Shown here piece after piece: positions 1-64,000 of a stretch of 64,000 nucleotides of DNA. Numbering within the stretch: the first letter of the stretch is position 1; each line of letters opens with the position of its first letter. The DNA is from Candidatus Methanohalarchaeum thermophilum. GTDB taxonomy: Archaea > Halobacteriota > Methanonatronarchaeia > Methanonatronarchaeales > Methanonatronarchaeaceae. Position numbers and translations under genes: made by a program. The notes beneath the pieces are model-generated. The model was not told the origin of the DNA, did not search any database, and saw only the letters and a program-made list of their open reading frames with translations. The stretch covers positions 1,491,169 through 1,555,168 of the forward strand of contig MSDW01000001.1 in the NCBI GenBank assembly GCA_001914405.1. Direction: 5' to 3'.

Positions 1-1
1 A

Positions 2-607
<606 letters not shown>

Positions 608-1082
608 AAAAAATAACTAAAAAATACATAAAAACTAAAAAGTAAAAACCCTTACTTTTATATTTTTATAAAAAAGGAACCAATTTTCATAGAAATTAAC
701 TAAGTTTAGGGCTTTTTATAATTAATAAAGCAGAAAATCCATGTCCCTTTAAAGCTATGGAATAAATCGACCACAGGATATTTGTAGTTTTAGTCCTCAT
801 GCTTTTTTTGGCAGCTGAAAGTTCTTCTTTATTAAACTATAATAGCTGCCTCTGTTTATTTGACCCAAAAATCTTTTATAAAGAAGTTTAACTTCTCTAA
901 GTAGTAAGTCACCTTATCTCTGATAGATTTTTATTAAAACTTCTTTTTGAATCTTGTGGCTAAATAAATTTGTTAATTAGATATATAAGAGGATACTTTG
1001 ATCGTGCTTGAGATACGGGTTTAACTTTTTAAGAAAAATCTTTTTGGACTGATTTATCCTGTCGAGGTATCGAGAAGAGGTT
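608..1082. other. Intergenic region, no gene seen
   Basis: All six frames are broken by stops. It lies between the convergent ends of ftsZ2 and the tRNA thiolation gene. An inverted repeat (GGCAGCT and AGCTGCC, roughly 810-850, 27-base loop) could be a transcription end or an insertion relic. Nothing else is recognised. Confidence 0.4.
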
Positions 1083-1997
1083 TTAATTTAGGTTTTCTAT
1101 TAGTTTGCATGCTTGGCATTTTTGGTTATTTGTTGGTTCTCCACATCTGAGGCATTTCTGTAGTTTAGCGTTTTCTTCTTTCGTTAAGTTTTTAGATATT
1201 CTATCAACTCCTCTAAGTACGGAGTATTTTGTTCCTGGGTGTTTTTCTTCGTACCAGTTTAACATGTCTCTGACATCTCCTCTGAGAGCCCAGTCCGAAT
1301 AAGGACATTCATCAAAGTGGGAGGAAACTTCTTCTTTCACCTTGGCGTACAGACCAATCTCTTTTTCGGGGACTTCTCTCAATGGTTTTATTCTTGGAAT
1401 AAAGCCGTCCTTTTTTGATGGCCCAGCAGCGACTCTATTTAATCGGAAATTTTCTCCACTTAAGAAATTCATCAGGGCACTCTGGCTTTCGTCGTCTAAA
1501 TTGTGGCCAACTGCGAGCTTGTCTACGTTCTTTTTTTTGGTTTTTTTATTTAATAGCCATCTTCGGAGTATTCCACAGTATCGGCATGTTCTTTCTTTTC
1601 CAACTACATCACTAATTTCATCTAGGGAGTATCCTATTTCTTCTTTAAAACTGTATATGTATTGTTTTATATCAAGGAATTCGCATAAGCTCTTAGAATA
1701 TTCTATTGCTTCATCTCTATAGTTTTCTATTCCTTCATCTATTGTAATAGAGATTATGTCTAAATTTGGCCATTCTCCAAATATCTTGTCGATTAAATAT
1801 AGTAAAACGCAACTATCTTTTCCGCCGCTGAGTGCGACACATAATTTTTCTTCGTTTCCTATGTCGATATGTTTTCTGATGTATTTCATGACCTTGCTTT
1901 CAACGCTTTCAATAAAATGTTTTTTGCATAGATGTAGACCCGAATAACTTTGATATATTATGGAATCTTCTGAACATTTATCGCATTTTGGATTCAT
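1083..1997 (-). CDS. ncsA: tRNA 2-thiolation protein, TtuA/NcsA family
   Basis: 304 residues, usual for the family. It adenylates a tRNA uridine (wobble U34 or T54) so that sulfur can be inserted. N-terminal zinc site C5-x2-C8...C24-x2-H27; ATP-pyrophosphatase PP-loop SGGKDS at 57-62; catalytic cysteine CRYC at 138-141; second zinc knuckle near the C-terminus (CLRCGEP...CQAC). This architecture matches TIGR00269/TtuA-NcsA and not the bacterial TtcA or MnmA types. It starts with ATG and stands alone, transcribed toward ftsZ2. Whether it modifies U34 or position 54 cannot be told from sequence alone. Confidence 0.9.
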
Positions 1998-2354
1998 TTG
2001 GGTAAATTATTAGCCTGAACTTCAAAGGTTTTTCTGGGTATGACGTGAACTACTTCTACCTAGCTAGTTTTACTTGTTAGGAAGTGAGCTTCCAAGGACT
2101 TGGTTTGTATCATCTAAACTGTTCTTTGCTATTGATGCCTTGGTTATGGACTGGTTCACGACAGCCCCGTCTTCAGCCATGTAGACGAGAGACCTATATA
2201 GCATGTTTTTGGCTCAATTTAAATCAGCATTATAGTTCTCTAAACCACAGTTAAGGCAATCAAGTTTAGCTTGTGTTGGTTTGTTTGTGTCTTCGCTTCC
2301 ACAGCGCTGGCAGGCCACTGAACTAAGTCGTTCATTTACTTTTATCACTCTTAT

Positions 2355-2670
2355 CTTGGTGGTTGAGAGGACCTCTTCCTTATCTTTTGATTAGGGAGGG
2401 GATGAATCAACCTATAAGGATTAAATGACTCCGTGTCTTAGGTTTTGGTTTAAGCTAGGCAGGGGTTGTGGCCGAAAGCTAAAGCCCGTGGACAGATGGA
2501 GAGTTCTGGTTACCAAGCTCGCTGGCTTGGGCCAGGGAACCTCCCCATAGAAAGCTTCCTAGATAAGCGCCGCCCAGGACTGAGATTGGATGACAGCGGT
2601 AAGAAGAAAAACCCCTTGACTCTGGAAGCCCCCTCCAAAATCCCTTGATTTTGGTAAGGAAGGAAGTCAC
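2355..2670 (+). mobile_element. Family B non-coding element, copy 1
   Basis: A 316-bp non-coding element inserted in the tnpB relic, antisense to it. TTAT precedes it (2351-2354). Its left end is an IS605-like imperfect hairpin finishing GGGGATGAATCAACC and its right end a hairpin (CCAAAATC with GATTTTGG) followed by GGAAGTCAC. Removing it rejoins tnpB codons in frame. The interior shares AGGGGTTGT..CCGAA, AGCCCGTGG, AGCTTCCTAGATAA and GGACTGAGA with the copies at 33272 and 61319. Short ORFs inside are not conserved between copies. Confidence 0.8.
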
Positions 2671-3358
2671 TCCTTTTACTTAGCTTTGTTCTTAATAATC
2701 TTAGTCAACTTATAGTAAGGCATTGTGTTTGCTTTCAGATTCATTTGTTTTCCTTTGCCTGTGTCTTTATTTCCTAATCCTTTGAGGCCGCTTAAGATGA
2801 TTAATGCATTTTCTATATTTGCTCTTCCTATGATTCCCTTAGATATTTTATATAATCTGTTTTAAATAACTCTACTTTCTTTGTCTTTAATTTCTTTTAC
2901 TTTAGATTGTGTCTTCTCTTGTAGTTTTTTCTTAAGTGACCATATTTTCTTTTTATTCCTCTAACATCTCTACCAAATAGACTTGGGTTCCCGTTGTTGG
3001 AAATGGATACTGTCGCATCCATAACTTCTTTCACTCAAATCGATGGCGAGGATGTTTTTGGGAGACTGTGGCTATGCTCTGAAACTAACTGAAAGATGTA
3101 ACTCAAAACCATAATCATTCCACATAACTATTGAATCACTTATTTCGTGTTCTTCTTTTATTGGTCCATGTGGTTTTATTGGAACCCAGCCCCCTCCATA
3201 GACCTTACTTACTGGTATCTTAGCCCAATAGTTAAATTATTTTGTTTTTCTAGCTTTTTCTACCTTGAATTTGTCGTTTCTCAAGAATAAAGGATAGTTG
3301 TGGTGTTCTTTTAGTTTGAGTTTTTCTAGGTATTTGTTCATTGCTTGTTTGATTACCG

Positions 3359-3733
3359 ATTTTCACCAGAAAGCCCACTTGCTTTAGCGGTGGGATGAAT
3401 GGCAAGTTATTAATAAAAGCAAGAATGAAATTATATTCAGAGTTTCGGGTAAGCTCCGAGTCCTTGAAGCCGGTTGAGAGCGGTAAGACTAAACGGAATG
3501 AATCCCGTTTTGATGCTAAAGCCTCTATTCGGAAATCAGGGAGCACTGCTGGCGGTGCTCTGGACTCCGGACCGTTGAATACTGTCCTCTGTATATCAAG
3601 ACGGTTTTTAGGTATCGGAGAACCTGCAAAAAGACCCGTCTGTGGCAGGATGATTTCATCGGTAACTCGAAACCCGGATGATACGGGTGAATGGATGAAA
3701 CCCCACGAATTTATTCATGGGAGGACGTCAGTG
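3359..3733 (+). mobile_element. Non-autonomous IS element (F) with TnpB-guide-RNA-like right end
   Basis: A 375-bp element inside the tnpB relic. The left end (3365-3407, CCAGAAAGCC...ATGGCAAGT) is nearly the same as the left end of the element at 7621. The right end (ACCCCACGAATTTATTCATG then GACGTCAG) and the GC-rich stretch before it (GAGCACTGCTGGCGGTGCTC) resemble the end of the tnpB at 8107-9218 (GGCACTACTGGCTGTGCC). So it keeps both ends and probably the omega-RNA segment but has lost tnpA and tnpB. Removing it joins DLYS to VIKQ of TnpB in frame. Confidence 0.7.
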
Positions 3734-3840
3734 AATATAAGTCATCCTTCTATCTACTCAACTTAGTCTTCTCCAATAAATCTAGTTTTATTTCTCATAA
3801 TAACAATCTCTTTATTTCTCTCCTCAGATAAAACATATAG

Positions 3841-4141
3841 TATCTAAGGCAGGGAACCCAACAGCTTTGCTCTAAGTGTGAATGCTATAGGTTTAATGTT
3901 TTGAGAGCGATTTGATTTTTGGATAATTCTCAAGGGAGGCCTTTTTTGGGTAATTGGTCTTTGTATTGTCTCTCAAGTGCTTTTTTTCTCCTTTTGGGGT
4001 AAGGGTGACGGTAGCCGGGACCCCCCGTGAACGGGCTGACTGTCATTCCTCGTACACCGCTTGAGGCTTTCATACTGAGGTATACAGGATATGTTAGTTT
4101 ATCTGAGGGAAGCCTCTCGACTCTGTGGAGGGGTAGTTCAC
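3841..4141 (+). mobile_element. Family C non-coding element, copy 1
   Basis: About 300 bp, clearly repeated at 32449-32744. The most conserved block is GTGACGGTAGCCGGG...CCGTGAACGGGC, followed by ACTGTCATTCCTCGTACACC and GAGGTATACAGGATAT. It begins with an IS-like left end (AGGCAGGGAACCCAACAGC) and ends with a hairpin-like GGAAGCCTCTCGACTCTGTG and GTAGTTCAC. No conserved reading frame is visible. Exact ends are estimated from where the two copies stop matching. Confidence 0.65.
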
Positions 4142-4307
4142 AACATTTCCTGCGCAAATAATTCTTGGTTGGAAAGTTTATGTATCTCTCTCTAATCTAA
4201 ATAAAGAACTAATCCACCCCTTCAAAATTGGAGATCTAGGAAGTAGGCTTCTTGATTAAGGACTTAAAATTAATTAATTTCTAATTTAATTTTGTATATA
4301 GTTAAAA

Positions 4308-5159
4308 ATGGATAGGAAATTAATCGAAAAATCTTCAGAAATTGCTGAAGAGATAGATGCGTCGGCTTTGATAGTTATACCTGGAGAAAAAGAGATTGAA
4401 GGTTTGTTAGAAGAAAAGGAGTATTCTTTTCCCATTTTTATAGTTACTTCTCCTGAAAAAAAGTACAGTGGCACCCATGAAGAGTTTAAGATAAGTGCTA
4501 GGGGTGAAACTCAAAACTTTGCCAAGCAGTTTCAGGACGCTGTTATGATGGCTTATGTTAAAGGAAAGGTAGATGTTGGGGACAAGATAGTTGGTGTAGG
4601 GGCTATAGAAGATGAAGCAACAGGTATATTAGTGTATAATGTATACGAGGATCCTCTGCTTAGGAGTATACATGAAAGTACAGGTAGAGTCGGTATTGAT
4701 ACAATGAGAGCTATATTAGATCTTGCTGTTGAGATAGGTAGAGAAGGAAGAGAAGGAAAGGCTATTGGCACTGCTTTTGTTGTAGGTGATAGTAGTGAGG
4801 TTATGTCTAGATCCCACCAGCTTATTCTTAATCCCTATAAGTGCCAGGATGACGAAGTGAGGGATGTTAAAAACCACCAGAATTGGGAAACCATAAAGGA
4901 ATTTTCTCAGATAGATGGCGTCTTTATCTTGGATGAAGATGGAAAAATTCTGTCTGCAGGAAGGTATTTATCGGTTGATTCTGATGAAATAGATATACCC
5001 TCTGGTCTAGGAGCTAGGCATGTTGCGTGTGCTTCTGTTTCAAAAGAAACTGATGCTATTGTGGTTTCAGTAGCCAAGAGTGGTGGTGTTGTCAGAATGT
5101 TTAAGGATGGAGAGATTATTGGAGAGGTTGAACCTCGTGTGAGGATTCTTCCCGTGTGA
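4308..5159 (+). CDS. dacZ: Diadenylate cyclase (c-di-AMP synthase)
   Basis: 283 residues. It condenses two ATP into cyclic di-AMP, a second messenger that controls potassium and osmolyte transport. The C-terminal DisA_N-type catalytic domain shows DGVFIL at 203-208 (the canonical motif is DGA, so Ala is replaced by Val) and [13 protein letters not shown] from 233 (canonical GARHRAA). The N-terminal 150 residues resemble the pyruvate-kinase-C-terminal-like domain of archaeal DacZ. It starts with ATG 11 bases after an AT-rich stretch and lies alone between insertion relics and the SAM synthetase gene. In a halophile it would be expected to tie potassium handling to salinity. Confidence 0.88.
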
Positions 5160-5538
5160 AAAAAGATTGACTTTTATTTGGCGGATAAAAGGTTTTTGCT
5201 GACCTTCTCTTTCTTTTTGATTGTTTGGTTTTCATTTCATCAGTTGGCTGGAGACACCTATCCAATCTCTGTTTAAGTAGGGGGGATAGTTGACTTTAAC
5301 GTGTTAGGTTTAGAATTTAACTGTTTTGGTATAAAGAGAGGGCTTTTGGGGTTTTTTGTTGTGGACGAGATAGGTAACTTATTTTTTTATACTAAATTGT
5401 AACTAATTGGGTTTTATTGATTTGATGTTTTTTTATGGTAGGGAAAGTTTTTTCTAAATGAAGAAGATAATCCAGGGTAATTTTAGTTTCCATAAATTAT
5501 TAATGATGCTGTATTCTATTTACCTTGGAGGTAATTGA
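5160..5538. other. Intergenic region upstream of SAM synthetase gene
   Basis: AT-rich and without an open frame. T-rich tracts follow dacZ and could end its transcript. A ribosome-binding site, GGAGGT at 5527-5532, lies at its right edge. No SAM-riboswitch-like structure was recognised, though I cannot fold the region here. Confidence 0.4.
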
Positions 5539-6738
5539 GTGCGTGGATCTAAAAACATTAAAGTCGAAAATGTCCTTAAGACTCCGGTGGAAGATCAGTC
5601 CATCGAATTAGTTGAAAGAAAGGGAATTGGTCATCCTGATAGCATTGCTGACGGAATCGCTGAATCTATTTCAAGAGAGTTATGCAAAAGATACAAAGAG
5701 AGATTTGAGACTATATTACATCACAATACGGACGAGACTCAGATTGTGGCAGGTAGTTCTTCTCCAGAGATAGATGGAGGAGGAGAGGTTCTTGATCCGA
5801 TTTACATTCTCTTAGCAGGAAGAGCCACAGTAAAATTCCAGGACGAGGTTTTTCCAGCCAATAAAATAGCTCTTAAGACTGCTAGAGACTACTTTAGAGA
5901 TAAATTTAATCACTTGGAGCCAGATGGGGAAATAATTATTGATAGTAGGTTAGGTGAAACATCAACTGAACTGAAGGGCGTTTACGATAGAGATGTTCCA
6001 GCATCAAATGACACTTCATTTGGAGTGGGATTTGCTCCCTTTTCAGAAACTGAGAGACTAGTTTACGAGACCGAGAGACTTATATATGGATTGAGAGATG
6101 AAATACCGGCTATCGGAGAGGATATAAAGGTTATGGGACTAAGAGAAGATAATGACATATCTTTAACGATAGCTTGTGCCACTGTATCCAGTGAACTTAA
6201 TTCAATTGATGAGTATGTCAATGTAACAAATGAAATCAAAGAACGGGTAAGAGATCTTGCCGCGAAAGAGATTGAAAAAGAAGTAGAAGTGGCGATCAAT
6301 CAAGCTGATGATATAGAAAATGGAAATATATATCTAACTGTTACGGGAACTAGTGCAGAGATGGGAGACGATGGGTCTGTTGGAAGAGGAAATAGGTCAA
6401 ATGGACTAATAACGCCAAATAGGCCTATGAGTATGGAAGCTGCCAGCGGTAAAAACCCAGTTACACATATAGGTAAGATCTATAATCTACTATCTAATGA
6501 AATAGCTCGAGATGTAGTTGAAGAAATAGACGAAGTAAAGGAAGTGTATGTCAGATTACTATCCCAGATTGGAGAACCAATCGATGATCCGAGATGCGCA
6601 AGCATTCAAATTATACCTGAAGAAGAAACTCATATGAATACCATAACAGACGATGCGGAAGCTATAGTAGATAATTGGCTTGATAACATAAATAAGATAC
6701 CAGAAATGGCTATGGCAGGTGAATTAACCACCTTCTAA
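5539..6738 (+). CDS. mat: Archaeal S-adenosylmethionine synthetase
   Basis: 399 residues, the usual length of the archaeal MAT family, which is only distantly related to bacterial MetK. It makes S-adenosylmethionine from methionine and ATP. Family features: the N-terminal [17 protein letters not shown] (about 25-41), [20 protein letters not shown] near 280-300 with the nucleotide-binding glycines, and [13 protein letters not shown]. The start is GTG at 5539, fixed by GGAGGT (5527-5532) six bases upstream. Monocistronic as far as can be seen. The SAM product feeds the fibrillarin, Pcm and radical SAM enzymes elsewhere in the window. Confidence 0.95.
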
Positions 6739-7044
6739 ATGCTTTAAGTAACTAAATCAATTTAAAGGAAACCAAGTTTCTATATAAAACCCTCTTTTTG
6801 CTTCAATTTTTATCTAGTAATCAAAGAAAAACAATCCTCTCTAATATAAGCAGAATCTAAGCGGATTAATATGATATAATAAATTTGATTTTTTTATTCT
6901 GGGAAATAAATTATAAAAGAAATATAGATTTGGGAATAAAACGCTTTTTTGGTGCAAAAAACAATTCCGATAATCTCCCTTATAATTGAAAGGCTTAAAA
7001 GCTCTATAATCTAGTAAAGTTTTTTGAAAAGAGGTTTGTTATTT
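6739..7044. other. Intergenic region, no gene seen
   Basis: AT-rich spacer with stops in every frame. GAGGT at 7031-7035 serves the next gene. Nothing else recognised. Confidence 0.4.
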
Positions 7045-7422
7045 ATGAGAATGTGGATGGTGGATCCAGAATTGATGTGTATGCAACATGTTGTTGGTGA
7101 GCATAGAGAATTGCATGCCTTGAAAGGGTCACTTGAAAGAACGAAACCAAAGTACAATAATCATAGAAAACATAGGAAGAATCTTATTACTCTTGCAAAG
7201 TCTGGTATCATTGAATTAAGGTCTTTGAAGGAAAGACACGAAGAATTAGTGGAATATATGGATAATCATGATTCACCTATCGGAGAAACTCCAACTTTAG
7301 AATACCTTCCAAAAGAAGTGAGAAAAGCGGAAGTGAATAAAGAAAAATCTATCCAAGATCTAATTAACAGGCCAGGAGCATGTAGGCCAGAGGGAAGATG
7401 CAGAAAGAACTTAAAAGATTAG
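7045..7422 (+). CDS. Pyrimidine-dimer DNA glycosylase-like protein (Pyr_excise family)
   Basis: 125 residues from the ATG at 7045, chosen because GAGGT lies nine bases upstream and the family begins with MRMWMVDPE. Phage T4 endonuclease V and relatives (PF03013) cut DNA at UV-induced pyrimidine dimers or related lesions. Family marks: the N-terminal WMVDPELMCMQHVVGEHREL and the conserved HxxGEH pattern, a basic middle with RKHRK, and a C-terminal Cys pair (GACRPEGRC). Length fits the family. The exact lesion is unknown. Confidence 0.75.
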   Translation: MRMWMVDPELMCMQHVVGEHRELHALKGSLERTKPKYNNHRKHRKNLITLAKSGIIELRSLKERHEELVEYMDNHDSPIGETPTLEYLPKEVRKAEVNKEKSIQDLINRPGACRPEGRCRKNLKD

Positions 7423-7620
7423 ATAAGAATCAAAGCTTTCTAATAGACTTAACTTTGTTGTAAATGAGAAAGAAATTTTTTAGGTTTTTTTCTCTATTTG
7501 GTGAATTTTTATGGTAGATTAAAGCAGAAAACTTTACGGCTTGTTGTGGGGATGAATGTCATAACTTAAATGGTTTCACCACCAGTTAAAAGCTGGTAGT
7601 TAGGCGTTTTGCCTTACAGA
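7423..7620. repeat. Remnant of a family C/E-like left end
   Basis: Between the glycosylase gene and the IS, bases about 7515-7563 (AAAGCAGAAAACTTTACGGC then TTGTGGGGATGAATG) match the left ends at 3841, 14471 and 32449. It is followed by a short hairpin (ACCACCAG...CTGGTAG). It looks like the stub of an element cut by the neighbouring insertion. Confidence 0.45.
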
Positions 7621-7746
7621 ATCTCGCCAGAAAGCCTACCAGTTTCAGTGGTGGGATGAATGGCAAGTGGGAAAATTTATAAGTAATTGGTATATGTGTG
7701 TGGGGTTTATATATTGCCAGGGGGTGTAGTCGTGAGAAAATCTCTG

Positions 7747-8105
7747 TCCATTTTTTGAATTATTATTTCATTTGGTGTTCTAAGTATCGGAAGAAAATTC
7801 TTATAGATGAAGTTGAGGAGAGGTTGAGGGAATTGATTTAAGAGGAGGCTGACGAGTTAGGTCTTGATATTCTTAAGCTTTCAATAAGTCCTGATCATGT
7901 TTATCTATTTGTAGAAGGGGATCCTACTATTGCTCCAAATAAGATAATTTAACATATAAAGGGATATATTTCAAGATTGTTAAATGAGGGATTTGGTTTC
8001 AGTTCTTTGCCTGCGTTATGGACGAGGAGTTATTTTGTTTCCTCAGCAGGTAATGTTTCGAGTGAAACTATTGAGGAATATGTTGAGGCTCAAACAGGTG
8101 TTTGA
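7747..8105 (+). pseudogene. tnpA: tnpA (Y1/HUH transposase) relic
   Basis: The translation HFLNYYFIWCSKYRKKIL matches the start of IS200/IS605 TnpA. SISPDHVYLFV marks the HUH motif, here degraded (the second His of the usual H-x-H is Tyr). The tail TIEEYVEAQTG holds the region of the catalytic Tyr. Two in-frame TAA stops (7839-7841 and 7950-7952) kill it, and the frame then stays open to TGA at 8103. No start codon is clear. These enzymes move single-stranded DNA between a left-end-adjacent tetranucleotide and the right end. Confidence 0.85.
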
Positions 8106-8106
8106 T

Positions 8107-9218
8107 ATGAAAGCTAAAGAGGACTGTTAGAGTTAAACTTCATCACTTAACAAATAGTCAAAGAAAAACTATTAGAGAGAGAGTATGAAGCATTTCAAGA
8201 AGCTGTGGATGGAGAAGACTCTCAACTGTATTCTGCCACAAAGCAACAAGCGAGAAGAGTTGTAATTCAAAACAATCCGGAAAAAAAACAGCCGATAAGA
8301 CTTAGAAATGATGTTATAAAATTGGAAGAGCAGGATACGGAAATTTCCAGTTATTGGGTGAAAATTCCTGTCTATAACCCTGAAAAGGGCCGTGGTGAAT
8401 CGATATGGTGTCCGGCGATAATTCCCCGAAAGGATAGGGAGGATGTTAAAGAGTGTGAGTTTGGCGATTCTGAACTGGTTAAGCATGAGGAGGATTGGTT
8501 TGTTCATCTTGTAATCAAGAGAGAGGTTGAGCTTGAAACTATTCGTCCTGATTGTCCTTCTTCTTTCTCGGATGTAATCGCTATAGATATGGGTGTTCGG
8601 TGGGTTGTAATGTCTGTGGCGTTATTGAATTGTGAGACGAAGTTCTATGGCGAGGAGGTCCGGGAGATTAGAGAGCACTACAAGATGCTCCGTAAGAAAA
8701 TTGGAAAGAAAAAGGTTAGAAAAGGGAAACAAGTAATCAAGAAAATCGGGAATAAGGAATCGAGGAAAGTGGAAGATCGTCTGCACAAGATTAGTAGGGA
8801 AATAGTTGAAGATGCGAAGGAGAGAGATGCTATAATTGCTATCGGCGATTTGAGGGGAATCAGAGAACAAGAGGATAAGGGTAGAAAGTTCAACGATAAA
8901 CTTCACAAGTTCCCTTTCGACAAACTGAAGCGTTTCATCGAATATAAGGCCGAGTGGGAAGGAATTAGAGTTATTGAAGTGGATGAGAGGGATACCTCGA
9001 AGACTTGCAATAGGTGTGGAAGTCAAAACACAAAGAGGGTTGGACAAGGAAAGTTCGTTTGTAGAGATTGTGGTTTGGAAGATAATGCGGACAAAAATGG
9101 AGCATCTAATATTGCTAAACGAGCTTTGGGTAAGTCTATTCGAAGACCTCTATCCGAGGCGGGGGCACTACTGGCTGTGCCCAGAACTCCAGCAGAGAAA
9201 GGTGAAGCCAAATGTTGA
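8107..9218 (+). pseudogene. tnpB: tnpB, RNA-guided nuclease, N-terminus frameshifted
   Basis: From about 8160 the frame is open to TGA at 9216 and encodes a TnpB: RuvC-I AIDMGVRWV, AIGDLRGIRE, the zinc ribbon CNRCGSQ...CRDCGLE, and RuvC-III DKNGASNIA. The first about 17 codons (KRTVRVKLHHLTNSQRK) are in the next frame, and the expected ATG at 8107 is in a third, so one or two single-base shifts separate the start from the body. A protein could only be made from an internal start such as ATG 8205, without the N-terminal wedge region. The tail (GALLAVPRTPAEKGEAK) is the part expected to overlap the omega-RNA. Confidence 0.8.
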
Positions 9219-9307
9219 ACGGTGTTCGACTGGAGAACCCCACATGCTTCAGCCATGGGAGAAGTCAGCAAACAAACATGGCCACCTTATTCATTGGCCA
9301 AAAAATT

Positions 9308-9571
9308 AGATAACCCTGAAACTTTTGGAGTAGAGAGGATGTAGGTGGCTGGTGTGGAGCAGTCGCTGAGGAATAAGAGGAGGAAGCCATTGTGTAGCTA
9401 ATATACGGGTTCTTGTTTTTGCTCTAATCCAGTTCTTCCCTCAAAGCGTAAGTTCATCTGTTGGCTGGATGCATTTAGACAAATCCAGCGAATAAGTCAA
9501 TTTACTCTCATTGATAAGTCCTACAGGGAAGCACCAAAGCTTTGTTATGAGGTCATTTCACTAACCTCTCT
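9308..9571 (+). mobile_element. Family A non-coding element, left-truncated copy
   Basis: The right half of a family A element follows the IS directly. GGTGTGGAGC, CTAATCC, GTAAGTTCATCTGTTG and a final GGTCATTTCAC align with other copies. It carries the conserved hairpin with a seven-pair stem unlike any other copy: GCTGGAT (9464-9470) with ATCCAGC (9483-9489). The left half is missing. Confidence 0.7.
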
Positions 9572-9603
9572 TGTGCTTTGGTTTAGAATTAAGGTGAAAG
9601 TGG

Positions 9604-9790
9604 TTATTTAATTCTTTTTTGAATAGTTTCTATAAATTTATCTGGTTTTCTTGGTGTGATTATGTAGTTTTTTCTTTTTTTTTGGTTATAAATCCATGAA
9701 TGGAGTTTGTAATTGATATAAATGCTTTTAATTTCCTTGGAATATATTAATGTTTTTTTAAGGAACTTGTGTTGGATAATCTGGATGGTA
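9604..9790 (-). pseudogene. Remnant of a PH-domain-like protein gene
   Basis: The minus strand reads YIITPRKPDKFIETIQKRIK before TAA at 9604-9606. This resembles the end of bacterial-type PH domains (a strand followed by TPxxPxxFI and a last helix). Upstream, HSWIYNQKK continues it in another frame through a poly-A run, so a frameshift is present. Identification rests on this short tail only. Confidence 0.35.
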
Positions 9791-9799
9791 ATGAAATAG

Positions 9800-10363
9800 T
9801 TGTTCTTTATATTTTTTTTTATTTGCCTTAATTAGGTTTTTATTTTCTCCAATAAGTTTTATGGTTTAGATCACTATTTTGTTTTTTTTTATGACATATT
9901 TGATTCTAAATAACTCAAATACATTTTTAGCTAATAATAATGTTAAACCTCGAGGAATAATTAGTGAAGTTTTTGTGGTTTCTTCTGAATAAACTGTGCT
10001 ACTATAAAGTAATGCTAATATTTCTAGATAAAACCCGATTATGTATTTTGAAACAATTGATTTGTTAGTTATTTTTTGATTTAGGTTGTCTTCGTTGATT
10101 TTTTTTTAATAGTAATTATTTTGAATTAACTCCTTTCTTTGTTACTCTATATTTTTCTTTTTCTACTAATCCACCTATTTTTTTAGTTGATAAGCTAATG
10201 TTTTTTTGTAGATTTTTTTGTTTTATTTTATTAAAGCTAAGTTTTTGGTTTCTAGCTAAGTTTTTGATTATCTTTCTTTTTGTTTAGTTGCTTAAAACCT
10301 TGTATACCCTGTCTTTTCTTTTTTCTCACATTTTTATAAATCTAATTTCTGATAGGCCTCAAG
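9800..10363. other. AT-rich region without recognisable gene
   Basis: T-rich on the plus strand, stops in all frames. Probably decayed minus-strand coding sequence, judging by the same composition bias as neighbouring minus-strand relics, but no family is recognised. Confidence 0.3.
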
Positions 10364-10479
10364 TTAAAAAATAATTTTCTTTCTCAAAATTTCTCGATTA
10401 ACTAACTCGACTACTCCAATCGTTTCCTTTTCAAGTTTCTTCTTGTACTCTGCCTTCCTCAATTTTAATCTTAATTTAT
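10364..10479 (-). pseudogene. Gene fragment truncated by a family A element
   Basis: The minus strand reads LRLKLRKAEYKKKLEKE and on to REILRKKIIF before TAA at 10364-10366, and the frame is cut at 10479 where the family A element begins next to TTAT. It looks like the C-terminus of a helical protein. No continuation was recognised beyond the element. Confidence 0.3.
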
Positions 10480-10951
10480 CTATTCATCGGGGAAGACTCT
10501 CTTCCTTTTTTTGATAGGTAGGGGATGAATTCGATGTTTTTTAAAATAAAAAAACTAATATTGTGTTGATGGCAGTTGGTTGGTTTGTCTGCCTTCAAAC
10601 AAAAAGCAATCCCATTGTCCTTGAAGCAATGGCTAAAGCCTCAGACTCTACATCGAGAGGTGTATAGGTAAGTAAGTATTTGGATGGATAGGTAAGCCCG
10701 AAACAGCTTGGGAGTAGGGGTTCTAGTGGTTGGTGTGGAGCAACCGAAAGTGAATAAGAGGAACCATCTAGGGTTAGTATATGGGAAAACTGTTCCCTAA
10801 GTCCAGACTTCACTTGGAGCAATAGGTTCCCTGTTGACGGTGTGAATGAGACAAGGCACCGTGGAAAACAAACTCCCTTTCGAGGATAAGGATCACATGG
10901 AATTCTCTCTCCTCACCGAACGGATGTGAGGTTAGGTAGGGGTCACTTCGC
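10480..10951 (+). mobile_element. Family A non-coding element, copy A1
   Basis: 472 bp, preceded by TTAT (10476-10479). Left-end hairpin (CTTCCTTTTTTTGATAGGTAG), conserved interior (AAAGCAATCCCATTG; GGTGTGGAGCAACC; TTCCCTGTTGAC), and a right-end hairpin (CCTCACCGAACGGATGTGAGG) followed by GGGGTCACTTC. The inverted copy at 43495-43972 is very close to it, suggesting recent spread. Hairpin ACGGTG (10837-10842) with CACCGT (10857-10862). No conserved frame; the minus ORF at 10595-10822 is not kept in other copies. Confidence 0.8.
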
Positions 10952-11330
10952 AAATAGATAATTCAGTTTTTGTATATCATCGGATTTTTTAAACAAAAAA
11001 ATATGTATTTTCTTTCTAGACTGTATAGAAACGGTTATTTTCCTATTTTTGTAAATTGATATGAATGGTACTGAGCTGCCAATTTTTCTTCTTTAGGGGG
11101 GGTTGGGTATGGTGTTATATCTTTTCTTTTTTTTTGGGGGTTGGTGTTTCTTTTTTTATTTAGAGGATGTGTTGTTGGGGATATAATTTTTTTCTGTCCA
11201 TTTGTTTTCTTTCTTTTTGGTGTTTGGGTGGGTATGTGGGTGGTTGAGAAGTTTTCTTTGGGAGGTGTTTTTGGGTATTTGGTCTGTGACTGTAATTTTC
11301 TTGGAATCAACTTTTCTGGGTAGTGAAGGT
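10952..11330. other. G+T-rich stretch, no supported gene
   Basis: One strand is almost only G and T from about 11090 to 11320, which opens long frames on both strands by composition alone. Neither the Lys/Thr/Pro-rich minus translation nor the hydrophobic plus translation looks like a protein family. Possibly a degraded membrane-protein gene. Confidence 0.3.
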
Positions 11331-11606
11331 TGGTGGAGAGGGAGGGAAAGGCCAGCCACTAAATGTGGCTGGCAGAGGGGCGGTACCGTGAATTGATAGG
11401 GTTGGGGTGACTCCGCCTAGGAGGGGGGTGTCTGTGAGGGCTTTTAAAACCCCTAATCTCGCAAGTTTTCCTATCCTGGCAGTTTCCTGAGAAAGAGAAG
11501 GGAGCCGAGGGAGCGGCCTCGTAGCAATACAAGTCGCTGGAGCAGTGAACAAACGAGAAGCCCTCCCCCTTTAAGGAGAGAAAGGAGGGCAAATCTGACC
11601 AACCTA
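11331..11606 (+). ncRNA. GC-rich, hairpin-dense segment, possible structured RNA or orphan IS right end
   Basis: In contrast to the AT-rich flanks this about 275-bp block is GC-rich and full of hairpins: GGCCAGCCAC/GTGGCTGGC (11349-11373), GGGCTTTTAAAACCCC, and a final GCCCTCC...GGAGGGC (11563-11590) followed by AAATCTGACC. The last hairpin is placed like the right-end hairpin of IS1341-type elements, so it may be an orphan omega-RNA/right end. No SRP, RNase P or tRNA motif was recognised. It ends 34 bases before the sulfur transporter gene. Confidence 0.35.
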
Positions 11607-11639
11607 CTTATATGGATAAATTATAAAATAAGTAACGTT

Positions 11640-12164
11640 ATGAGTTGTTTTTTTTTAGCTAGGTGGTCGCCTTGGCTTGTTGGTGTAGGTATTGGGGTCT
11701 TGGTTTGGTTGGGTTTTTTATTCTCTAATAGAGCTATAGGGTGTTCTACAGCTTATGCGAGAACTGGTGGTATTTTAGAGAGTTTTATCAGAGGTAAAAG
11801 GGTTAAAGATAGAGAATATTTCAAGAAGTTTAGTCCCATAGTAGATTGGGAGTGGATGCTTGTACTTGGTGTAGGTATTGGTTCCTTCTTCTCAGCTATT
11901 TTGTCAGGACAATTTAAAATGGAAATTGTACCCGTTATTTGGTCCAACACTTTTGGAAGATCAATTATTCTGAGGCTAGTAGCAGCCCTACTCGGTGGTG
12001 TTTTTATTGGTTTTGGTTCACGGTTAGCTGGTGGATGTACAAGTGGACATGGAATTAGTGGCTCTTCACAATTAGCATTAAGCAGCTGGCTGGCTTTTAT
12101 TTTATTTTTTACTGGAGGAATAGCAACTGCAATGTTTTTGTTCAATTTTATAGGAGGAGTTTAA
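11640..12164 (+). CDS. YeeE/YedE-family sulfur-compound transporter, N-terminal half protein
   Basis: 174 residues, about four membrane segments. YeeE/YedE (DUF395) proteins import thiosulfate or related sulfur species through conserved cysteines. Here RAIGCSTAYARTGG (about 36-49) and GGCTSGHGISGSSQLA (about 139-154) carry the Cys of the two half-repeats. Many bacterial members are a single protein of 350-400 residues; here the two halves are separate genes. It starts with ATG after AT-rich sequence (AAATTATAAAATAAG) that may hold the TATA box. The partner gene follows one base after the stop, and a rhodanese gene converges from the other side, which supports a sulfur role. Confidence 0.82.
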   Translation: MSCFFLARWSPWLVGVGIGVLVWLGFLFSNRAIGCSTAYARTGGILESFIRGKRVKDREYFKKFSPIVDWEWMLVLGVGIGSFFSAILSGQFKMEIVPVIWSNTFGRSIILRLVAALLGGVFIGFGSRLAGGCTSGHGISGSSQLALSSWLAFILFFTGGIATAMFLFNFIGGV

Positions 12165-12165
12165 G

Positions 12166-12711
12166 TTGTTCGGTAACCTGCGTGGCAGTAAAAATAGGCA
12201 GCTTTTAACTGGGGTCGTCATAGGTGTACTTTTTGGATTCTTGCTCCAAAAAGGAGGTGTAACTAACTATAATGTGATTTTGAATCAACTGCTCCTTAGG
12301 GACTTTACAGTTATCAAGATAATGTTCACGGCAGTTGTGACGGGAATGATTGGGATCTATCTAATGAAAGAACTTGGTTTAATTCAATTGAGTCCTAAGC
12401 CTTTTTATCTGAAAGGGATAGTGTTAGGAGGACTGATTTTTGGTGTTGGTTTTGCTTTGTTAGGGTATTGTCCTGGCACTGCCGCTGGAGCTATAGGTAC
12501 CGGTTCTATACATGCTTTCTTTGGGGCAATAGGTATGTTAATCGGTACAGAGATTTTTTCAGTAGTTTATCCGTATATAAAAAATTCTCTTATGAAGGAA
12601 AATTATGGTTCAATCACAATTCCTGAACTTCTTGATGTGAGGGCTTGGAAGATTATTCTATTTATATTGATTGTGTTCTTTTTTTTCTTATCGTTCTTTA
12701 AGTTTGTTTAA
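12166..12711 (+). CDS. YeeE/YedE-family sulfur-compound transporter, C-terminal half protein
   Basis: 181 residues, about five membrane segments. The start is TTG at 12166, supported by GGAGG at 12153-12157 inside the end of the upstream gene, so translation is coupled. The half-repeat motifs are KGGVTNYNVILNQ (about 31-43, where the Cys of typical members is absent) and LLGYCPGTAAGAIGTG (about 101-116, Cys present). It should pair with the preceding protein to form one transporter. Its stop overlaps the stop of the convergent rhodanese gene by four bases. Confidence 0.82.
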   Translation: MFGNLRGSKNRQLLTGVVIGVLFGFLLQKGGVTNYNVILNQLLLRDFTVIKIMFTAVVTGMIGIYLMKELGLIQLSPKPFYLKGIVLGGLIFGVGFALLGYCPGTAAGAIGTGSIHAFFGAIGMLIGTEIFSVVYPYIKNSLMKENYGSITIPELLDVRAWKIILFILIVFFFFLSFFKFV

Positions 12712-13295
12712 CGGATAACCTCAGCAAATTCTTCGTAAGGAGTTATAGATATATGTTCTATTAACTCTTTGAACTCTTCCATAATTTCAGGTATTTCGTG
12801 GAATTTTTCATGGGATTCTCTGCTAGTCCAGTATGTCAGCATTACATATTTTGTAGGTTTTATTTCTATTTTTTCGTATTCTCCTTGGAGCATTGCTCCA
12901 CCATAAGAAATATTTGTTGCTCTGAAAACTTTGGTTCCTATAAATCCTTCTTTGTCTACTGTTTTCATGCATAGATCTTCTACTTTTTGCTCAAATTCTT
13001 CTTCATGTCCAGGTTTGACGGATAAATAATTTATGGCACATACCATTGGGTTTTCAACCATCTCATATTCATCTAGTTTTGAAGGTGGAATTGTGGTTGC
13101 ATCTATTCCTTTTTCTTGAAGATAATCGACAGCCATTTTAGACCTATCCCCTCTAGGCCCACAATAGACTTTAACTTCCTTATCTTCAAGGAAGTCTAAA
13201 TAAAACTTCAAATCCCAGAGCGAAATATTCAGCGCTCCCTTTATATGCTTCATATAGTATTCTTCTCTAGTTTTCACATCCAAAATCAGATCCAA
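12708..13295 (-). CDS. Rhodanese domain fused to an antibiotic-biosynthesis-monooxygenase-like domain
   Basis: 195 residues. The N-terminal about 85 residues are a rhodanese: LILDVKTREEYYMKHIKGAL, then the active loop YCGPRGDRS with the persulfide-carrying Cys (about residue 45). Residues about 95-190 form a dimeric alpha-beta-barrel (ABM) domain: INYLSVKPGHEEEFEQKV and YVMLTYWTSRESHEKFHE. Rhodaneses move sulfane sulfur; ABM-like folds can bind small molecules or haem. It faces the YeeE pair, which fits handling of imported thiosulfate. The fusion partner's role is unknown. Confidence 0.75.
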   Translation of the reverse strand: MDLILDVKTREEYYMKHIKGALNISLWDLKFYLDFLEDKEVKVYCGPRGDRSKMAVDYLQEKGIDATTIPPSKLDEYEMVENPMVCAINYLSVKPGHEEEFEQKVEDLCMKTVDKEGFIGTKVFRATNISYGGAMLQGEYEKIEIKPTKYVMLTYWTSRESHEKFHEIPEIMEEFKELIEHISITPYEEFAEVIR

Positions 13296-13420
13296 TTTAT
13301 CACACCAATTTAAACTAAGAAAGCATATGTTATAACCTCTGGGTTTTTATCAACATGAATATTTAAAGAGGGATAATAATAGATTCAATGTCATTTTGTG
13401 CTCTAAATTAAGCGAGTTTT

Positions 13421-14470
13421 CTATTTCAAAGCTTCTAAACTTAGGTACATGATAGAGATGGTGAATACTCTAAATGAAAAAATTGAGGTTTTTCCCTTTC
13501 TATCTTTGGGTAAGATATCTATGCTCACTATAGACGACATTATACCGGAAACGAAGGCCAATATACTTCTTTACATGTTTGGGCTTATTTCAATAATATC
13601 TATGTCAAATTACCTAATGTAGGAGAACTGAAAAGCAAAACTTTATCTAAATTTCTCCTTGAAATTCGGTGAATCTGCTTAAAGGCGATGGAAGATTATA
13701 ATGTGTGTATTAGTAATGGTATTGTAATTAGAAAACCTAGGATAGGTTTAAGTTCTATTATAGTAACAAGTAGAAATCCTTTTGTGAAGTGACCCCCTAT
13801 CTTACTCGTTTACGCTCGTGAGGATAGGGCTTCTATTTGAGCCTTATCCGGATTGGAGTTTGCTTTTTTCCATCCGGGGGACTTCTCTCACTGCACCTAA
13901 ATCAACACCTGGAACTATTTGGTCCGTGTGAAGAATTGAATTAGGATACAAAGGAGTTTCATATATTATATTTACTCTTGGGATAGTCCCGCTTATTTTC
14001 TCCCTGGTAGCTCCTACATCAGCTATTAGGACTCTACCTCCAAAGGTTTTGAGTTTACCCTATACACCTATTCGATGTTGGTATGGGGCTTTAACCGTGC
14101 CCCTAAAGACATGGGATCGCTTTTTGATAGGATAGACAGGCCAATCAATTGCCAGTTACCTTTAATCGGCATTGAAGCAATTCAAGTGTTACAGTTGATT
14201 CATCTCCTACAAAAATCAGAGATTTTGGAAGAGGTCTCTTCGACCACTAAGATAAAGTAAGCCATGAAAAACATGATGGAATGGAGATGATAGAGTTCTT
14301 CTCCCAAAACTTTTGGTTCTTTTACATGTTGGTATAGGTATTTTTCCGATAGTAGGAACACCACATATCCAAACAAAATTAGAGGGTAAACAACAGCTGT
14401 TGGTGTTAAGTGGATGGCTTTTGGCAATAATGTCAAAAAAATAATGGCACGTAAAGAGCATGCTCTATAG
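13421..14470 (-). pseudogene. Broken ZIP-like metal transporter gene, interrupted by a family A element
   Basis: On the minus strand a membrane protein is recognisable in two pieces. The upstream piece (14470-14256) reads LTLLPKAIHLTPTAVVYPL, LSEKYLYQHV, ELYHLHSIMFFMAYFI; the downstream piece (13783-13421) reads KGFLLVTIIELKPILGFLIT, then ILAFVSGIMSSIVSIDILPK. Removing 13784-14251 joins MAYFI to KGFLL in frame. The downstream piece also has stops and a frameshift, and the upstream end is cut by element E. Helix pattern, a His-rich loop and the final SIDILPKD recall ZIP-family transporters, but the assignment is from pattern only. Confidence 0.5.
13784..14251 (-). mobile_element. Family A non-coding element, diverged copy in the ZIP-like gene
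   Basis: 468 bp on the minus strand, next to TTAT (complement at 14252-14255). The right end (13784-13850) has the hairpin CCTATC...GATAGG flanked by GGGGGTCACTTCAC. The middle is the most diverged of all copies but still aligns (GAAGAATTGAATTAGG; TACACCTATTCGATG; CATGGGATCGCTTTTTGAT). Confidence 0.75.
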
Positions 14471-14821
14471 TAGGGTAAGGGAGAGAACCCTACGGCTTGC
14501 CGTGGGGGTGAATCCCGTTAAATTTAAATAATAAAACTACTAAGTATTCTTACTCCCGAAAGTGTCCCTTTTGGGTACTTTAGATGCTCCACCTTTCAAG
14601 AAACCGTTAGGTTGAGATGGGTGGCGTCGGTAGCGTGAAGTTACGAAGGACCTGTAACAGCCCCTAGATATATAGGGGCAACCAAAACTAACCTGCCACC
14701 TATGCAGGATGGTTCCGTCCGAAGCGTAAGTTCCCTGCTGACCGGGTGTATGAGAGAATCCCGATGGAAAGGTAGAATTGCCCGCAGGGAAGCCCCACAG
14801 CTTGCTGTGGGGTCACTTCAC
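14471..14821 (+). mobile_element. Non-coding element E, family A-like right end with a different left end
   Basis: About 350 bp. The left end (AGAACCCTACGGCTTGCCG then TGGGGGTGAATCCC) resembles family C. The right 120 bases are family A: TAAGTTCCCTGCTGACC, hairpin ACCGGG (14741-14746) with CCCGAT (14760-14765), then GCCCCACAGCTTGCTGTGGG and GTCACTTCAC. Looks like a mosaic of two families. Confidence 0.65.
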
Positions 14822-15215
14822 AGCTTAAAAGAATATTATGGAAACACACTACAGGAGAAATTAGTCTTTTGTAGAAGAAGTGTAAAGTACTTAAAAAGAT
14901 AGCATGAAGCAAAAAAATGATTTCTAAATAAAAATTTAACATGAATATTTACTTAATGATGATTTTATCCAAAACTGGTCTAATTGTATCTTTTATCTCT
15001 GGTTTAACTAATTTATTTGTTCAATATAAAGTTTTAGGGCTTTTATTGCATTAATATCTGGATATTTTCTCTTTTTAACTTATTAGAAAGATATACTCTG
15101 TGTAGTGACGAAACTGGTGTTATAAGTATTTGTTTTTATTTATCCTCTCATTTAAAATGAAAAATTTCTGAATTTTAAGTTTCTATGCGTTTTCTATTTT
15201 GAAATACACATTTAT
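14822..15215. other. AT-rich region, no gene seen
   Basis: All frames closed. Ends with TTAT (15212-15215), the insertion target of the next element. Confidence 0.35.
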
Positions 15216-15665
15216 CTTAGTGGTTGAGGAAACTCCTTCCTAAGTCTTTGATTTGGGAGAGGATGAATCAACTATAAATGTTGAATGATTCTTGGACCGA
15301 TACGGGTTTGGCTGTTAGTTGGGAGTCTGTCTTGAGCAAAAAGTAATCCTGTTGCCTACACGAGCATATTTGTGGACTGGCTCTGAGATATGAGCTAAGT
15401 ATATCCTATGGGTTCAAGGGGTAAGCCGAATTCCTTTTTTGGGGGGTGGTGTAGTGAGTGGTGTGGAGCAGCCGCTGAGGAATAAGGGAACCACTGTGAG
15501 TTAGTATGTGGGAACTGTTCCCTAATCCAATCTTCCTTGGAACATTAGTTCCCTGTTGACTAGGTGCATGAGAGAAGCCTGGTGGTAAAACAAACTCCCT
15601 CTCTTGGGATAAGGTCACAGGGGAGCCACTTCCTAAACCTCTGATTTAGATAGGAGTCACTTCAC
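15216..15665 (+). mobile_element. Family A non-coding element, copy A2
   Basis: 450 bp after TTAT (15212-15215). Left end CTTAGTGGTTGAGG, interior GGTGTGGAGCAGCCG, hairpin ACTAGG (15559-15564) with CCTGGT (15578-15583), second hairpin TCCC...GGGA before TAAGG, right end AGGAGTCACTTCAC. Confidence 0.8.
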
Positions 15666-15890
15666 CATAGATCATCTTTTGGTATAACCCCTTTTTGATT
15701 ATATAGATTTCTTGCAAATGTTTTCTCTAGGTTTCCTATTTCATATCCCAAAGTTCTTTTTCTGAAATTCCACATAATGCTACTGGTGGATTTGTAGATA
15801 TTATGCTCACAGGCCCTGTATAATGATTTTTACAGGTGGAATAGGAGTACCATAGCACTAAATGTTACTTAAAATACAACTAAAGTACTG
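15666..15890 (-). pseudogene. Unrecognised gene fragment between two family A elements
   Basis: The minus strand reads GTPIPPVKIIIQG, then after a frame change VSIISTNPPVALCGISEKEL, then stops, then LEKTFARNLYNQKGVIPKDD. The composition and run of sense-like residues suggest a decayed gene, but no family is recognised. Confidence 0.25.
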
Positions 15891-16367
15891 TAAAGTGACC
15901 CATTACCAATCAGGAATTGGAGGGGGCTTTCCTGCGACCTTATCCTCTTCGAAGCAGAGGAGTTTGTTTTCCACCGAACTTGTCCTATGCATTTGGTCAG
16001 CAGGGGACTTATGCTTTGAGGGAAGAATTGGATTAGGCTACTACGCCATATATTAACTTAACTTAACTTTTAGGGTGGTTCCTCTTATTTACTCTAGTAG
16101 CTTAGCTTCACGCTACTTGCTACACCATTCTCAGAGCTGAAAAGCTCTGAGTTTGGGTTACCTTAGCTCGTTTCCTTTCCAAACCAGTTTTTGATATGCT
16201 CATATAGGCAAATGGGATTGCTGTTTGTTGTTGAGGCAGTAATCCCCAATCAAACTGCCGTTAATGGCAATTTGGGCGTTCCAAACCCTAAAAATGTATC
16301 AGATTCATCCCACTACCTAACCTAAACCCCAAGAGAATTGAGAAAAGGGGTCCTCTCCGATGAAGAA
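15891..16367 (-). mobile_element. Family A non-coding element, copy A3
   Basis: 477 bp on the minus strand, left end next to TTAT (complement at 16368-16371). Hairpin arms ACCAAA and TTCGGT (one mismatch), second hairpin TCCTCT/AGAGGA. It contains an extra direct hairpin (CAGAGCTGAAAAGCTCTG, about 16133-16150) absent from other copies. Confidence 0.75.
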
Positions 16368-16376
16368 ATAAAATAA

Positions 16377-16559
16377 GATACAGAGACTGAAACACTAGAG
16401 ATAAAGCAATTAATTGAGTTAAAATACCCATCTTATGATACACTGAATTACTATAAAAGAACTGAGACAGACATCTTTAGGTTATTGTCTAAGTTAGAAT
16501 ATCTGATTTTATATCAACAACTTTTTATTTTTATGAAAAAATTAATTAATAAAAATTAG
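16377..16559 (+). pseudogene. Short open frame next to copy A3, unrecognised
   Basis: 61 codons open from a TAA just right of A3 to TAG at 16557, reading KQLIELKYPSYDTLNYYKRT and LLSKLEYLILYQQL. No start codon lies near its beginning, so it may be the 3' end of a gene cut by the element. Could be chance in AT-rich DNA. Confidence 0.25.
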
Positions 16560-16589
16560 ATTTTTCACTTTTAAAGATAATGTTATTGT

Positions 16590-17768
16590 CTAGGGCTTTT
16601 CTAGTTCGTCTTTTATGTAAGATTTAAATTTTTCTTTTTTCTTTTTGTCTATTTTTTTTTCTTCTTCTTTTAGTTTTTTCATCAGTTTAGATTTATTAGT
16701 TACTGCAAAATGACCGTGTTTTTCGATTTCTAGCTGTTCTACATTAAAATGTGGGATGCTTTCTTTAAAGAGAGCTTTTTTCGCTAAGTGAGATAGTTTT
16801 CCCTCAATTGCTAGTCCTTTTATTTTATCTGTAACCATCTTTGCAGTTGATTTTCCTCCTCCACTTGCATCTTCTACGTAGAGGACGTCATTTTTGTTTA
16901 ATCCAATTTCTTTTTTTAATTTTTTAATACTTTTCTTGGTGAAGGTAGGTATTCTTTTCATAACCAACTTGTTTTCTTCTTTTTTGACTTTTTCTATTTC
17001 ATTTCTGCTTTTTAGTTTATTAGAGAGTTCATTTATTTCTTTACGTTTTTCTTTTAGTTCTTTCTTTAAACTATGGATTTTTTTATTCCTTGCTTCTACT
17101 TCTTTAGATTTAAGGGTTTCTAAGAATTTTCGGCTTTTGATTCTTCCTAATTCTTCTTTGAGTTCTTTTATGTTACTTTCTTTTCTTTCAACTTCTTCTT
17201 CTAAGGACTCAACTTTGTCTTGAAGTTTTTTTACTTTATTTTCAAGTCCTTTAACCCTTTTTGATTTGTTAGCTCCTTTATTTTTTCTCTTTGTTGTTTT
17301 TTCATCTCTTTTAATTTTTTCAATTGCTTCTTTAGTGCTATTCCCTCTTATCACAAGTTTTTTAACTTCTCTTTTTTGAACATCATCTGGAACACGGTTT
17401 TCTATATTTGATAACTTGGTTTTAAGGTCGTCATAGGCTTTTATAACTGCAGCTAATGCGTCTTCCTCATGTTTATTAGAGCAATCATATTCTTCTGTAA
17501 TTTTTTTCTTTTCTTCTCGGCTTAGAGATTTTTTAGGTTCCCAGATCTCTGCATCTGCCATAGTAGCCAGTTTTTCAATAGCCTTTGGGGCTGGTTCAAC
17601 ATCTGTAGAGAGAACTAGCAAGTTTCCTTCTTCTATAACATATTTAACTATATCACTTAAAGAACAGTTTCTTGATGAGGAGATAGAAACTACATCACCT
17701 TCTAGGTCTAATAATGCAATACCCGTTGTGGTTCCTGGGTCAACTCCACCTAACAAGTATTTTCTCAT
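16590..17768 (-). CDS. DUF460 family protein with RNase H-like fold and coiled coil
   Basis: 392 residues. The N-terminus (GGVDPGTTTGIALLDLEGDV, 7-26) is the first strand of an RNase H-like fold with the metal-binding Asp; EEDALAAVIKAY near 105 gives the later acidic residues. Residues about 170-270 are a long Lys/Glu-rich coiled coil, and the C-terminal about 110 residues have ASGGGKSTAKM, a Gly-rich loop. This matches archaeal DUF460, thought to be nucleic-acid related but not characterised. It ends the rio2 operon: rio2 stops three bases upstream. Confidence 0.8.
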   Translation of the reverse strand: MRKYLLGGVDPGTTTGIALLDLEGDVVSISSSRNCSLSDIVKYVIEEGNLLVLSTDVEPAPKAIEKLATMADAEIWEPKKSLSREEKKKITEEYDCSNKHEEDALAAVIKAYDDLKTKLSNIENRVPDDVQKREVKKLVIRGNSTKEAIEKIKRDEKTTKRKNKGANKSKRVKGLENKVKKLQDKVESLEEEVERKESNIKELKEELGRIKSRKFLETLKSKEVEARNKKIHSLKKELKEKRKEINELSNKLKSRNEIEKVKKEENKLVMKRIPTFTKKSIKKLKKEIGLNKNDVLYVEDASGGGKSTAKMVTDKIKGLAIEGKLSHLAKKALFKESIPHFNVEQLEIEKHGHFAVTNKSKLMKKLKEEEKKIDKKKKEKFKSYIKDELEKP

Positions 17769-17771
17769 AAA

Positions 17772-18647
17772 TCAGTTTATATCTTTAATTTTCTTTATGT
17801 AATGTTTAGGTTCTTTTTCGAGTTTATATTTTCTGTTAAAATAGTTACACAAATTAGTTATATCTCTTTTTAATAAGCTTTCATGGTTAGGATGATCTAA
17901 TGTAACCGATTGAGGCCAGTCTATTAAACTGATTCTTTCCTCGGAAACCATTACATTATATTCACTCAGGTCTGCGTGAATATAACCTAAACTATATGCT
18001 TTTTTTACTTCTTCAATCAAGTAATCAAAAACGAAGTCTGCATCTTTTTTAGTTAATTTAGTTTTGATCAATTCATTTCCAGGTACTTTTTCCATGACTA
18101 TAGCATGTCTATCCCAATCAAAAGGTATAGGGACATCTAATTTTTTATAGATGTTTTTAAGAGTTTTGTATTCGTTTTTTGCAGCTAAGTTTGAAACGAA
18201 CATCCATGAATAATGTTCTCTATCCTCTAAGTAATCTCTCATCTTCTTAATCTTCCTGAAATTAACTTTTCCTTCTCTATGGAATTTGATTATCACTTCT
18301 TGATCATTTTTTTTGGCAAGTTGCACATCGGATTCCTTTCCTCTTCCAGCCTCTCCTCCAATTGAATCAATAGTATCGGAATCCACTAACTTCTTTAAGG
18401 CTAAAGAATCGTAGCCATTGAAGTTTAACCTAAACCGATCCTCTCCAATCTTTTTTCTTTCAACTAATTCAAATTTATTTAATCTGCTTATTCTATATCT
18501 AGTCTCATCTTCAGGTAAATTAGCTATATTAGCTATAAATGAAACTGGTGGGAAATCGTAGTCTCTCATTCCTCTTTCAATTGCTCTTAGAACTCTAAAC
18601 TCTCTAGATTCTAGTGATCTAAAGTTTTCTACTACTTCATTTATCAT
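17772..18647 (-). CDS. rio2: RIO-type protein kinase/ATPase 2
   Basis: 291 residues. RIO2 is an atypical kinase/ATPase needed for late maturation of the small ribosomal subunit. The N-terminal winged helix (about 1-85) is diagnostic of RIO2. The kinase domain shows the loop GGEAGRGKESDVQLA, the VIIKFHREG strand with Lys, the catalytic loop HADLSEYNVMV and metal-binding LIDWPQS. The start overlaps the stop of the DUF502 gene by 11 bases, and DUF460 follows after three bases, so all three are probably co-translated. Confidence 0.93.
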   Translation of the reverse strand: MINEVVENFRSLESREFRVLRAIERGMRDYDFPPVSFIANIANLPEDETRYRISRLNKFELVERKKIGEDRFRLNFNGYDSLALKKLVDSDTIDSIGGEAGRGKESDVQLAKKNDQEVIIKFHREGKVNFRKIKKMRDYLEDREHYSWMFVSNLAAKNEYKTLKNIYKKLDVPIPFDWDRHAIVMEKVPGNELIKTKLTKKDADFVFDYLIEEVKKAYSLGYIHADLSEYNVMVSEERISLIDWPQSVTLDHPNHESLLKRDITNLCNYFNRKYKLEKEPKHYIKKIKDIN

Positions 18648-19260
18648 TTTTTATCGAATTTGGTTTTTTTTGTTTTCCTTCTAAAGGCGATGTGAATCCT
18701 CCTGATATAATTAATCGGAGAGCTTCATCAACCTCCATGTCTATTGAGGTAATTTGATCCCGGGAAACAAATACCATCATACCAGAGGTAGGATTTGGAG
18801 ATGTTGGAACATATACACTAATCACATCTTTATCTGTTTTTTCTTGAACTTCTTCAATCTCTGCACCTGTTATCAAACCTAGGGAATGTACTCCTTGTCT
18901 TGGATACTCTAATAAAACCACATTCTTGAATTCTTCATCTCTGACAAATATAGCTGAAGTTAATTGCTTTGCAGCTCCATACAACTCTCTTAAAATAGGT
19001 ATTTTATCAATATAGGTATCTACTATAGAAACCAATTTTTTTCCTATTGTGGCTCTAGTGAATCCTCCAATTGCTAGGAGAACGCCAAATAATATAAGTA
19101 AACTTAGGCCAGGGATACTTTTATCGAAAAATAACTTGATAACAGGATCAATTAAATTATGGATCGCTCTAAAGGACCACCAAAGCACGAAAAAAGTAAA
19201 AAATAAAGGAACAACTACTACTATTCCAGCAACTAAATAATCTCGTAATTTCTTGAGCAT
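18637..19260 (-). CDS. DUF502 family membrane protein
   Basis: 207 residues. Two N-terminal membrane segments (about 7-30 and 50-72: LVAGIVVVVPLFFTFFVLWW and LSLLILFGVLLAIGGFTRA) followed by a soluble domain with YGAAKQLTSAIF and TSPNPTSGMMVFV, the pattern of DUF502. Function unknown. First gene of the rio2 operon, with an 11-base overlap. Confidence 0.85.
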   Translation of the reverse strand: MLKKLRDYLVAGIVVVVPLFFTFFVLWWSFRAIHNLIDPVIKLFFDKSIPGLSLLILFGVLLAIGGFTRATIGKKLVSIVDTYIDKIPILRELYGAAKQLTSAIFVRDEEFKNVVLLEYPRQGVHSLGLITGAEIEEVQEKTDKDVISVYVPTSPNPTSGMMVFVSRDQITSIDMEVDEALRLIISGGFTSPLEGKQKKPNSIKNDK

Positions 19261-19303
19261 TTATATACCAATCTTTATTAACTTAATCACTTTAAACAAC
19301 CAT

Positions 19304-19517
19304 TCAAATAACAACCCTGCCTTCTAATACAATACTAGTAATTTCTTCATTTAAGACTCCCTCGTAAAAGCATCTAAGAGATACCTAGGAGAAACGAACA
19401 ACTTTAGGTATATCTTCAAAAAAACCATCAATCTCTCCTTAGTCCTCTTCGATCTTTCTCAGTACACTATATTCAAGTAAATTATTTTTCTTCTATGGCC
19501 TTAAGGTCTTTTTCCAT
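19304..19517 (-). pseudogene. Decayed small gene
   Basis: The minus strand starts MEKDLKAIEEK at 19517, shifts frame, then reads NNLLEYSVLRKIEED, GEIDGFFEDIPKVVRFS, RCFYEGVLNEEITSIVLEG with two in-frame stops, ending at 19304. About 70 codons in its intact form. The family is not recognised. AT-rich TTTATATACT lies upstream and may be its old TATA box. Confidence 0.35.
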
Positions 19518-19837
19518 CAATTAGACTACGAAAAACAAATTTGGTAAAACCTTTAGAGTATATAAACTACCAGTGCGGTTAATTCATAAAGTCCTCTTCC
19601 TCAATCTACTATAGATTTGAATACCTATATTTTAGGAGGCCAAAAAATTGAAACGACAGTGATAAAACCCATATTAAAAATGATTTAGTAAGTTATCTAT
19701 AGCCAATTATGGTCTTTAAATGAAACGGTTTTAAATACTTTAATTTCTCCTCTTTTAAGCTAATTAAGCTGGAAACTCAGTCAAAAAAGAGGCTCAAACT
19801 TTTTATGCCAAACAAATGGAACGGATAAAGGGGCAAT
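19518..19837. other. Intergenic, no gene seen
   Basis: AT-rich and closed in all frames until the GC-rich TnpB fragment begins. Confidence 0.3.
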
Positions 19838-20350
19838 GTCAGCTACTCACTGCTGAAGCGGTAGGGTTGTCGGTGGACTCCTGTTCAAACTCCAATCCAA
19901 AGTGGACACTAGATGTGTCGCTCACGTTCAACGTCCCCAACTTCAGGGCCAGCTAATCCGTGGCCCAACCTATCAGGACGTTTGCTCAATGGTAAAGATA
20001 AAAACCTGAGACCGACATTCTTCACCGCGTTATAGTCGCCGTCAACCTCATACCCACACTCATTGCACGCAAACCAGCCCGTCTCCTTGTCTCGATTCGT
20101 GCTGGACTGATAGCCACACTTCGAGCAAGTCTCCGAGGAAAAGACAGGATTTATCAACTCGACCCGAATCCCATACTCAGCAGCCTTATACGCAATTTGC
20201 TCTTGCAGTTCACGGAACACCCAGTTTTACATCTGCCATTTCAAGCGATCATCGTGGGCATCCATCCACTCCCAGATATGCGCCAATTCCGCGACGGCAA
20301 TGTACGAAAAGTCGTGTTGCAGGGCTTCCGAGCTGTCACCGGTGAAGTTA
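19838..20350 (-). pseudogene. tnpB: Haloarchaeal-type tnpB, C-terminal fragment
   Basis: The minus strand reads VAELAHIWEWMDAHDD, a TAA, then FRELQEQIAYKAAEYGIRVE, the zinc ribbon CSKCGYQSS...CNECGYEVDGDYNA (RuvC-III), stopping at 19909. The phrase resembles IS1341-type TnpB of haloarchaea. Unlike everything around it the segment is GC-rich with haloarchaeal codon choice (GCC, GAC, CTC), so it was probably received recently from a halophile. The right end near 19838-19866 keeps the hairpin and GTCAG. The N-terminal two thirds are missing. Confidence 0.8.
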
Positions 20351-20428
20351 AATGAAAAAAATATATATAAGAATATTAATAGATTTAGAATTTAAAATAC
20401 TGTGAATACAAATTAATATAGGTTTTAT

Positions 20429-20640
20429 CTTAGTGGTTGAGAAGACTCTTTTCTAAAATCAGAGATTTGAGGGAGGGATTTCTCACCAAATAAGTTAAAA
20501 AAATATCGGGCTGCTCCCTCTATGAACGAAGGGGTCTTAGCCCTCAGAGGGAAGATAATGAGGTAGAGGCTATTAGACACATGTCTTTGGAAGCTTTTTC
20601 CTTTCATGAACGATGTGAGGTAAGGTAGAGGTAGTTTACT
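20429..20640 (+). mobile_element. Short non-coding IS derivative D
   Basis: 212 bp after TTAT (20425-20428). The left end CTTAGTGGTTGAGAAGACTC is immediately followed by an inverted left-end sequence (TTTCTCACCAAATAAG, the complement of the end at 60632-60647). A hairpin CTCCCTCTATGAACGAAGGG and a right end GGTAGAGGTAGTTTAC like that of the IS at 58631 follow. Probably an internal-deletion derivative. Confidence 0.6.
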
Positions 20641-20754
20641 TTTATCTAGTAGGGGGGGGTGGTATGATCTTTTTTGTTTAGGGAAGATGAGTATGTCAGG
20701 TTTTGGGACTAAGTTTATGGTATGAGTTTGAGTTAACTAAAATTGTGGTTATTT

Positions 20755-22278
20755 ATGCGTGATAAAATAGAGTCAATAGATCCGGTTAGTGGGGAGGTTA
20801 TTAAATCTTATAGTTTACCTAAGGAGGAAGAGATTGGGGAAATTGTGGATAGATCTAGGGAGGCTTCACTATCTTGGGGGGATACCTCTCTTGCAGAGAG
20901 ATCAGAGTATCTTGGGGCTATTAGGGAAATAGTAGTGGATGAACTTGAGAATATAGTTGATGTTATCCAGAGGGATACGGGGAAACCTGAAGTTGAGGTT
21001 ATGATGTCGGATGTGTTAGCAACATTGGAGCTTATAAAATATTATGAAAATAACTTGGAAGAGATTTTAAGTAGAGAAAAGAGGAAAACTCCTTTGATTT
21101 TTTATCAAAATGAGTCTTATGTAGATTATGAGCCTTATGGAGTAGTTTTAGTGATTGCGCCATGGAATTATCCTTTTCAGTTGGCTTTGATACCTACTGT
21201 AACGGCTTTAGCAGCTGGAAATACTGTTGTTTTGAAGCCATCTGAGGTTACTCCTTACACGGGTGAAATGATAGAGAAAGTGTTAGAACAAGCTGATTTA
21301 CCGAGCGGAGTTTTTCAGGTTATTCAGGGTGACGGTGAGGTTGGTGAAAAGATAATAGAACAGGAACCGGATAAAGTTTTTCTTACGGGAGCTGTTGAGA
21401 CTGGAAAAAAAGTGATGAAGAAGGCGTCTAAGAACTTGATTCCTGTGCAGTTAGAGTTGGGTGGGAAGGATCCAATGATCGTTTTTGAAGACGCTCAAAT
21501 AGATAGAGCAGTAAAGGGAGCAGTTTATGGTGGATTAGCTAATTCAGGGCAATTGTGTATCTCTGTTGAAAGATTATATGTTGAAGATAGTATTAAGGAA
21601 GATTTTACTAAAAAATTAATTCGTGAAGTTAAGGATCTTGATATTGGAGATGAAAATAGTAGAGATTTTGAATTGGGTCCTATGATAAGGGAAGAACAGA
21701 TAGATGTGGTGAGAGATCAATTTGAAGATGCTATTAGTAAAGGAGCTGAGTCCTTGACTGAATGGAAAACTGAGGGAAGATACCTGTTTCCTCAAGTATT
21801 GGTTAATGTCGATCACAGTATGAAAGTTATGAAAGAGGAGACATTCGGCCCTTTGATTCCTGTTATGGGATTTAATGATGAAGAAGAAGCAATTAAGTTA
21901 GCTAATGACTCTGAATATGGATTGGATGCAAGTGTTTGGTCTGAAAATATCAGTAAAGCTAAAAGAATAGCCTCAGATCTCGAGACAGGGAACTGTTACA
22001 TAAATGATGTGGTTAAAAATATAGGAAATCCCTATTTGCCCTTCGGAGGAGCTAAAAAAAGTGGAATAGGTCATTACCATGGCCCAGAAGGCTTAAAATG
22101 TTTTACTCAGAGTAAGTCGGTGATGATAAATAAGAATAAAACGGATGAGATCAATTGGTTCCCTTATACTGAAGAACTTAGTGAAACTGCCAAAAAGCTA
22201 ATTCATACTCAATATGGGGATATAGGATTTTTAAGAAAGATCAAGAACCTCTTAGAGCTTAGAAAAAAACTAAAATAG
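20755..22278 (+). CDS. Aldehyde dehydrogenase, probably for a carotenoid aldehyde
   Basis: 507 residues from the ATG at 20755 (a TTG at 20743 is possible). It oxidises an aldehyde to the acid with NAD(P)+. ALDH marks: APWNYPFQLALIPTVTALAA (substrate/cofactor entry), the NAD-site FLTGAVETGKKVM, LELGGKDP with the general-base Glu, and the nucleophile in SGQLCISVERLYV; PFGGAKKSGIGHYHGPEGL near the end. A succinate-semialdehyde dehydrogenase role cannot be excluded, but the next genes are a methyltransferase-like protein and two CrtN/CrtI-type enzymes, an order that recalls staphyloxanthin-type C30 carotenoid clusters where an ALDH oxidises the terminal aldehyde. Confidence 0.85.
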   Translation: MRDKIESIDPVSGEVIKSYSLPKEEEIGEIVDRSREASLSWGDTSLAERSEYLGAIREIVVDELENIVDVIQRDTGKPEVEVMMSDVLATLELIKYYENNLEEILSREKRKTPLIFYQNESYVDYEPYGVVLVIAPWNYPFQLALIPTVTALAAGNTVVLKPSEVTPYTGEMIEKVLEQADLPSGVFQVIQGDGEVGEKIIEQEPDKVFLTGAVETGKKVMKKASKNLIPVQLELGGKDPMIVFEDAQIDRAVKGAVYGGLANSGQLCISVERLYVEDSIKEDFTKKLIREVKDLDIGDENSRDFELGPMIREEQIDVVRDQFEDAISKGAESLTEWKTEGRYLFPQVLVNVDHSMKVMKEETFGPLIPVMGFNDEEEAIKLANDSEYGLDASVWSENISKAKRIASDLETGNCYINDVVKNIGNPYLPFGGAKKSGIGHYHGPEGLKCFTQSKSVMINKNKTDEINWFPYTEELSETAKKLIHTQYGDIGFLRKIKNLLELRKKLK

Positions 22279-22320
22279 CGTAAAATTAATTTAATCTAAA
22301 GAAATTTAACTGATTCATTA

Positions 22321-22926
22321 ATGTTCGAGTTGCATTCACTTTATGAAATAATATCTTTCAACTATAGAACAGTTTTCTTTTTGATTATAACTATAGGATG
22401 GTTTTTGGAGTTTTTAATTCCATTTTCTAGTAAGATAAATATTAAAGACGGAAAGACTGAAAATAGATCTTTTTATTTGATATTAATTGCAATAATTTTT
22501 TGTATTTTATTTACTACGCTCTTTAGGATATTAGGGTTCTATAATCTTGCTTCAAGTAGCTTAATTATTGCTCAATGGATATCCAATCTGTTGTATCTAT
22601 TCGGTTTATTGATCAGATACTGGTCATTAGTACTTCTGGGAGACTACTTCACTAGGAATTTAAAAGTAGAGAAAGGCCAAAAACTCGTAGAAAAAGGATT
22701 ATATAGATACATTAGACATCCATCCTATTTAGGTTTACTGTTACTAACTTTAGGAGTAGTAGGTTTTATTGGTAATATATTAGGATTTGCTACTATACCA
22801 CTGATTCTATTCCCTGCACTAAGATCTAGAATAGAGATAGAAGAAAAAATGATGTTAGAAGTATTAGGTGAAGATTACGCAAAATGGCGTGAAAACCGTT
22901 ATAAATTATTACCTCTTATATATTAA
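22321..22926 (+). CDS. Isoprenylcysteine carboxyl methyltransferase-like membrane protein
   Basis: 201 residues, about five membrane segments. The C-terminal half has the ICMT/PEMT signature: LVEKGLYRYIRHPSYLGLL (SAM site) and the later Glu pair and GEDYAKWRENRYKLLPLIY. Members methylate carboxyl groups or lipids using SAM. It lies 42 bases after the aldehyde dehydrogenase gene and just before two carotenoid flavoproteins, so a carotenoid carboxylate is a possible substrate (inference). Confidence 0.7.
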   Translation: MFELHSLYEIISFNYRTVFFLIITIGWFLEFLIPFSSKINIKDGKTENRSFYLILIAIIFCILFTTLFRILGFYNLASSSLIIAQWISNLLYLFGLLIRYWSLVLLGDYFTRNLKVEKGQKLVEKGLYRYIRHPSYLGLLLLTLGVVGFIGNILGFATIPLILFPALRSRIEIEEKMMLEVLGEDYAKWRENRYKLLPLIY

Positions 22927-22940
22927 TAGAGGTAATTATA

Positions 22941-24437
22941 ATTAATATTAGTAGAACAAAAAAGGTTTTAGTAATAGGTGGTGGACTTGGAGGGATTTCG
23001 GCGGCTGCATCGTTAGCTGCTGAAGGATACGATGTCGAGATCTATGAAAAGAATGATCACTTAGGGGGAAAATTAAACCAAAAAAAACAAGATGGTTTTT
23101 CTTTTGACCTAGGGCCATCGATTTTGACGCTTCCCTCGATTTTTTCTCGTCTTTTTGAGTGGGCGGGCAAGGACATGGAAGATTATGTAGAAATTGAGAA
23201 GGTAGAACCTCAATGGCGGTCTTTTTTCCCAGATGGGGCTATAATTGATCTTTATTCTGATTTAGATCGAACGATAAAAGCTAATGAAGAAATAGATGAA
23301 GATGATGGGAAACAAATTAGGCGCTTTCTAGATTACAGCAAGAAATTATATGAAAATGTGAAAGATGGGTACTTTGAAGAGGGCATAGATAATAGATGGG
23401 AGTTAATAAAATATTATGGTCCAATAAGGCTTTTAACTAGTTTTGATTATTTTTCAACGCTTAATCAGGGTGTAGAAAGATATATAGGAAAGGATCACCT
23501 GCAGGACATGTTTGACTTTTTTATCAAGTATGTGGGCTCTTCCCCTTATGATGCTCCAGCTATCCTCAATCTGTTACCATATATCCAAATAGAATATGGG
23601 TTATGGTATGTTCCTGGTGGATTATATAAACTGTCTGAAGGATTAAGACAATTATTGGAAGATTTAGATGTAGAAATAAATCTTGAGGCAGAAGTCATAA
23701 ATTTAATTGAAGAAAATGGAAGAATTAAGGGATTAAAGCTTAAGGATGGAACTGAGAGAGAAGGAGATATTTTTGTTTCAAATATGGAGGTAATACCGGC
23801 TTACAAAAATCTCTTAGATGGAAATGAAGGTTTAGTAAAAAAATACGAGAAGAAATTTGAACCTGCTTGCTCTGGTTTAGTTATTCATCTAGGGTTGGAT
23901 AAGGAATATAGTCAATTGGAACACCATAACTTTTTCTTTTCGGCGAATCCTAAGGAACATTTTGATTCTATTTACCACGATTATGAATTACCTAAAGATC
24001 CAACTATCTACTTGGTAGCTACCACTAAATCCGATCAAACGCAGGCTCCGGAAGCACACGAGAATATAAAAGTTTTGCCCCATATCCCTCATCTTGGAGA
24101 AAATGACTTCAGTGAAGAGGACTATGAGAAGCTAAGAGATAGGGTTTTATCTAAATTAGAGAAGATGGGGCTGAAAGATCTTAGAGATCATATTGTTACA
24201 GAAGACATATGGACTCCAGAGGATATTAGAGATAAATATTATTCTAATGAGGGAGCCATTTATGGCGTGGTTTCAGACCGGAAAAAGAACTTAGGGTTTA
24301 AAGCCCCTAAATCAAGTAAAATATACAATAATCTTTACTTTGTAGGAGGTAGCGTAAACCCGGGTGGTGGTATGCCTATGGTTGTTCTTTCGGGTCAACA
24401 GGTAAAGGACATGATTTTAAGTAAAGAGAGAAGGTAG
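22941..24437 (+). CDS. CrtI/CrtN-family flavoprotein, CrtP/CrtNb-like (carotenoid oxidase type)
   Basis: About 498 residues. The frame has no ATG, GTG or TTG between a stop at 22902 and codon 62, yet the coding sequence clearly begins near 22941: ISRTKKVLVIGGGLGGISAA is the FAD-binding GxGxxG strand, EIYEKNDHLGGKLNQ the rest of it. The likely start is ATT at 22941, seven bases after GAGGT (22929-22933). The C-terminal FAD motif is LYFVGGSVNPGGGMPMVVLS; SVNPGGGMP resembles CrtP/CrtNb-like oxidases more than plain desaturases. Paired with crtN 80 bases downstream. Starting at the first TTG (23124) would remove the whole dinucleotide site. Confidence 0.8.
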   Translation: MNISRTKKVLVIGGGLGGISAAASLAAEGYDVEIYEKNDHLGGKLNQKKQDGFSFDLGPSILTLPSIFSRLFEWAGKDMEDYVEIEKVEPQWRSFFPDGAIIDLYSDLDRTIKANEEIDEDDGKQIRRFLDYSKKLYENVKDGYFEEGIDNRWELIKYYGPIRLLTSFDYFSTLNQGVERYIGKDHLQDMFDFFIKYVGSSPYDAPAILNLLPYIQIEYGLWYVPGGLYKLSEGLRQLLEDLDVEINLEAEVINLIEENGRIKGLKLKDGTEREGDIFVSNMEVIPAYKNLLDGNEGLVKKYEKKFEPACSGLVIHLGLDKEYSQLEHHNFFFSANPKEHFDSIYHDYELPKDPTIYLVATTKSDQTQAPEAHENIKVLPHIPHLGENDFSEEDYEKLRDRVLSKLEKMGLKDLRDHIVTEDIWTPEDIRDKYYSNEGAIYGVVSDRKKNLGFKAPKSSKIYNNLYFVGGSVNPGGGMPMVVLSGQQVKDMILSKERR

Positions 24438-24517
24438 CATGTGGAAAATAAACAACCTTAGGATATTAATTTTTTAATATAATCTTTAAATAAAATAATC
24501 TAAAGGAACTTTGGAAT

Positions 24518-26062
24518 ATGTCAGAAAGAAAAATAAAAAAGGATATAGGTATTGTTGGGGCAGGTCCTGGTGGTTTAGCTGCAGGAATGCTATTAGCGGA
24601 TGAGGGCTTCAATGTTGAGATATTTGAGGTTAAAGATAGAGTGGGAGGCCGGAATAGTTGGTTCGAGGAAGAAGGCTATAGATTCGATGTTGGACCAACC
24701 TTTTTTATGATGCCCTTTATACTTAGAGAGATCTTTGAGAAAACCGGAAGGGATCTGGATGATTACGTTGAGTTAGAGAGATTAGAACCTTTTTATCAGA
24801 TTGTTTACTCAGATGAGAAGAAATTGAAGACGTATTATGAACCAAGAAAGTTTAAGGAATCTATAGCAAATATAAACGAAGGAGATGTCGAAGGATACAA
24901 TAAATTCATGAATAGAAATGAGAAAAAAATGAAATACACATTACCGGTACTACAGAAACCTTACAGTAACTTATTTGACCTAATTAACTTTGATATGCTG
25001 AAGCTTTTAACTGTTCTAAGTCCTCAAAGAAGCCTTTGGGATGATCTTGGTTTAACATTCTCGGATGACAGAGTTAAGGTAGGTTTTACATTCCAATCAA
25101 AGTACTTAGGTATGTCTCCCTACAATTGTCCTTCAATGTTTAGTATCCTTCCTTTCATTGAATACAACTGGGGGATCTATCATGTCATGGGAGGACTTAA
25201 TCAGCTATCACAGGCTATGGCCAAGGTTTTTAGAGAAGAAAAGGGTACTATTAAACTTAATACAGAAGTTAAAGAAGTTATTATTGAAAAAGGTAATGCT
25301 AAGGGATTAAAACTGGATAATACTGAGATTAAGGAATATGATGAAGTTATTCTAAATTCTGATTTTGCTTGGTCTATGAAAAACCTATTTTCAAATAAAG
25401 AAAGGAGAAAATACACAAACGATAAATTAGATGATATGGGTTATTCTTGTTCAACCTTTATGCTTTATCTGGGGATGGACAAGGAATACAATGACCTTGA
25501 ACATAACAATATATTTATCGCTGAAGACTACCAAAAGAATTTCTTGCAGATAGAATCGAAGAATGAACTACCTAAGGATCCCTCTTTTTATGTACAGAAC
25601 GCAAGTGTGACAGATCCCTCTCTAGCTCCGGAAGGACATTCAGTTTTGTATATATTGGTTCCTGTTTCAAACCTAAAAGGAGAAATAGATTGGACAAAAG
25701 AAAAAGAAGACTTTAAAAACCTAGTTTTGGATAAGCTGGAGCAGAAAATAGGTGAAGAAGAGATTAGAGATCACATAGTCTATGAGAAGGTACTAACTCC
25801 AGAAGACTGGAAAGATGAATTTAATGTTGGTTACGGAGCTACATTTAACTTGGCTCACAACTTGACCCAGATGCTATACTTTAGACCTCATAACAAATTC
25901 GAGGAGTTCGATAATATCTGGCTCGTAGGAGGAGGAACAAATCCAGGAAGTGGGTTACCAACCATATATGAATCAGGAAGAATAACTGCAAACTTAATCA
26001 AAAAGAAATATGGCCTCGATTACACCTTTAGACATAACAAAGAAATAGAAAAACTTGAGTAA
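24518..26062 (+). CDS. Phytoene/diapophytoene desaturase family protein (CrtN/CrtI-like)
   Basis: 514 residues with a normal ATG. N-terminal FAD site [20 protein letters not shown] (11-30), [14 protein letters not shown], and C-terminal [20 protein letters not shown]. These enzymes insert double bonds in colourless carotenoid precursors. Length and motifs fit CrtN/CrtI. Third of the carotenoid-type genes. The C30 or C40 synthase that makes the precursor is not in this window, so chain length is inferred only from cluster resemblance. Confidence 0.82.
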
Positions 26063-26308
26063 TTACGAGATAAGATAACATCATATCTGAAAAATATGGT
26101 AAAGGTAATATCGGAGCTTTTTTTACTCAAATGAGGTATTTAAGTTGAAAAAGAGTTTATGTTTTTTTAGATATGTCGTCAGCGAGATGAAAAATTTTTT
26201 AGTTTAATATTCTAAAAATTGAAGGTAAATGAAAGAGTTGGCGGCCGTTTACCAAAAAGTAATCTAAGAAGTGAGAGGTTTTTAGACCAAGAAAATTAAG
26301 TTGATTAA
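26063..26308. other. Intergenic, no gene seen
   Basis: Closed in all frames. It separates the carotenoid cluster from the membrane protein-GAPDH pair and probably carries the promoter of the latter. Confidence 0.3.
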
Positions 26309-26743
26309 ATGGATAAAATTAGAGGGATAAAAATTAGGGATTTTATAGGATATTTTGCAAGGATTCTTGGACTAGCTACTGTAATGGGGTTTTTATTTTT
26401 AACTGTTGCTATAGGGATTTTTTATATGTTTCAAGGAGGATTTCATTTAGTTAATGAAATATTACCTTATTCAGCAGTAGTAGGAGCAGTAGCCTTTGTA
26501 GCTGGAACTGCTTTCTTTGACTATAACGGATCTGACTACAAGAGATCTCTTATGGCAGGAGGAATATCAGCTATTATAGTCTCCTTCATATTGCTTTCAG
26601 TAGTAGAAGGAATACTATTTTACTTGAAAAACAACTTAAACACTGAGGTCTTTGCAACACTATTGTTTTCTTTTAGTTTTAGCGTGATAGCAAGTACAGT
26701 AATCTTGTGGTTATTCAAATCTAGGTTTTACTCCAAGGAGTGA
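26309..26743 (+). CDS. Small four-helix membrane protein, unrecognised
   Basis: 144 residues with four hydrophobic helices (about 15-40, 48-68, 80-105, 115-138), short loops and a basic N-terminus. No motif recognised. It ends eight bases before the GAPDH start, with GGAG of the GAPDH ribosome-binding site inside its last codons, so the two are co-transcribed. Function unknown. Confidence 0.65.
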   Translation: MDKIRGIKIRDFIGYFARILGLATVMGFLFLTVAIGIFYMFQGGFHLVNEILPYSAVVGAVAFVAGTAFFDYNGSDYKRSLMAGGISAIIVSFILLSVVEGILFYLKNNLNTEVFATLLFSFSFSVIASTVILWLFKSRFYSKE

Positions 26744-26750
26744 AATAAAT

Positions 26751-27773
26751 ATGGTTTCCAAGATCGGAATCAATGGATATGGTACAATAGGAAAAAGAGT
26801 AGCGGATGCGATTAAACTTCAAGATGACATGGAATTGGTAGGCGTAACCAAAAATACCCCAAATTTTGAAGCTAAATTGGCGGAGAAAAAGAATTACGAT
26901 CTTTATTCCTCAACAAAGAAAAGATACGATAAATTCGTGGAAAAAGGATACAAAGTAGAAGGAACATTAGACGATTTAATTGATAAAGTAGATCTTATAG
27001 TTGATTGTACGCCAGCTGGCATAGGAAAAAGAAATAAGAAAAAATACGAGGAAAACGATGTAAAAGCGATTTTTCAAGGAGGAGAATCGCACGAATTAAC
27101 TGATTTTTCCTTTAATTCTTCAATAAATTACGAAAAAGCACTAGGAAGAGATTATATAAGAGTCGTATCCTGTAATACAACAGCATTATGTCGAACTATT
27201 TCAAGATTAAAAAATAACTTTCAAATAGGAAAGATTCGAGCAACAATGATCAGAAGAGGCGGAGACCCAGACCAAGATGATAGAGGACCACTAAATGCCA
27301 TAAAACCTAAATTGGAGGTTCCAAGTCACCATGGCCCTGATGTACAATCAGTTGACTCTGAAATAGATATAGAAACAACAGCTGTAAAGGTACCTACAAC
27401 TATAATGCATATGCATTCACTAAATGTAGAGGTAAGTAAAGATATAACAAAGGAAAAAATAGTTTCCACACTTAGAAAAGATCCAAGAATACTACTAATA
27501 GAAAAAGACACAGGTATAGACTCTACCTCTAAGTTAGTAGAGCTAGCTAGAGATGAGGGAAGAAAGAGATACGATATATGGGAGATCCCTATCTGGGTAA
27601 AATCCATAGAAGTAACAGAAGGTGGAATATACCTTTTCCAAGCTGTACACCAAGAATCCGATGTAGTTCCAGAAAACATAGATGGAATCAGAGCAATGTT
27701 AGAACTAGAGAATTCAAGGGGAAAATCAAAACAGAAAACCAATGAAACCCTAGGAATCGGCGAATTACTATAA
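26751..27773 (+). CDS. gap: Glyceraldehyde-3-phosphate dehydrogenase, archaeal type II
   Basis: 340 residues. Reversible NAD(P)-dependent oxidation of glyceraldehyde 3-phosphate in glycolysis/gluconeogenesis. N-terminal Rossmann motif INGYGTIGKRVADAI; catalytic C141 in SCNTTALCR; archaeal-specific MIRRGGDPDQDDRGPLNAI and the HHGPDVQ segment. Length and motifs match the archaeal phosphorylating enzyme, not the bacterial one. Confidence 0.95.
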   Translation: MVSKIGINGYGTIGKRVADAIKLQDDMELVGVTKNTPNFEAKLAEKKNYDLYSSTKKRYDKFVEKGYKVEGTLDDLIDKVDLIVDCTPAGIGKRNKKKYEENDVKAIFQGGESHELTDFSFNSSINYEKALGRDYIRVVSCNTTALCRTISRLKNNFQIGKIRATMIRRGGDPDQDDRGPLNAIKPKLEVPSHHGPDVQSVDSEIDIETTAVKVPTTIMHMHSLNVEVSKDITKEKIVSTLRKDPRILLIEKDTGIDSTSKLVELARDEGRKRYDIWEIPIWVKSIEVTEGGIYLFQAVHQESDVVPENIDGIRAMLELENSRGKSKQKTNETLGIGELL

Positions 27774-27898
27774 AAACCTAAAAAATAAATTAAATTATAT
27801 TAAATTTAACTAACTTATTTTTTAATTCGAAGTTAAGAGGTATATGGTTTTATAAAGTTAGGTTATAGGGTTTTATATGTTTTTAGGGGGTTTTTACT

Positions 27899-29329
27899 TC
27901 ATAGTGACATAAATAGTGGGGTTATAAATATTTCGATAAATCCTGCTAAAATAAATAGTGGTAATAATCCTGTTATAATTTTTAGATATTTCTTCAAGTT
28001 TGAGCTAAATTTTTTTAAGGTTATTTTTTTGGTGATAAGTTTTATTGAATCTATGCCTATTTTTATTCCTATTGCTCCGGCTATAGCTAATGCGGGTAAT
28101 TCTATTACTCCGTGTGGTAGTATACCTAGTAGAAGGGTTCTTAAGTCTTCTGTTAGTAGTCTTGCTAATCCGATTATGTATCCATTGTAGAAAAGTGATC
28201 CAATTGGTGGTATACCTAGGAATATTCCGCTGAAAGCTGTTCTGAATGCGACTATCCAGTTATGTAATGTGATATTTATGAAATCGAGGAAATTTAATTG
28301 GGCTATTTCTCCTAGTGGTAGGTTAATTTCTTTAAACCATTCTTTTTGATTAAGGCCGTAGAGGATTCCTGCGATTAATGGTAAGAATGATATTAGAACG
28401 AATTGAATGTGTCTTTTTGAAAATAAAAGTGTTTTTTTGGTATTTTTTAGGATTTTTTTGATGATTGATTTGAAGTCTAGATATGTTTCTTGGGTTTTAA
28501 TTTCGTTTTCGGCTGCTAGATATATCAATACCTTTGAGATGGAGAGGAATGGCAATACAATAAATATTTGAAGTAGATTTAAAACTCCTGAACTTATTGT
28601 GGAACTGAAGACTGTGGATATAATAGCTGAGAGAATAAATATTAGTATTGAAACAATAATATAGGATATAGTTACTATAAAATTTTTTCTGGCATAATTA
28701 AAGCTTTTATGCAATCCTTCTAGTAAATTTAGTTTGTTTAAAACAATTGTTTCATATGAAAAGAGAAATATGAATACATAAGCTAGAATTAAAACTAATA
28801 GGTTAACTAAAGAGATAAAAACCCTGAACAGGAGGGAAAGATTGAGTGAAAAAATAGAAATAAAGAATAAAAACCCGGTGAAAAGACTTAGAAAGACATT
28901 TAATTTAAGTATATTCCAGAAATTTTTTCTAATTCCTTTTAGGCCATAGTAAAGTGTTTTATCTCTATTATTTACTAGCCCACCTACCATGTAAATCAAA
29001 CCAGGATATAATGCACTTATAGAGATCAGTAAGATCAAAAAAGACAATAAAATAAAAACTGAGGTAACTAAGACGACATTAGGGTCCTGTACAATTAAAT
29101 TATAGGACCTAGTTATCTCTCCTGTGTTAACTAGGTTTATTAATTCACTTAATTTACTTGATGCCCTCAGATCATTTATAATAAACTGTAAACAAGTAAA
29201 AAATAAAACCTGAATCAAAACGCTAATACTTGAAATAAGTATAAAAAAAGGAATCAGATCCCAGAATCGGTCTACGTAAATATCCTTGGTTTTTTTAAAG
29301 CAATTTATTAAGTTAACTTTATTAGTCAT
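27899..29329 (-). CDS. Two-domain membrane protein with C-terminal SpoIIM domain
   Basis: 476 residues. Residues 1-260 hold six hydrophobic segments in an unrecognised membrane domain (start NCFKKTKDIYVDRFWDLIPF). Residues about 290-450 match the SpoIIM family: FLPLIAGILYGL, HNWIVAFRTAFSGIFLGIPP, NGYIIGLARLL and GILPHGVIELPALAIAGAIG. SpoIIM-like proteins are thought to act in membrane or cell-wall processes; the archaeal role is unknown. Last gene of an operon, 14 bases after pyrK. Confidence 0.75.
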   Translation of the reverse strand: MTNKVNLINCFKKTKDIYVDRFWDLIPFFILISSISVLIQVLFFTCLQFIINDLRASSKLSELINLVNTGEITRSYNLIVQDPNVVLVTSVFILLSFLILLISISALYPGLIYMVGGLVNNRDKTLYYGLKGIRKNFWNILKLNVFLSLFTGFLFFISIFSLNLSLLFRVFISLVNLLVLILAYVFIFLFSYETIVLNKLNLLEGLHKSFNYARKNFIVTISYIIVSILIFILSAIISTVFSSTISSGVLNLLQIFIVLPFLSISKVLIYLAAENEIKTQETYLDFKSIIKKILKNTKKTLLFSKRHIQFVLISFLPLIAGILYGLNQKEWFKEINLPLGEIAQLNFLDFINITLHNWIVAFRTAFSGIFLGIPPIGSLFYNGYIIGLARLLTEDLRTLLLGILPHGVIELPALAIAGAIGIKIGIDSIKLITKKITLKKFSSNLKKYLKIITGLLPLFILAGFIEIFITPLFMSL

Positions 29330-29343
29330 TGTGATTGAATTAA

Positions 29344-30105
29344 TTAAATATATTCCTTTCTTCCAGAGCTATCACGTCTGTACTCACCAAACTCAGTGTC
29401 TACCAATTCTTCTTTGCTGAAGATAGGGCCATCAACACATAGCCTAGTTCCATCAGGGTCCATGCAGCAGGAACCACAGATCCCTACACCACATTTAATG
29501 TATCTATGTAAACTAAATTCAGCATATATATCGGTTTCTCTTACCTGTTTGAATAGATTATAGAGCATTGGTTCAGGGCCACAGGCATAAAGTGAATCAT
29601 ATTTATTGATTTCTTCAATAGCTTCAGTTATATATCCTTCGTATCCACTAGATCCGTCTTCCGTCGATACGAATACATCACCATATCCCTCTAATTCGTC
29701 AAGATAAATTAATTCATCGCTATTTAAGGCACCAAGTCCAATCGATAAATCATGATCTCTTGCTTCCTTCGCTAAAGGAAGCAAAGGAGCTATTCCAACT
29801 CCTCCACCAACAATTAAAATCTTTTCCCCATTAACTGAAAAAGAAGAACCATAAGGACCTCTAATACCTAAATAATCTCCTTCTTCTAATTTAAACATTG
29901 ACTTAGTAGCTTCTCCTACTCTCCTTACCGTTATCTCAAGTGGATCTATGCTAGAAGGCGACATAGGTATCTCATCCACACCCTTAACCCAGATCATTAA
30001 AAACTGACCAGGTTCTGCATCAATAACTTCGTCAAAAACAAATCTCTTGATATCTGGAGCTTCTTGTTCCACCCTTTTAATTCTGAAATTATCTGGCCTA
30101 TCCAT
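29344..30105 (-). CDS. pyrK: Dihydroorotate dehydrogenase electron-transfer subunit
   Basis: 253 residues. It carries FAD and a 2Fe-2S cluster and passes electrons between NAD and PyrD. FAD-binding region about 1-95, NAD-binding IVGGGVGIAPLLPLAKEA, then the cluster cysteines CGVGICGSCC...C. Its partner pyrD is about 5 kb away (35146) rather than adjacent. It starts six bases after the upstream glycosyltransferase stop, in the same operon. Confidence 0.9.
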   Translation of the reverse strand: MDRPDNFRIKRVEQEAPDIKRFVFDEVIDAEPGQFLMIWVKGVDEIPMSPSSIDPLEITVRRVGEATKSMFKLEEGDYLGIRGPYGSSFSVNGEKILIVGGGVGIAPLLPLAKEARDHDLSIGLGALNSDELIYLDELEGYGDVFVSTEDGSSGYEGYITEAIEEINKYDSLYACGPEPMLYNLFKQVRETDIYAEFSLHRYIKCGVGICGSCCMDPDGTRLCVDGPIFSKEELVDTEFGEYRRDSSGRKEYI

Positions 30106-30110
30106 ATTCC

Positions 30111-31202
30111 TTACACTCCCTCAGTTATCCTCTCATAAATATTAATTAATTTTTTAATAGAACTTTTAACGGAATGATTTTTGATATAATCTTTCGATTT
30201 TTGACTTAATTCACCTTTACTCTCTAAAACTTTCTCAATCTTTTCTTCAAGTTCATCAATGTCACCTGGCTCATATTTGTACCCATTAACGCCATCCACT
30301 ATTGTTTCCGTCAACGCTTTCTTATCTGCACCAACTACTGGGGTACCACATGCATTAGCTTCTAAAGCAACTAAACCTTGGGTTTCCGCTATAGATGGAA
30401 AGACAAATACATCAATAGAAGAATAAAAGCTAGGAAGTTTTTCCCTGTCTAAGAAACCAAGTAATTTCACATTTTCCAAATCCGAGGCCATTTTTTTATA
30501 ATTTGATCGATAAGGCCCGTTCCCACCTAACAAAAAGGTATACTCCGGAAACCTCTTCGCGACATTGATTATATCTGATAAGTTTTTTTCCTTACTATGT
30601 CTTCCACTATAACCGATCAATTTATTACCAAATTTTTCCTTGAAAACGGGGTTACTTGGCTTGAAAAAATCCCTATTCACCCCGTTTTCTAATACCTCGA
30701 TTTTTCTAACTCCCTTCTTATTCATTTCTTCCTTAATTACCTTAGAGGGAACCGTAACGACCTCTGCAGAATTGAAAAATCTTTTCTCCCATCTCCGATA
30801 TAAATAGATTAAACTCTTTTTTAGCATCTTTTTGCTAACTAAATAATCAATATAGTCCTCTGGAAATGTGTGATGGGTACTAACCCTAGGTATATTTCTT
30901 TTCCTTGAGATATAAGCTCCAAGAAAACTAACTGAAAAGGGAGAATGAGTATGAATTAAATCCAGTTCACCTATTTTATCACTAATTTTCTGTGGTAAAC
31001 CTATTCTATAGCCGTCGTAGAAAGGAAAAGATACTGATTTAACTCCGAATTCATTTTCTCCCTCTTCATAGTTCTCTGAACTAGGAAAAACAACTTTAAC
31101 TTCGTGACCTCTTTCTAACAACTTTCTTTTCCAAAGAGAAATAGTATAGGTTACTCCATTTATTTGAGGAAAATAAGAATCAGTGAACATTCCTATTTTC
31201 AT
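30111..31202 (-). CDS. GT4 glycosyltransferase, diglycosyl-lipid synthase-like
   Basis: 363 residues, GT-B fold. N-terminal acceptor domain MKIGMFTDSYFPQINGVTYT and donor domain with YSGRHSKEKNL, FVFPSIAETQGLVALEANAC (E-x7-E signature). The opening and HTHSPFSVSFLGAY resemble 1,2-diacylglycerol glucosyltransferases and relatives, so a glycolipid role is likely but the sugar is unknown. It overlaps the upstream GT gene by four bases. Confidence 0.8.
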   Translation of the reverse strand: MKIGMFTDSYFPQINGVTYTISLWKRKLLERGHEVKVVFPSSENYEEGENEFGVKSVSFPFYDGYRIGLPQKISDKIGELDLIHTHSPFSVSFLGAYISRKRNIPRVSTHHTFPEDYIDYLVSKKMLKKSLIYLYRRWEKRFFNSAEVVTVPSKVIKEEMNKKGVRKIEVLENGVNRDFFKPSNPVFKEKFGNKLIGYSGRHSKEKNLSDIINVAKRFPEYTFLLGGNGPYRSNYKKMASDLENVKLLGFLDREKLPSFYSSIDVFVFPSIAETQGLVALEANACGTPVVGADKKALTETIVDGVNGYKYEPGDIDELEEKIEKVLESKGELSQKSKDYIKNHSVKSSIKKLINIYERITEGV

Positions 31203-32197
31203 CTTTGGATACTCCTGTATATTTCAATTAGCTTCTCCCCAATTTTATCTAAACTATGGTTTTTAGCAATTTTTTGTGCCTCTTCCCCTAGTTTATTTCT
31301 TTTATCAGCATCTTCTATCAAATCGTCAACTGCATCAACAAATTCGTTGAAAGAATTACACTTAACGCAATTCTTTTGATCTTCAAAGTGGCTAAAACCT
31401 GGGATATCTCTCAGGATCATGGGAAGACCACATGAAGCAGCTTCAAGAGCTGCAATACCTTGGTTTTCGTTATGACTAGGAAATAAAAATATATCCCCGG
31501 CAGAATAAGCACCTAAAATGTTATCAATCTTACCAGTAAAGTGTAAATTTTCTGGAGAATTCTTTAAGATATCCTTTACTTCCCTGTCCTGTAGACGCTT
31601 ATATTTAGGACCAAACCAGACAAAATTTTGATCAGGGAACTTCTCAGCGACTTTCAAAAAAGTTTTAATACCTTTTCTCTTAAAAACCCCTCCAACCGAA
31701 AAAATAACTAACCCATCTAAGTCAAACCTATCTCTTATGCTTTCACCTAAATCAGGGTCACAGCAAAATTTATCAAAATGAATCCCATTACTAATGACTA
31801 TAGGATCCCGATCTAAGTTGTAGTTTTTCAATAAGTCCTTTGTAAACATTGAAGGACACAAAAGAGCATCTCCTTGGTCATAAAAATAACTTAAATACTT
31901 CTTCAAGAGCCCTGAAAGTTTGCTACTGAATCTATAACTACCACTAAAATCCTCTGCCGTTGTATGAGCATGAATAACCAAATTTTTATTCATTAAACTA
32001 GTTTTCTTAGCATAATAAAATGAAAAAGGCCCAATAGTATTTAAATGAAGTATATCATACTCATCTCTAGGATTCGAAGTTACTTCAACTCCATTATTTC
32101 TTAAAGCCTTTCTCTGGTTCTGTACAGCAGAACCAATCCCACTAGCCTCAAAAAATTTCTCTAACTCAAGGTAAACACAAACTTTTAGATCCGTCAT
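31199..32197 (-). CDS. GT4 glycosyltransferase
   Basis: 332 residues from the ATG at 32197 (a GTG at 32209 would add four residues). GT-B fold: SGIGSAVQNQRKALRNNGVE, LHLNTIGPFSFYYA, and donor domain FPSHNENQGIAALEAASCGL with the E-x7-E motif. First gene of an operon with a second GT4, pyrK and spoIIM. Adjacent pairs of such GT4 enzymes build mono- and di-glycosyl lipids in Gram-positive bacteria; by analogy these may glycosylate archaeol. Confidence 0.78.
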   Translation of the reverse strand: MTDLKVCVYLELEKFFEASGIGSAVQNQRKALRNNGVEVTSNPRDEYDILHLNTIGPFSFYYAKKTSLMNKNLVIHAHTTAEDFSGSYRFSSKLSGLLKKYLSYFYDQGDALLCPSMFTKDLLKNYNLDRDPIVISNGIHFDKFCCDPDLGESIRDRFDLDGLVIFSVGGVFKRKGIKTFLKVAEKFPDQNFVWFGPKYKRLQDREVKDILKNSPENLHFTGKIDNILGAYSAGDIFLFPSHNENQGIAALEAASCGLPMILRDIPGFSHFEDQKNCVKCNSFNEFVDAVDDLIEDADKRNKLGEEAQKIAKNHSLDKIGEKLIEIYRSIQR

Positions 32198-32448
32198 TTT
32201 ACACCGCACTAATCAAATTTTATATTATCATGAATATAAAAACAAATCAAGTAAACTAATCCATTCTATTCTACACTATTCAATAAGCTACTGAATAAAC
32301 CAAGTTTTCCAATATTTTCCCTTTTTTCGAATATCTTCCTATTCTAACTTCTTTCAAAAATCCGTTCCATTAATATAATTTTTGGGGCATTATAAAACAA
32401 AACTACATCAAAAACCATTTCAGTTCTATAATATTTAAATTTCTATAG
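32198..32448. other. Intergenic, no gene seen
   Basis: AT-rich upstream region of the glycosyltransferase operon, probably with its promoter. No other structure recognised. Confidence 0.3.
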
Positions 32449-32744
32449 TATTTAAGGCAGAGAACCCTACGGCTTTGACGTGAATGTGAATGCTGACAAT
32501 TTTATGTTGTGGGAGTGACGGACTTTTTATACCTCCCAAAGGGAGCCTCCTTTGGGTAACTGGTCTCTGTATATATAGTCTTCCAAGGCCTTTTCCCTCT
32601 TTTGGGTGAGAGTGACGGTAGCCGGGGCCCCGTGAACGGGCCGACTGTCATTCCTCGTACACCGCTCGAGGCTATCACACCGAGGTATACAGGATATATT
32701 AGTTAATCTGAGGGAAGCCCCTCAACTCACCCGAGGGTTAGATC
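32449..32744 (+). mobile_element. Family C non-coding element, copy 2
   Basis: About 296 bp, similar to 3841-4141, especially the block GACGGTAGCCGGGGCCCC through GAGGTATACAGGATAT. It differs in the variable middle (32495-32580) while keeping GGTAACTGGTCTCTGTAT-like spacing. First of three different elements in a row. Confidence 0.65.
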
Positions 32745-32773
32745 ATATAGTAACCTCTTAGAGGTGGAAACTA

Positions 32774-33188
32774 GTGAAGTGACCCCTACCTAGATCAAGG
32801 ATTTAGGAATCGGGTTTCCTTGTGAGGCCTTATCTGTGAGGGGAGTTTGCCTTCTTCACTGAGTTTGTCTCATAGACCCAGTCAGCAAGGGAAGTTGCGC
32901 TTTGAAGAAAGAATTGAATTAGAGCAGATACGCAGATACAGGAGCCCATATATTAGCACATAGTGGCTTCTCTTATTTCTCAATGGTTGCTCCACACCAA
33001 CCACCTGGACCCTACTCCAAAACTGTTTCGGGGTTACCCTATAGAGTTGTCTTTAAAAAAGGATTGTTTTTTGTTCAAGGCAGACTCCCAACCAATTGCC
33101 AGCTTTAATTGGTCTTAGAACCATTTAACATTTAGTGGTTAATTCATAATCCACCTAAATCAAAGATTTAGTCTTCTCAACCATTAGG
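32774..33188 (-). mobile_element. Family A non-coding element, copy near 33 kb
   Basis: 415 bp on the minus strand, left end next to TTAT (complement 33189-33192). Hairpin arms ACTGGG with CTCAGT (one G-T pair), ATAAGGCCTCAC, and right end GGGGTCACTTCAC. Interior GGTGTGGAGCAACC and GAAACAGTTTTGG align with other copies. Confidence 0.78.
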
Positions 33189-33271
33189 ATAATTCAAAGA
33201 TCCTGAAGAAATAGACGGAAAAAATCTTCTCAAGGAAAAAGATACATTAGACATAAGGACTCATTTTTTAC

Positions 33272-33597
33272 CTTAATGGTTGGGAAAACTCTTTCCCAAG
33301 ATCTTTGTTTTTGGTAGGAGGGATGAATCAATTCATAAGGGTTAAATGGCTTCGTGTCTTAGATTTTGGCTGTAGGCAGGGGTTGTAACCGAACCAATAG
33401 CCCGTGGCTGGATTAGGGCCTCTGTACCCGTTTTTGGGTGTATATTTCCTTGGCTGAGCCAGGGAATCTCCACTAAAAAGCTTCTTGGATAACCCTGGTC
33501 CTGGACTGAGATGATTTGACGGTGGCAAGAAGTGAAGCTCCCTGGACTCTGGAACCCTCTTTCCAAGATCTCTAGTTTTGGTGGGGGAGGAAGTCAC
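33272..33597 (+). mobile_element. Family B non-coding element, copy 2
   Basis: 326 bp, preceded by TTAC (33268-33271), the only non-TTAT site among the full copies with a readable left end. Left-end hairpin ends GATGAATCAATTC; interior AGGGGTTGTAACCGAA, hairpin TACCC/GGGTG, CTTCTTGGATAACCC paired with GGCAAGAAG; right end GAGGAAGTCAC. Confidence 0.78.
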
Positions 33598-33810
33598 CGA
33601 AGCAATAGATTTTTCAACTAATCAATAATTTATTGGTTAGATAAATTTACTAGTGGGTAAAGTATATCTTTATTAATTAGGCTGGGGTGTATTTTAGGGT
33701 AATTTTTCTTGCCTGAAGAGGTAACTTTTTAGTAGATATATAAGGGAATTTTTTTGTCTATAATAAATGGGTTTGGTTTGAAATCAGAAAATAAATAATT
33801 GTGGTTATCA
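33598..33810. promoter_or_regulatory. Upstream region of the flippase-like gene
   Basis: Just upstream of the coding sequence, AT-rich DNA with AGATATATAAGGG (about 33736-33748) is a possible TATA box. No gene seen. Confidence 0.3.
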
Positions 33811-34818
33811 ATGAAGAAAACGAGAAAATTAGTTTTAATATCTTTGATAATAAGCGCTATTTCGATTGGAATAGTTATATATTTTACTTCTTCTAAAGGG
33901 ATTCTAGATAAGCTAAGACGGATTGATCCGTTTTTTCTTTCCTTAGCTATTTTAGCTCATGTTGGACAATGGGTTTTTTGGGGTTTACGCGTAGAGATTT
34001 TTGCCAGAGCCTCCGAACTGGATTTAGGGCTAAGGAAAAGTTTAGAAATAGTTTTATCGAGTACATTTGCCGCTTGTATTACTCCCTCTTACGCTGGTGG
34101 AGAACCAATTAGAATATATCTATTAGGGAAAGAGGAAGATAGTTCAGCAGGTCTAGCTAGTGCTATAGTGTTTGGTGAGAGAGCTCTTGATATAGTTTTC
34201 TTAATAATCTTTGGTTCGTTTAGTATGTTTGCATTAAGGAGTGTTGTTTCTTCTACTGCAGGTTTAAATTTGGGTTTTCTTTTTGCTTCTTTCCTCCTTG
34301 CCTTGGCTGCTGTTCTATTATTAATTGGGTTATTTAGGCCTAGTTTCATCAAATGGTTTATGTCCTTAGTTGAGGGGCCGATTGAAAAGGTTAGACCAGG
34401 GGTAATGAAAAGGATATATAAAGAAATTGATTCTTTTAATCAGAGTCTTTGGATATTTATTAAGGAGGGTAAAATTTATCTTCTAGTTGGTTTTATTTGT
34501 ACGATCTTACTTTGGGGATTGGAATTTAGTGTGCCTTATCTCTTGATAACGGGATTGGGTGGAGAAATTGATTTCATTACTGCTTGGTCTGCTTATGCTT
34601 TGATATTAGTTTTAGTGATGGTTCCAGCCACTCCTGGAGGAAGTGGAATAGCTGAGGTTGGAGCATCAGTAATTTATCCATCGATTGGACAGATTGTAGC
34701 CCTACCAGCTTTTGTCATAATCTGGAGGTTTATAACATATTACCTGAATATAGGTGTAGGTGGATTTGTTAGTGCCAAGGTATTGAAGGATCTTTCAAGG
34801 ATAGAGGAAGAAATATGA
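33811..34818 (+). CDS. Flippase-like membrane protein (LPG synthase TM region/UPF0104)
   Basis: 335 residues from ATG 33811 (a TTG at 33799 would add four). Seven or eight membrane helices. Family marks: FAACITPSYAGGEPIRIYLL, GERALDIVFLI, and VPATPGGSGIAEVG. The family includes the membrane domain of lysylphosphatidylglycerol synthases and haloarchaeal AglD-related proteins, thought to flip or handle lipid-linked molecules. Substrate unknown; the lipid glycosyltransferase operon is nearby, with three mobile elements between. Confidence 0.8.
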   Translation: MKKTRKLVLISLIISAISIGIVIYFTSSKGILDKLRRIDPFFLSLAILAHVGQWVFWGLRVEIFARASELDLGLRKSLEIVLSSTFAACITPSYAGGEPIRIYLLGKEEDSSAGLASAIVFGERALDIVFLIIFGSFSMFALRSVVSSTAGLNLGFLFASFLLALAAVLLLIGLFRPSFIKWFMSLVEGPIEKVRPGVMKRIYKEIDSFNQSLWIFIKEGKIYLLVGFICTILLWGLEFSVPYLLITGLGGEIDFITAWSAYALILVLVMVPATPGGSGIAEVGASVIYPSIGQIVALPAFVIIWRFITYYLNIGVGGFVSAKVLKDLSRIEEEI

Positions 34819-34832
34819 GATTTAACTAAATA

Positions 34833-34882
34833 GGGTGAGAAATCTCTATCCTTGATCTTTGATTTAGGTTAGGGATGAATCA
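34833..34882 (+). repeat. Orphan IS605-type left end
   Basis: GGTGAGAAATCTCTATCCTT then GGTTAGGGATGAATCA matches the left ends of the elements at 2355, 15216 and 60643. No right end follows, so this is a leftover. Confidence 0.55.
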
Positions 34883-34926
34883 CTACAACCTTTTTTATAT
34901 AAAAAACAATATTATCTATGTGAACT

Positions 34927-35049
34927 ATGAAAACAAAAGCTATAACTATTAGAGAAGACCAAGTTGATTGGTTGGAAGAAAACCACATCAATCTCTCAAG
35001 CTTAGTTAGAGAAAAAATAGATGAAGAAATGAAGGAAGATGGAAGCTGA
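34927..35049 (+). CDS. Small ribbon-helix-helix-like protein
   Basis: 40 residues: a beta strand KAITIREDQVDWL followed by two helices with NLSSLVREKIDEEM, the pattern of short archaeal ribbon-helix-helix proteins, which bind DNA as dimers. TATATAAAAAA at about 34895-34905 lies upstream as a probable TATA box. An overlapping second frame from ATG 35038 (MEAELKKPSFAGYWNPQKEK) could be a tiny coupled gene or a frameshifted extension. Confidence 0.55.
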   Translation: MKTKAITIREDQVDWLEENHINLSSLVREKIDEEMKEDGS

Positions 35050-35145
35050 ACTGAAAAAACCATCGTTTGCAGGATACTGGAACCCACAAAAAGAAAAAAA
35101 GGATTACTAATCAATAGTTAGGTAGGTGAGGAGGTTAAGTGGAAT

Positions 35146-36051
35146 TTAGTATCTATGTGATATACCTTTTATTTCATCGATTGAATTAAATCCTTCTTTC
35201 TTTAGGAACTCTATAATGCCTTTTTTCACTTCTTCAAATATGTTAAGTCCTTTTGAGATTCCACTTCCTATCTGAATGGCACTGGAGCCAGCCATAATAA
35301 GTTTTATAGCGTTTTCCCAGTTGTAGACTCCTCCTACTCCGATAACAGGGATTTCAACAGCTTTATAAATATCATAGACACATTTTAGGGCAATAGGGTT
35401 AATTGCTTCACCTGAAATCCCGCCTTTTTTATTGCTCAAGATTGGTCTACCACTTTTTATGTCTATTTCCATTCCTTCAACTGTATTAATTGCAACAATT
35501 GCGTTAGCTCCACTTTTTTCAGCCACCTTTGCTTTCTTATCGATCTCTTCTATATCTGGAGAAAGTTTGGCCCAAATAGGTTTATTTGTCTCTTTTCTTG
35601 CTCCTATAATATAACTTTCCACTAGACTACTTTCCTTACAGATTATTCCGCCTTCAACATTTGGACAACTTAGGTTAACTTCAAATCCATCCACGTAATC
35701 ATTTAATAATGATACAACTTCTTTCAGTTCCTCTATTTTTTCTCCAGAGACACTTGCTATTATTGGTTTTTTGATGTCTTTTAGATCTTTTAATTCTTCA
35801 ATAAATTCACTAGCCCCTGGGTTTGGTAATCCCATCGCATTTAGATAACTAGAATTTGCTTCAAGTAGAACTGGTCCATTATGGCCTTTCTTGGGTGGTT
35901 TTGTTATAGTTTTGGTTACTAAGCCACCAGCACCATGATTACTTACATTTTTTAACGAGCTACCAGTAGTCCCTAGAATTCCTGCTGCCAACATAACTGG
36001 ATTCTCAAAATCTAATCCATTAATCTGGGTTTCTAGATCCAAAAAGCTCAT
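35146..36051 (-). CDS. pyrD: Dihydroorotate dehydrogenase, class 1B catalytic subunit
   Basis: 301 residues. FMN enzyme of pyrimidine synthesis that works with PyrK. Marks: PVMLAAGILGTTGS, GLVTKTITKPPKKGHNGPVL, NAMGLPNPG, the catalytic Cys in FEVNLSCPNVEGG, AKLSPDI, and the FMN phosphate site VIGVGGV...IMAGSSAIQIGS. Single gene, divergent from nop5. Confidence 0.95.
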   Translation of the reverse strand: MSFLDLETQINGLDFENPVMLAAGILGTTGSSLKNVSNHGAGGLVTKTITKPPKKGHNGPVLLEANSSYLNAMGLPNPGASEFIEELKDLKDIKKPIIASVSGEKIEELKEVVSLLNDYVDGFEVNLSCPNVEGGIICKESSLVESYIIGARKETNKPIWAKLSPDIEEIDKKAKVAEKSGANAIVAINTVEGMEIDIKSGRPILSNKKGGISGEAINPIALKCVYDIYKAVEIPVIGVGGVYNWENAIKLIMAGSSAIQIGSGISKGLNIFEEVKKGIIEFLKKEGFNSIDEIKGISHRY

Positions 36052-36094
36052 ACCCCCTTGATGTTTTTAATTAACTAGACAAAAAATGATGTAG

Positions 36095-36982
36095 ATGTAT
36101 ATAATTAAAACTTGGTTTGGAGTTTTCGTGGTGGACGGACAAGATATTGTTGAAGAAAATTTTTATGATAAAAATGTTAGTAACCTGGTTAGAAAAAACT
36201 CAATCGATGAAACGGAGGAAGAAAGAGAAATCAAAGAGAAGTATTCACTTAAAAAACTGGAACCTGAAGAGAAAAAACAATGTAAACAAAAGATTTTCGA
36301 AAAATATATTCATAGATACGAAGATATAAAAAAAGATTTTTTCTGTGAATTAAGTGAAAAAAAAACTAGAGAAAAATTAAGACAGAAAGGAGATAGCATA
36401 ATAAGATCAATAAATGTTTTAAATGACTTAAATAAATCTTTGGGTTTACTAAATCAATCAGTTGAGGAATGGGCTTCGATTGAGATGGAAATAGAAGAAG
36501 CTAAAAAGGAGGAAGAATTAGATGAAGAATCAGGTTCTGGGGCATTAGAAAACACACTTGAAGAACTGGAAAGTCTTAAGGAAACCAAAAAGTCCATAGA
36601 AGAATATGTTGAAATGGAAATGAATGATTTTGCTCCAAATATATCGGAGATAGCTGGGGAGATATTGGGTGCGAAATTGATCAAGAGGGCTGGAGGCCTT
36701 GAGAAGTTAGCTAAATTGCCAGCTAGTACTATACAAGTATTAGGGGCTGAAAAAGCTTTCTTTAGGTTTAAGAGAAAAGGAGATTCGCCACCAAAACATG
36801 GTTTGATATTTGAACATCCTTACATCAAAAGAACTAAATATGATAAAAGAGGTAAGATAGCTAGAAAGTTAGCTTCAACGATAGCAATAGCAGCAAGAAT
36901 AGATTATTTCTCTGGAAAAGATAAATATGAGGGATTAAAGAAGGACTTAGAAAGAAGGGTAAAGGAGGTTCGTGGAAATTAA
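36095..36982 (+). CDS. nop5: Nop5/Nop56 core protein of C/D guide RNPs
   Basis: 295 residues, shorter than many homologues. It bridges L7Ae-bound C/D RNA and fibrillarin. A reduced N-terminal fibrillarin-binding part, a coiled coil (about 85-175, NVLNDLNKSLGLLNQSVEEW), then the Nop domain: APNISEIAGEILGAKLI, STIQVLGAEKAFFRF and HPYIKRT. It overlaps the fibrillarin gene by 11 bases. Confidence 0.93.
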   Translation: MYIIKTWFGVFVVDGQDIVEENFYDKNVSNLVRKNSIDETEEEREIKEKYSLKKLEPEEKKQCKQKIFEKYIHRYEDIKKDFFCELSEKKTREKLRQKGDSIIRSINVLNDLNKSLGLLNQSVEEWASIEMEIEEAKKEEELDEESGSGALENTLEELESLKETKKSIEEYVEMEMNDFAPNISEIAGEILGAKLIKRAGGLEKLAKLPASTIQVLGAEKAFFRFKRKGDSPPKHGLIFEHPYIKRTKYDKRGKIARKLASTIAIAARIDYFSGKDKYEGLKKDLERRVKEVRGN

Positions 36983-37613
36983 CCTAAAATCCATTGGTGA
37001 TGGTATATATACTAAGAACTTAGATCCGGGAAATACGATTTACGGTGAAGATGTAGTTGAAACTGAAGATGGTGAGTTTAGGCAGTGGGATCCGAACAGA
37101 AGTAAACTTGCTGCATTTGTAAAAAAAGGATTAGATTATATATTTGAAGACCAGGTTAAGATTCTTTATCTTGGAGCTGCTACGGGGACAACAGTTTCTC
37201 ATATTTCTGATCTTTGTCCTAGGGGAGATGTTTACGCTGTTGATTACGCTGAAAAGGCTATATTGAAGTTGTTAAAGAATACAAGAAACCGTAGAAATGT
37301 CTTTCCAATTTATGCAGATGCTTATAAGCCTTGGAAGTACTCTCAATTGGTTGATCAGGTAGATCTAATTTATCAGGATGTTTCACATAGGAAGCAAACT
37401 GAGATATTAAAGAGAAATTCTAGTTCATTTTTGAAGGATGGGGGTAAGGTTTTTTTCATGGTGAAGTCAGCGAACATAGATGTGACTGAAAAGCCTGAAA
37501 AAGTTTTTGAAAAACAGAAAAAAAAGTTGAAAGGATTCAACATAATTAAGGAAGAGAAATTGGAACCTTATCACGAGGATCATTTAGCTATTTTTGCTGA
37601 ATACAACAAATAA
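36972..37613 (+). CDS. flpA: Fibrillarin, RNA 2'-O-methyltransferase
   Basis: 213 residues. Start GTG at 36972 with GGAGG four bases upstream. SAM site KILYLGAATGTTVSHISDL, then VYAVDYAEKA; later DLIYQDVSHRKQTEIL. It methylates rRNA and tRNA riboses guided by C/D RNAs together with Nop5. Translationally coupled to nop5. Confidence 0.95.
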   Translation: MEINLKSIGDGIYTKNLDPGNTIYGEDVVETEDGEFRQWDPNRSKLAAFVKKGLDYIFEDQVKILYLGAATGTTVSHISDLCPRGDVYAVDYAEKAILKLLKNTRNRRNVFPIYADAYKPWKYSQLVDQVDLIYQDVSHRKQTEILKRNSSSFLKDGGKVFFMVKSANIDVTEKPEKVFEKQKKKLKGFNIIKEEKLEPYHEDHLAIFAEYNK

Positions 37614-37697
37614 GGCTCTTAGAGGCGTAAGATTTATGTGGTTTGAAGAGATCTTATGTGTCAAAGTGTGACATTGTACCACTAAGGTGGTTGAAAA

Positions 37698-38975
37698 ATG
37701 GATTACGATAATCTATCTAGAAGAGATTTTCTAAAATATTCTGGCACCCTTGGAGCAACAATAATTGCGGGTTCCTCCTTTACTGGATGTATGGGAGGAG
37801 GAAATAAGATAACAATAGGATCTCTACTTCCATTAACAGGAAACCTAAAGGACTTTGGGCCACCAATGCTAAACGGAGCAGAACTAGCTGCAAAACAAAT
37901 AAACGAAGCAGGCGGAGTTCTTGGAAAAGAAATTAAAATAGTAAACGAAGACTCGCAGACATCACCTACTGCAGGAAACGAAGCAATGAGTAAGCTAATA
38001 GATGTCAATAATGTCCCTGCAGTAATTGGAGCAGCTGGTAGCGGGGTTTCAATGGCAGTAGTAGAACTAGCAATTGATAATCAAGTAGTTCAAATATCCC
38101 CTTCAAATACTTCACCTGAATTCACTGATCTAGAGGACAATGGATACTACTGGAGGACTTGTGCTTCGGATGAGCTACAAGCAGCAGCGATGGCAAAATA
38201 CATCAGAGAAGAATTGGGGCATCAAACTGCAAATACTATGGTCACAAACAATAGCTATGGCAGAGGATTTGAAGAATTATTCGTTGAATGGTTTGAGCAA
38301 TTAGGAGGAGAAGTATTAAATAAAGACGATCCAGTCCGATATAACCCTCAAGCTACTACATTTACGAGTGAAGTCGGTTCAGCAAATGACGGGGACCCTG
38401 ATAGTGTTATGCTAGTAGGATACCCTGAAGAGGGAAGCATAATACTAAAAGAAGCTTACAATCAAGGAGTACTAGATAAAACAGATTGGATTCTCTCAGA
38501 GGGATTAAGATCAGACAGCCTTGCAGAACAGGTAGGCAAAAACGATGAGGGAGATTATGTAATAGAAGGAATAACTGGAACCACTCCAGACCCTAGAGTC
38601 GCAGAAGATGCATACGATAATTTTGCTCAAGCATATCAAGACGAATACGGATCTAAGCCCACAACATTTGTTCCTCATTCATATGATGCACTCACATTAA
38701 TCGCATTAGCTATACAAGCAGGAGGAGAGGCAACTGGACCAACAATAAAAGAAAACCTACCAAATGTAGCAAATCCACCAGGAACAGAAACATATGATCC
38801 AGTAGAAGCAATTAATCTCTTAAAAGATGGTGAAGAAGTAAATTATTCTGGAGCAGGAGGAATGAAAGACTTCGATGAGAACGGAGATGTAAGAACAAAA
38901 TACTGCATCTGGAGTATAAACGAAGAAGGAGGAGTAGAACTGGGAGAAAAGTTAGAATTACCTTCATCACTATAA
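37698..38975 (+). CDS. livJ: LIV-type ABC transporter substrate-binding lipoprotein
   Basis: 425 residues. The N-terminus carries a Tat motif (SRRDFLKYSG) with a lipobox ending FTGC, so it is probably exported folded and lipid-anchored. The mature part is a periplasmic-binding type 1 fold: ITIGSLLPLTGNLKDFG, AAKQINEAGGVLGKEIK, VIGAAGSGVSMAV. Binds branched-chain amino acids or similar small molecules. AAGGTGG at about 37684 sets the start. It converges with the permease/ATPase genes, an uncommon layout since the receptor is often in the same operon. Confidence 0.9.
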   Translation: MDYDNLSRRDFLKYSGTLGATIIAGSSFTGCMGGGNKITIGSLLPLTGNLKDFGPPMLNGAELAAKQINEAGGVLGKEIKIVNEDSQTSPTAGNEAMSKLIDVNNVPAVIGAAGSGVSMAVVELAIDNQVVQISPSNTSPEFTDLEDNGYYWRTCASDELQAAAMAKYIREELGHQTANTMVTNNSYGRGFEELFVEWFEQLGGEVLNKDDPVRYNPQATTFTSEVGSANDGDPDSVMLVGYPEEGSIILKEAYNQGVLDKTDWILSEGLRSDSLAEQVGKNDEGDYVIEGITGTTPDPRVAEDAYDNFAQAYQDEYGSKPTTFVPHSYDALTLIALAIQAGGEATGPTIKENLPNVANPPGTETYDPVEAINLLKDGEEVNYSGAGGMKDFDENGDVRTKYCIWSINEEGGVELGEKLELPSSL

Positions 38976-39229
38976 AAAAAGGTAATTCGATAAAATAATT
39001 ACCTAAAATACTTTATCTTCTTTTTTATTATACAAAACAAAAATAAATTTAATCTAGTATTTTATTTATTTGTAAAAAAGAAATTGAAATAAAATAAGTT
39101 TATTTTAGATATAGCGATAAAAACTTTTTAAGGTTTTATTAGGTTAGGTTTCTTATTAACTGATTTAAAATATAAATTAATACTTAAATTGGCTGTTTGT
39201 TGTTGTTGATTTAATTGATTTATAGTTTT
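38976..39229. terminator. Convergent gene boundary, T/A-rich
   Basis: AT-rich spacer between the convergent livJ and livF stops. T-rich runs (CTTCTTTTTTATT on plus, several A runs for minus) could stop both transcripts. No gene. Confidence 0.3.
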
Positions 39230-39943
39230 TTATCCGCCTAGGTAAAGTTTTTCTACTTCTTCGTTGTTTAGTAGTTCTTTTCCTTTTCCTTCGAGTCTGT
39301 TTTCTCCCATTTCTAGTACATATCCTCTTTCGGAGATGGAAAGTATTTTTCTGGCGTTTTGTTCAACCACTAGTATTGGGGTTCCAGTTTTGTTTATTTT
39401 TTCTATTTTTTGGAATACTTCGTCGACGAGGTTGGGAGCTAGTCCTGCAGAGGGTTCGTCGAGGAGTAGTGCATCAGGATCTAGCATCATTGCTCTTCCC
39501 ATGGCTACCATCTGTCTTTGTCCTCCGCTTAGTTTAGAGACTTTTTGGTTTTCTTTTTCTTTGAGGTCAGGGAATTTCGTTAGGATTTCATTTATCTTTT
39601 CTTTAGTTCCATCTTCTTTTATGAATGCACCCATTTCCAGATTTTCTCGTACGCTTAGTGATGGAAATGTGTTTTTATCTTGTGGGACATAGCTCATTCC
39701 TTTTTTAACTATTTTATTAGGCTTTAAACCTGTTATGTCTTCGTTTTTAAATATTACTTTGCCTTTTCTGGGTTTTAATATCCCGAATATTGATTTAAGT
39801 AATGTTGATTTTCCTGCTCCATTTGGCCCAATAATTGAGACTATTTCATCTTCTTTAAGTTCTATTGAAACCCCATTTAATATGTCTAAATCAGTATAAC
39901 CTGCTACTAAGTTTTTAGCTTCTAAGACATTGTTATCCTTCAT
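39230..39943 (-). CDS. livF: LIV-type ABC transporter ATPase LivF
   Basis: 237 residues from ATG 39943. Walker A GPNGAGKSTLLKS, signature KLSGGQRQMVAMGRA, Walker B ALLLDEPSAGLAPN, and the H-loop position is replaced as typical of LivF (VVEQNA). Provides energy for import with LivG. Its start overlaps the end of livG by 11 bases. Confidence 0.93.
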   Translation of the reverse strand: MKDNNVLEAKNLVAGYTDLDILNGVSIELKEDEIVSIIGPNGAGKSTLLKSIFGILKPRKGKVIFKNEDITGLKPNKIVKKGMSYVPQDKNTFPSLSVRENLEMGAFIKEDGTKEKINEILTKFPDLKEKENQKVSKLSGGQRQMVAMGRAMMLDPDALLLDEPSAGLAPNLVDEVFQKIEKINKTGTPILVVEQNARKILSISERGYVLEMGENRLEGKGKELLNNEEVEKLYLGG

Positions 39944-40703
39944 GTACAACACCTAGGTAAGCGTCTAAAACTTTTTGGTCATTTTTTATCTCTTCGGGTT
40001 CTCCCTTTGCGATTACTTTCCCTTCAGACATTACATATACTTCTTGGCAAGCTTCCATTACTAAAGGTATATCGTGCTCGATTAGGAAGAAAGTAACGCC
40101 GTCATCCCTTAATTCTTTGATATAATCTAATAGTTTATTAGAAAGAGTTGGATTTACTCCTGCGAAAACTTCGTCAAGGAGAATCATGTCTGGATCCGTC
40201 ATTAATGCTCTTGCTAATTCAAGTAGTTTCTTTTGTCCGCCAGATAAAGCTCCAGCATATTCGTCTTTAAGTTCCATTAAGTCAAAGAATTCTAGTAGTT
40301 CCATTGCTTTATCTCTTATTTCCTCTTCCTCTTTTCCTACTTTTTTTGGATTGAAAATTGGCCAAATTAAGCTTTCTCCTGTTTGTTTTTTTGGTGATAG
40401 CATTAGATTTTCGATTACTTTCATTCTATTCAATGCTTTGGTTATTTGAAATGTTCTTACTAGTCCTTGGTGCGTTATTTTGTAGGTAGGTAATTGATCT
40501 ATTTTCTTGTTTTTGAATACTATCTCACCTGAATCAGGTTTATAGAATCCGGTTATTATGTTAAATAGTGTTGTTTTTCCGGCTCCGTTTGGGCCTATTA
40601 ATCCTGTTATGGTTCCTTTTTCTACATCTAGTGTACAGCCATCTACTGCGGTTATTCCATCAAATGTCTTTTTTAAGTTTTTAACGGAGAGAATTGTATC
40701 CAT
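39933..40703 (-). CDS. livG: LIV-type ABC transporter ATPase LivG
   Basis: 256 residues from ATG 40703, chosen because AAGGTGA lies five bases upstream (a GTG at 40712 also fits). Walker A GPNGAGKTTLFNI, signature LSGGQKKLLELARAL, Walker B MILLDEVFAGVNP, H-loop LIEHDIPLVM. Overlaps livF. Confidence 0.93.
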   Translation of the reverse strand: MDTILSVKNLKKTFDGITAVDGCTLDVEKGTITGLIGPNGAGKTTLFNIITGFYKPDSGEIVFKNKKIDQLPTYKITHQGLVRTFQITKALNRMKVIENLMLSPKKQTGESLIWPIFNPKKVGKEEEEIRDKAMELLEFFDLMELKDEYAGALSGGQKKLLELARALMTDPDMILLDEVFAGVNPTLSNKLLDYIKELRDDGVTFFLIEHDIPLVMEACQEVYVMSEGKVIAKGEPEEIKNDQKVLDAYLGVVHEG

Positions 40704-40719
40704 TTTATTCACCTTGTTC

Positions 40720-41625
40720 TTATATATCTAGTTTTAATTCTTCTTTGTTACCAAGCAATCCTTCAGGTTTGTACATCATTAAGACTATTAGGAGAAGTCC
40801 TATGATCACCATTCTTAGTGCACCTAGGTCTGTTGAGGATATTGGTAGGTAACCTGGTGAAAATCTGGTTAGTGACATAAAAGTCCAGAATATTAGTGCT
40901 CCTAGGATTGTTCCTTTATTGTTCCCGCTTCCACCTAATATGACTATGATCCATGCGTAAAAGGTTATAAGTGGCATGTAGTAATTAGGGTTAAGGTATT
41001 TGTGGTTGAAAGCTAAAAGAATTCCTGCTAATCCTGCTATTGCTGATCCTAGAGCTATTGACTGTATTTTGTATCTGAATACATTTTTACCTAGTGCTTT
41101 TGATACATCTTCATCTTCTCTAATAGATTTTAAGACTCTTCCCCATGGAGAGTTTATCAAGGCTTTTAAGATTAAGTATGTGAGAGCTAGTAATGCTAAA
41201 ACTAGTATTAACATTGCAATATTGTAATATTGGCTGGGTACGAAGGATAGCGGTATGTCAAAATCTCTTAGTCCTAAGGGCCCTCCAGTTAGCCATTCTT
41301 CATTTAGCATAAAGTATCTAACTATTTCTGAGAACCCTATTGTTACTATTGCAAAGTAGTCTCCTCTTAGCCTCATTGCTGGTAATGCTACTAGAACTCC
41401 AAATAATCCGGCTATTATTATTCCGGCAACTATAGCTATATATATAGGTACTCCCATCTGGTTTAGTATTACTGTAGAGTATGCTCCGATTCCGAAGAAT
41501 GCCACATGTCCAAAGTTTAGTATTCCGGTGAAACCCCATTCTAAGTTTAGTCCTAGAGCAAATATAGCGTAGATTCCGAAAAGTATCAATAAACTTATAA
41601 TGTATGATATACCGATTGCCATCAT
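40720..41625 (-). CDS. livM: LIV-type ABC transporter permease LivM
   Basis: 301 residues, about eight to ten membrane helices. Family marks: FALGLNLEWGFTGILNFGHVAFFGIGAY near the start and SIREDEDVSKALGKNVFRYK, the coupling helix region. Overlaps livH by four bases. Confidence 0.92.
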   Translation of the reverse strand: MMAIGISYIISLLILFGIYAIFALGLNLEWGFTGILNFGHVAFFGIGAYSTVILNQMGVPIYIAIVAGIIIAGLFGVLVALPAMRLRGDYFAIVTIGFSEIVRYFMLNEEWLTGGPLGLRDFDIPLSFVPSQYYNIAMLILVLALLALTYLILKALINSPWGRVLKSIREDEDVSKALGKNVFRYKIQSIALGSAIAGLAGILLAFNHKYLNPNYYMPLITFYAWIIVILGGSGNNKGTILGALIFWTFMSLTRFSPGYLPISSTDLGALRMVIIGLLLIVLMMYKPEGLLGNKEELKLDI

Positions 41626-42476
41626 TTCTCACCAAATATTCCTTCTGGTTTAATTAGCATAACCAAGATCAATATAACAAAGCTTACTGCTATTTTGTAT
41701 GATGAAGGTAGTATTATGGTACTCATTTCTTGAGAGATTCCAATTATTAATCCTCCAACCATTGCTCCATATGGGTTTCCTATGCCGCCTAGTATAACGG
41801 CTGCAAAGATAGGTAGTAATAAGAACCATCCCATATCAGGTCTGATTACTGTGTTTAATCCATATAGTACTCCACCAACGGCTGCAAAAGATGTTCCAAT
41901 TCCCCATGTCCACAATATTATGTTATCTACATTTATTCCTGTAATCCTAGCTAAGTTTTTATTGTCAGATAGAGCTCTCATGGCTTTTCCTATCTTTGTT
42001 TTTCTTAAAATTAGATCAAGTGCAATCATTAATAAGGCAGCTACAACTACGGTTAGTACTCCAGATGTGCTTATCATTATTCCGTGGAAATTAAGGTTCT
42101 GGGATAACGGTAGATCGAAGCCAACATTTGAACCGCCCCACTGAAAGACAATTAAGTTCCTAATGACTAGTGCTAAACCTATTGCTGTTATTAGAAGGGT
42201 TATTGAACCTGCACCTTTATCTCTTAGTTTTTTCCACATTATCTTATCTAGTATTAGTGAAATTACGCCGGTTAAGATAATTCCTAGGGCAGCAGCTAAG
42301 ATGAGATTTAGGTTTAAGCTAACATTAAATAGAAATGTCAAGTAGGCTCCGAGAGTCATAAAATCTCCATGAGCAAAGTTAACTAGATCTAGTATATCGT
42401 ATATCATACTAAGCCCTATAGCACCTAAAGCGATTATGCTACCGGTAACTATACCAAAGATTAATTGTTGGATCAT
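41622..42476 (-). CDS. livH: LIV-type ABC transporter permease LivH
   Basis: 284 residues, about eight helices. LSMIYDILDLVNFAHGDFMT and AMRALSDNKNLARITGINVD (coupling helix) identify it. First gene of livHMGF. Confidence 0.92.
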   Translation of the reverse strand: MIQQLIFGIVTGSIIALGAIGLSMIYDILDLVNFAHGDFMTLGAYLTFLFNVSLNLNLILAAALGIILTGVISLILDKIMWKKLRDKGAGSITLLITAIGLALVIRNLIVFQWGGSNVGFDLPLSQNLNFHGIMISTSGVLTVVVAALLMIALDLILRKTKIGKAMRALSDNKNLARITGINVDNIILWTWGIGTSFAAVGGVLYGLNTVIRPDMGWFLLLPIFAAVILGGIGNPYGAMVGGLIIGISQEMSTIILPSSYKIAVSFVILILVMLIKPEGIFGEK

Positions 42477-42647
42477 TTTATCACTGGAGTTTTGGTTTTT
42501 AACCTAATTTTTTAAAAATAAACTTTGTACAAGTCTGTGACAGAATATCACGCTACTTACTTAAATTTTTTGGGGATCCCACATATTTAATGCTAAAAAG
42601 AAATTAAATTAACATAATAGGTCTTTAAACTTATTTGAGGGCTATAA

Positions 42648-43295
42648 ATGAATTTTGAAACTAAAAGAAATAAATTAATAGATAAATTGAAGAAAAATGG
42701 ATATATTTCCAACAAAAAAGTTATAAAAGCAATGAAAAAAGTACCCAGACATCTATTTGTTTCAAAAGACTTAAAAAATGAATCCTATGTCGATAAACCG
42801 CTTCCAATTGGAAAAAATCAAACGATTAGCGCTCCACACATGGTTGGAATATTAGTACAAGAACTAAATCTTACAGGAGAAGAAAAGGTTTTAGAGATAG
42901 GATCAGGAAGCGGATACAACGCATCCGTAATAGCAGAGATTCTCCATAAAGGAAAAGTAATTACAATAGAAAGACATCATAAACTAGCAGACAAAGCCAA
43001 AGAAAACATAAAAAAATCCGGATACACCGAAAAAATCAAAATAATAGTAGGAGACGGATCCCAGGGATACAAAGAAGAAGCTCCTTACGACAGGATACTG
43101 TTGACAGCAGGAGCACCAGAAATCCCTCAACCACTAAAAGAACAACTAAAGGAAAATGGAATAATAGTAGCGCCAGTAGGAGGAAGAAGATCCCAGACAC
43201 TAATAGTCGGAAAGAAAATAAATGGCAAAATTAAAGAAGAGAAAAAAGGAGGATGCGCATTCGTTCCCCTAAAAGGCAAATACGGCTTTAGCTGA
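42648..43295 (+). CDS. pcm: Protein-L-isoaspartate O-methyltransferase
   Basis: 215 residues. Repairs isoaspartyl residues in damaged proteins using SAM. Marks: KVPRHLFVSKDLKNESYVDK, QTISAPHMVGILVQEL, SAM motif VLEIGSGSGYNASVIAE, and LLTAGAPEIPQPLKEQL. Single gene, divergent from livH. Confidence 0.93.
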   Translation: MNFETKRNKLIDKLKKNGYISNKKVIKAMKKVPRHLFVSKDLKNESYVDKPLPIGKNQTISAPHMVGILVQELNLTGEEKVLEIGSGSGYNASVIAEILHKGKVITIERHHKLADKAKENIKKSGYTEKIKIIVGDGSQGYKEEAPYDRILLTAGAPEIPQPLKEQLKENGIIVAPVGGRRSQTLIVGKKINGKIKEEKKGGCAFVPLKGKYGFS

Positions 43296-43494
43296 AATTA
43301 AATAAAAAATAGAACCCCTCAAAAACCAAATATAAACTTTCCTCAATCCAACTTACATCCAACAAAAAAAACTCCATAGAAAAAAAAAACATCACCAAAA
43401 GTAACTAGAAAAAGAAAAACAAACCCGTTAATAAATAAATTAAGAGATCTCTATCCCTATCTATTATTATATAAATTAAAAAAAACAGAAGCAA
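43296..43494. other. A-rich spacer, no gene seen
   Basis: Strongly A-rich. Follows pcm and precedes a family A element. Confidence 0.3.
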
Positions 43495-43972
43495 GTAAAG
43501 TGACCCCTGCCTAACCTCACATCCGTTCGGTGAGGAGGGAGCTTCCCTGTGATCCTTATCCTCGAAAGGGAGTTTGTTTTCCACGGTGCCTTGTCTCATT
43601 CACACCGTCAACAGGGAACCTATTGCTTTGAGGAAGAATTGGATTAGGGAACAGTTTTCCCATATACTAACTCGCATTGGTTCCTCTTATTCACTTTCGG
43701 TTGCTCCACACCAACCACTAGAACCCCTACTCCTAAGCTGTTTCGGGCTTACCTAGCTACCCCAATACTTACTTACCTATACACCTCTCGATGTAGAGTC
43801 TGAGGCTTTAGCCATTGCCTCAAGGGCATGGGATTGCTTTTTGTTCAAAAGGCAGACAAACCAACCAACTGCCCATTACCTCTAGTTAATACTGGAGCTA
43901 AGTAAAGTGTTACGGCTGATTCATCACCTACCTAAACCATAGATTTAGAAAGGAGTCTTCTCAACCATTTAG
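43495..43972 (-). mobile_element. Family A non-coding element, copy A4
   Basis: 478 bp on the minus strand; the complement of TTAT is at 43973-43976. Almost the same as A1 at 10480 through both hairpins (ACGGTG/CACCGT at 43583-43588 and 43603-43608). It ends seven bases before the ccmD stop. Confidence 0.82.
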
Positions 43973-43978
43973 ATAAAA

Positions 43979-44146
43979 TTAGATATCTTCTCTGCTTGAG
44001 TATTTGTTTTCTTCTATATTTTTCCTATACGCTAGAATTGATCTAGTGATTGTAACGATATTAAAGATAACTAAGAAAACTAATAACCCAATATACATGT
44101 AGACTTGTGTCTGAGAGATCTCTAAATTAGTTAAAAACTCAAAGAT
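43979..44146 (-). CDS. ccmD: CcmD-like small membrane protein
   Basis: About 55 residues, one membrane helix (QVYMYIGLLVFLVIFNIVTI) with a basic tail RSILAYRKNIEENK, the layout of CcmD, which helps release haem-loaded CcmE from the CcmABC exporter. No ATG, GTG or TTG precedes the helix except an internal ATG at its start. The frame opens after a TGA with ATT (44152), and ATC at 44146 lies six bases after AAGGTGA, the likely start. It follows the C-terminal ccmF half by 36 bases on the same strand. Assignment rests on size, topology and neighbour. Confidence 0.55.
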   Translation of the reverse strand: MFEFLTNLEISQTQVYMYIGLLVFLVIFNIVTITRSILAYRKNIEENKYSSREDI

Positions 44147-44182
44147 AAAAATTCACCTTCCTTTCTTTTATATTTAATTAAT

Positions 44183-45109
44183 TTATTTATCCTTTTTGTG
44201 TTTCTCTAACTCTCTCTTGAATTTTTTCTCGTAAGATTCTGCTTCATTATCCTTAGCTTTTTCCATTTGTTCTCTACTTATACTCCCTATTTCTCTTAGC
44301 AAGATACCAATACCAAGCATAATAGTTCCTCCCCAGAGGAAGGAAGATAATGGAGTTGTTTTTGCAGTAATAACAACCGATGATTCAGAAACTCCTCTCA
44401 AGCTGAGATAGATATCCTTCTTAAGGTCGCTATAGATCCCAGGCCTATAACTGCTTTTAATCTTTTTAACTTCAACTATTTCAACTTCATCTAATGCTTT
44501 CCCTTCCTTAGAGATCAAAAAATTATAAAAGTACTTCTCGGCAAATCCCATATCCTTACTATCTACTCCCATAAACTCAATTTCATAACCTTGAAATTCC
44601 CAATTCTTATCATCGCTAGAGAATCGATGTTGCTCACTTACACCCATAACAGAACTGATTATTACTCCAAATAAAATAACGACTATAGCTAAATGAACAA
44701 CATGAGGGCCAATCTCTTTAGATTTTCTATATAAAGAAGTATCCCTCCTTAAGATCTTGATAAATTCAATCAATATTCCAAAAGCAACAACAAACAAAAT
44801 AGGTACAGAGGCATTAAAAAAAATGCTATCAACAGGACTCAAAATTATATTAAAGATCGTTATAGCCAAAGCTCCTATCGATATCTGAAATGCATCCCTT
44901 GGACCATAAAGCCTAAGAAAAAGACAAGCAGATAAAACAAATAACAAAACCAACATCACAAAACCAGTTCTAAAATTGTAATAGGACTTATCAGCCGGTC
45001 CATAACCTAAAATTATTCCTAAAAAAACAATAAAAGCAATAATACCCAACAAAATAGCCGTGGCCAAAAAAAGATCATTCAAATTCACTTTCTCATAAAA
45101 CGAATCCAT
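44183..45109 (-). CDS. ccmF: CcmF C-terminal half (cytochrome c haem lyase)
   Basis: 308 residues. Four or five helices, then the conserved IGPHVVHLAIVVILFGVIIS (haem-ligand His region of CcmF), a long extracytoplasmic loop (HRFSSDDKNWEFQGYEIEF) and a last helix PLSSFLWGGTIMLGIGILLR followed by a charged tail. Bacterial CcmF is one protein of about 640 residues; here this half and the half at 46157 are separate, divergent genes. Together they attach haem to apocytochrome c. Confidence 0.8.
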   Translation of the reverse strand: MDSFYEKVNLNDLFLATAILLGIIAFIVFLGIILGYGPADKSYYNFRTGFVMLVLLFVLSACLFLRLYGPRDAFQISIGALAITIFNIILSPVDSIFFNASVPILFVVAFGILIEFIKILRRDTSLYRKSKEIGPHVVHLAIVVILFGVIISSVMGVSEQHRFSSDDKNWEFQGYEIEFMGVDSKDMGFAEKYFYNFLISKEGKALDEVEIVEVKKIKSSYRPGIYSDLKKDIYLSLRGVSESSVVITAKTTPLSSFLWGGTIMLGIGILLREIGSISREQMEKAKDNEAESYEKKFKRELEKHKKDK

Positions 45110-45136
45110 AATAAATACCTCAAAAGACCAAACTGA

Positions 45137-45197
45137 GTAAAGTGACCCCTACCCTACCAACTTTGTTCGTGAGGAAGAGGTTCTCTCAACCACTAAG
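45137..45197 (-). mobile_element. Minimal 61-bp element: right end joined to left end
   Basis: Only the right-end hairpin side (GTAAAGTGACCCC...GTTCGTGAGG) and the left end (TTCTCTCAACCACTAAG), next to TTAT (complement 45198-45201). It seems to be a family A copy with the whole interior deleted. Confidence 0.6.
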
Positions 45198-45335
45198 ATA
45201 ACAAATCAAGATAAATTAAATTATTGTCCCATTAAATCCTAGGTTGAACACTTCCAGATCAACATCTTTTTTTGTATCCTTTAAAAAATATCTTTTCAAT
45301 CCCTAGTCTAACAAAAGTGATATAAGCTGATGAAT

Positions 45336-45782
45336 GTAAAGTAGCCCACGCCAAAGCCTCCGAATCAGAGGGTACCATGTGGACCTTGTCTCAGCCGAGA
45401 CTTTGCCTTTTAACCAAGCTTCTCTCATTTCCTCTGTCAGCAAGCGAACTTGCGGTTTAAGGAAATTTGGATTAGAGTAAAACCAAATTAGATGGCTCAT
45501 ATATTAGATATGCAATCGGCTATCTTGTTCAATCAGGTTGTTTTACACCAGTTTATACTATACCACTATACTATACTATACTAGCCAAAGAAATGGTTTT
45601 CTTGGCTTACTTTAGAGAATTTTTGGCCAATTAGACAAGGAAGTAGCCAGCGCAAATTTGCTATAGCAGAACGCCTAATAGCCATAGATTGCTTAGTTTC
45701 CATGCACAATTGATTTTATGATCATGTTGATTTACTCCTGCCTGTCAAAGATAGTTAAGGTTTTTCCCTCGTGAAGAATGGA
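45336..45782 (-). mobile_element. Family A non-coding element, diverged copy
   Basis: About 447 bp on the minus strand. Right end GGGCTACTTTAC, TGACAGAG...AAGCTTGGT at the hairpin (weaker stem), CTAATCCAAATTTCC, left end near 45782 (CTATCCATTCTTCACG). It contains a short TATAC/ACTAT repeat run at about 45563-45592. Confidence 0.6.
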
Positions 45783-46156
45783 TAGATTATATTATAAAAA
45801 AATTGATTTTTAATGAATGTTCGTTGTATAACTTCTTGATTGGAGTTAAGACCTCTATTTTAGTTAACAAAATGTATATTACCTGTTTATGTACTTATTT
45901 GTCTGCTGTACTTAACTGAATGAGGTGATTCTTCTTTTTGCTTGCTTTTTGTTCCTTGTGGAAAAGAAGTTTTTCAACAACTAGGATAAATTAGGTTTTT
46001 GTTATTATATATGAAGGTTGAATTTTTATTTGGTTGGAGGCAGTTCTTTATCTTAAAGGATATAGTTATGTTGATGGTGTGTGGGGAGTTTTGGTCCGAA
46101 AGAATTTCTTATCTTGAACAAAAAAGCTTCGATGGATCTAGGAGTGGTTAGGAAAA
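45783..46156. other. Intergenic with an IS left-end remnant
   Basis: About 45917-45990 resembles an inverted left end (GAAGTTTTTCAACAACTAGG then ATAA). The rest is the AT-rich upstream region of the ccmF N-terminal half. No gene seen. Confidence 0.35.
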
Positions 46157-47239
46157 ATGCGTTTTGGTGAAGTTTTCCTTTGGCTCACATTTTTTTCGGC
46201 CTTGATTGCAATTTATTTTTCTTTTAAAAGTTTTAGAAATAGTTCGGGGAGTTTTATTGAGGTAAGTAGGAAAACAACTTTTTTGACTTTTTTGATGGCT
46301 TCTTTTTCGTTTTTTTCTTTTTCAATAAGTTGTTTTCTTTCGGATTCAAGTCTTTTTTACTCATATGCTCACTCTCTTCCAAGCTATCCTTGGTACTTTA
46401 AGCTTTCTTCTATTTGGGCTGGGCAGTCTGGCTCATTTTTCTTGTGGTTTTATGTAATTATCTCACTCTTACTATTGATAGAGTTTAGATGGCCAAAAGA
46501 ATTTAGAGAAACTGATTTTTTTAGCGTCACTAAGTTATCGGTATTGTTTATTTTTGTATCTTTTGTTCTATTGCTGATTTCAACAGATGCTTTTAGGACA
46601 ACAGAACAAGCTTTAAGAAATTTTGCTCTTCAGAACCCAGATATATCTAATAGTGCTCAGATAAGTACCTTAAAAATGTATTATCCTAGGGGATGGATGA
46701 TGAATTCAATGTTATTGAGTCCTTGGATGGTTATTCATCCACCGATTATCTTTGTGGGATATGCGGCCTTTACTATACCACTTGCATCTACATTTGGTTT
46801 TGCAGTTACTGGTAGTGGAGATTGGAGTAGACTCTCCAAAGTCTGGAGTAGAGTTGGATGGTTCTTTTTGTCTCTTGGTATAGGTATAGGTGCTTACTGG
46901 GCTTATGTAACACTAGGCTGGGGAGGTTACTGGGGATGGGATCCTGTTGAGAGTTCGTCTTTGTTGCCATGGCTCACAGCAACTGCTTTTCTTCACCTAC
47001 AGATATGGTACATAAAGACTAATAAATTTAGATGTTTGGCTCATATCTTTTCTCTGATAACCTTTATTTTGGTTATTTTTGCGACATTTGTAACTAGAGG
47101 CGGACTTAATCTAAGCAGCGTGCACTCATTTGCTCAGCTAGCTAAACCAACCTTTTTGGTGTTGATAACTTTACTTATAGGAGTATCAGGAACTGGAAGT
47201 ATCTTGCTTTGGTTAAGGATGAAAAGAGAAAAGAAATGA
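46157..47239 (+). CDS. ccmF: CcmF N-terminal half (cytochrome c haem lyase)
   Basis: 360 residues, about nine helices. WAGQSGSFFLWFYV, SPWMVIHPPIIFVGYAAFTI with a haem-binding His, and the tryptophan-rich WWD-type motif LGWGGYWGWDPVESSSLLPWL, followed by TRGGLNLSSVHSFA. All belong to the first part of CcmF; a CcsA-type protein would be shorter. It ends where bacterial CcmF continues into the part coded at 44183. The organism should make c-type cytochromes; ccmABCE are not in this window. Confidence 0.85.
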   Translation: MRFGEVFLWLTFFSALIAIYFSFKSFRNSSGSFIEVSRKTTFLTFLMASFSFFSFSISCFLSDSSLFYSYAHSLPSYPWYFKLSSIWAGQSGSFFLWFYVIISLLLLIEFRWPKEFRETDFFSVTKLSVLFIFVSFVLLLISTDAFRTTEQALRNFALQNPDISNSAQISTLKMYYPRGWMMNSMLLSPWMVIHPPIIFVGYAAFTIPLASTFGFAVTGSGDWSRLSKVWSRVGWFFLSLGIGIGAYWAYVTLGWGGYWGWDPVESSSLLPWLTATAFLHLQIWYIKTNKFRCLAHIFSLITFILVIFATFVTRGGLNLSSVHSFAQLAKPTFLVLITLLIGVSGTGSILLWLRMKREKK

Positions 47240-47316
47240 TTTATGTACCTCTTTATGTAGGTAAAAGTAAAAGTTAATATATTTGATTTATATCTTAGGA
47301 ATAGGGGGAAATCTAA

Positions 47317-47745
47317 ATAAGTAAAAGACAAGAGCAGGGCAATTCAGATGTAAGACTTAAAGCCTTATCTAAGAAAGTAGAGAAAGTAATAATTACACTG
47401 AATTGGATTGAGTTCTTACTGGAGAGAGTAGGTCACACTGATCTAGAGGAGTTATTAGAGTACTATGTAAGAATTAATTGGATTAGTGAAGAGGTTCGTG
47501 AAGAAGTACTTGAGCTTGCAACCGGATTTAGGTCATACACTGAAAAAGAAGAACCAAATGACTATATAATGAAAGAGGAAGCAGATTTAGATCCTAAAGG
47601 TTACTTAAAGGCTGCAGATCACATAAAATCCCTTTTATATATAGAGAAACTAAGAGGACAAAAAATTGATTCCAAGTTGGTTGGCAAATTAAAGAGAACA
47701 ATAGATAAAATAGAAAAAAGTGGAAACGAATTTAAAAGAAACTAA
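47317..47745 (+). CDS. Archaellum accessory protein ArlD/E-like, with ATA start
   Basis: 142 codons, no stops, no ATG, GTG or TTG in the first 80 codons. The frame follows TAA (47314-47316) directly with ATA, eight bases after GGGGG (47304-47308). The protein reads LSKKVEKVIITLNWIEFLLE, RVGHTDLEELLEYYVRINWI and SEEVREEVLELATGF, close to the FlaD/FlaE domain of archaellum motor proteins, then YLKAADHIKSLLYIEKLRG, a second helix pair seen in haloarchaeal relatives. No other archaellum genes are near. The low-ATG start makes it easy to miss. Confidence 0.65.
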   Translation: MSKRQEQGNSDVRLKALSKKVEKVIITLNWIEFLLERVGHTDLEELLEYYVRINWISEEVREEVLELATGFRSYTEKEEPNDYIMKEEADLDPKGYLKAADHIKSLLYIEKLRGQKIDSKLVGKLKRTIDKIEKSGNEFKRN

Positions 47746-47843
47746 AAAACCACTTAAGTTAGTGCATAGGGCCTTAACTAAACAAGAAATAAAAAATTAG
47801 TAAACTTTTTAATTCCCTTTTACAATTTAAGGAATGTAGTAAG

Positions 47844-48182
47844 ATGATGAGATTTGATAATTTGCATACCCAGGAACTGGATCCAGAAGTAATTAGATCC
47901 CTAAATAAAAGCTCACTAAGGGAAAAAATCCTACTTTTCCTAAACGATGTTGAACCAAAATATGCTTATCTATCTGAAATAGCACGTTCAGTTCGTTCGG
48001 ATCCCTCGAATGTATCAGGATGCCTTGAAGGAATGAAAAAGAGGTACAGCGAAAGACTTTCTCTAGTAGAAATGGGGTTAGTAGAAGTAATAGAAAAAGA
48101 TAGGCACAGTTACTACGGTATAACTGAAAAAGGCCAAAAAGCAGCAGAATACATAAAAGAAAAATACCGCAAATCCTATTAA
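47844..48182 (+). CDS. Winged-helix transcriptional regulator
   Basis: 112 residues. Helices [20 protein letters not shown] and [20 protein letters not shown] (recognition helix) followed by the wing [20 protein letters not shown]. ArsR/PadR-like archaeal wHTH. Target unknown. Start ATG 47844 or 47847. Confidence 0.75.
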
Positions 48183-48290
48183 AATATCTCTAAGACAAGA
48201 TTAAAACCAAATAAACCAAATTAAACGAAAAAGGATCTAGACGAGCAACCTCAAAACCTGATAAACGATATCATCACATAGATACATAAT

Positions 48291-49289
48291 ATGATTAAAT
48301 TAAGGGATGGCGTTCACTTTGATCTCCAAGAAAATGTATTAATTGCAGATGGAAATAGTTCAACACCTAATTCGATTACCTTTGTATCCCACGCCCATAT
48401 GGACCATATACCACATAAAGACAGTTCAAAGATAATAACTTCAAAAGAAACCTCCAAATTCATTGAAGAAAGAACAGATATACAAGTAGATCAACAAGAA
48501 AACTATAAGTCAATTAATTTAATCAAATCTGGACATATACTTGGTTCCAGATCAGCTCTGGTAAAAGAACATGATCAAAGAATCCTTTACACTGGAGACA
48601 TATCAACACGAGACCGAGCTTATCTAAACGGATTTAACCCACCTACCGCCGATACACTAGTAATCGAATCAACGTATGGTAAACCAAGTTATGTATTCCC
48701 ACAGCAAGATCAGATAAACCAAAATATCCTAAACTGGATCAAAAAACAAAAAACAACTTTCTTATTCTGTTACTCCCTTGGAAAATCCCAAAAGATACAA
48801 TACCTAATTCAAAAAAACCTAGACAAAGAAATTATAACACATAATGCAATACACCAACTGAATAGAGTTTACGAAAAAATAAAAAACATCCAATTCAACG
48901 ATAAACACATATCTAAAGTCCACAAAAAACCCTATAAACAAGAAATTAAAACAGGAAAAAAGACAGAAAGAGTCTATCTGTTCCCATCACATCTTTCGAC
49001 AAACAAAGAAATCAAAGAACTAAGTAAAAAACAAAATGCAAATAAAGCAGGTTTTTCAGGATGGGCAATAAATAAGTCCTACCTCTACAGAAAAAGTTTA
49101 GATAAAGCTTTCCCATATTCCGATCACTGCGATTTTACAGAACTACTAGAAGTAATTCAAGAAGTAGATCCAAATAAGATATACACCTATCATGGATTCA
49201 GTAATGAATTCGCAAAAACACTAAAAAGAGACTACGACTACAATGCTCAACCACTAAAAAAACATCAAAAGAAAATAACCGACTACTAA
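48291..49289 (+). CDS. Metallo-beta-lactamase-fold nuclease, mRNA 3'-end-processing-factor-like
   Basis: 332 residues. Metal site SHAHMDHI (about 34-41, the HxHxDH motif), the later His in GHILGSRSAL and Asp in ILYTGDISTRDRAYL, VIESTYGKP, then the C-terminal PYSDHCDF His. This is the pattern of archaeal RNA-processing exonuclease-like (YSH1-type) proteins of the beta-lactamase fold, here with a short beta-CASP region. Probably an RNase or DNase; substrate unknown. Confidence 0.8.
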   Translation: MIKLRDGVHFDLQENVLIADGNSSTPNSITFVSHAHMDHIPHKDSSKIITSKETSKFIEERTDIQVDQQENYKSINLIKSGHILGSRSALVKEHDQRILYTGDISTRDRAYLNGFNPPTADTLVIESTYGKPSYVFPQQDQINQNILNWIKKQKTTFLFCYSLGKSQKIQYLIQKNLDKEIITHNAIHQLNRVYEKIKNIQFNDKHISKVHKKPYKQEIKTGKKTERVYLFPSHLSTNKEIKELSKKQNANKAGFSGWAINKSYLYRKSLDKAFPYSDHCDFTELLEVIQEVDPNKIYTYHGFSNEFAKTLKRDYDYNAQPLKKHQKKITDY

Positions 49290-49694
49290 AAAAAAGAAAA
49301 AACCAAAGAAAAAACCAAGAAATAATTTAAGCAAGAAATCCGAGTAAATAATGTACCGAATAACTAAAATAAGATCCACTAAACATCAATTAAAAAATTG
49401 ATGAATATTAGACTTAACAAGGCTTCTTTAATAGGGATAATCATTTAATGTATCTATTCTTATATTGTTTCTATCATAGTCTACTTAACTTAATTTAATG
49501 TGGTTTAGGTTGCTCTGATTGAACTTGATTCAATTAATAAGAATCCTTAAAAAAAAGAAAAAAAGGTTTTTATATTGTTTTTTGAGGTTCTGGCTTAGAT
49601 CTGAAGAGTTTAACTGTTAGAGTAGGGGGAAACGATATATGGTTACTAACTTAGATTGGTTTCTATTATTGTCTGTTATGTAGTTTTGCTGTTT
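49290..49694. other. Intergenic between convergent genes, no gene seen
   Basis: A-rich on the left half and T-rich on the right, consistent with the 3' regions of the two convergent genes. A small hairpin CAATTAAAAAATTG at about 49388. Nothing else. Confidence 0.35.
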
Positions 49695-51677
49695 TTAGCT
49701 TGGTAAAAGGTCTTTTTCTTCTAATTGGTCAGCTACATCATCGAGATCTAGTTCTTCGAGTTTTGATCTTGTTGGTCTACCGGTTTCAGTATCCCATCCG
49801 CTTAGTTCGTAGAAGGCAGTTAATTGTTTTTTCCATTCTTCGGCGTCAAATGCGTGTTTTCCTTCACCTTCGGCGTCCATACTAGGGTGTTCAAAGTAGG
49901 GGATTATTGATTCATCCCAATCTCTATTTCTGCCGTATCTAACATCAATAGCTCTTTCAAGGTTCCAGATTCTCTCTCCTGCTTTATCCAGTTCTTCTTC
50001 TGACATATTTATTCCTGTTACTGCTGAAAACATCTCTGCTTCTGCCTGTGGATAGGTTTGAGGGCCATCTTTTGGTCTTAGTGTAAATACTCTCGGCATC
50101 TGCCAGTCACATAACAGTAAACTAGCTACAAGTGCTCCTCTCCACCTATGCCATACTGCTGCGCTTGCCTTGGCTTCCGGAGGATCGTAGGTAACTTCAT
50201 AGTCCATTGCTCCCTCGTATCCATATAATCGCTCTGAAACTTCTCTAACTTTATCCCAACTTAGTTTTTCACCATTCATCATTTCAGCTTCAGGATACAA
50301 GGCAATATTGTCTGTGAAATGATGAACACTGTCATTTGCAGGATCTCTATTCGAAGTCGCCCATATCAATGAAGAAACTAACCAATGAGGCCAGCCCACT
50401 GCTCCATGTTTCCAATGGCAGTCCCAATGCCCAGTATAGCCAATTGGATAATCCGGGACACCAGGATAGATTCTAGATAATATTTCATCTGTTTCTTCTT
50501 CCCAGAGTTCCCTTGCCATCTCAACACCTCCTTCTGCCATTAGATCACCTAATTCATCCTCTCTATAAGCAAGTTTCCTCATTAACTTCACTAAAAGAGG
50601 TTTAGGCGTGTCCGCGTAATTACTATTAATAATTTTTTCTTCAGGAGCAGGTATCTCTAATCCATCAACCTCATTTAACCAATCCTGTTTACTAGCATAC
50701 TGAAGTATTGGAACAATTCCATAAGCAAAATCCCAGAAATTGATTCCAAGTTGATTACCAATATGATCAACTTCGTAATCACCTATACTAGCGCAGAAAC
50801 TAAAGGTTGTAACCTCACCATATTGAATGTCTCCAGGATAATTTAAGCTTCTCGTACCACCACAAAATCCCTGACAACCTAGGGTACAGGCCTTAGAATG
50901 ACTGTCAACACTGTAACTAGAGCTAGTATAACCCTTTTCAAGATCATCTGTGCTTACAGGCCAGCAAACCTCATGGTTGATCTCCTTAACAGTACTTAAT
51001 AGAGCTTCGTGATCATCTACTTTTACTTCCTCACTACCCTTTATAGCAATCGCTTTAAGTTTCTTTGAACCCATTACACCACCAAATCCACCTTGACCAG
51101 CAGCACTCTCACTGTCATTAGTTATAGCAGCAATACTAGATTCGTTCTCTCCTGCAGGACCAATAGCAGCTACTTTAGTTTCCTTCCCATGTTTTTTCAT
51201 AATCTCCTTCATTGCAGCATATGTGCCCTTACCCCACATGCCTTCAGCACTTTTGACCTCAACATTACCATCCTCGATGTATAAGTAAACTGGTTCACTG
51301 CTTTTTCCTTGAATTATTATTCCATCGTATCCAGCAAATTTTATCTCAGTCCCGAAACTTCCTCCAATACCTGACCAACTGTAAAGCCCCTCTGCATCAT
51401 CAGATATAACAGAATTCTGGGCTGCAACACCACAAACCGTACATCTACCTGAACCAGGAGCAAGCGTACCGGTAAGAGGGCCAGGCATAAACATCAATCT
51501 ATTCTCTGGATCAAATGGCCCTACATCAGGAGGTAGCTCTTTCCACGCTACTCTAGCTCCAAATCCTCTGCCCCCAATAAATTTCTCAGGTTCAAAATTG
51601 GAGGTATCCTCCTCAGATGTCGTACCAGTATTTAAATTCACACGAAGTATTTTACCATTCCAACCATAATTAGCCAT
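49695..51677 (-). CDS. Tungsten aldehyde:ferredoxin oxidoreductase family protein
   Basis: 660 residues. AOR-family enzymes use tungstopterin and a 4Fe-4S cluster to oxidise aldehydes. N-terminal pterin domain: LRVNLNTGTTSEEDT, GGRGFGARVAWKELPPDVGP, MPGPLTGTLAPGSGRC, and YDGIIIQG. Cluster cysteines CTLGCQGFC (about 263-271) with a fourth Cys in LLLCDWQ near 530. The motif HWDCHWKHGAVGWPHW is unusual and may line the active site. The protein is acidic with no signal peptide. Thirteen bases upstream lies a Tat-signal iron-sulfur protein in the same operon, suggesting a two-subunit enzyme. Confidence 0.85.
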   Translation of the reverse strand: MANYGWNGKILRVNLNTGTTSEEDTSNFEPEKFIGGRGFGARVAWKELPPDVGPFDPENRLMFMPGPLTGTLAPGSGRCTVCGVAAQNSVISDDAEGLYSWSGIGGSFGTEIKFAGYDGIIIQGKSSEPVYLYIEDGNVEVKSAEGMWGKGTYAAMKEIMKKHGKETKVAAIGPAGENESSIAAITNDSESAAGQGGFGGVMGSKKLKAIAIKGSEEVKVDDHEALLSTVKEINHEVCWPVSTDDLEKGYTSSSYSVDSHSKACTLGCQGFCGGTRSLNYPGDIQYGEVTTFSFCASIGDYEVDHIGNQLGINFWDFAYGIVPILQYASKQDWLNEVDGLEIPAPEEKIINSNYADTPKPLLVKLMRKLAYREDELGDLMAEGGVEMARELWEEETDEILSRIYPGVPDYPIGYTGHWDCHWKHGAVGWPHWLVSSLIWATSNRDPANDSVHHFTDNIALYPEAEMMNGEKLSWDKVREVSERLYGYEGAMDYEVTYDPPEAKASAAVWHRWRGALVASLLLCDWQMPRVFTLRPKDGPQTYPQAEAEMFSAVTGINMSEEELDKAGERIWNLERAIDVRYGRNRDWDESIIPYFEHPSMDAEGEGKHAFDAEEWKKQLTAFYELSGWDTETGRPTRSKLEELDLDDVADQLEEKDLLPS

Positions 51678-51690
51678 TTTTAATCACCCC

Positions 51691-52461
51691 TTACTGTTCT
51701 ACTTCTTGACGATCCGGATCTTGCATGTATCCAGTTAACTCTTCAGCATCAATATCCATTCTCTCGTAAACAGGTTCCCATTCCTCTTTGACTTCAATAG
51801 CATTCCTAGGACACATTTCAACGCAAATAGGGCCATCCTCCCTGTCTTTGCATAAGTCACATTTGAAGGCTACTTTTTCGTCTACATCCATTTTGATGGG
51901 TGATGGGTTAAAGGGACAGGCTTCTACACAGTCTCCGCAGCCGGTGCATTTTTCAGAGTCTATGCACCTAGCTCCAGTTTCCTCATCAATATACATAGCT
52001 CCCTCTATCGGACAAGCATAATAACACTCCGGAGAATCACATTGCCAGCATACCCTCTGTCTAAAGAATTCAGGTTCCAATGGATCTACATCGACATTTA
52101 TTCTAGATAACTCTCTAGAACCAGCGTTTTCATGATATGAACTGCAAGCTAAGACACAGACTTCACATCCAACACATTTTTCAGGATGAACCTCAAGGAA
52201 TTCGCTTGCCTTAGGAGGTTCAAATTCCCCAGAATGTTCCTCGTTGATATGATCCTTTAACTCAGTCTCTGACTCAAAGCTTTCATCACAGTAGGGACAG
52301 GCAAACTCCGTAGTCGTCCCCTCCTGTTCAGCACATCCAGAAACCCCAACAACTGCTGCTGCAACACCACTAGCAGCCATCACCTTTAGTAAACTCCTAC
52401 GACTAACACCAGAATTTTTTTCGCAACCTTCATCTGGCTTAGAATCCTCTTTATTTTTCAT
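51691..52461 (-). CDS. Tat-exported 4Fe-4S ferredoxin-like subunit with a C2H2-like finger
   Basis: 256 residues from ATG 52461 (a GTG at 52485 would add eight). Twin-arginine signal SRRSLLKVMAASGVAAAV then a lipobox-like VSGC. Next comes a C2H2-like finger CPYCDESFESETELKDHINE, then four-cluster ferredoxin segments of the DmsB/HycB kind: CVGCEVCVLAC, CWQCDSPECYYAC, CTGCGDCVEAC, CDLC...CVEMCP. It should carry electrons for the adjacent tungsten enzyme. The signal predicts a location outside the membrane, and the AOR subunit, lacking a signal, could be carried across as a hitchhiker. Confidence 0.82.
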   Translation of the reverse strand: MKNKEDSKPDEGCEKNSGVSRRSLLKVMAASGVAAAVVGVSGCAEQEGTTTEFACPYCDESFESETELKDHINEEHSGEFEPPKASEFLEVHPEKCVGCEVCVLACSSYHENAGSRELSRINVDVDPLEPEFFRQRVCWQCDSPECYYACPIEGAMYIDEETGARCIDSEKCTGCGDCVEACPFNPSPIKMDVDEKVAFKCDLCKDREDGPICVEMCPRNAIEVKEEWEPVYERMDIDAEELTGYMQDPDRQEVEQ

Positions 52462-52686
52462 ATTAAAAAGACCCCAATCTTTCACCTACTAAAAAACTTA
52501 TTTAGCTAACTACACGAAATTAGACTTAATCTGCCTTCATTATACCTAAAAATCTATGAAAGCAAATATAAAAACTCTGCGAAACCAAAAACAATAACAA
52601 AAAATACAATCTGTAATGAAAATCAATTACAATAAGCCTAAACCAAAAAAATAAACAACATAAAAACAAAAAATAACCGAAGAAAC

Positions 52687-53154
52687 ATGGAACTCAAAAT
52701 TAAAAAAACAAAACAGATCCCACAAATACAAACAGAGATCCAACAACTAAAAAAGTTCAAAAAAGAATACGAAGAAATGCTAGAAAAACTAAAAAAAGGA
52801 AACCACATAGAATTCAAATACTGGTTCGAAAACGAACAAAAAATCCCCAAACAAATAAGAAAACAACACAAACAAACAATAAAATACATCGAAGAAAAAG
52901 GATTTAGAACATCACCAAGAAGAGTAAAAGTCAAAAAAGGCTACAGAATCCCAAAAGAAGAAAAAGAAACAATAAAAAACAAAACCAAGAAAACAACAAA
53001 AAACATCAAAAAACAAATAAAAAACAATCAAACAAAAATAAACCAAAAAAAACAAAAAATAAAAAACCAAAAAACCATACTAACCATAATATTAACATCA
53101 GCATTTAGTATAATAACCCTAACATTCAGCATACTACTAATACTAAAAACATAA
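52687..53154 (+). CDS. Lys/Gln-rich coiled-coil protein with C-terminal membrane anchor
   Basis: 155 residues, strongly basic. A coiled coil (about 10-40), a short ordered part (IEFKYWFENEQKIPKQIRK), a second Lys/Asn/Gln-rich helix (85-128), and one C-terminal helix TILTIILTSAFSIITLTFSI that anchors it in the membrane with the bulk inside. The coding strand is extremely A-rich. No family recognised. It converges with the TasA-like operon. Confidence 0.55.
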   Translation: MELKIKKTKQIPQIQTEIQQLKKFKKEYEEMLEKLKKGNHIEFKYWFENEQKIPKQIRKQHKQTIKYIEEKGFRTSPRRVKVKKGYRIPKEEKETIKNKTKKTTKNIKKQIKNNQTKINQKKQKIKNQKTILTIILTSAFSIITLTFSILLILKT

Positions 53155-53234
53155 CAAAACCTAAAACAAATAAAAAATTAAACAAAATAAAATAAAAAAA
53201 ATAAATCTTCTTCTTTTTTAAAAAAAAAACAAAC

Positions 53235-54467
53235 TCAAAAAGAACCTAAACCAAAATCAAAAACACAAACATCCCTAATTAGCAATTCACTATCCTCCTC
53301 AGAACAACAAAAACAACCACCCAAACCTGTTTCGTTTAGTTCTTCGTTACTTGTTTCGTTTATTGGTTCGTTACTTGTTTCGTTTATTGGTTCTTTGTTA
53401 CTTGTTGTGGTTTCGTTTATTGGTTCTTTGTTATCTGTTGTGTTTTGGGTCTTTTCTATGTTATTGGGTGGGTTTTGTTGGTTTGTTTCTTTTTCTGTGT
53501 ATGTGTTTGGTTTTTCTATTTGTATTTTGGTTTTTGTTGTTTCTGTGTCGTTGAAATACTTGTTTAGGTTTATGCTGTTTATTTGGTTTGCTGTGAAGGT
53601 GATTTTGTGGTTTATTTCTCCTTCTGTTATGGTGTTGTTTTTTAATTGGTATTTTTGGTAAACTTTAAGGGAGTGCATTGGTTTTAGAGTTCCTAGGTTG
53701 AGGTTCTTTTTTTCTATTTCTAGTAATGTGGTATTTGAGTCGTAGATTGTTTTTTCTTCTATTAATTTTTTGTTTTGGTCGTATTTTTTGTAAATTAATG
53801 TGTAATTTACTATTGAGGGTAAGTTACTTGGTTTTATGTCTTTTTTTGCGTTTTCTGAGCATATATTGGTGTTATGTATTAATTGTTGGTTCATGTAGAC
53901 TGCGATTATCTTTGTTTGCTCGTTATTTTCGAGGTCATCGAATTTATAAAGAGGGAACTCTGATTGTCCTGGAATGTGTTCTAGTTCTTCTTCATGGATT
54001 ATTTTTTCTATTCTTTTTATTTCGTTTAGTTCTTCGTCATAGACAAAGAATATAACTTCTAGAGGAGTTTGGTTTGGGTCTGTGATTAAGATCCAGGTTG
54101 AACTACATCCTTTGAATATAATTTTGTCTGAGCTATTTGTTTCGTTTATGTTTTCGGTTGAATTTATTATTTCAATTGTTTTATGTACTTTAACGGGGTT
54201 TGTTCCTTGGTTTATGATAGTGACATTTGTCCAGTCACTTTTTTCTTCGTTCAGGGAGAGCGAATAAGTTTCTCTCCAGGGGTTTTGTTGATCTATGTAA
54301 TTGTTTCCAATGCTTATGTCTATTGTACCGGCTTCTAGGTAAGCGCTTGTGTTTTCCTCTTCAGAGAAAAAAGCAAATACGCCTATCGTTAAGAACGAAA
54401 TTAATGTTGTCACAGTTATTATGGAAATTAATATAGTTTTTAGGTTTCTTTTACTGTTTTTTTTCAT
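53235..54467 (-). CDS. SipW-dependent secreted protein with Asn-Glu-Thr-rich stalk
   Basis: 410 residues. The N-terminus has a SipW/camelysin-type signal: hydrophobic helix then VFAFFSEEENTSAYLEAGTI. The body (40-300) is a predicted beta domain with NPVKVHKTIEIINST. Residues about 330-385 are a repeat stalk of EPINETS units, each with an N-x-T glycosylation sequon. The end has GGCFCCSEEDS. It overlaps the signal peptidase gene by 17 bases, tying the two together. Likely a surface or fibre-associated protein (inference). Confidence 0.7.
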   Translation of the reverse strand: MKKNSKRNLKTILISIITVTTLISFLTIGVFAFFSEEENTSAYLEAGTIDISIGNNYIDQQNPWRETYSLSLNEEKSDWTNVTIINQGTNPVKVHKTIEIINSTENINETNSSDKIIFKGCSSTWILITDPNQTPLEVIFFVYDEELNEIKRIEKIIHEEELEHIPGQSEFPLYKFDDLENNEQTKIIAVYMNQQLIHNTNICSENAKKDIKPSNLPSIVNYTLIYKKYDQNKKLIEEKTIYDSNTTLLEIEKKNLNLGTLKPMHSLKVYQKYQLKNNTITEGEINHKITFTANQINSINLNKYFNDTETTKTKIQIEKPNTYTEKETNQQNPPNNIEKTQNTTDNKEPINETTTSNKEPINETSNEPINETSNEELNETGLGGCFCCSEEDSELLIRDVCVFDFGLGSF

Positions 54468-54960
54468 TTTCCTCTCCTTTTTTTAATTTTATTAACTTCC
54501 TTACCTCTCCTATTATCAAAATTGTTGCAGGGATAAGTATGAGTAAAATGTAGCCTAATAGCGTATTTGCATGGAGAAATATGTATCCATAGAATGGAAA
54601 TGAAACTACGACTTTACCAATGAGGTTATTTTCATCGACTCTTATGTCATCTGCTTCTTCCATGGCATCTCCTTTGGTTAAAAGCTTAATACCATTATCA
54701 TCGGCTTTTTCGATTACTCTGTGAGTAACAGTTTTCTCTCCTATATCAAATGTTACAACATCTCCTACTCTTATCTCTTCAATATCAGTTTCTTTTACAA
54801 TTACTATATCACCAGCACTTAATTCTGGTTCCATACTACTAGAAAGAACAACATAAGAATCATCAGCCATAATAACTTCTGGTAAACCAAATAAAACCGC
54901 AGGAATAACTAACAAAAACACCAATACCAAAGAAAAACTCTTTAAATATTTATTTACCAA
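54451..54960 (-). CDS. sipW: Signal peptidase I, SipW-like (ER/archaeal type)
   Basis: 169 residues. Membrane helix 8-30, catalytic Ser42 in VLSSSMEPEL, then GDIVIVKE, and His80 in TVTHRVIE where bacterial enzymes have Lys, so it is the archaeal/ER type that includes Bacillus SipW. LTKGDAMEEADD holds the Asp. Last helix 130-160. TTG start at 54960, with AT-rich GTATAAAAC about 40 bases upstream. It should cut the signals of the three TasA-like proteins beside it. Confidence 0.85.
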   Translation of the reverse strand: MVNKYLKSFSLVLVFLLVIPAVLFGLPEVIMADDSYVVLSSSMEPELSAGDIVIVKETDIEEIRVGDVVTFDIGEKTVTHRVIEKADDNGIKLLTKGDAMEEADDIRVDENNLIGKVVVSFPFYGYIFLHANTLLGYILLILIPATILIIGEVRKLIKLKKGEENEKKQ

Positions 54961-55063
54961 TTAAATCACGCTCAAATGTTTTATACTAAGTTTAACACTT
55001 AATTACCTATTTATATTCGTTAAATTATTTTTTATTTTATTTTGTTTTTATAGAGTGATAAAT

Positions 55064-55111
55064 TAAAAAAAGGGCTTAAATTTACTAAAAAATTTAAAAC
55101 CCCCTTTTTTC
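55064..55111. terminator. Hairpin terminator with T-run
   Basis: AAAAAAAGGGCTTAAATTT pairs with AAATTTAAAACCCCCTTTTT around a six-base loop. It lies downstream of the gene ending at 55189 and upstream of sipW on the minus strand, so it could separate two transcripts. Confidence 0.5.
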
Positions 55112-55188
55112 TCCTATGTTCAGTTTCTTTGATAGTTTTATTCACTATTTTTGTCTATTTAATTGCTTTATTGAAACTCTAAATCGTT

Positions 55189-56595
55189 TCAATTATTTGG
55201 TGTGTCATCTATTGATGTGCAGAGCACTCCTACTGCCATGTCTCCATATCCAACAGTATGTGGGGTCATTCCTATGTATGGTTCATAACCAACTGCAACT
55301 CCACTATCACGGTCAACTGTCCATATGTATCCATCGGCTCCATTGAATCCGTTTGTTGATCCTACTAGATCACCATTACCGGCTTCTCTTATTGAGATTC
55401 CAGTAAAGTAATCAGGGGATGGTGAAGGCGTTACCAACTCGTCTCCTGTTAGATTTTCAATGTCTATCTCGTAGAATGCATTATCTGCGTTGGTGTATAA
55501 GATTAGGATTCCTTGTGCATCGAATATGAGGTCAGCTCCCTGAACATCTATGTCTAATTCTCCTAGTACCTCTACATTAAGATTGCTTGAATTGATAGTT
55601 AGTAATTTATCTGAACCATCGTCTGCTGCGTAAATTAATCCGTCTTCAGGGTTTACAGCACCTAAAACAACACCATTTAGGTCATCTATGTCAGAATCGG
55701 TTATGTCTTCTACTGTGAATGTTTCGTTTATTAGGTCGTATGTTCCTAGTTTCTTGGTGTCTTTGTCGTATAGGTAGAGTTCTTTTCCGTCTAGTGATGC
55801 TGATAGTGAGTCTACTTGGTCAAATTCACCTGAGTTAACATGTGTTAGTTGGTTTAGGTATGCTCTTGTGTCTTCATCGTCAAGAACTACTTCGAATATT
55901 CTTGTTCCGTCATCGGCTCCTTCTCCGCCTGGACCGCTGTCAGATAAATACATTGTTTCTATTGTCTTACATGTTCCACATGCATCTGGGTCATTTACTT
56001 GTTGTGCTATGAAGGTCATGTCGAATGTCATGTTGTCTCCTTGAGCCCAATTAGTTGTCTCATTGAACATGTGGTATCTCTGTGTTACATTAGCCCAGCC
56101 ACCTGGGGGTATAACTCCTAAGACATATTCTTCTCCGTCAATTCCAAGTAAGAGATGACCAGAAAGCAATTCATTTTCTTCTACTAAGTTACCATCTTCG
56201 TCGTATATCTCTACTGATAGCCAGTACTCTATTGCAGCACTAATCTTGTTCACTGTGTTGTCTGGGTCAGTTGCTTGTTCTGACACTGGATGGGCTCCAC
56301 CATCGTATCCAGTTATGTTTATTACTTTGCAGACTCTTGCATCGTTAGTTCCAACATTTGTAATTGTGACGTTAGAGTACTTTTGATACATCTCTGAAGC
56401 TTTGATGTCATTTAGATTGAACGTCTCCTTCCATGGGTTTCCATCGTTTACCATGATGTCTATAGTACCTGCCTGTAATTCGTTTCCAGTTGCCTTTTCT
56501 GAATCAGTGAAAAAGGCCATAGTTCCATATCCTATCGTCATTGAAACAAGGCCAACTATCACTAAACCCGCTAAAAAACTTTTGCTTATATTCAT
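55189..56595 (-). CDS. TasA/camelysin-like secreted protein with a C-terminal repeat domain
   Basis: 468 residues. SipW-type signal ending TMAFFTDSEKATGNELQAG, then a TasA-like beta domain (NPWKETFNLNDIKASEMYQK, VTITNVGTNDARVCKVINI) with many N-x-S/T sequons. Residues about 205-460 look like beta-propeller strands: GKELYLYDKDTKKLGTYDLI, PEDGLIYAADDGSDKLLTI, YEIDIENLTGD and so on. Probably a surface protein, with a propeller for binding. Forms an operon with the upstream TasA-like gene. Confidence 0.72.
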   Translation of the reverse strand: MNISKSFLAGLVIVGLVSMTIGYGTMAFFTDSEKATGNELQAGTIDIMVNDGNPWKETFNLNDIKASEMYQKYSNVTITNVGTNDARVCKVINITGYDGGAHPVSEQATDPDNTVNKISAAIEYWLSVEIYDEDGNLVEENELLSGHLLLGIDGEEYVLGVIPPGGWANVTQRYHMFNETTNWAQGDNMTFDMTFIAQQVNDPDACGTCKTIETMYLSDSGPGGEGADDGTRIFEVVLDDEDTRAYLNQLTHVNSGEFDQVDSLSASLDGKELYLYDKDTKKLGTYDLINETFTVEDITDSDIDDLNGVVLGAVNPEDGLIYAADDGSDKLLTINSSNLNVEVLGELDIDVQGADLIFDAQGILILYTNADNAFYEIDIENLTGDELVTPSPSPDYFTGISIREAGNGDLVGSTNGFNGADGYIWTVDRDSGVAVGYEPYIGMTPHTVGYGDMAVGVLCTSIDDTPNN

Positions 56596-56626
56596 TTATA
56601 CAAACCTCTCATAAATCTCCTTTAAT

Positions 56627-57340
56627 CTACTCTTCCGCTGAGCTTACGCTTACATCTTCAACGGTTCCTTGGATTGTTGTGTCATCGTTTAATTGGGTTG
56701 CTCCAAAGGTTATGTCAAAAGTAAAGGCGTCTCCTTGGTATTCATTTCCAGTGTCGTTAAGTAGGTGGTAATCTTGGGTTACTTTCATTACTTCACCAGG
56801 CTGTAGTTCACCAAGATAGAACCAAGTACCCTCTTTATCTCCAACTGTGACGTCATCTCCAATGCTGAAAGCTTCACTATCTGCGTATGGGTCGTCTGCG
56901 TAAAATGTTGTTTCATTTTCGTAAAGTTCTATCATCATACTGTAGTCGGTAACTGTGTGTATGTCGTCAACTCTTCCGTCTTTTTCAGCTTGCCATTCAG
57001 GTTCAGATGAATACATTTCTCCATCTGTTGTTTCGTATATTTCTAGTCCTGTGTCACAGCTTGTTACATTGATCATTTTGTATACTTTTGCTGGGTTGCT
57101 TCCTTCGTTTGTTATGTTAGCTACTATGTATCCTGTTTTTTCGCATGGTTTCATGTCATCGATTGTGAATGTTTCGTTCCATGGGTTCTGTCCGTTTACT
57201 GCTAGGTCTATTGTACCAGCTGTTAGCGTGTTACCTGTTGCCTTTTCTTCGTCTGTGAAGAATGCAAAGGTACCTGCTCCAGCTGCTACTCCTACTAGCC
57301 CAATAACCATGAGGCTTAGTAGGGCTTTTTTGTATGCCAT
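56627..57340 (-). CDS. TasA/camelysin-like secreted fibre protein
   Basis: 237 residues. Signal helix LMVIGLVGVAAGAGTFAFFT followed by DEEKATGNTLTAGTIDLAVN, diagnostic of the SipW-dependent class. The mature domain is a beta sandwich of the TasA type (NPWNETFTIDDMKPCEK, NITNEGSNPAKVYKMINVT, FAFGATQL-like last strand), acidic and rich in N-x-T sequons. TasA proteins polymerise by donor-strand exchange into biofilm fibres; related bundling pili are known in archaea. First gene of the operon and the best candidate for the main fibre subunit (inference). Confidence 0.75.
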   Translation of the reverse strand: MAYKKALLSLMVIGLVGVAAGAGTFAFFTDEEKATGNTLTAGTIDLAVNGQNPWNETFTIDDMKPCEKTGYIVANITNEGSNPAKVYKMINVTSCDTGLEIYETTDGEMYSSEPEWQAEKDGRVDDIHTVTDYSMMIELYENETTFYADDPYADSEAFSIGDDVTVGDKEGTWFYLGELQPGEVMKVTQDYHLLNDTGNEYQGDAFTFDITFGATQLNDDTTIQGTVEDVSVSSAEE

Positions 57341-57413
57341 ATTGATTCACTCCTATACATAAAACTAGTTTTTTGAATTAATAAAGGAATAAGAAAGGAT
57401 ATAATACATTATT

Positions 57414-57477
57414 AAGATATTTCAAATGGGTATCAATAATATATGTTTTAATTGAATATCTTATAGTGATATTATTG
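57414..57477. promoter_or_regulatory. Interleaved inverted repeats upstream of the TasA-like operon
   Basis: AAGATATTTCAA (57414-57425) and TTGAATATCTT (57452-57462) are inverted to each other, and CAATAATAT (57434-57442) and ATATTATTG (57469-57477) form a second pair interlocked with the first. They lie in the 348-base gap between the operon and a divergent winged-helix gene, so operator sites are plausible. Confidence 0.4.
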
Positions 57478-57688
57478 TTTGAAATTAATTTAAAATAGTA
57501 ATAAACTACTTATATGTACTTATATAAACTAAAAATACATTATATTATGTTATTAAATCTTAATGATATAAATTACAATAAAATATAGGTTTAGTTCAGT
57601 TCATATGAGCCTTAAATTAAGTTAAAGAAGTTTAAGTAAGATTGGTTTTTTTGATAAAAAATTCCAATAAGCATCTAAGAGGTCAAAA

Positions 57689-57898
57689 ATGAGTAATCTA
57701 GCGTTTTTGGATAAAATATTAGATATATTGAAGGACGAAAATAAACACAAACTGGAAAGCGTCAGAGAAGAATTAGGGTTAACAAAAACGAAATTTACAA
57801 AATTAGTTGAACTAATGGAGGAGATGGAATTGGTTAAACTAGAAAACAAAGAATATCTAAAAATAACCAAGTTGGGCTTAAAATCAACATCAATTTAA
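57689..57898 (+). CDS. Small winged-helix protein
   Basis: 69 residues. Helix-turn-helix KLESVREELGLTKTKFTKLV then a short wing with VKLENKEYLKITKLGLKS. Divergent from the TasA-like operon and a possible regulator of it (position only). Confidence 0.6.
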   Translation: MSNLAFLDKILDILKDENKHKLESVREELGLTKTKFTKLVELMEEMELVKLENKEYLKITKLGLKSTSI

Positions 57899-57955
57899 TT
57901 TAGTTAAATTAATAGAAAAGATCTTTTATTTATCTAAATTATTGCTTTTTCTAAA

Positions 57956-58216
57956 TTATTGCTTTTTACACTTATTAATAGTCTTATTTACCTCTGATAA
58001 ATGACTTAATAACTTTTCTCCTTCTTGTGTTAAATAATAATCCTTTTCATCCTCTTCGATGAAATTATTTTCTAATAAAAACTCAAAATGAGCATTAAAA
58101 GCCCCCCAACTCATATGAGAATCCTGCATAACCCTAGTTTTTTTACATCCATCACTTTCTTTTATAACCTTAAGTACATCATGAAAAATCTTCCACGCAC
58201 TTCTTCTTGTCATCAA
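57956..58216 (-). CDS. Small archaeal winged-helix protein
   Basis: 86 residues. Pattern KIFHDVLKVIKESDGCKKTR, VMQDSHMSWGAFNAHFEFLL, then YYLTQEGEKLLSHLSEV, the shape of the short archaeal wHTH family (HTH_45-like). Convergent with the gene at 57689. Confidence 0.7.
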   Translation of the reverse strand: MMTRRSAWKIFHDVLKVIKESDGCKKTRVMQDSHMSWGAFNAHFEFLLENNFIEEDEKDYYLTQEGEKLLSHLSEVNKTINKCKKQ

Positions 58217-58630
58217 CTTACCTCTAGATATATTACCTCAAGAAATTGTAATCAAATAAAAAATATGTCTTCTTCTTATAAAAACCTTTAACTACTCTTA
58301 TAAATATCCAAAAAACTACAATATTAATTAATGGCATCTGAATATATTAAGAACATATATAACTAGAGATTAATAGCTTTAAGAATTTAAAAAACTCTAA
58401 AAACCAATGAATCCTTTTTTTTTAAAAACCCAAATCAAGGTGTTCCGCATTTGGATCTAGATCCTTTCCCCAAGACCAAAAAAAAGCGATTTAAGATAAG
58501 AGCCAATTTATCTTGTCAGTTGACATGACAAACTTTCCTAATCATTTGATTTAATTGGATAAGGAAAAGCCAGCATTATATTCTTATATAAAAAAAGTAG
58601 ATTTAGATATTTTAGAATATCTATGAAGAA
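58217..58630. promoter_or_regulatory. Intergenic with inverted repeat
   Basis: No gene seen. TTGTCA (58513-58518) and TGACAA (58526-58531) form an inverted repeat around GTTGACA, a possible operator. TTATATAAAAAAAGTAG lies just before the IS element. Confidence 0.35.
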
Positions 58631-58646
58631 GTGAACTACCCCTACC

Positions 58647-60144
58647 TTACTCGCTTACGCTCGTGAGGTAGGGGGTTCCAAGGGCTTTCTCTGAAACTTC
58701 TACATCGTTCTTCTCTATGAATGCCTTGGTTATGAGCCTGTTCACGGAAGCTCCATTCCTCACCATATAGGCAAGGAACCTATACAAAATATTCTTAGCA
58801 CCATTCAAATCAGCATTATAATCACGTAACCCACAACTCCTACAATCAAATATACCTTGACTCGGTCTCACAGTATTCTTACTACCACACCTATGACAGG
58901 TCTTAGAAGTATTTCTCTCATCCACCTTCACAACTTGCACTTCTCTTTCTTTTGCCTTGTACTCGATCATCCTTGTTAGTTTATAGTATGGCATTGTGTT
59001 AGCAATTCTATTCATTCTCTTCCCTTTTCCTGTATCCTTGTTACCTAACCCTTTTAGATCTCCTAACACGATCACAGCATTGATTTCACTTGCTTCGTCC
59101 ACGATCTTCCTGGATATTTTGTGTAGTTGGTCTTCTACCTTCCTTTTTTCTTTGTCTTTTATTTCGTTTACTTTTTTGGTTAGTTCTTTTTGTTGTAGGT
59201 TTTTTCGGATGTGGTTGTAGTGTCTTCTTACTCCTCTTATTTGTTTGCCGTGGAACTCTGGCTTCCCGTTGTCGGCTGACGACACGGTCGTAGCCATAAC
59301 CCTTTCCCCCAAATCCACAGACAAAACATTTTTTGGAACCTGAAAACTCACATCAAGACTAACTGATAAGTGAAGTTCGAAACCATAATCCTTCCAAACA
59401 ATCTTAGAATCATGCACCTTCATGTCTTCTCCTAATTCTTTATCTATTCATCGGAGAAAACCTCTTCCTTTCTTTGATAGGTAGGGGATGAATCCGATCT
59501 TTTTTTAATTAAAAAAACTAATATTATGTTAATGGTAGTTGGTTGGGAGTCTGCCTTGAACAAAAAGCAATCCCATTTAGAGACAGAGTTCTTGGGTAAG
59601 CCTGAAACAGTTCTTGGAGTAGGGTGTAGTGGTTGTGTGGAGCAACCAGAGTGAATAAGGGAGCCATTGTGTAGCTAATATATGGCGTAGTTGCCTAATC
59701 CAATTCTTCACTCGAAGCAATAGTTCCATGTTGACCGAATGTATGAGACAAGTTCGGTGGAAAGGCAAACTTTCGTTTGAAATAAGGCCCATATGGAAGC
59801 CCCTCAGCTTGCTGTGGGGTCACTTCACGAGGTTTTATAGGCACCCAGATCCCACCCCACACATTACTTACAGGTATTTTTGCCCAGTAATCAAATTCTT
59901 CTGTGTTCTCTGCTTTTTCCACTTTGAAGGTGTCGTTTCTTAGATGTAATGGGTATTCCTTACTTTCTTTAACTTTTTCCGTGTACTTATCCATTGCTTG
60001 TTTTGTAGCTGAGTATAAATCTTCTATATCTCCTTTTAGGTATCCTCGTGCATTAGTATATTCTTTAATTAGTAATCCTTTCTTTCTTTTGGTCAGATCT
60101 TGTATTCTGCAGATTATTGTTTTTTCACTCTTCGTTTCTCTCAC
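58647..60144 (-). pseudogene. tnpB: tnpB, RNA-guided nuclease, split by a family A element
   Basis: N-terminal part 60144-59829 (WAKIPVSNVWGGIWVPIKP), C-terminal part 59443-58647 (RuvC-I SVDLGERVMATTV, VLGDLKGLGN, zinc ribbon CHRCGSK...CRSCGLRD, RuvC-III YNADLNGAKN). Removing 59444-59828 joins IKP to HKELGED in frame and gives one open TnpB of about 370 residues, so the interruption is recent. The start overlaps tnpA by 20 bases. The last codons lie in the right-end hairpin. Confidence 0.88.
59444..59828 (+). mobile_element. Family A non-coding element, copy A5, inside tnpB
   Basis: 385 bp, antisense to tnpB, after TTAT (59440-59443). Left end CTATTCATCGGAGAAAACC, hairpin ACCGAA (59734-59739) with TTCGGT (59753-59758), second hairpin CTTTC/GAAA before TAAGG, right end GCCCCTCAGCTTGCTGTGGG and GTCACTTCAC. 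Boundaries are exact because removal restores the tnpB frame. Confidence 0.88.
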
Positions 60145-60535
60145 TTCCTTGGTTTTCTACATACTGTTTTAGTTGATTGAGTGTTACTTCTCCTGTTGTT
60201 ATCAAACAGTAACTATCCGACCAGAAGGTGTTCTCCCATAGTTCATCCTCTATGTCGAATCTGTGTCTTATTGCCTTACTCGTACCTGTTTTTAATGCAT
60301 TTATGAACTTAGTTAAGTCCGCTGTAGGCTTAGTGGAGAAAATTATGTGAGTGTGGTCTTTATCTGTTTCCTGATTCTTTATTTCTATGTTGTAATTCTC
60401 CGCTATTCTCCTTGCCCTGTACTTTAATTCACTTATTACTCCCTTGCCTGTGAATATATTTCTTCTGTACTTCACTACAAGAATCAGGTGATAATTTAGG
60501 CTATAAACTGAGTGAAACGATTTATCAAGATCAGA
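60125..60535 (-). CDS. tnpA: tnpA, Y1 (HUH) transposase
   Basis: At least 116 residues from GTG 60475, but homology runs about 20 codons further upstream (DKSFHSVYSLNYHLILVVKY) to a TGA at 60536, so the true start is unclear or damaged. HUH motif DHTHIIF and catalytic Tyr in LNQLKQYVENQ are present. It cuts and joins single-stranded DNA at the element ends and at TTAT. Overlaps tnpB. Confidence 0.82.
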   Translation of the reverse strand, partial: SDLDKSFHSVYSLNYHLILVVKYRRNIFTGKGVISELKYRARRIAENYNIEIKNQETDKDHTHIIFSTKPTADLTKFINALKTGTSKAIRHRFDIEDELWENTFWSDSYCLITTGEVTLNQLKQYVENQGSERNEE

Positions 60536-60664
60536 TCATACCCCATATTGCTTCCAATCACTATAAGACAACCAAACTCACAAAGGTTGTATTGATTCAT
60601 CCCCCACCTAAATCAGAGATCGAGGAAGGGAACTTCTCACCAAATAAGTTAAAAATATTTAAAA

Positions 60665-61260
60665 CAGCTAAAATCAAACTAAATCTGAATAAGAAACAAA
60701 AAAAGCTATTACAGGGATAATAAGTAATTTTAAATAACCTTGCCAGAGAAAAGTTGATTATTGGTGGAATAAAAATGACTTGAAGACTTATCAAAAGAAC
60801 AGGTTACATAAAACTACTTATAATAAATCTAGAGAAAAAACTGATTTATCAACTAACCTAGTTATTGGAGTGAAGGATAAAAGACATTAAAAACAATCAA
60901 AAAATGTGAATAAAAACTTTAAAGCGGTAAAAAAGCTAGATAAACCAATATCCAAATCTAATTCAATACCCTAAGATAAATGACCACCAATATTTTGTTA
61001 AGATGAAGAAAGGTATTCGATTGCAACAATTGACAAAAGAATAAAGTTAGATTTTGTGTTACAAAACAGAATAAAATAAATACTATAAAAAACCACTATT
61101 TCAGATGCCAAGACTGTGGCTATTAGGCCAAATAGAAGTTAAAAAGCTGTTAAGAATATAGGGATGAAGGTTGTTTTTGGTAGGTAAAGGTCAAAAGAAT
61201 GGGTAACGGTCAACTTGCCCTTTAAAGCTAAGAAGTAGTTTTCTGAAACTGAGTGGAATC
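60665..61260 (+). pseudogene. Heavily decayed tnpB relic
   Basis: Plus-strand fragments KIKLNLNKKQKKLLQG (TnpB N-terminus), FQCQDCGY-like zinc-ribbon half and KAVKNIGMKVVFG (end of RuvC-III) lie in the right order but in different frames with many stops. Confidence 0.5.
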
Positions 61261-61318
61261 CACTATCCCAGTCCAAGTTAATTGGTTTTGAGGCACAACT
61301 CACTGACAAAATAATTAT

Positions 61319-61652
61319 CTATTTGACTGAGAAGACCCCCTTCTAAAATCTTTGATTTTGGTGGGAGGGATGGATCAACCCGTAAGGGTTAAATAATTCT
61401 GTGTTTTAAGTTTTTGGTGTAGGGCAGGGGTTGTGGCCGAAGTTTATAGCCCGTGGACAAGAGACCCTCTGTACCCATCTCCTTGGGTATTTAAAGCTCT
61501 GTGGATATGGGACACCAGGAACCCTCCCATAAAAGCTTCCTAGATAACCCCGGCCTTGGACTGAGACGGATGACGGTGGCAGGAAGTAAAACCCTCTGAC
61601 TCTGATAGCATCCTTCCAAAATCCCTTGATTTTGGTAGGGAGAGGAAGTCAC
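61319..61652 (+). mobile_element. Family B non-coding element, copy 3
   Basis: 334 bp after TTAT (61315-61318). Left-end hairpin, AGGGGTTGTGGCCGAA, AGCCCGTGG, hairpin TACCC/GGGTA, CTTCCTAGATAACCCC paired with GGCAGGAAG, right end GAGGAAGTCAC. The radical SAM gene starts 26 bases later. Confidence 0.8.
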
Positions 61653-61677
61653 CACTTATCTTTGAGATGTAAGGCTA

Positions 61678-62775
61678 ATGGTTAATGGATTAAGAAGCTA
61701 TTCTTTTGAGGTTTCGGAATCTTGGATCAGACCAACATCAGAAATTGAGATGAATTCTTTGTTACTCAGGGTTACACGGAACTGTCCTTGGGGGAAATGT
61801 AGGTTCTGTGATTGTTATCAAAGTGATTTTGAATTAAGAAGCGTAAAGGAAATAAAAAAAGATGTAGATGCTGTTTATAAGATTTATAAAAAAATAAATT
61901 CACTGATAGGGAAAATTGGTTGGGAAAAAGCTGCTGTTGAATTAAGCAGACTCTACGATAGATCCTCTGAGGAATTAAGTCACAGTGAATTAATGAATTT
62001 ATATAATATCAAGATGGTCTACGATTGGTGTTCTTCAAGTTTTAGTCCAGTTTTTTTACAGGATGCAGATAACTTAGTTATGAAAACAGAGGATTTAACC
62101 TCAATTTTAGATTATATCGAAGAAAATTTGTCTCCAAGTTCGATATCTACTTATGCAAGGAGCAATTCTCTTGTAAAGAAAGGTATTGAAGATCTTAAAA
62201 GTCTAAGAAGAGCTGGTTTATCTAGATGTCATGTGGGATTGGAAAGTGGGGATGATAAGGTCCTTGATTACATTAATAAAGGTGTTAGTAGTGAAGAACA
62301 TGTTTTGGGAGGAAAAAAAGCTATAAAAGCTGGCTTGGATTTAGCTGAATATGTCATGCCTGGGATTGGAGGTCGAAAAAGATCCAAACAACACGCTAAA
62401 GAAACCGCGTCAGTCTTAAATCAAATTAACCCTGATCAAGTGCTAATAAGGCCATATGTACCTAGAAAAAATACTCCTTTATATAAAGACTATAAAAGAG
62501 GGAAATTTGAATTAACTTCTCCCAAGGAACGATTAAAAGAACTTAAAAAACTTATAATACAATTAAATATCAAAACCAGGATATGTTTTGACCAACCTGT
62601 TATGAACTCCTGGTACAAAACACCAGAACATAAAAAACATCTATTCAAATGCAGCTCCAAGGGCTATAAACTTCCCGAAGAAGAAAAGAGATTAATTAAA
62701 ATTATGGAAAAAGGAAAAAAACTCAAGAAAAAATCACATATTCACCCAAAAGACCTAATAGACCAATCATTTTAA
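61678..62775 (+). CDS. Radical SAM protein (CPWxxC family)
   Basis: 365 residues. The cluster motif is RNCPWGKCRFCDCY, with four residues between the first two Cys (C-x4-C-x2-C), a variant seen in a family with TRNCPWNRCTFC-like sites. A helical insertion (60-125), then YARSNSLVKKGIEDLKSLRR, CHVGLESGDDKVLDYINKG (SAM-binding region) and VMPGIGG. C-terminal basic tail. Function of the family unknown to me. Confidence 0.78.
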   Translation: MVNGLRSYSFEVSESWIRPTSEIEMNSLLLRVTRNCPWGKCRFCDCYQSDFELRSVKEIKKDVDAVYKIYKKINSLIGKIGWEKAAVELSRLYDRSSEELSHSELMNLYNIKMVYDWCSSSFSPVFLQDADNLVMKTEDLTSILDYIEENLSPSSISTYARSNSLVKKGIEDLKSLRRAGLSRCHVGLESGDDKVLDYINKGVSSEEHVLGGKKAIKAGLDLAEYVMPGIGGRKRSKQHAKETASVLNQINPDQVLIRPYVPRKNTPLYKDYKRGKFELTSPKERLKELKKLIIQLNIKTRICFDQPVMNSWYKTPEHKKHLFKCSSKGYKLPEEEKRLIKIMEKGKKLKKKSHIHPKDLIDQSF

Positions 62776-62932
62776 CCAAAAAACAATCAATTCAAAAAAA
62801 ACTAGAAATAAAAAATAACCAAAAAACTACATACAATCCCATCTCTTACTTACCTAGAGAACCAATACCTGAAATTATTGCACAATCCTATTCGACAACC
62901 AAATCTAAGAATAAAAATCACCTAAAAATTTA
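62776..62932. other. Intergenic, no gene seen
   Basis: A-rich 3' region of the radical SAM gene. Confidence 0.3.
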
Positions 62933-62981
62933 GTGACATCATCTCCTACCTAAAGGGCGAAGTCTTAGCGACTTTATTAAG
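62933..62981 (-). mobile_element. Minimal 49-bp element: right end joined to left end
   Basis: GTGACATCATCTCCTACC to GCGACTTTATTAAG, next to TTAT (complement 62982-62985). It resembles the 61-bp element at 45137, with only the termini. Confidence 0.45.
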
Positions 62982-63028
62982 ATAAACCTGAAAGTACAAC
63001 CCACCTTTCACTTTTGAAATGACTTCAC

Positions 63029-63162
63029 TAATTTAAGGTTTCTCTTGGGAAATGGTTTCTTGTTAACTGGATGTATGAGATAAGTTCAATGAAAACCCAA
63101 AAATTTTTTGGGATAAGGCTCATAGGGAAGCTTACTTCTTTTTGAGTAGTGAGTTACTTCAA
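63029..63162 (+). mobile_element. Family A non-coding element, right-end fragment
   Basis: TGGTTTCTTGTTAACTGG, TGTATGAGATAAG, hairpin CCCAAAAA/TTTTTTGGG, GGATAAGGCTCATAGGGAAG and a right-end hairpin align to the last 130 bases of family A. The left part is missing. Confidence 0.6.
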
Positions 63163-63315
63163 AAGCTAAGGTAATTGTGTTTTGTATAAAGAGGTTTTTT
63201 TGTGTTTTTGGGGTTTGGGTTTTTTAATATAATTTTTCGGGTTTTAAGTATTTTAAAATTGGTTCTTCTTTTTAGGAAAATTTTTTAGGGGTATAAATCA
63301 TATTTCTTATTGATC

Positions 63316-63441
63316 ATGGAAAAAATTTGGAGTATATAGGATTCTGGGCGCTCTACTGATTTTTTTCCGAATGTGCATCAGATTGCAGCTGAGAAGATAA
63401 GAAAAGAGCTTAAGGAAAAAGAAGAAGGAAATAACCTTTAA
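63316..63441 (+). CDS. Possible small gene with an in-frame TAG
   Basis: 42 codons ending in TAA: MEKIWSI, TAG (63337-63339), then DSGRSTDFFPNVHQIAAEKI and a Lys/Glu-rich helix. GGTATAAATCAT lies about 22 bases upstream as a TATA box. Either a decayed small gene, or one with a readthrough or recoded TAG; chance cannot be excluded at this length. Confidence 0.3.
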
Positions 63442-63857
63442 TGATGCGTCCAGGAGTTTAATAGACTTCGAAAATAGAGATTAAAAAATGCATTAATTAA
63501 ATTAAATTTTATTTTTTTGGTCTAGGATTACCTACTTGGATTTTTTATATTTAGGTTTAGGAGTGTTAGTTAGTAGGCCTAGAAAGATTTTTTGTGTAAG
63601 TTTTTTTTTAAAAAATTAGAGATTTTTTGTTTTTTTATCTTGAATTGTTTTTAATTGTTTTTAATTTCTGGATTTAGTCTTAGTTTTTTTATATAGATGC
63701 TTAATTATAATTTGGGTTGGATGTAATGGTGATTTTCTTGATTGTATCTTGATTTCTATTACTAAGGGTCTTGTTTGCTTAATTAAAGTGTTAATTAATT
63801 TTTTGGTCTTTGGTTGGTTTTGGATCCTAGGGAGTCATTTTATCGCTTTTTTTGGTT
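63442..63857. other. T-rich region without gene
   Basis: Strong T bias on the plus strand, stops in all frames. Contains the 3' region of the gene at the right edge. Nothing recognised. Confidence 0.3.
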
Positions 63858-64000
63858 TTATTGGTTTTCGAAGATTCTTTCGTATTCTAGGACCATTTTG
63901 TTGTCTTTTTCTTTTAGTTCTACTTTGAATATGTCTCCGTCATTTAGTTTGTTGTTTTTAACTATTTCTGCTGGTACGGTTACTTCTAGGGATGCAGCAT
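63858..64000 (-). CDS. AbrB/SpoVT-like DNA-binding protein, C-terminal part (5' end outside window)
   Basis: 47 residues visible, stop TAA at 63858-63860. ASLEVTVPAEIVKNNKLNDG and DIFKVELKEKDNKMVLEYER have the swapped-hairpin barrel pattern (VTVPAEIxxxxxLxxGD). Such proteins are DNA-binding regulators or antitoxins. The start lies beyond the window. Confidence 0.7.
   Translation of the reverse strand, partial: AASLEVTVPAEIVKNNKLNDGDIFKVELKEKDNKMVLEYERIFENQ

Follow-up and report, generated by a model that had tools for sequence, protein, structure and literature searches.

Organization of the gene cluster

The locus lies at positions 53235-57340 of the window, by which we mean the whole 64,000-nucleotide stretch of DNA analyzed here, from the genome of Candidatus Methanohalarchaeum thermophilum (2.14 Mb in 4 contigs). 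Four open reading frames, all on the minus strand, make up the cluster, at the positions given for it in a preliminary description of the sequence. The genes and the features within and between them are as follows.

56627..57340, minus strand: fib1, 237 aa, TasA/camelysin-like protein (PF12389, TIGR04088, TasA profile within its own genome, interface residues)
57266..57340, minus strand: signal peptide of fib1, residues 1-25 (alignment with TasA)
55189..56595, minus strand: prop, 468 aa, TasA-like domain with a beta-propeller C-terminal to it (PF12389, TIGR04088, AF2 model)
55213..55971, minus strand: beta-propeller module of prop, residues 209-461 (Foldseek, Pfam matches of relatives)
55060..55112, minus strand: terminator-like hairpin and U-tract in the prop-sip gap (RNA folding)
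54451..54960, minus strand: sip, 169 aa, TTG start, ER-type signal peptidase I with Ser42/His80 (TIGR02228)
53235..54467, minus strand: stalk, 410 aa, TasA-like domain plus tail (PF12389, phmmer match to fib1)

The gap between fib1 and prop is 31 nt and that between prop and sip 228 nt; the sip and stalk genes overlap by 17 nt. In the fold of a 149-nt intergenic stretch, the prop-sip hairpin had a z-score of -2.28, and 5 of 200 shuffled sequences folded equally well. This suggests that fib1-prop can be transcribed separately from sip-stalk and, given a hairpin with a U-run in this gap, their amounts may differ.

The stop codon of fib1 (window 56627-56629) is TAG, and read-through would add just five residues before a TGA. 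Two pyrrolysyl-tRNA synthetase (PylS) genes score above the family cut-off in this genome, a rare feature described for Candidatus Methanohalarchaeum thermophilum HMET1 (PMC9071458).

Three TasA-like proteins with SipW-type signals

The fib1, prop and stalk proteins had been described as sharing a signature export signal, and all three do score above the PF12389 gathering cut-off of 22.5 bits (37.6, 26.2 and 23.2 bits, respectively). The first two also exceed the cut-off of 19 for TIGR04088 'cognate_SipW' (fib1 32.0 bits, prop 27.5). Their SipW-type signals are AFFTDEEKATGNTLTAGTI and AFFTDSEKATGNELQAGTI; the third signal, that of stalk, AFFSEEENTSAYLEAGTI, is weaker and at 14.5 bits falls below the TIGR04088 cut-off. 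Each protein carries phenylalanine at P2', two residues past the expected cut, a position that is aromatic in 100 of 128 aligned family members. Phenylalanine at P2' is one feature that makes TasA a poor LepB substrate, and it goes with SipW (PMC10269814). The signals of the cluster lack a twin-arginine motif, and the three subunits are thus presumably exported by Sec.

Homology to TasA extends over the mature domain. When a profile of 19 archaeal family members was searched against 177,635 PDB sequences, just two matches were significant, the TasA monomer 5of1 (3e-13) and the TasA fibre 8aur (8e-13), with alignments covering profile positions 33-209, inside the mature domain. This homology rests on the wider family, since the single fib1 sequence did not find TasA in the PDB and a narrow five-sequence profile reached it marginally, at 0.02. 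Across the whole genome, a TasA profile matched three genes, all of them in the cluster (E = 3e-68 for fib1, 6e-64 and 8e-18 for the others).

Signals of this kind are short, and with stalk under the TIGR04088 cut-off one could argue for a chance resemblance, in which a hydrophobic signal and an AGT-like motif occur together without any kinship to TasA. We regard this as hardly conceivable. That the whole-genome profile finds only the three genes of the cluster excludes chance, the similarity spans the mature domain including its last strands, and the three genes sit together with a peptidase in a layout that recurs across bacteria and archaea. The match of the family profile to TasA in the PDB, taken with a peptidase on the same strand in 34 of the 41 loci holding fib1 relatives, refutes the idea.

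The Pfam name of PF12389 (Peptidase_M73, 'Camelysin metallo-endopeptidase'), a family that all three proteins match, raises a different prospect, namely a cluster of camelysin-type extracellular metalloproteases. This is very improbable: the profile matches TasA, and Bacillus cereus camelysin (CalY) is itself a fibre protein (PMC13082335). Neither HExxH nor HxxxH occurs in any of the four proteins, and we rejected the protease reading.

A signal peptidase tied to the cluster

The ER-type signal peptidase that the preliminary description had recognized is confirmed by a match of 106 bits to the archaeal signal peptidase family TIGR02228 (cut-off 51.85). Ser42 and His80 of sip align to the catalytic Ser (in SMEP) and His (in HRV) of human SEC11A/C, and the comparison with SEC11C gave E = 1e-9. 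Against the Bacillus SipW equivalog model, sip reaches 84.1 bits where 190 are needed, so it is SipW-like in its setting and role and not an equivalog of the Bacillus enzyme.

The sole other signal peptidase found in the genome is the housekeeping enzyme at C1:151099. The sip protein matches this enzyme at 6e-4, and the peptidases of TasA clusters in other lineages at values down to 3e-32. By sequence and setting, sip is a dedicated SipW-like peptidase, distinct from the housekeeping enzyme and linked to TasA-like substrates, and it would be expected to cut the TasA-like subunits of its own cluster.

TasA interface residues in fib1, prop and stalk

Using the mature start of TasA as a reference (A28-F29; PMC10151520), cleavage of fib1 is predicted before A26-F27-F28. 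The most conserved contact in TasA is its proline box, formed by F29, P62 and Q232 (PMC10151520). Every TasA interface residue that we tested is kept in fib1: F27/F28, P65, N199-Q202-G203 and Q216. The position of TasA P62 is proline in 121 of 125 aligned family members, and the four exceptions are prop (alanine), stalk (glutamate) and two proteins encoded directly after a peptidase; this comparison rests on an hmmalign alignment and on those few exceptions. Apart from this alanine, prop shares the domain and the C-terminal motif with fib1. The largest deviation among the subunits is seen in stalk, where in addition the glutamine is not aligned.

Structural modeling of fib1 gave a beta-rich domain at modest confidence (pLDDT 69, pTM 0.59). 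This modest model had no PDB match at E<=0.001 in Foldseek, and its best weak matches were FimH-type donor-strand pilins and not TasA. We therefore make no claim from the fold. In the monomer models of both fib1 and prop, the N-terminal segments (about residues 21-40) are of low confidence and unpacked, which is weakly suggestive of a donated strand. The closest relatives of fib1, from other archaea, Dehalococcoidia and Patescibacteria, are 35-43% identical to it.

Given these residues, fib1 is most likely the polymerizing fibre subunit. A proline box that is complete in fib1, and a proline lost from both prop and stalk, are also the grounds on which we separate a polymer of fib1 from prop and stalk as minor components. 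The same missing proline would suit another arrangement, in which SipW-processed monomers or short oligomers are displayed on the S-layer without forming a long fibre and the propeller is the working part, as a receptor or adhesin. CalY in Bacillus likewise works as an adhesin on the cell surface before assembling into fibres (PMC13082335), and the haloarchaeal relatives described below carry large domains within the TasA domain or next to it. Against such a display scaffold stand fib1 itself, a protein free of extra domains in which none of the tested interface residues is lost, and the company it keeps, as the family includes the proven fibre former TasA (PMC9674648) and, as cited in the same paper, the archaeal bundling pili, which are also proven fibre formers. 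We consider the scaffold unlikely and favor the fibre.

A beta-propeller on a TasA-like subunit

The propeller noted in the preliminary description is real, as judged from the model, from Foldseek and from the Pfam matches of its relatives. The AF2 model of prop (pLDDT 80.6, pTM 0.71) is of high confidence in the propeller part (about residues 209-461), which follows a complete TasA-like domain. Foldseek returned 768 PDB matches at E<=0.001 in a search dominated by propellers; the matches listed (50 of 768) are all, judged by their titles, propellers or propeller-containing structures (kelch, YWTD and NHL types). Relatives of the propeller match the Pfam families DUF6923, SGL, Lactonase and WD40. 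With 20 predicted strands, the module may have about five four-stranded blades and a velcro closure by a strand from each end, a blade number that is tentative because many of the matched structures are six-bladed.

Within the haloarchaeal class, 9 of the 294 genomes searched encode relatives of the prop propeller; among 295 genomes of the phylum, relatives with convincing scores were confined to the source genome and two haloarchaea, and none was found in the plasmids and viral contigs searched. Seven haloarchaeal proteins (at loci L062, L063, L066-L068, L071 and L072) have the propeller inside a TasA-like protein with a SipW-type signal, and their propellers are homologous to that of prop (about 28-35% identical over the module). 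They differ from prop in that the propeller interrupts the TasA domain instead of following it, and their signals often look twin-arginine whereas that of prop does not. This recurrence of propeller-bearing TasA proteins in haloarchaea argues for a real architecture. We found no propeller-headed TasA subunit in the literature searched, which mostly excluded subscription journals; the type of cluster itself is already known, and the propeller subunit makes the present one a variant.

At two of the haloarchaeal loci (L062 and L063), SipW-signal TasA-like proteins stand in tandem, with propeller, VWA-like and other insert domains and twin-arginine-like signals. The source genome also encodes a propeller paralog of 543 aa (L061:6688-8319, minus strand, about C1:1376687-1378318), which is 40% identical, looks secreted and has no SipW-type signal. 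By eye, it adjoins ABC transporter genes of the molybdate/tungstate type.

The tailed subunit

The 'stalk' of the preliminary description corresponds to the tail, about residues 301-410, of a 410-residue protein whose TasA-like domain occupies about residues 33-300. A phmmer comparison with fib1 gave E = 1.4e-15 and aligned both the N-terminal and the C-terminal TasA parts. The tail is of low complexity and rich in N-glycosylation sequons (PINETS repeats), four cysteines lie in the last 26 residues, and a C-terminal membrane anchor is not apparent in the protein.

The last ~30 codons (window 53235-53330) switch to a T-rich composition and encode GGCFCC...C. As the base composition changes at this 3' end, we considered a frameshift; by eye, neither of the other frames encodes a convincing membrane anchor, and the reading frame was kept.

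Two winged-helix genes upstream of the cluster

Two small winged-helix genes accompany the cluster.

57689..57898, plus strand: 69-aa winged-helix-like protein (weak HTH matches), divergent from fib1 across a 348-bp gap
57956..58216, minus strand: 86-aa HTH_45/Sso10a-like winged-helix protein (PF14947, 68.7 bits), tail-to-tail with the 69-aa gene

They had been reported to flank the cluster. Both genes are indeed present, but they do not flank it, as they lie on the same, upstream side with one of them divergent from fib1. In the sister genome, the 69-aa gene has a homolog at the equivalent place and in the same orientation (4.6e-6), and the 86-aa gene a syntenic one (2.1e-16). Relatives of the 86-aa HTH_45 protein are found beside TasA genes at two further loci (L043 and L050). 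From this conserved position, it seems probable that the two winged-helix proteins control the operon, with the 69-aa protein a candidate local regulator.

Adjoining the winged-helix genes, at window 58647-60475, are open reading frames or remnants that by eye look TnpB-like and IS200-type TnpA-like, which suggests mobile-element activity beside the cluster.

Related clusters in other genomes

A search for the same gene order elsewhere had been proposed. The order of winged-helix and TasA-like genes is conserved in the sister genus, and peptidase-linked loci recur. Across the phylum, 26 of 295 genomes encode PF12389 proteins, with a SipW-type peptidase next to them in most of the loci examined. 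Among the lineages with relatives of fib1 are Dehalococcoidia, Patescibacteria, Archaeoglobus, Methanophagales and Bathyarchaeota. Next after the peptidase there is often a gene for a large TasA-like protein whose tail looks disordered, as in the present cluster; clusters with fibre, peptidase and tailed protein are found in Dehalococcoidia, Patescibacteria and other archaea, the tailed type being frequent in Patescibacteria and elsewhere.

In the sister genus, which keeps the order and orientation of the winged-helix pair and the fib-type gene, peptidase and tailed protein form one open frame of 366 aa (L040:3387-4487, plus strand). A WWE3 bacterium has the same kind of peptidase fusion, at 688 aa (L090:9045-11111, plus strand). 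With the topology of these fusions, the peptidase could cleave the C-terminal half of its own chain.

At five loci (L043, L046, L049, L050 and L051), all in other archaea, the TasA cluster adjoins a longer signal peptidase (280-326 aa) that has additional membrane segments at its C-terminus, often in addition to a short one.

Comparison with known TasA systems

The cluster shares several features with the tapA-sipW-tasA operon of B. subtilis. A Ser-His signal peptidase adjoins its substrates, an accessory gene overlaps the peptidase gene, and the fibre domain is homologous to TasA with conservation of the aromatic start and of the interface proline and glutamine. Unlike that operon, which encodes TasA plus TapA, the archaeal cluster has three TasA-like substrates, one of them propeller-bearing and one a tailed protein with a TasA-like domain, as well as adjacent winged-helix genes. 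The preliminary description had singled out the propeller and the stalk as additions to the Bacillus plan. While both are absent from the B. subtilis operon, they are not unique, given the tailed TasA-like proteins of Patescibacteria and others, CapP and the haloarchaeal propeller proteins.

The sipW-tasA/capP/calY system of B. cereus likewise has more than one TasA-like substrate per SipW, and its CapP combines a structured N-domain with unfolded C-terminal repeats (PMC13082335). The likeness of stalk to TapA and CapP is one of gene position or of a disordered tail. A propeller subunit, as in the archaeal cluster, has not been described for the B. cereus system.

In Pyrobaculum calidifontis, the archaeal bundling pili (AbpA) are TasA-related donor-strand fibres, according to citations in PMC9674648 and PMC10151520. 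AbpA chains were absent among the PDB matches of our family profile up to E=10, and by sequence the kinship of the cluster to AbpA is through TasA only. The TasA-SipW clusters of Archaeoglobus, Methanophagales, Dehalococcoidia and Patescibacteria likewise have fib-type gene(s), a SipW-type peptidase and a tailed or extra gene; some archaeal ones differ in having a second, longer peptidase.

Discussion

Taken as a whole, the preliminary interpretation of a SipW/TasA-like export and fibre cluster in an archaeon, with its own peptidase, is partly supported. Fibres, a biofilm and base, tip and adhesin roles are suggested by the homology and by subunits that keep TasA interface residues. The reading we prefer, with a probability of roughly 0.7, is a donor-strand fibre of TasA type in which fib1 is the polymer, prop a minor adhesive subunit and stalk a starter or anchor similar to TapA or CapP.

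The three subunits would leave the cell with their SipW-type signals, presumably through Sec, and sip, a homolog of known signal peptidases, would then cut them in front of the A-F-F start. By analogy with TasA, the freed N-terminal segment of fib1 may serve as donor strand for the jelly roll of the next fib1, giving a linear fibre. Prop would most likely be a minor subunit, terminal or decorating, with a ligand or another cell as its binding partner, and stalk would most likely start or anchor the fibre at the membrane. Expression of the operon would probably be under the two winged-helix proteins.

A more speculative extension, which we put forward tentatively and think somewhat improbable, is that TasA fibres of halophilic archaea are mixed. 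The propeller subunit, positioned along the fibre or at its tip, might act as an interchangeable binding head, and a platform in the membrane that physically ties the peptidase to the tailed starter or anchor might couple processing to nucleation. The idea of a platform derives from the fusion of peptidase and tailed subunit in the sister genus and the WWE3 bacterium, and from their overlapping genes in the present cluster.

TasA fibres are a main scaffold of Bacillus biofilms, and genes of this type reach extremely halophilic methanogens. These systems pose the question of how, with neither usher nor sortase, such a fibre gets started, is anchored and acquires its binding specificity. With plain, propeller-headed and tailed subunits side by side, and fusions of tailed subunit and peptidase in relatives, a division of labor among the subunits becomes testable.
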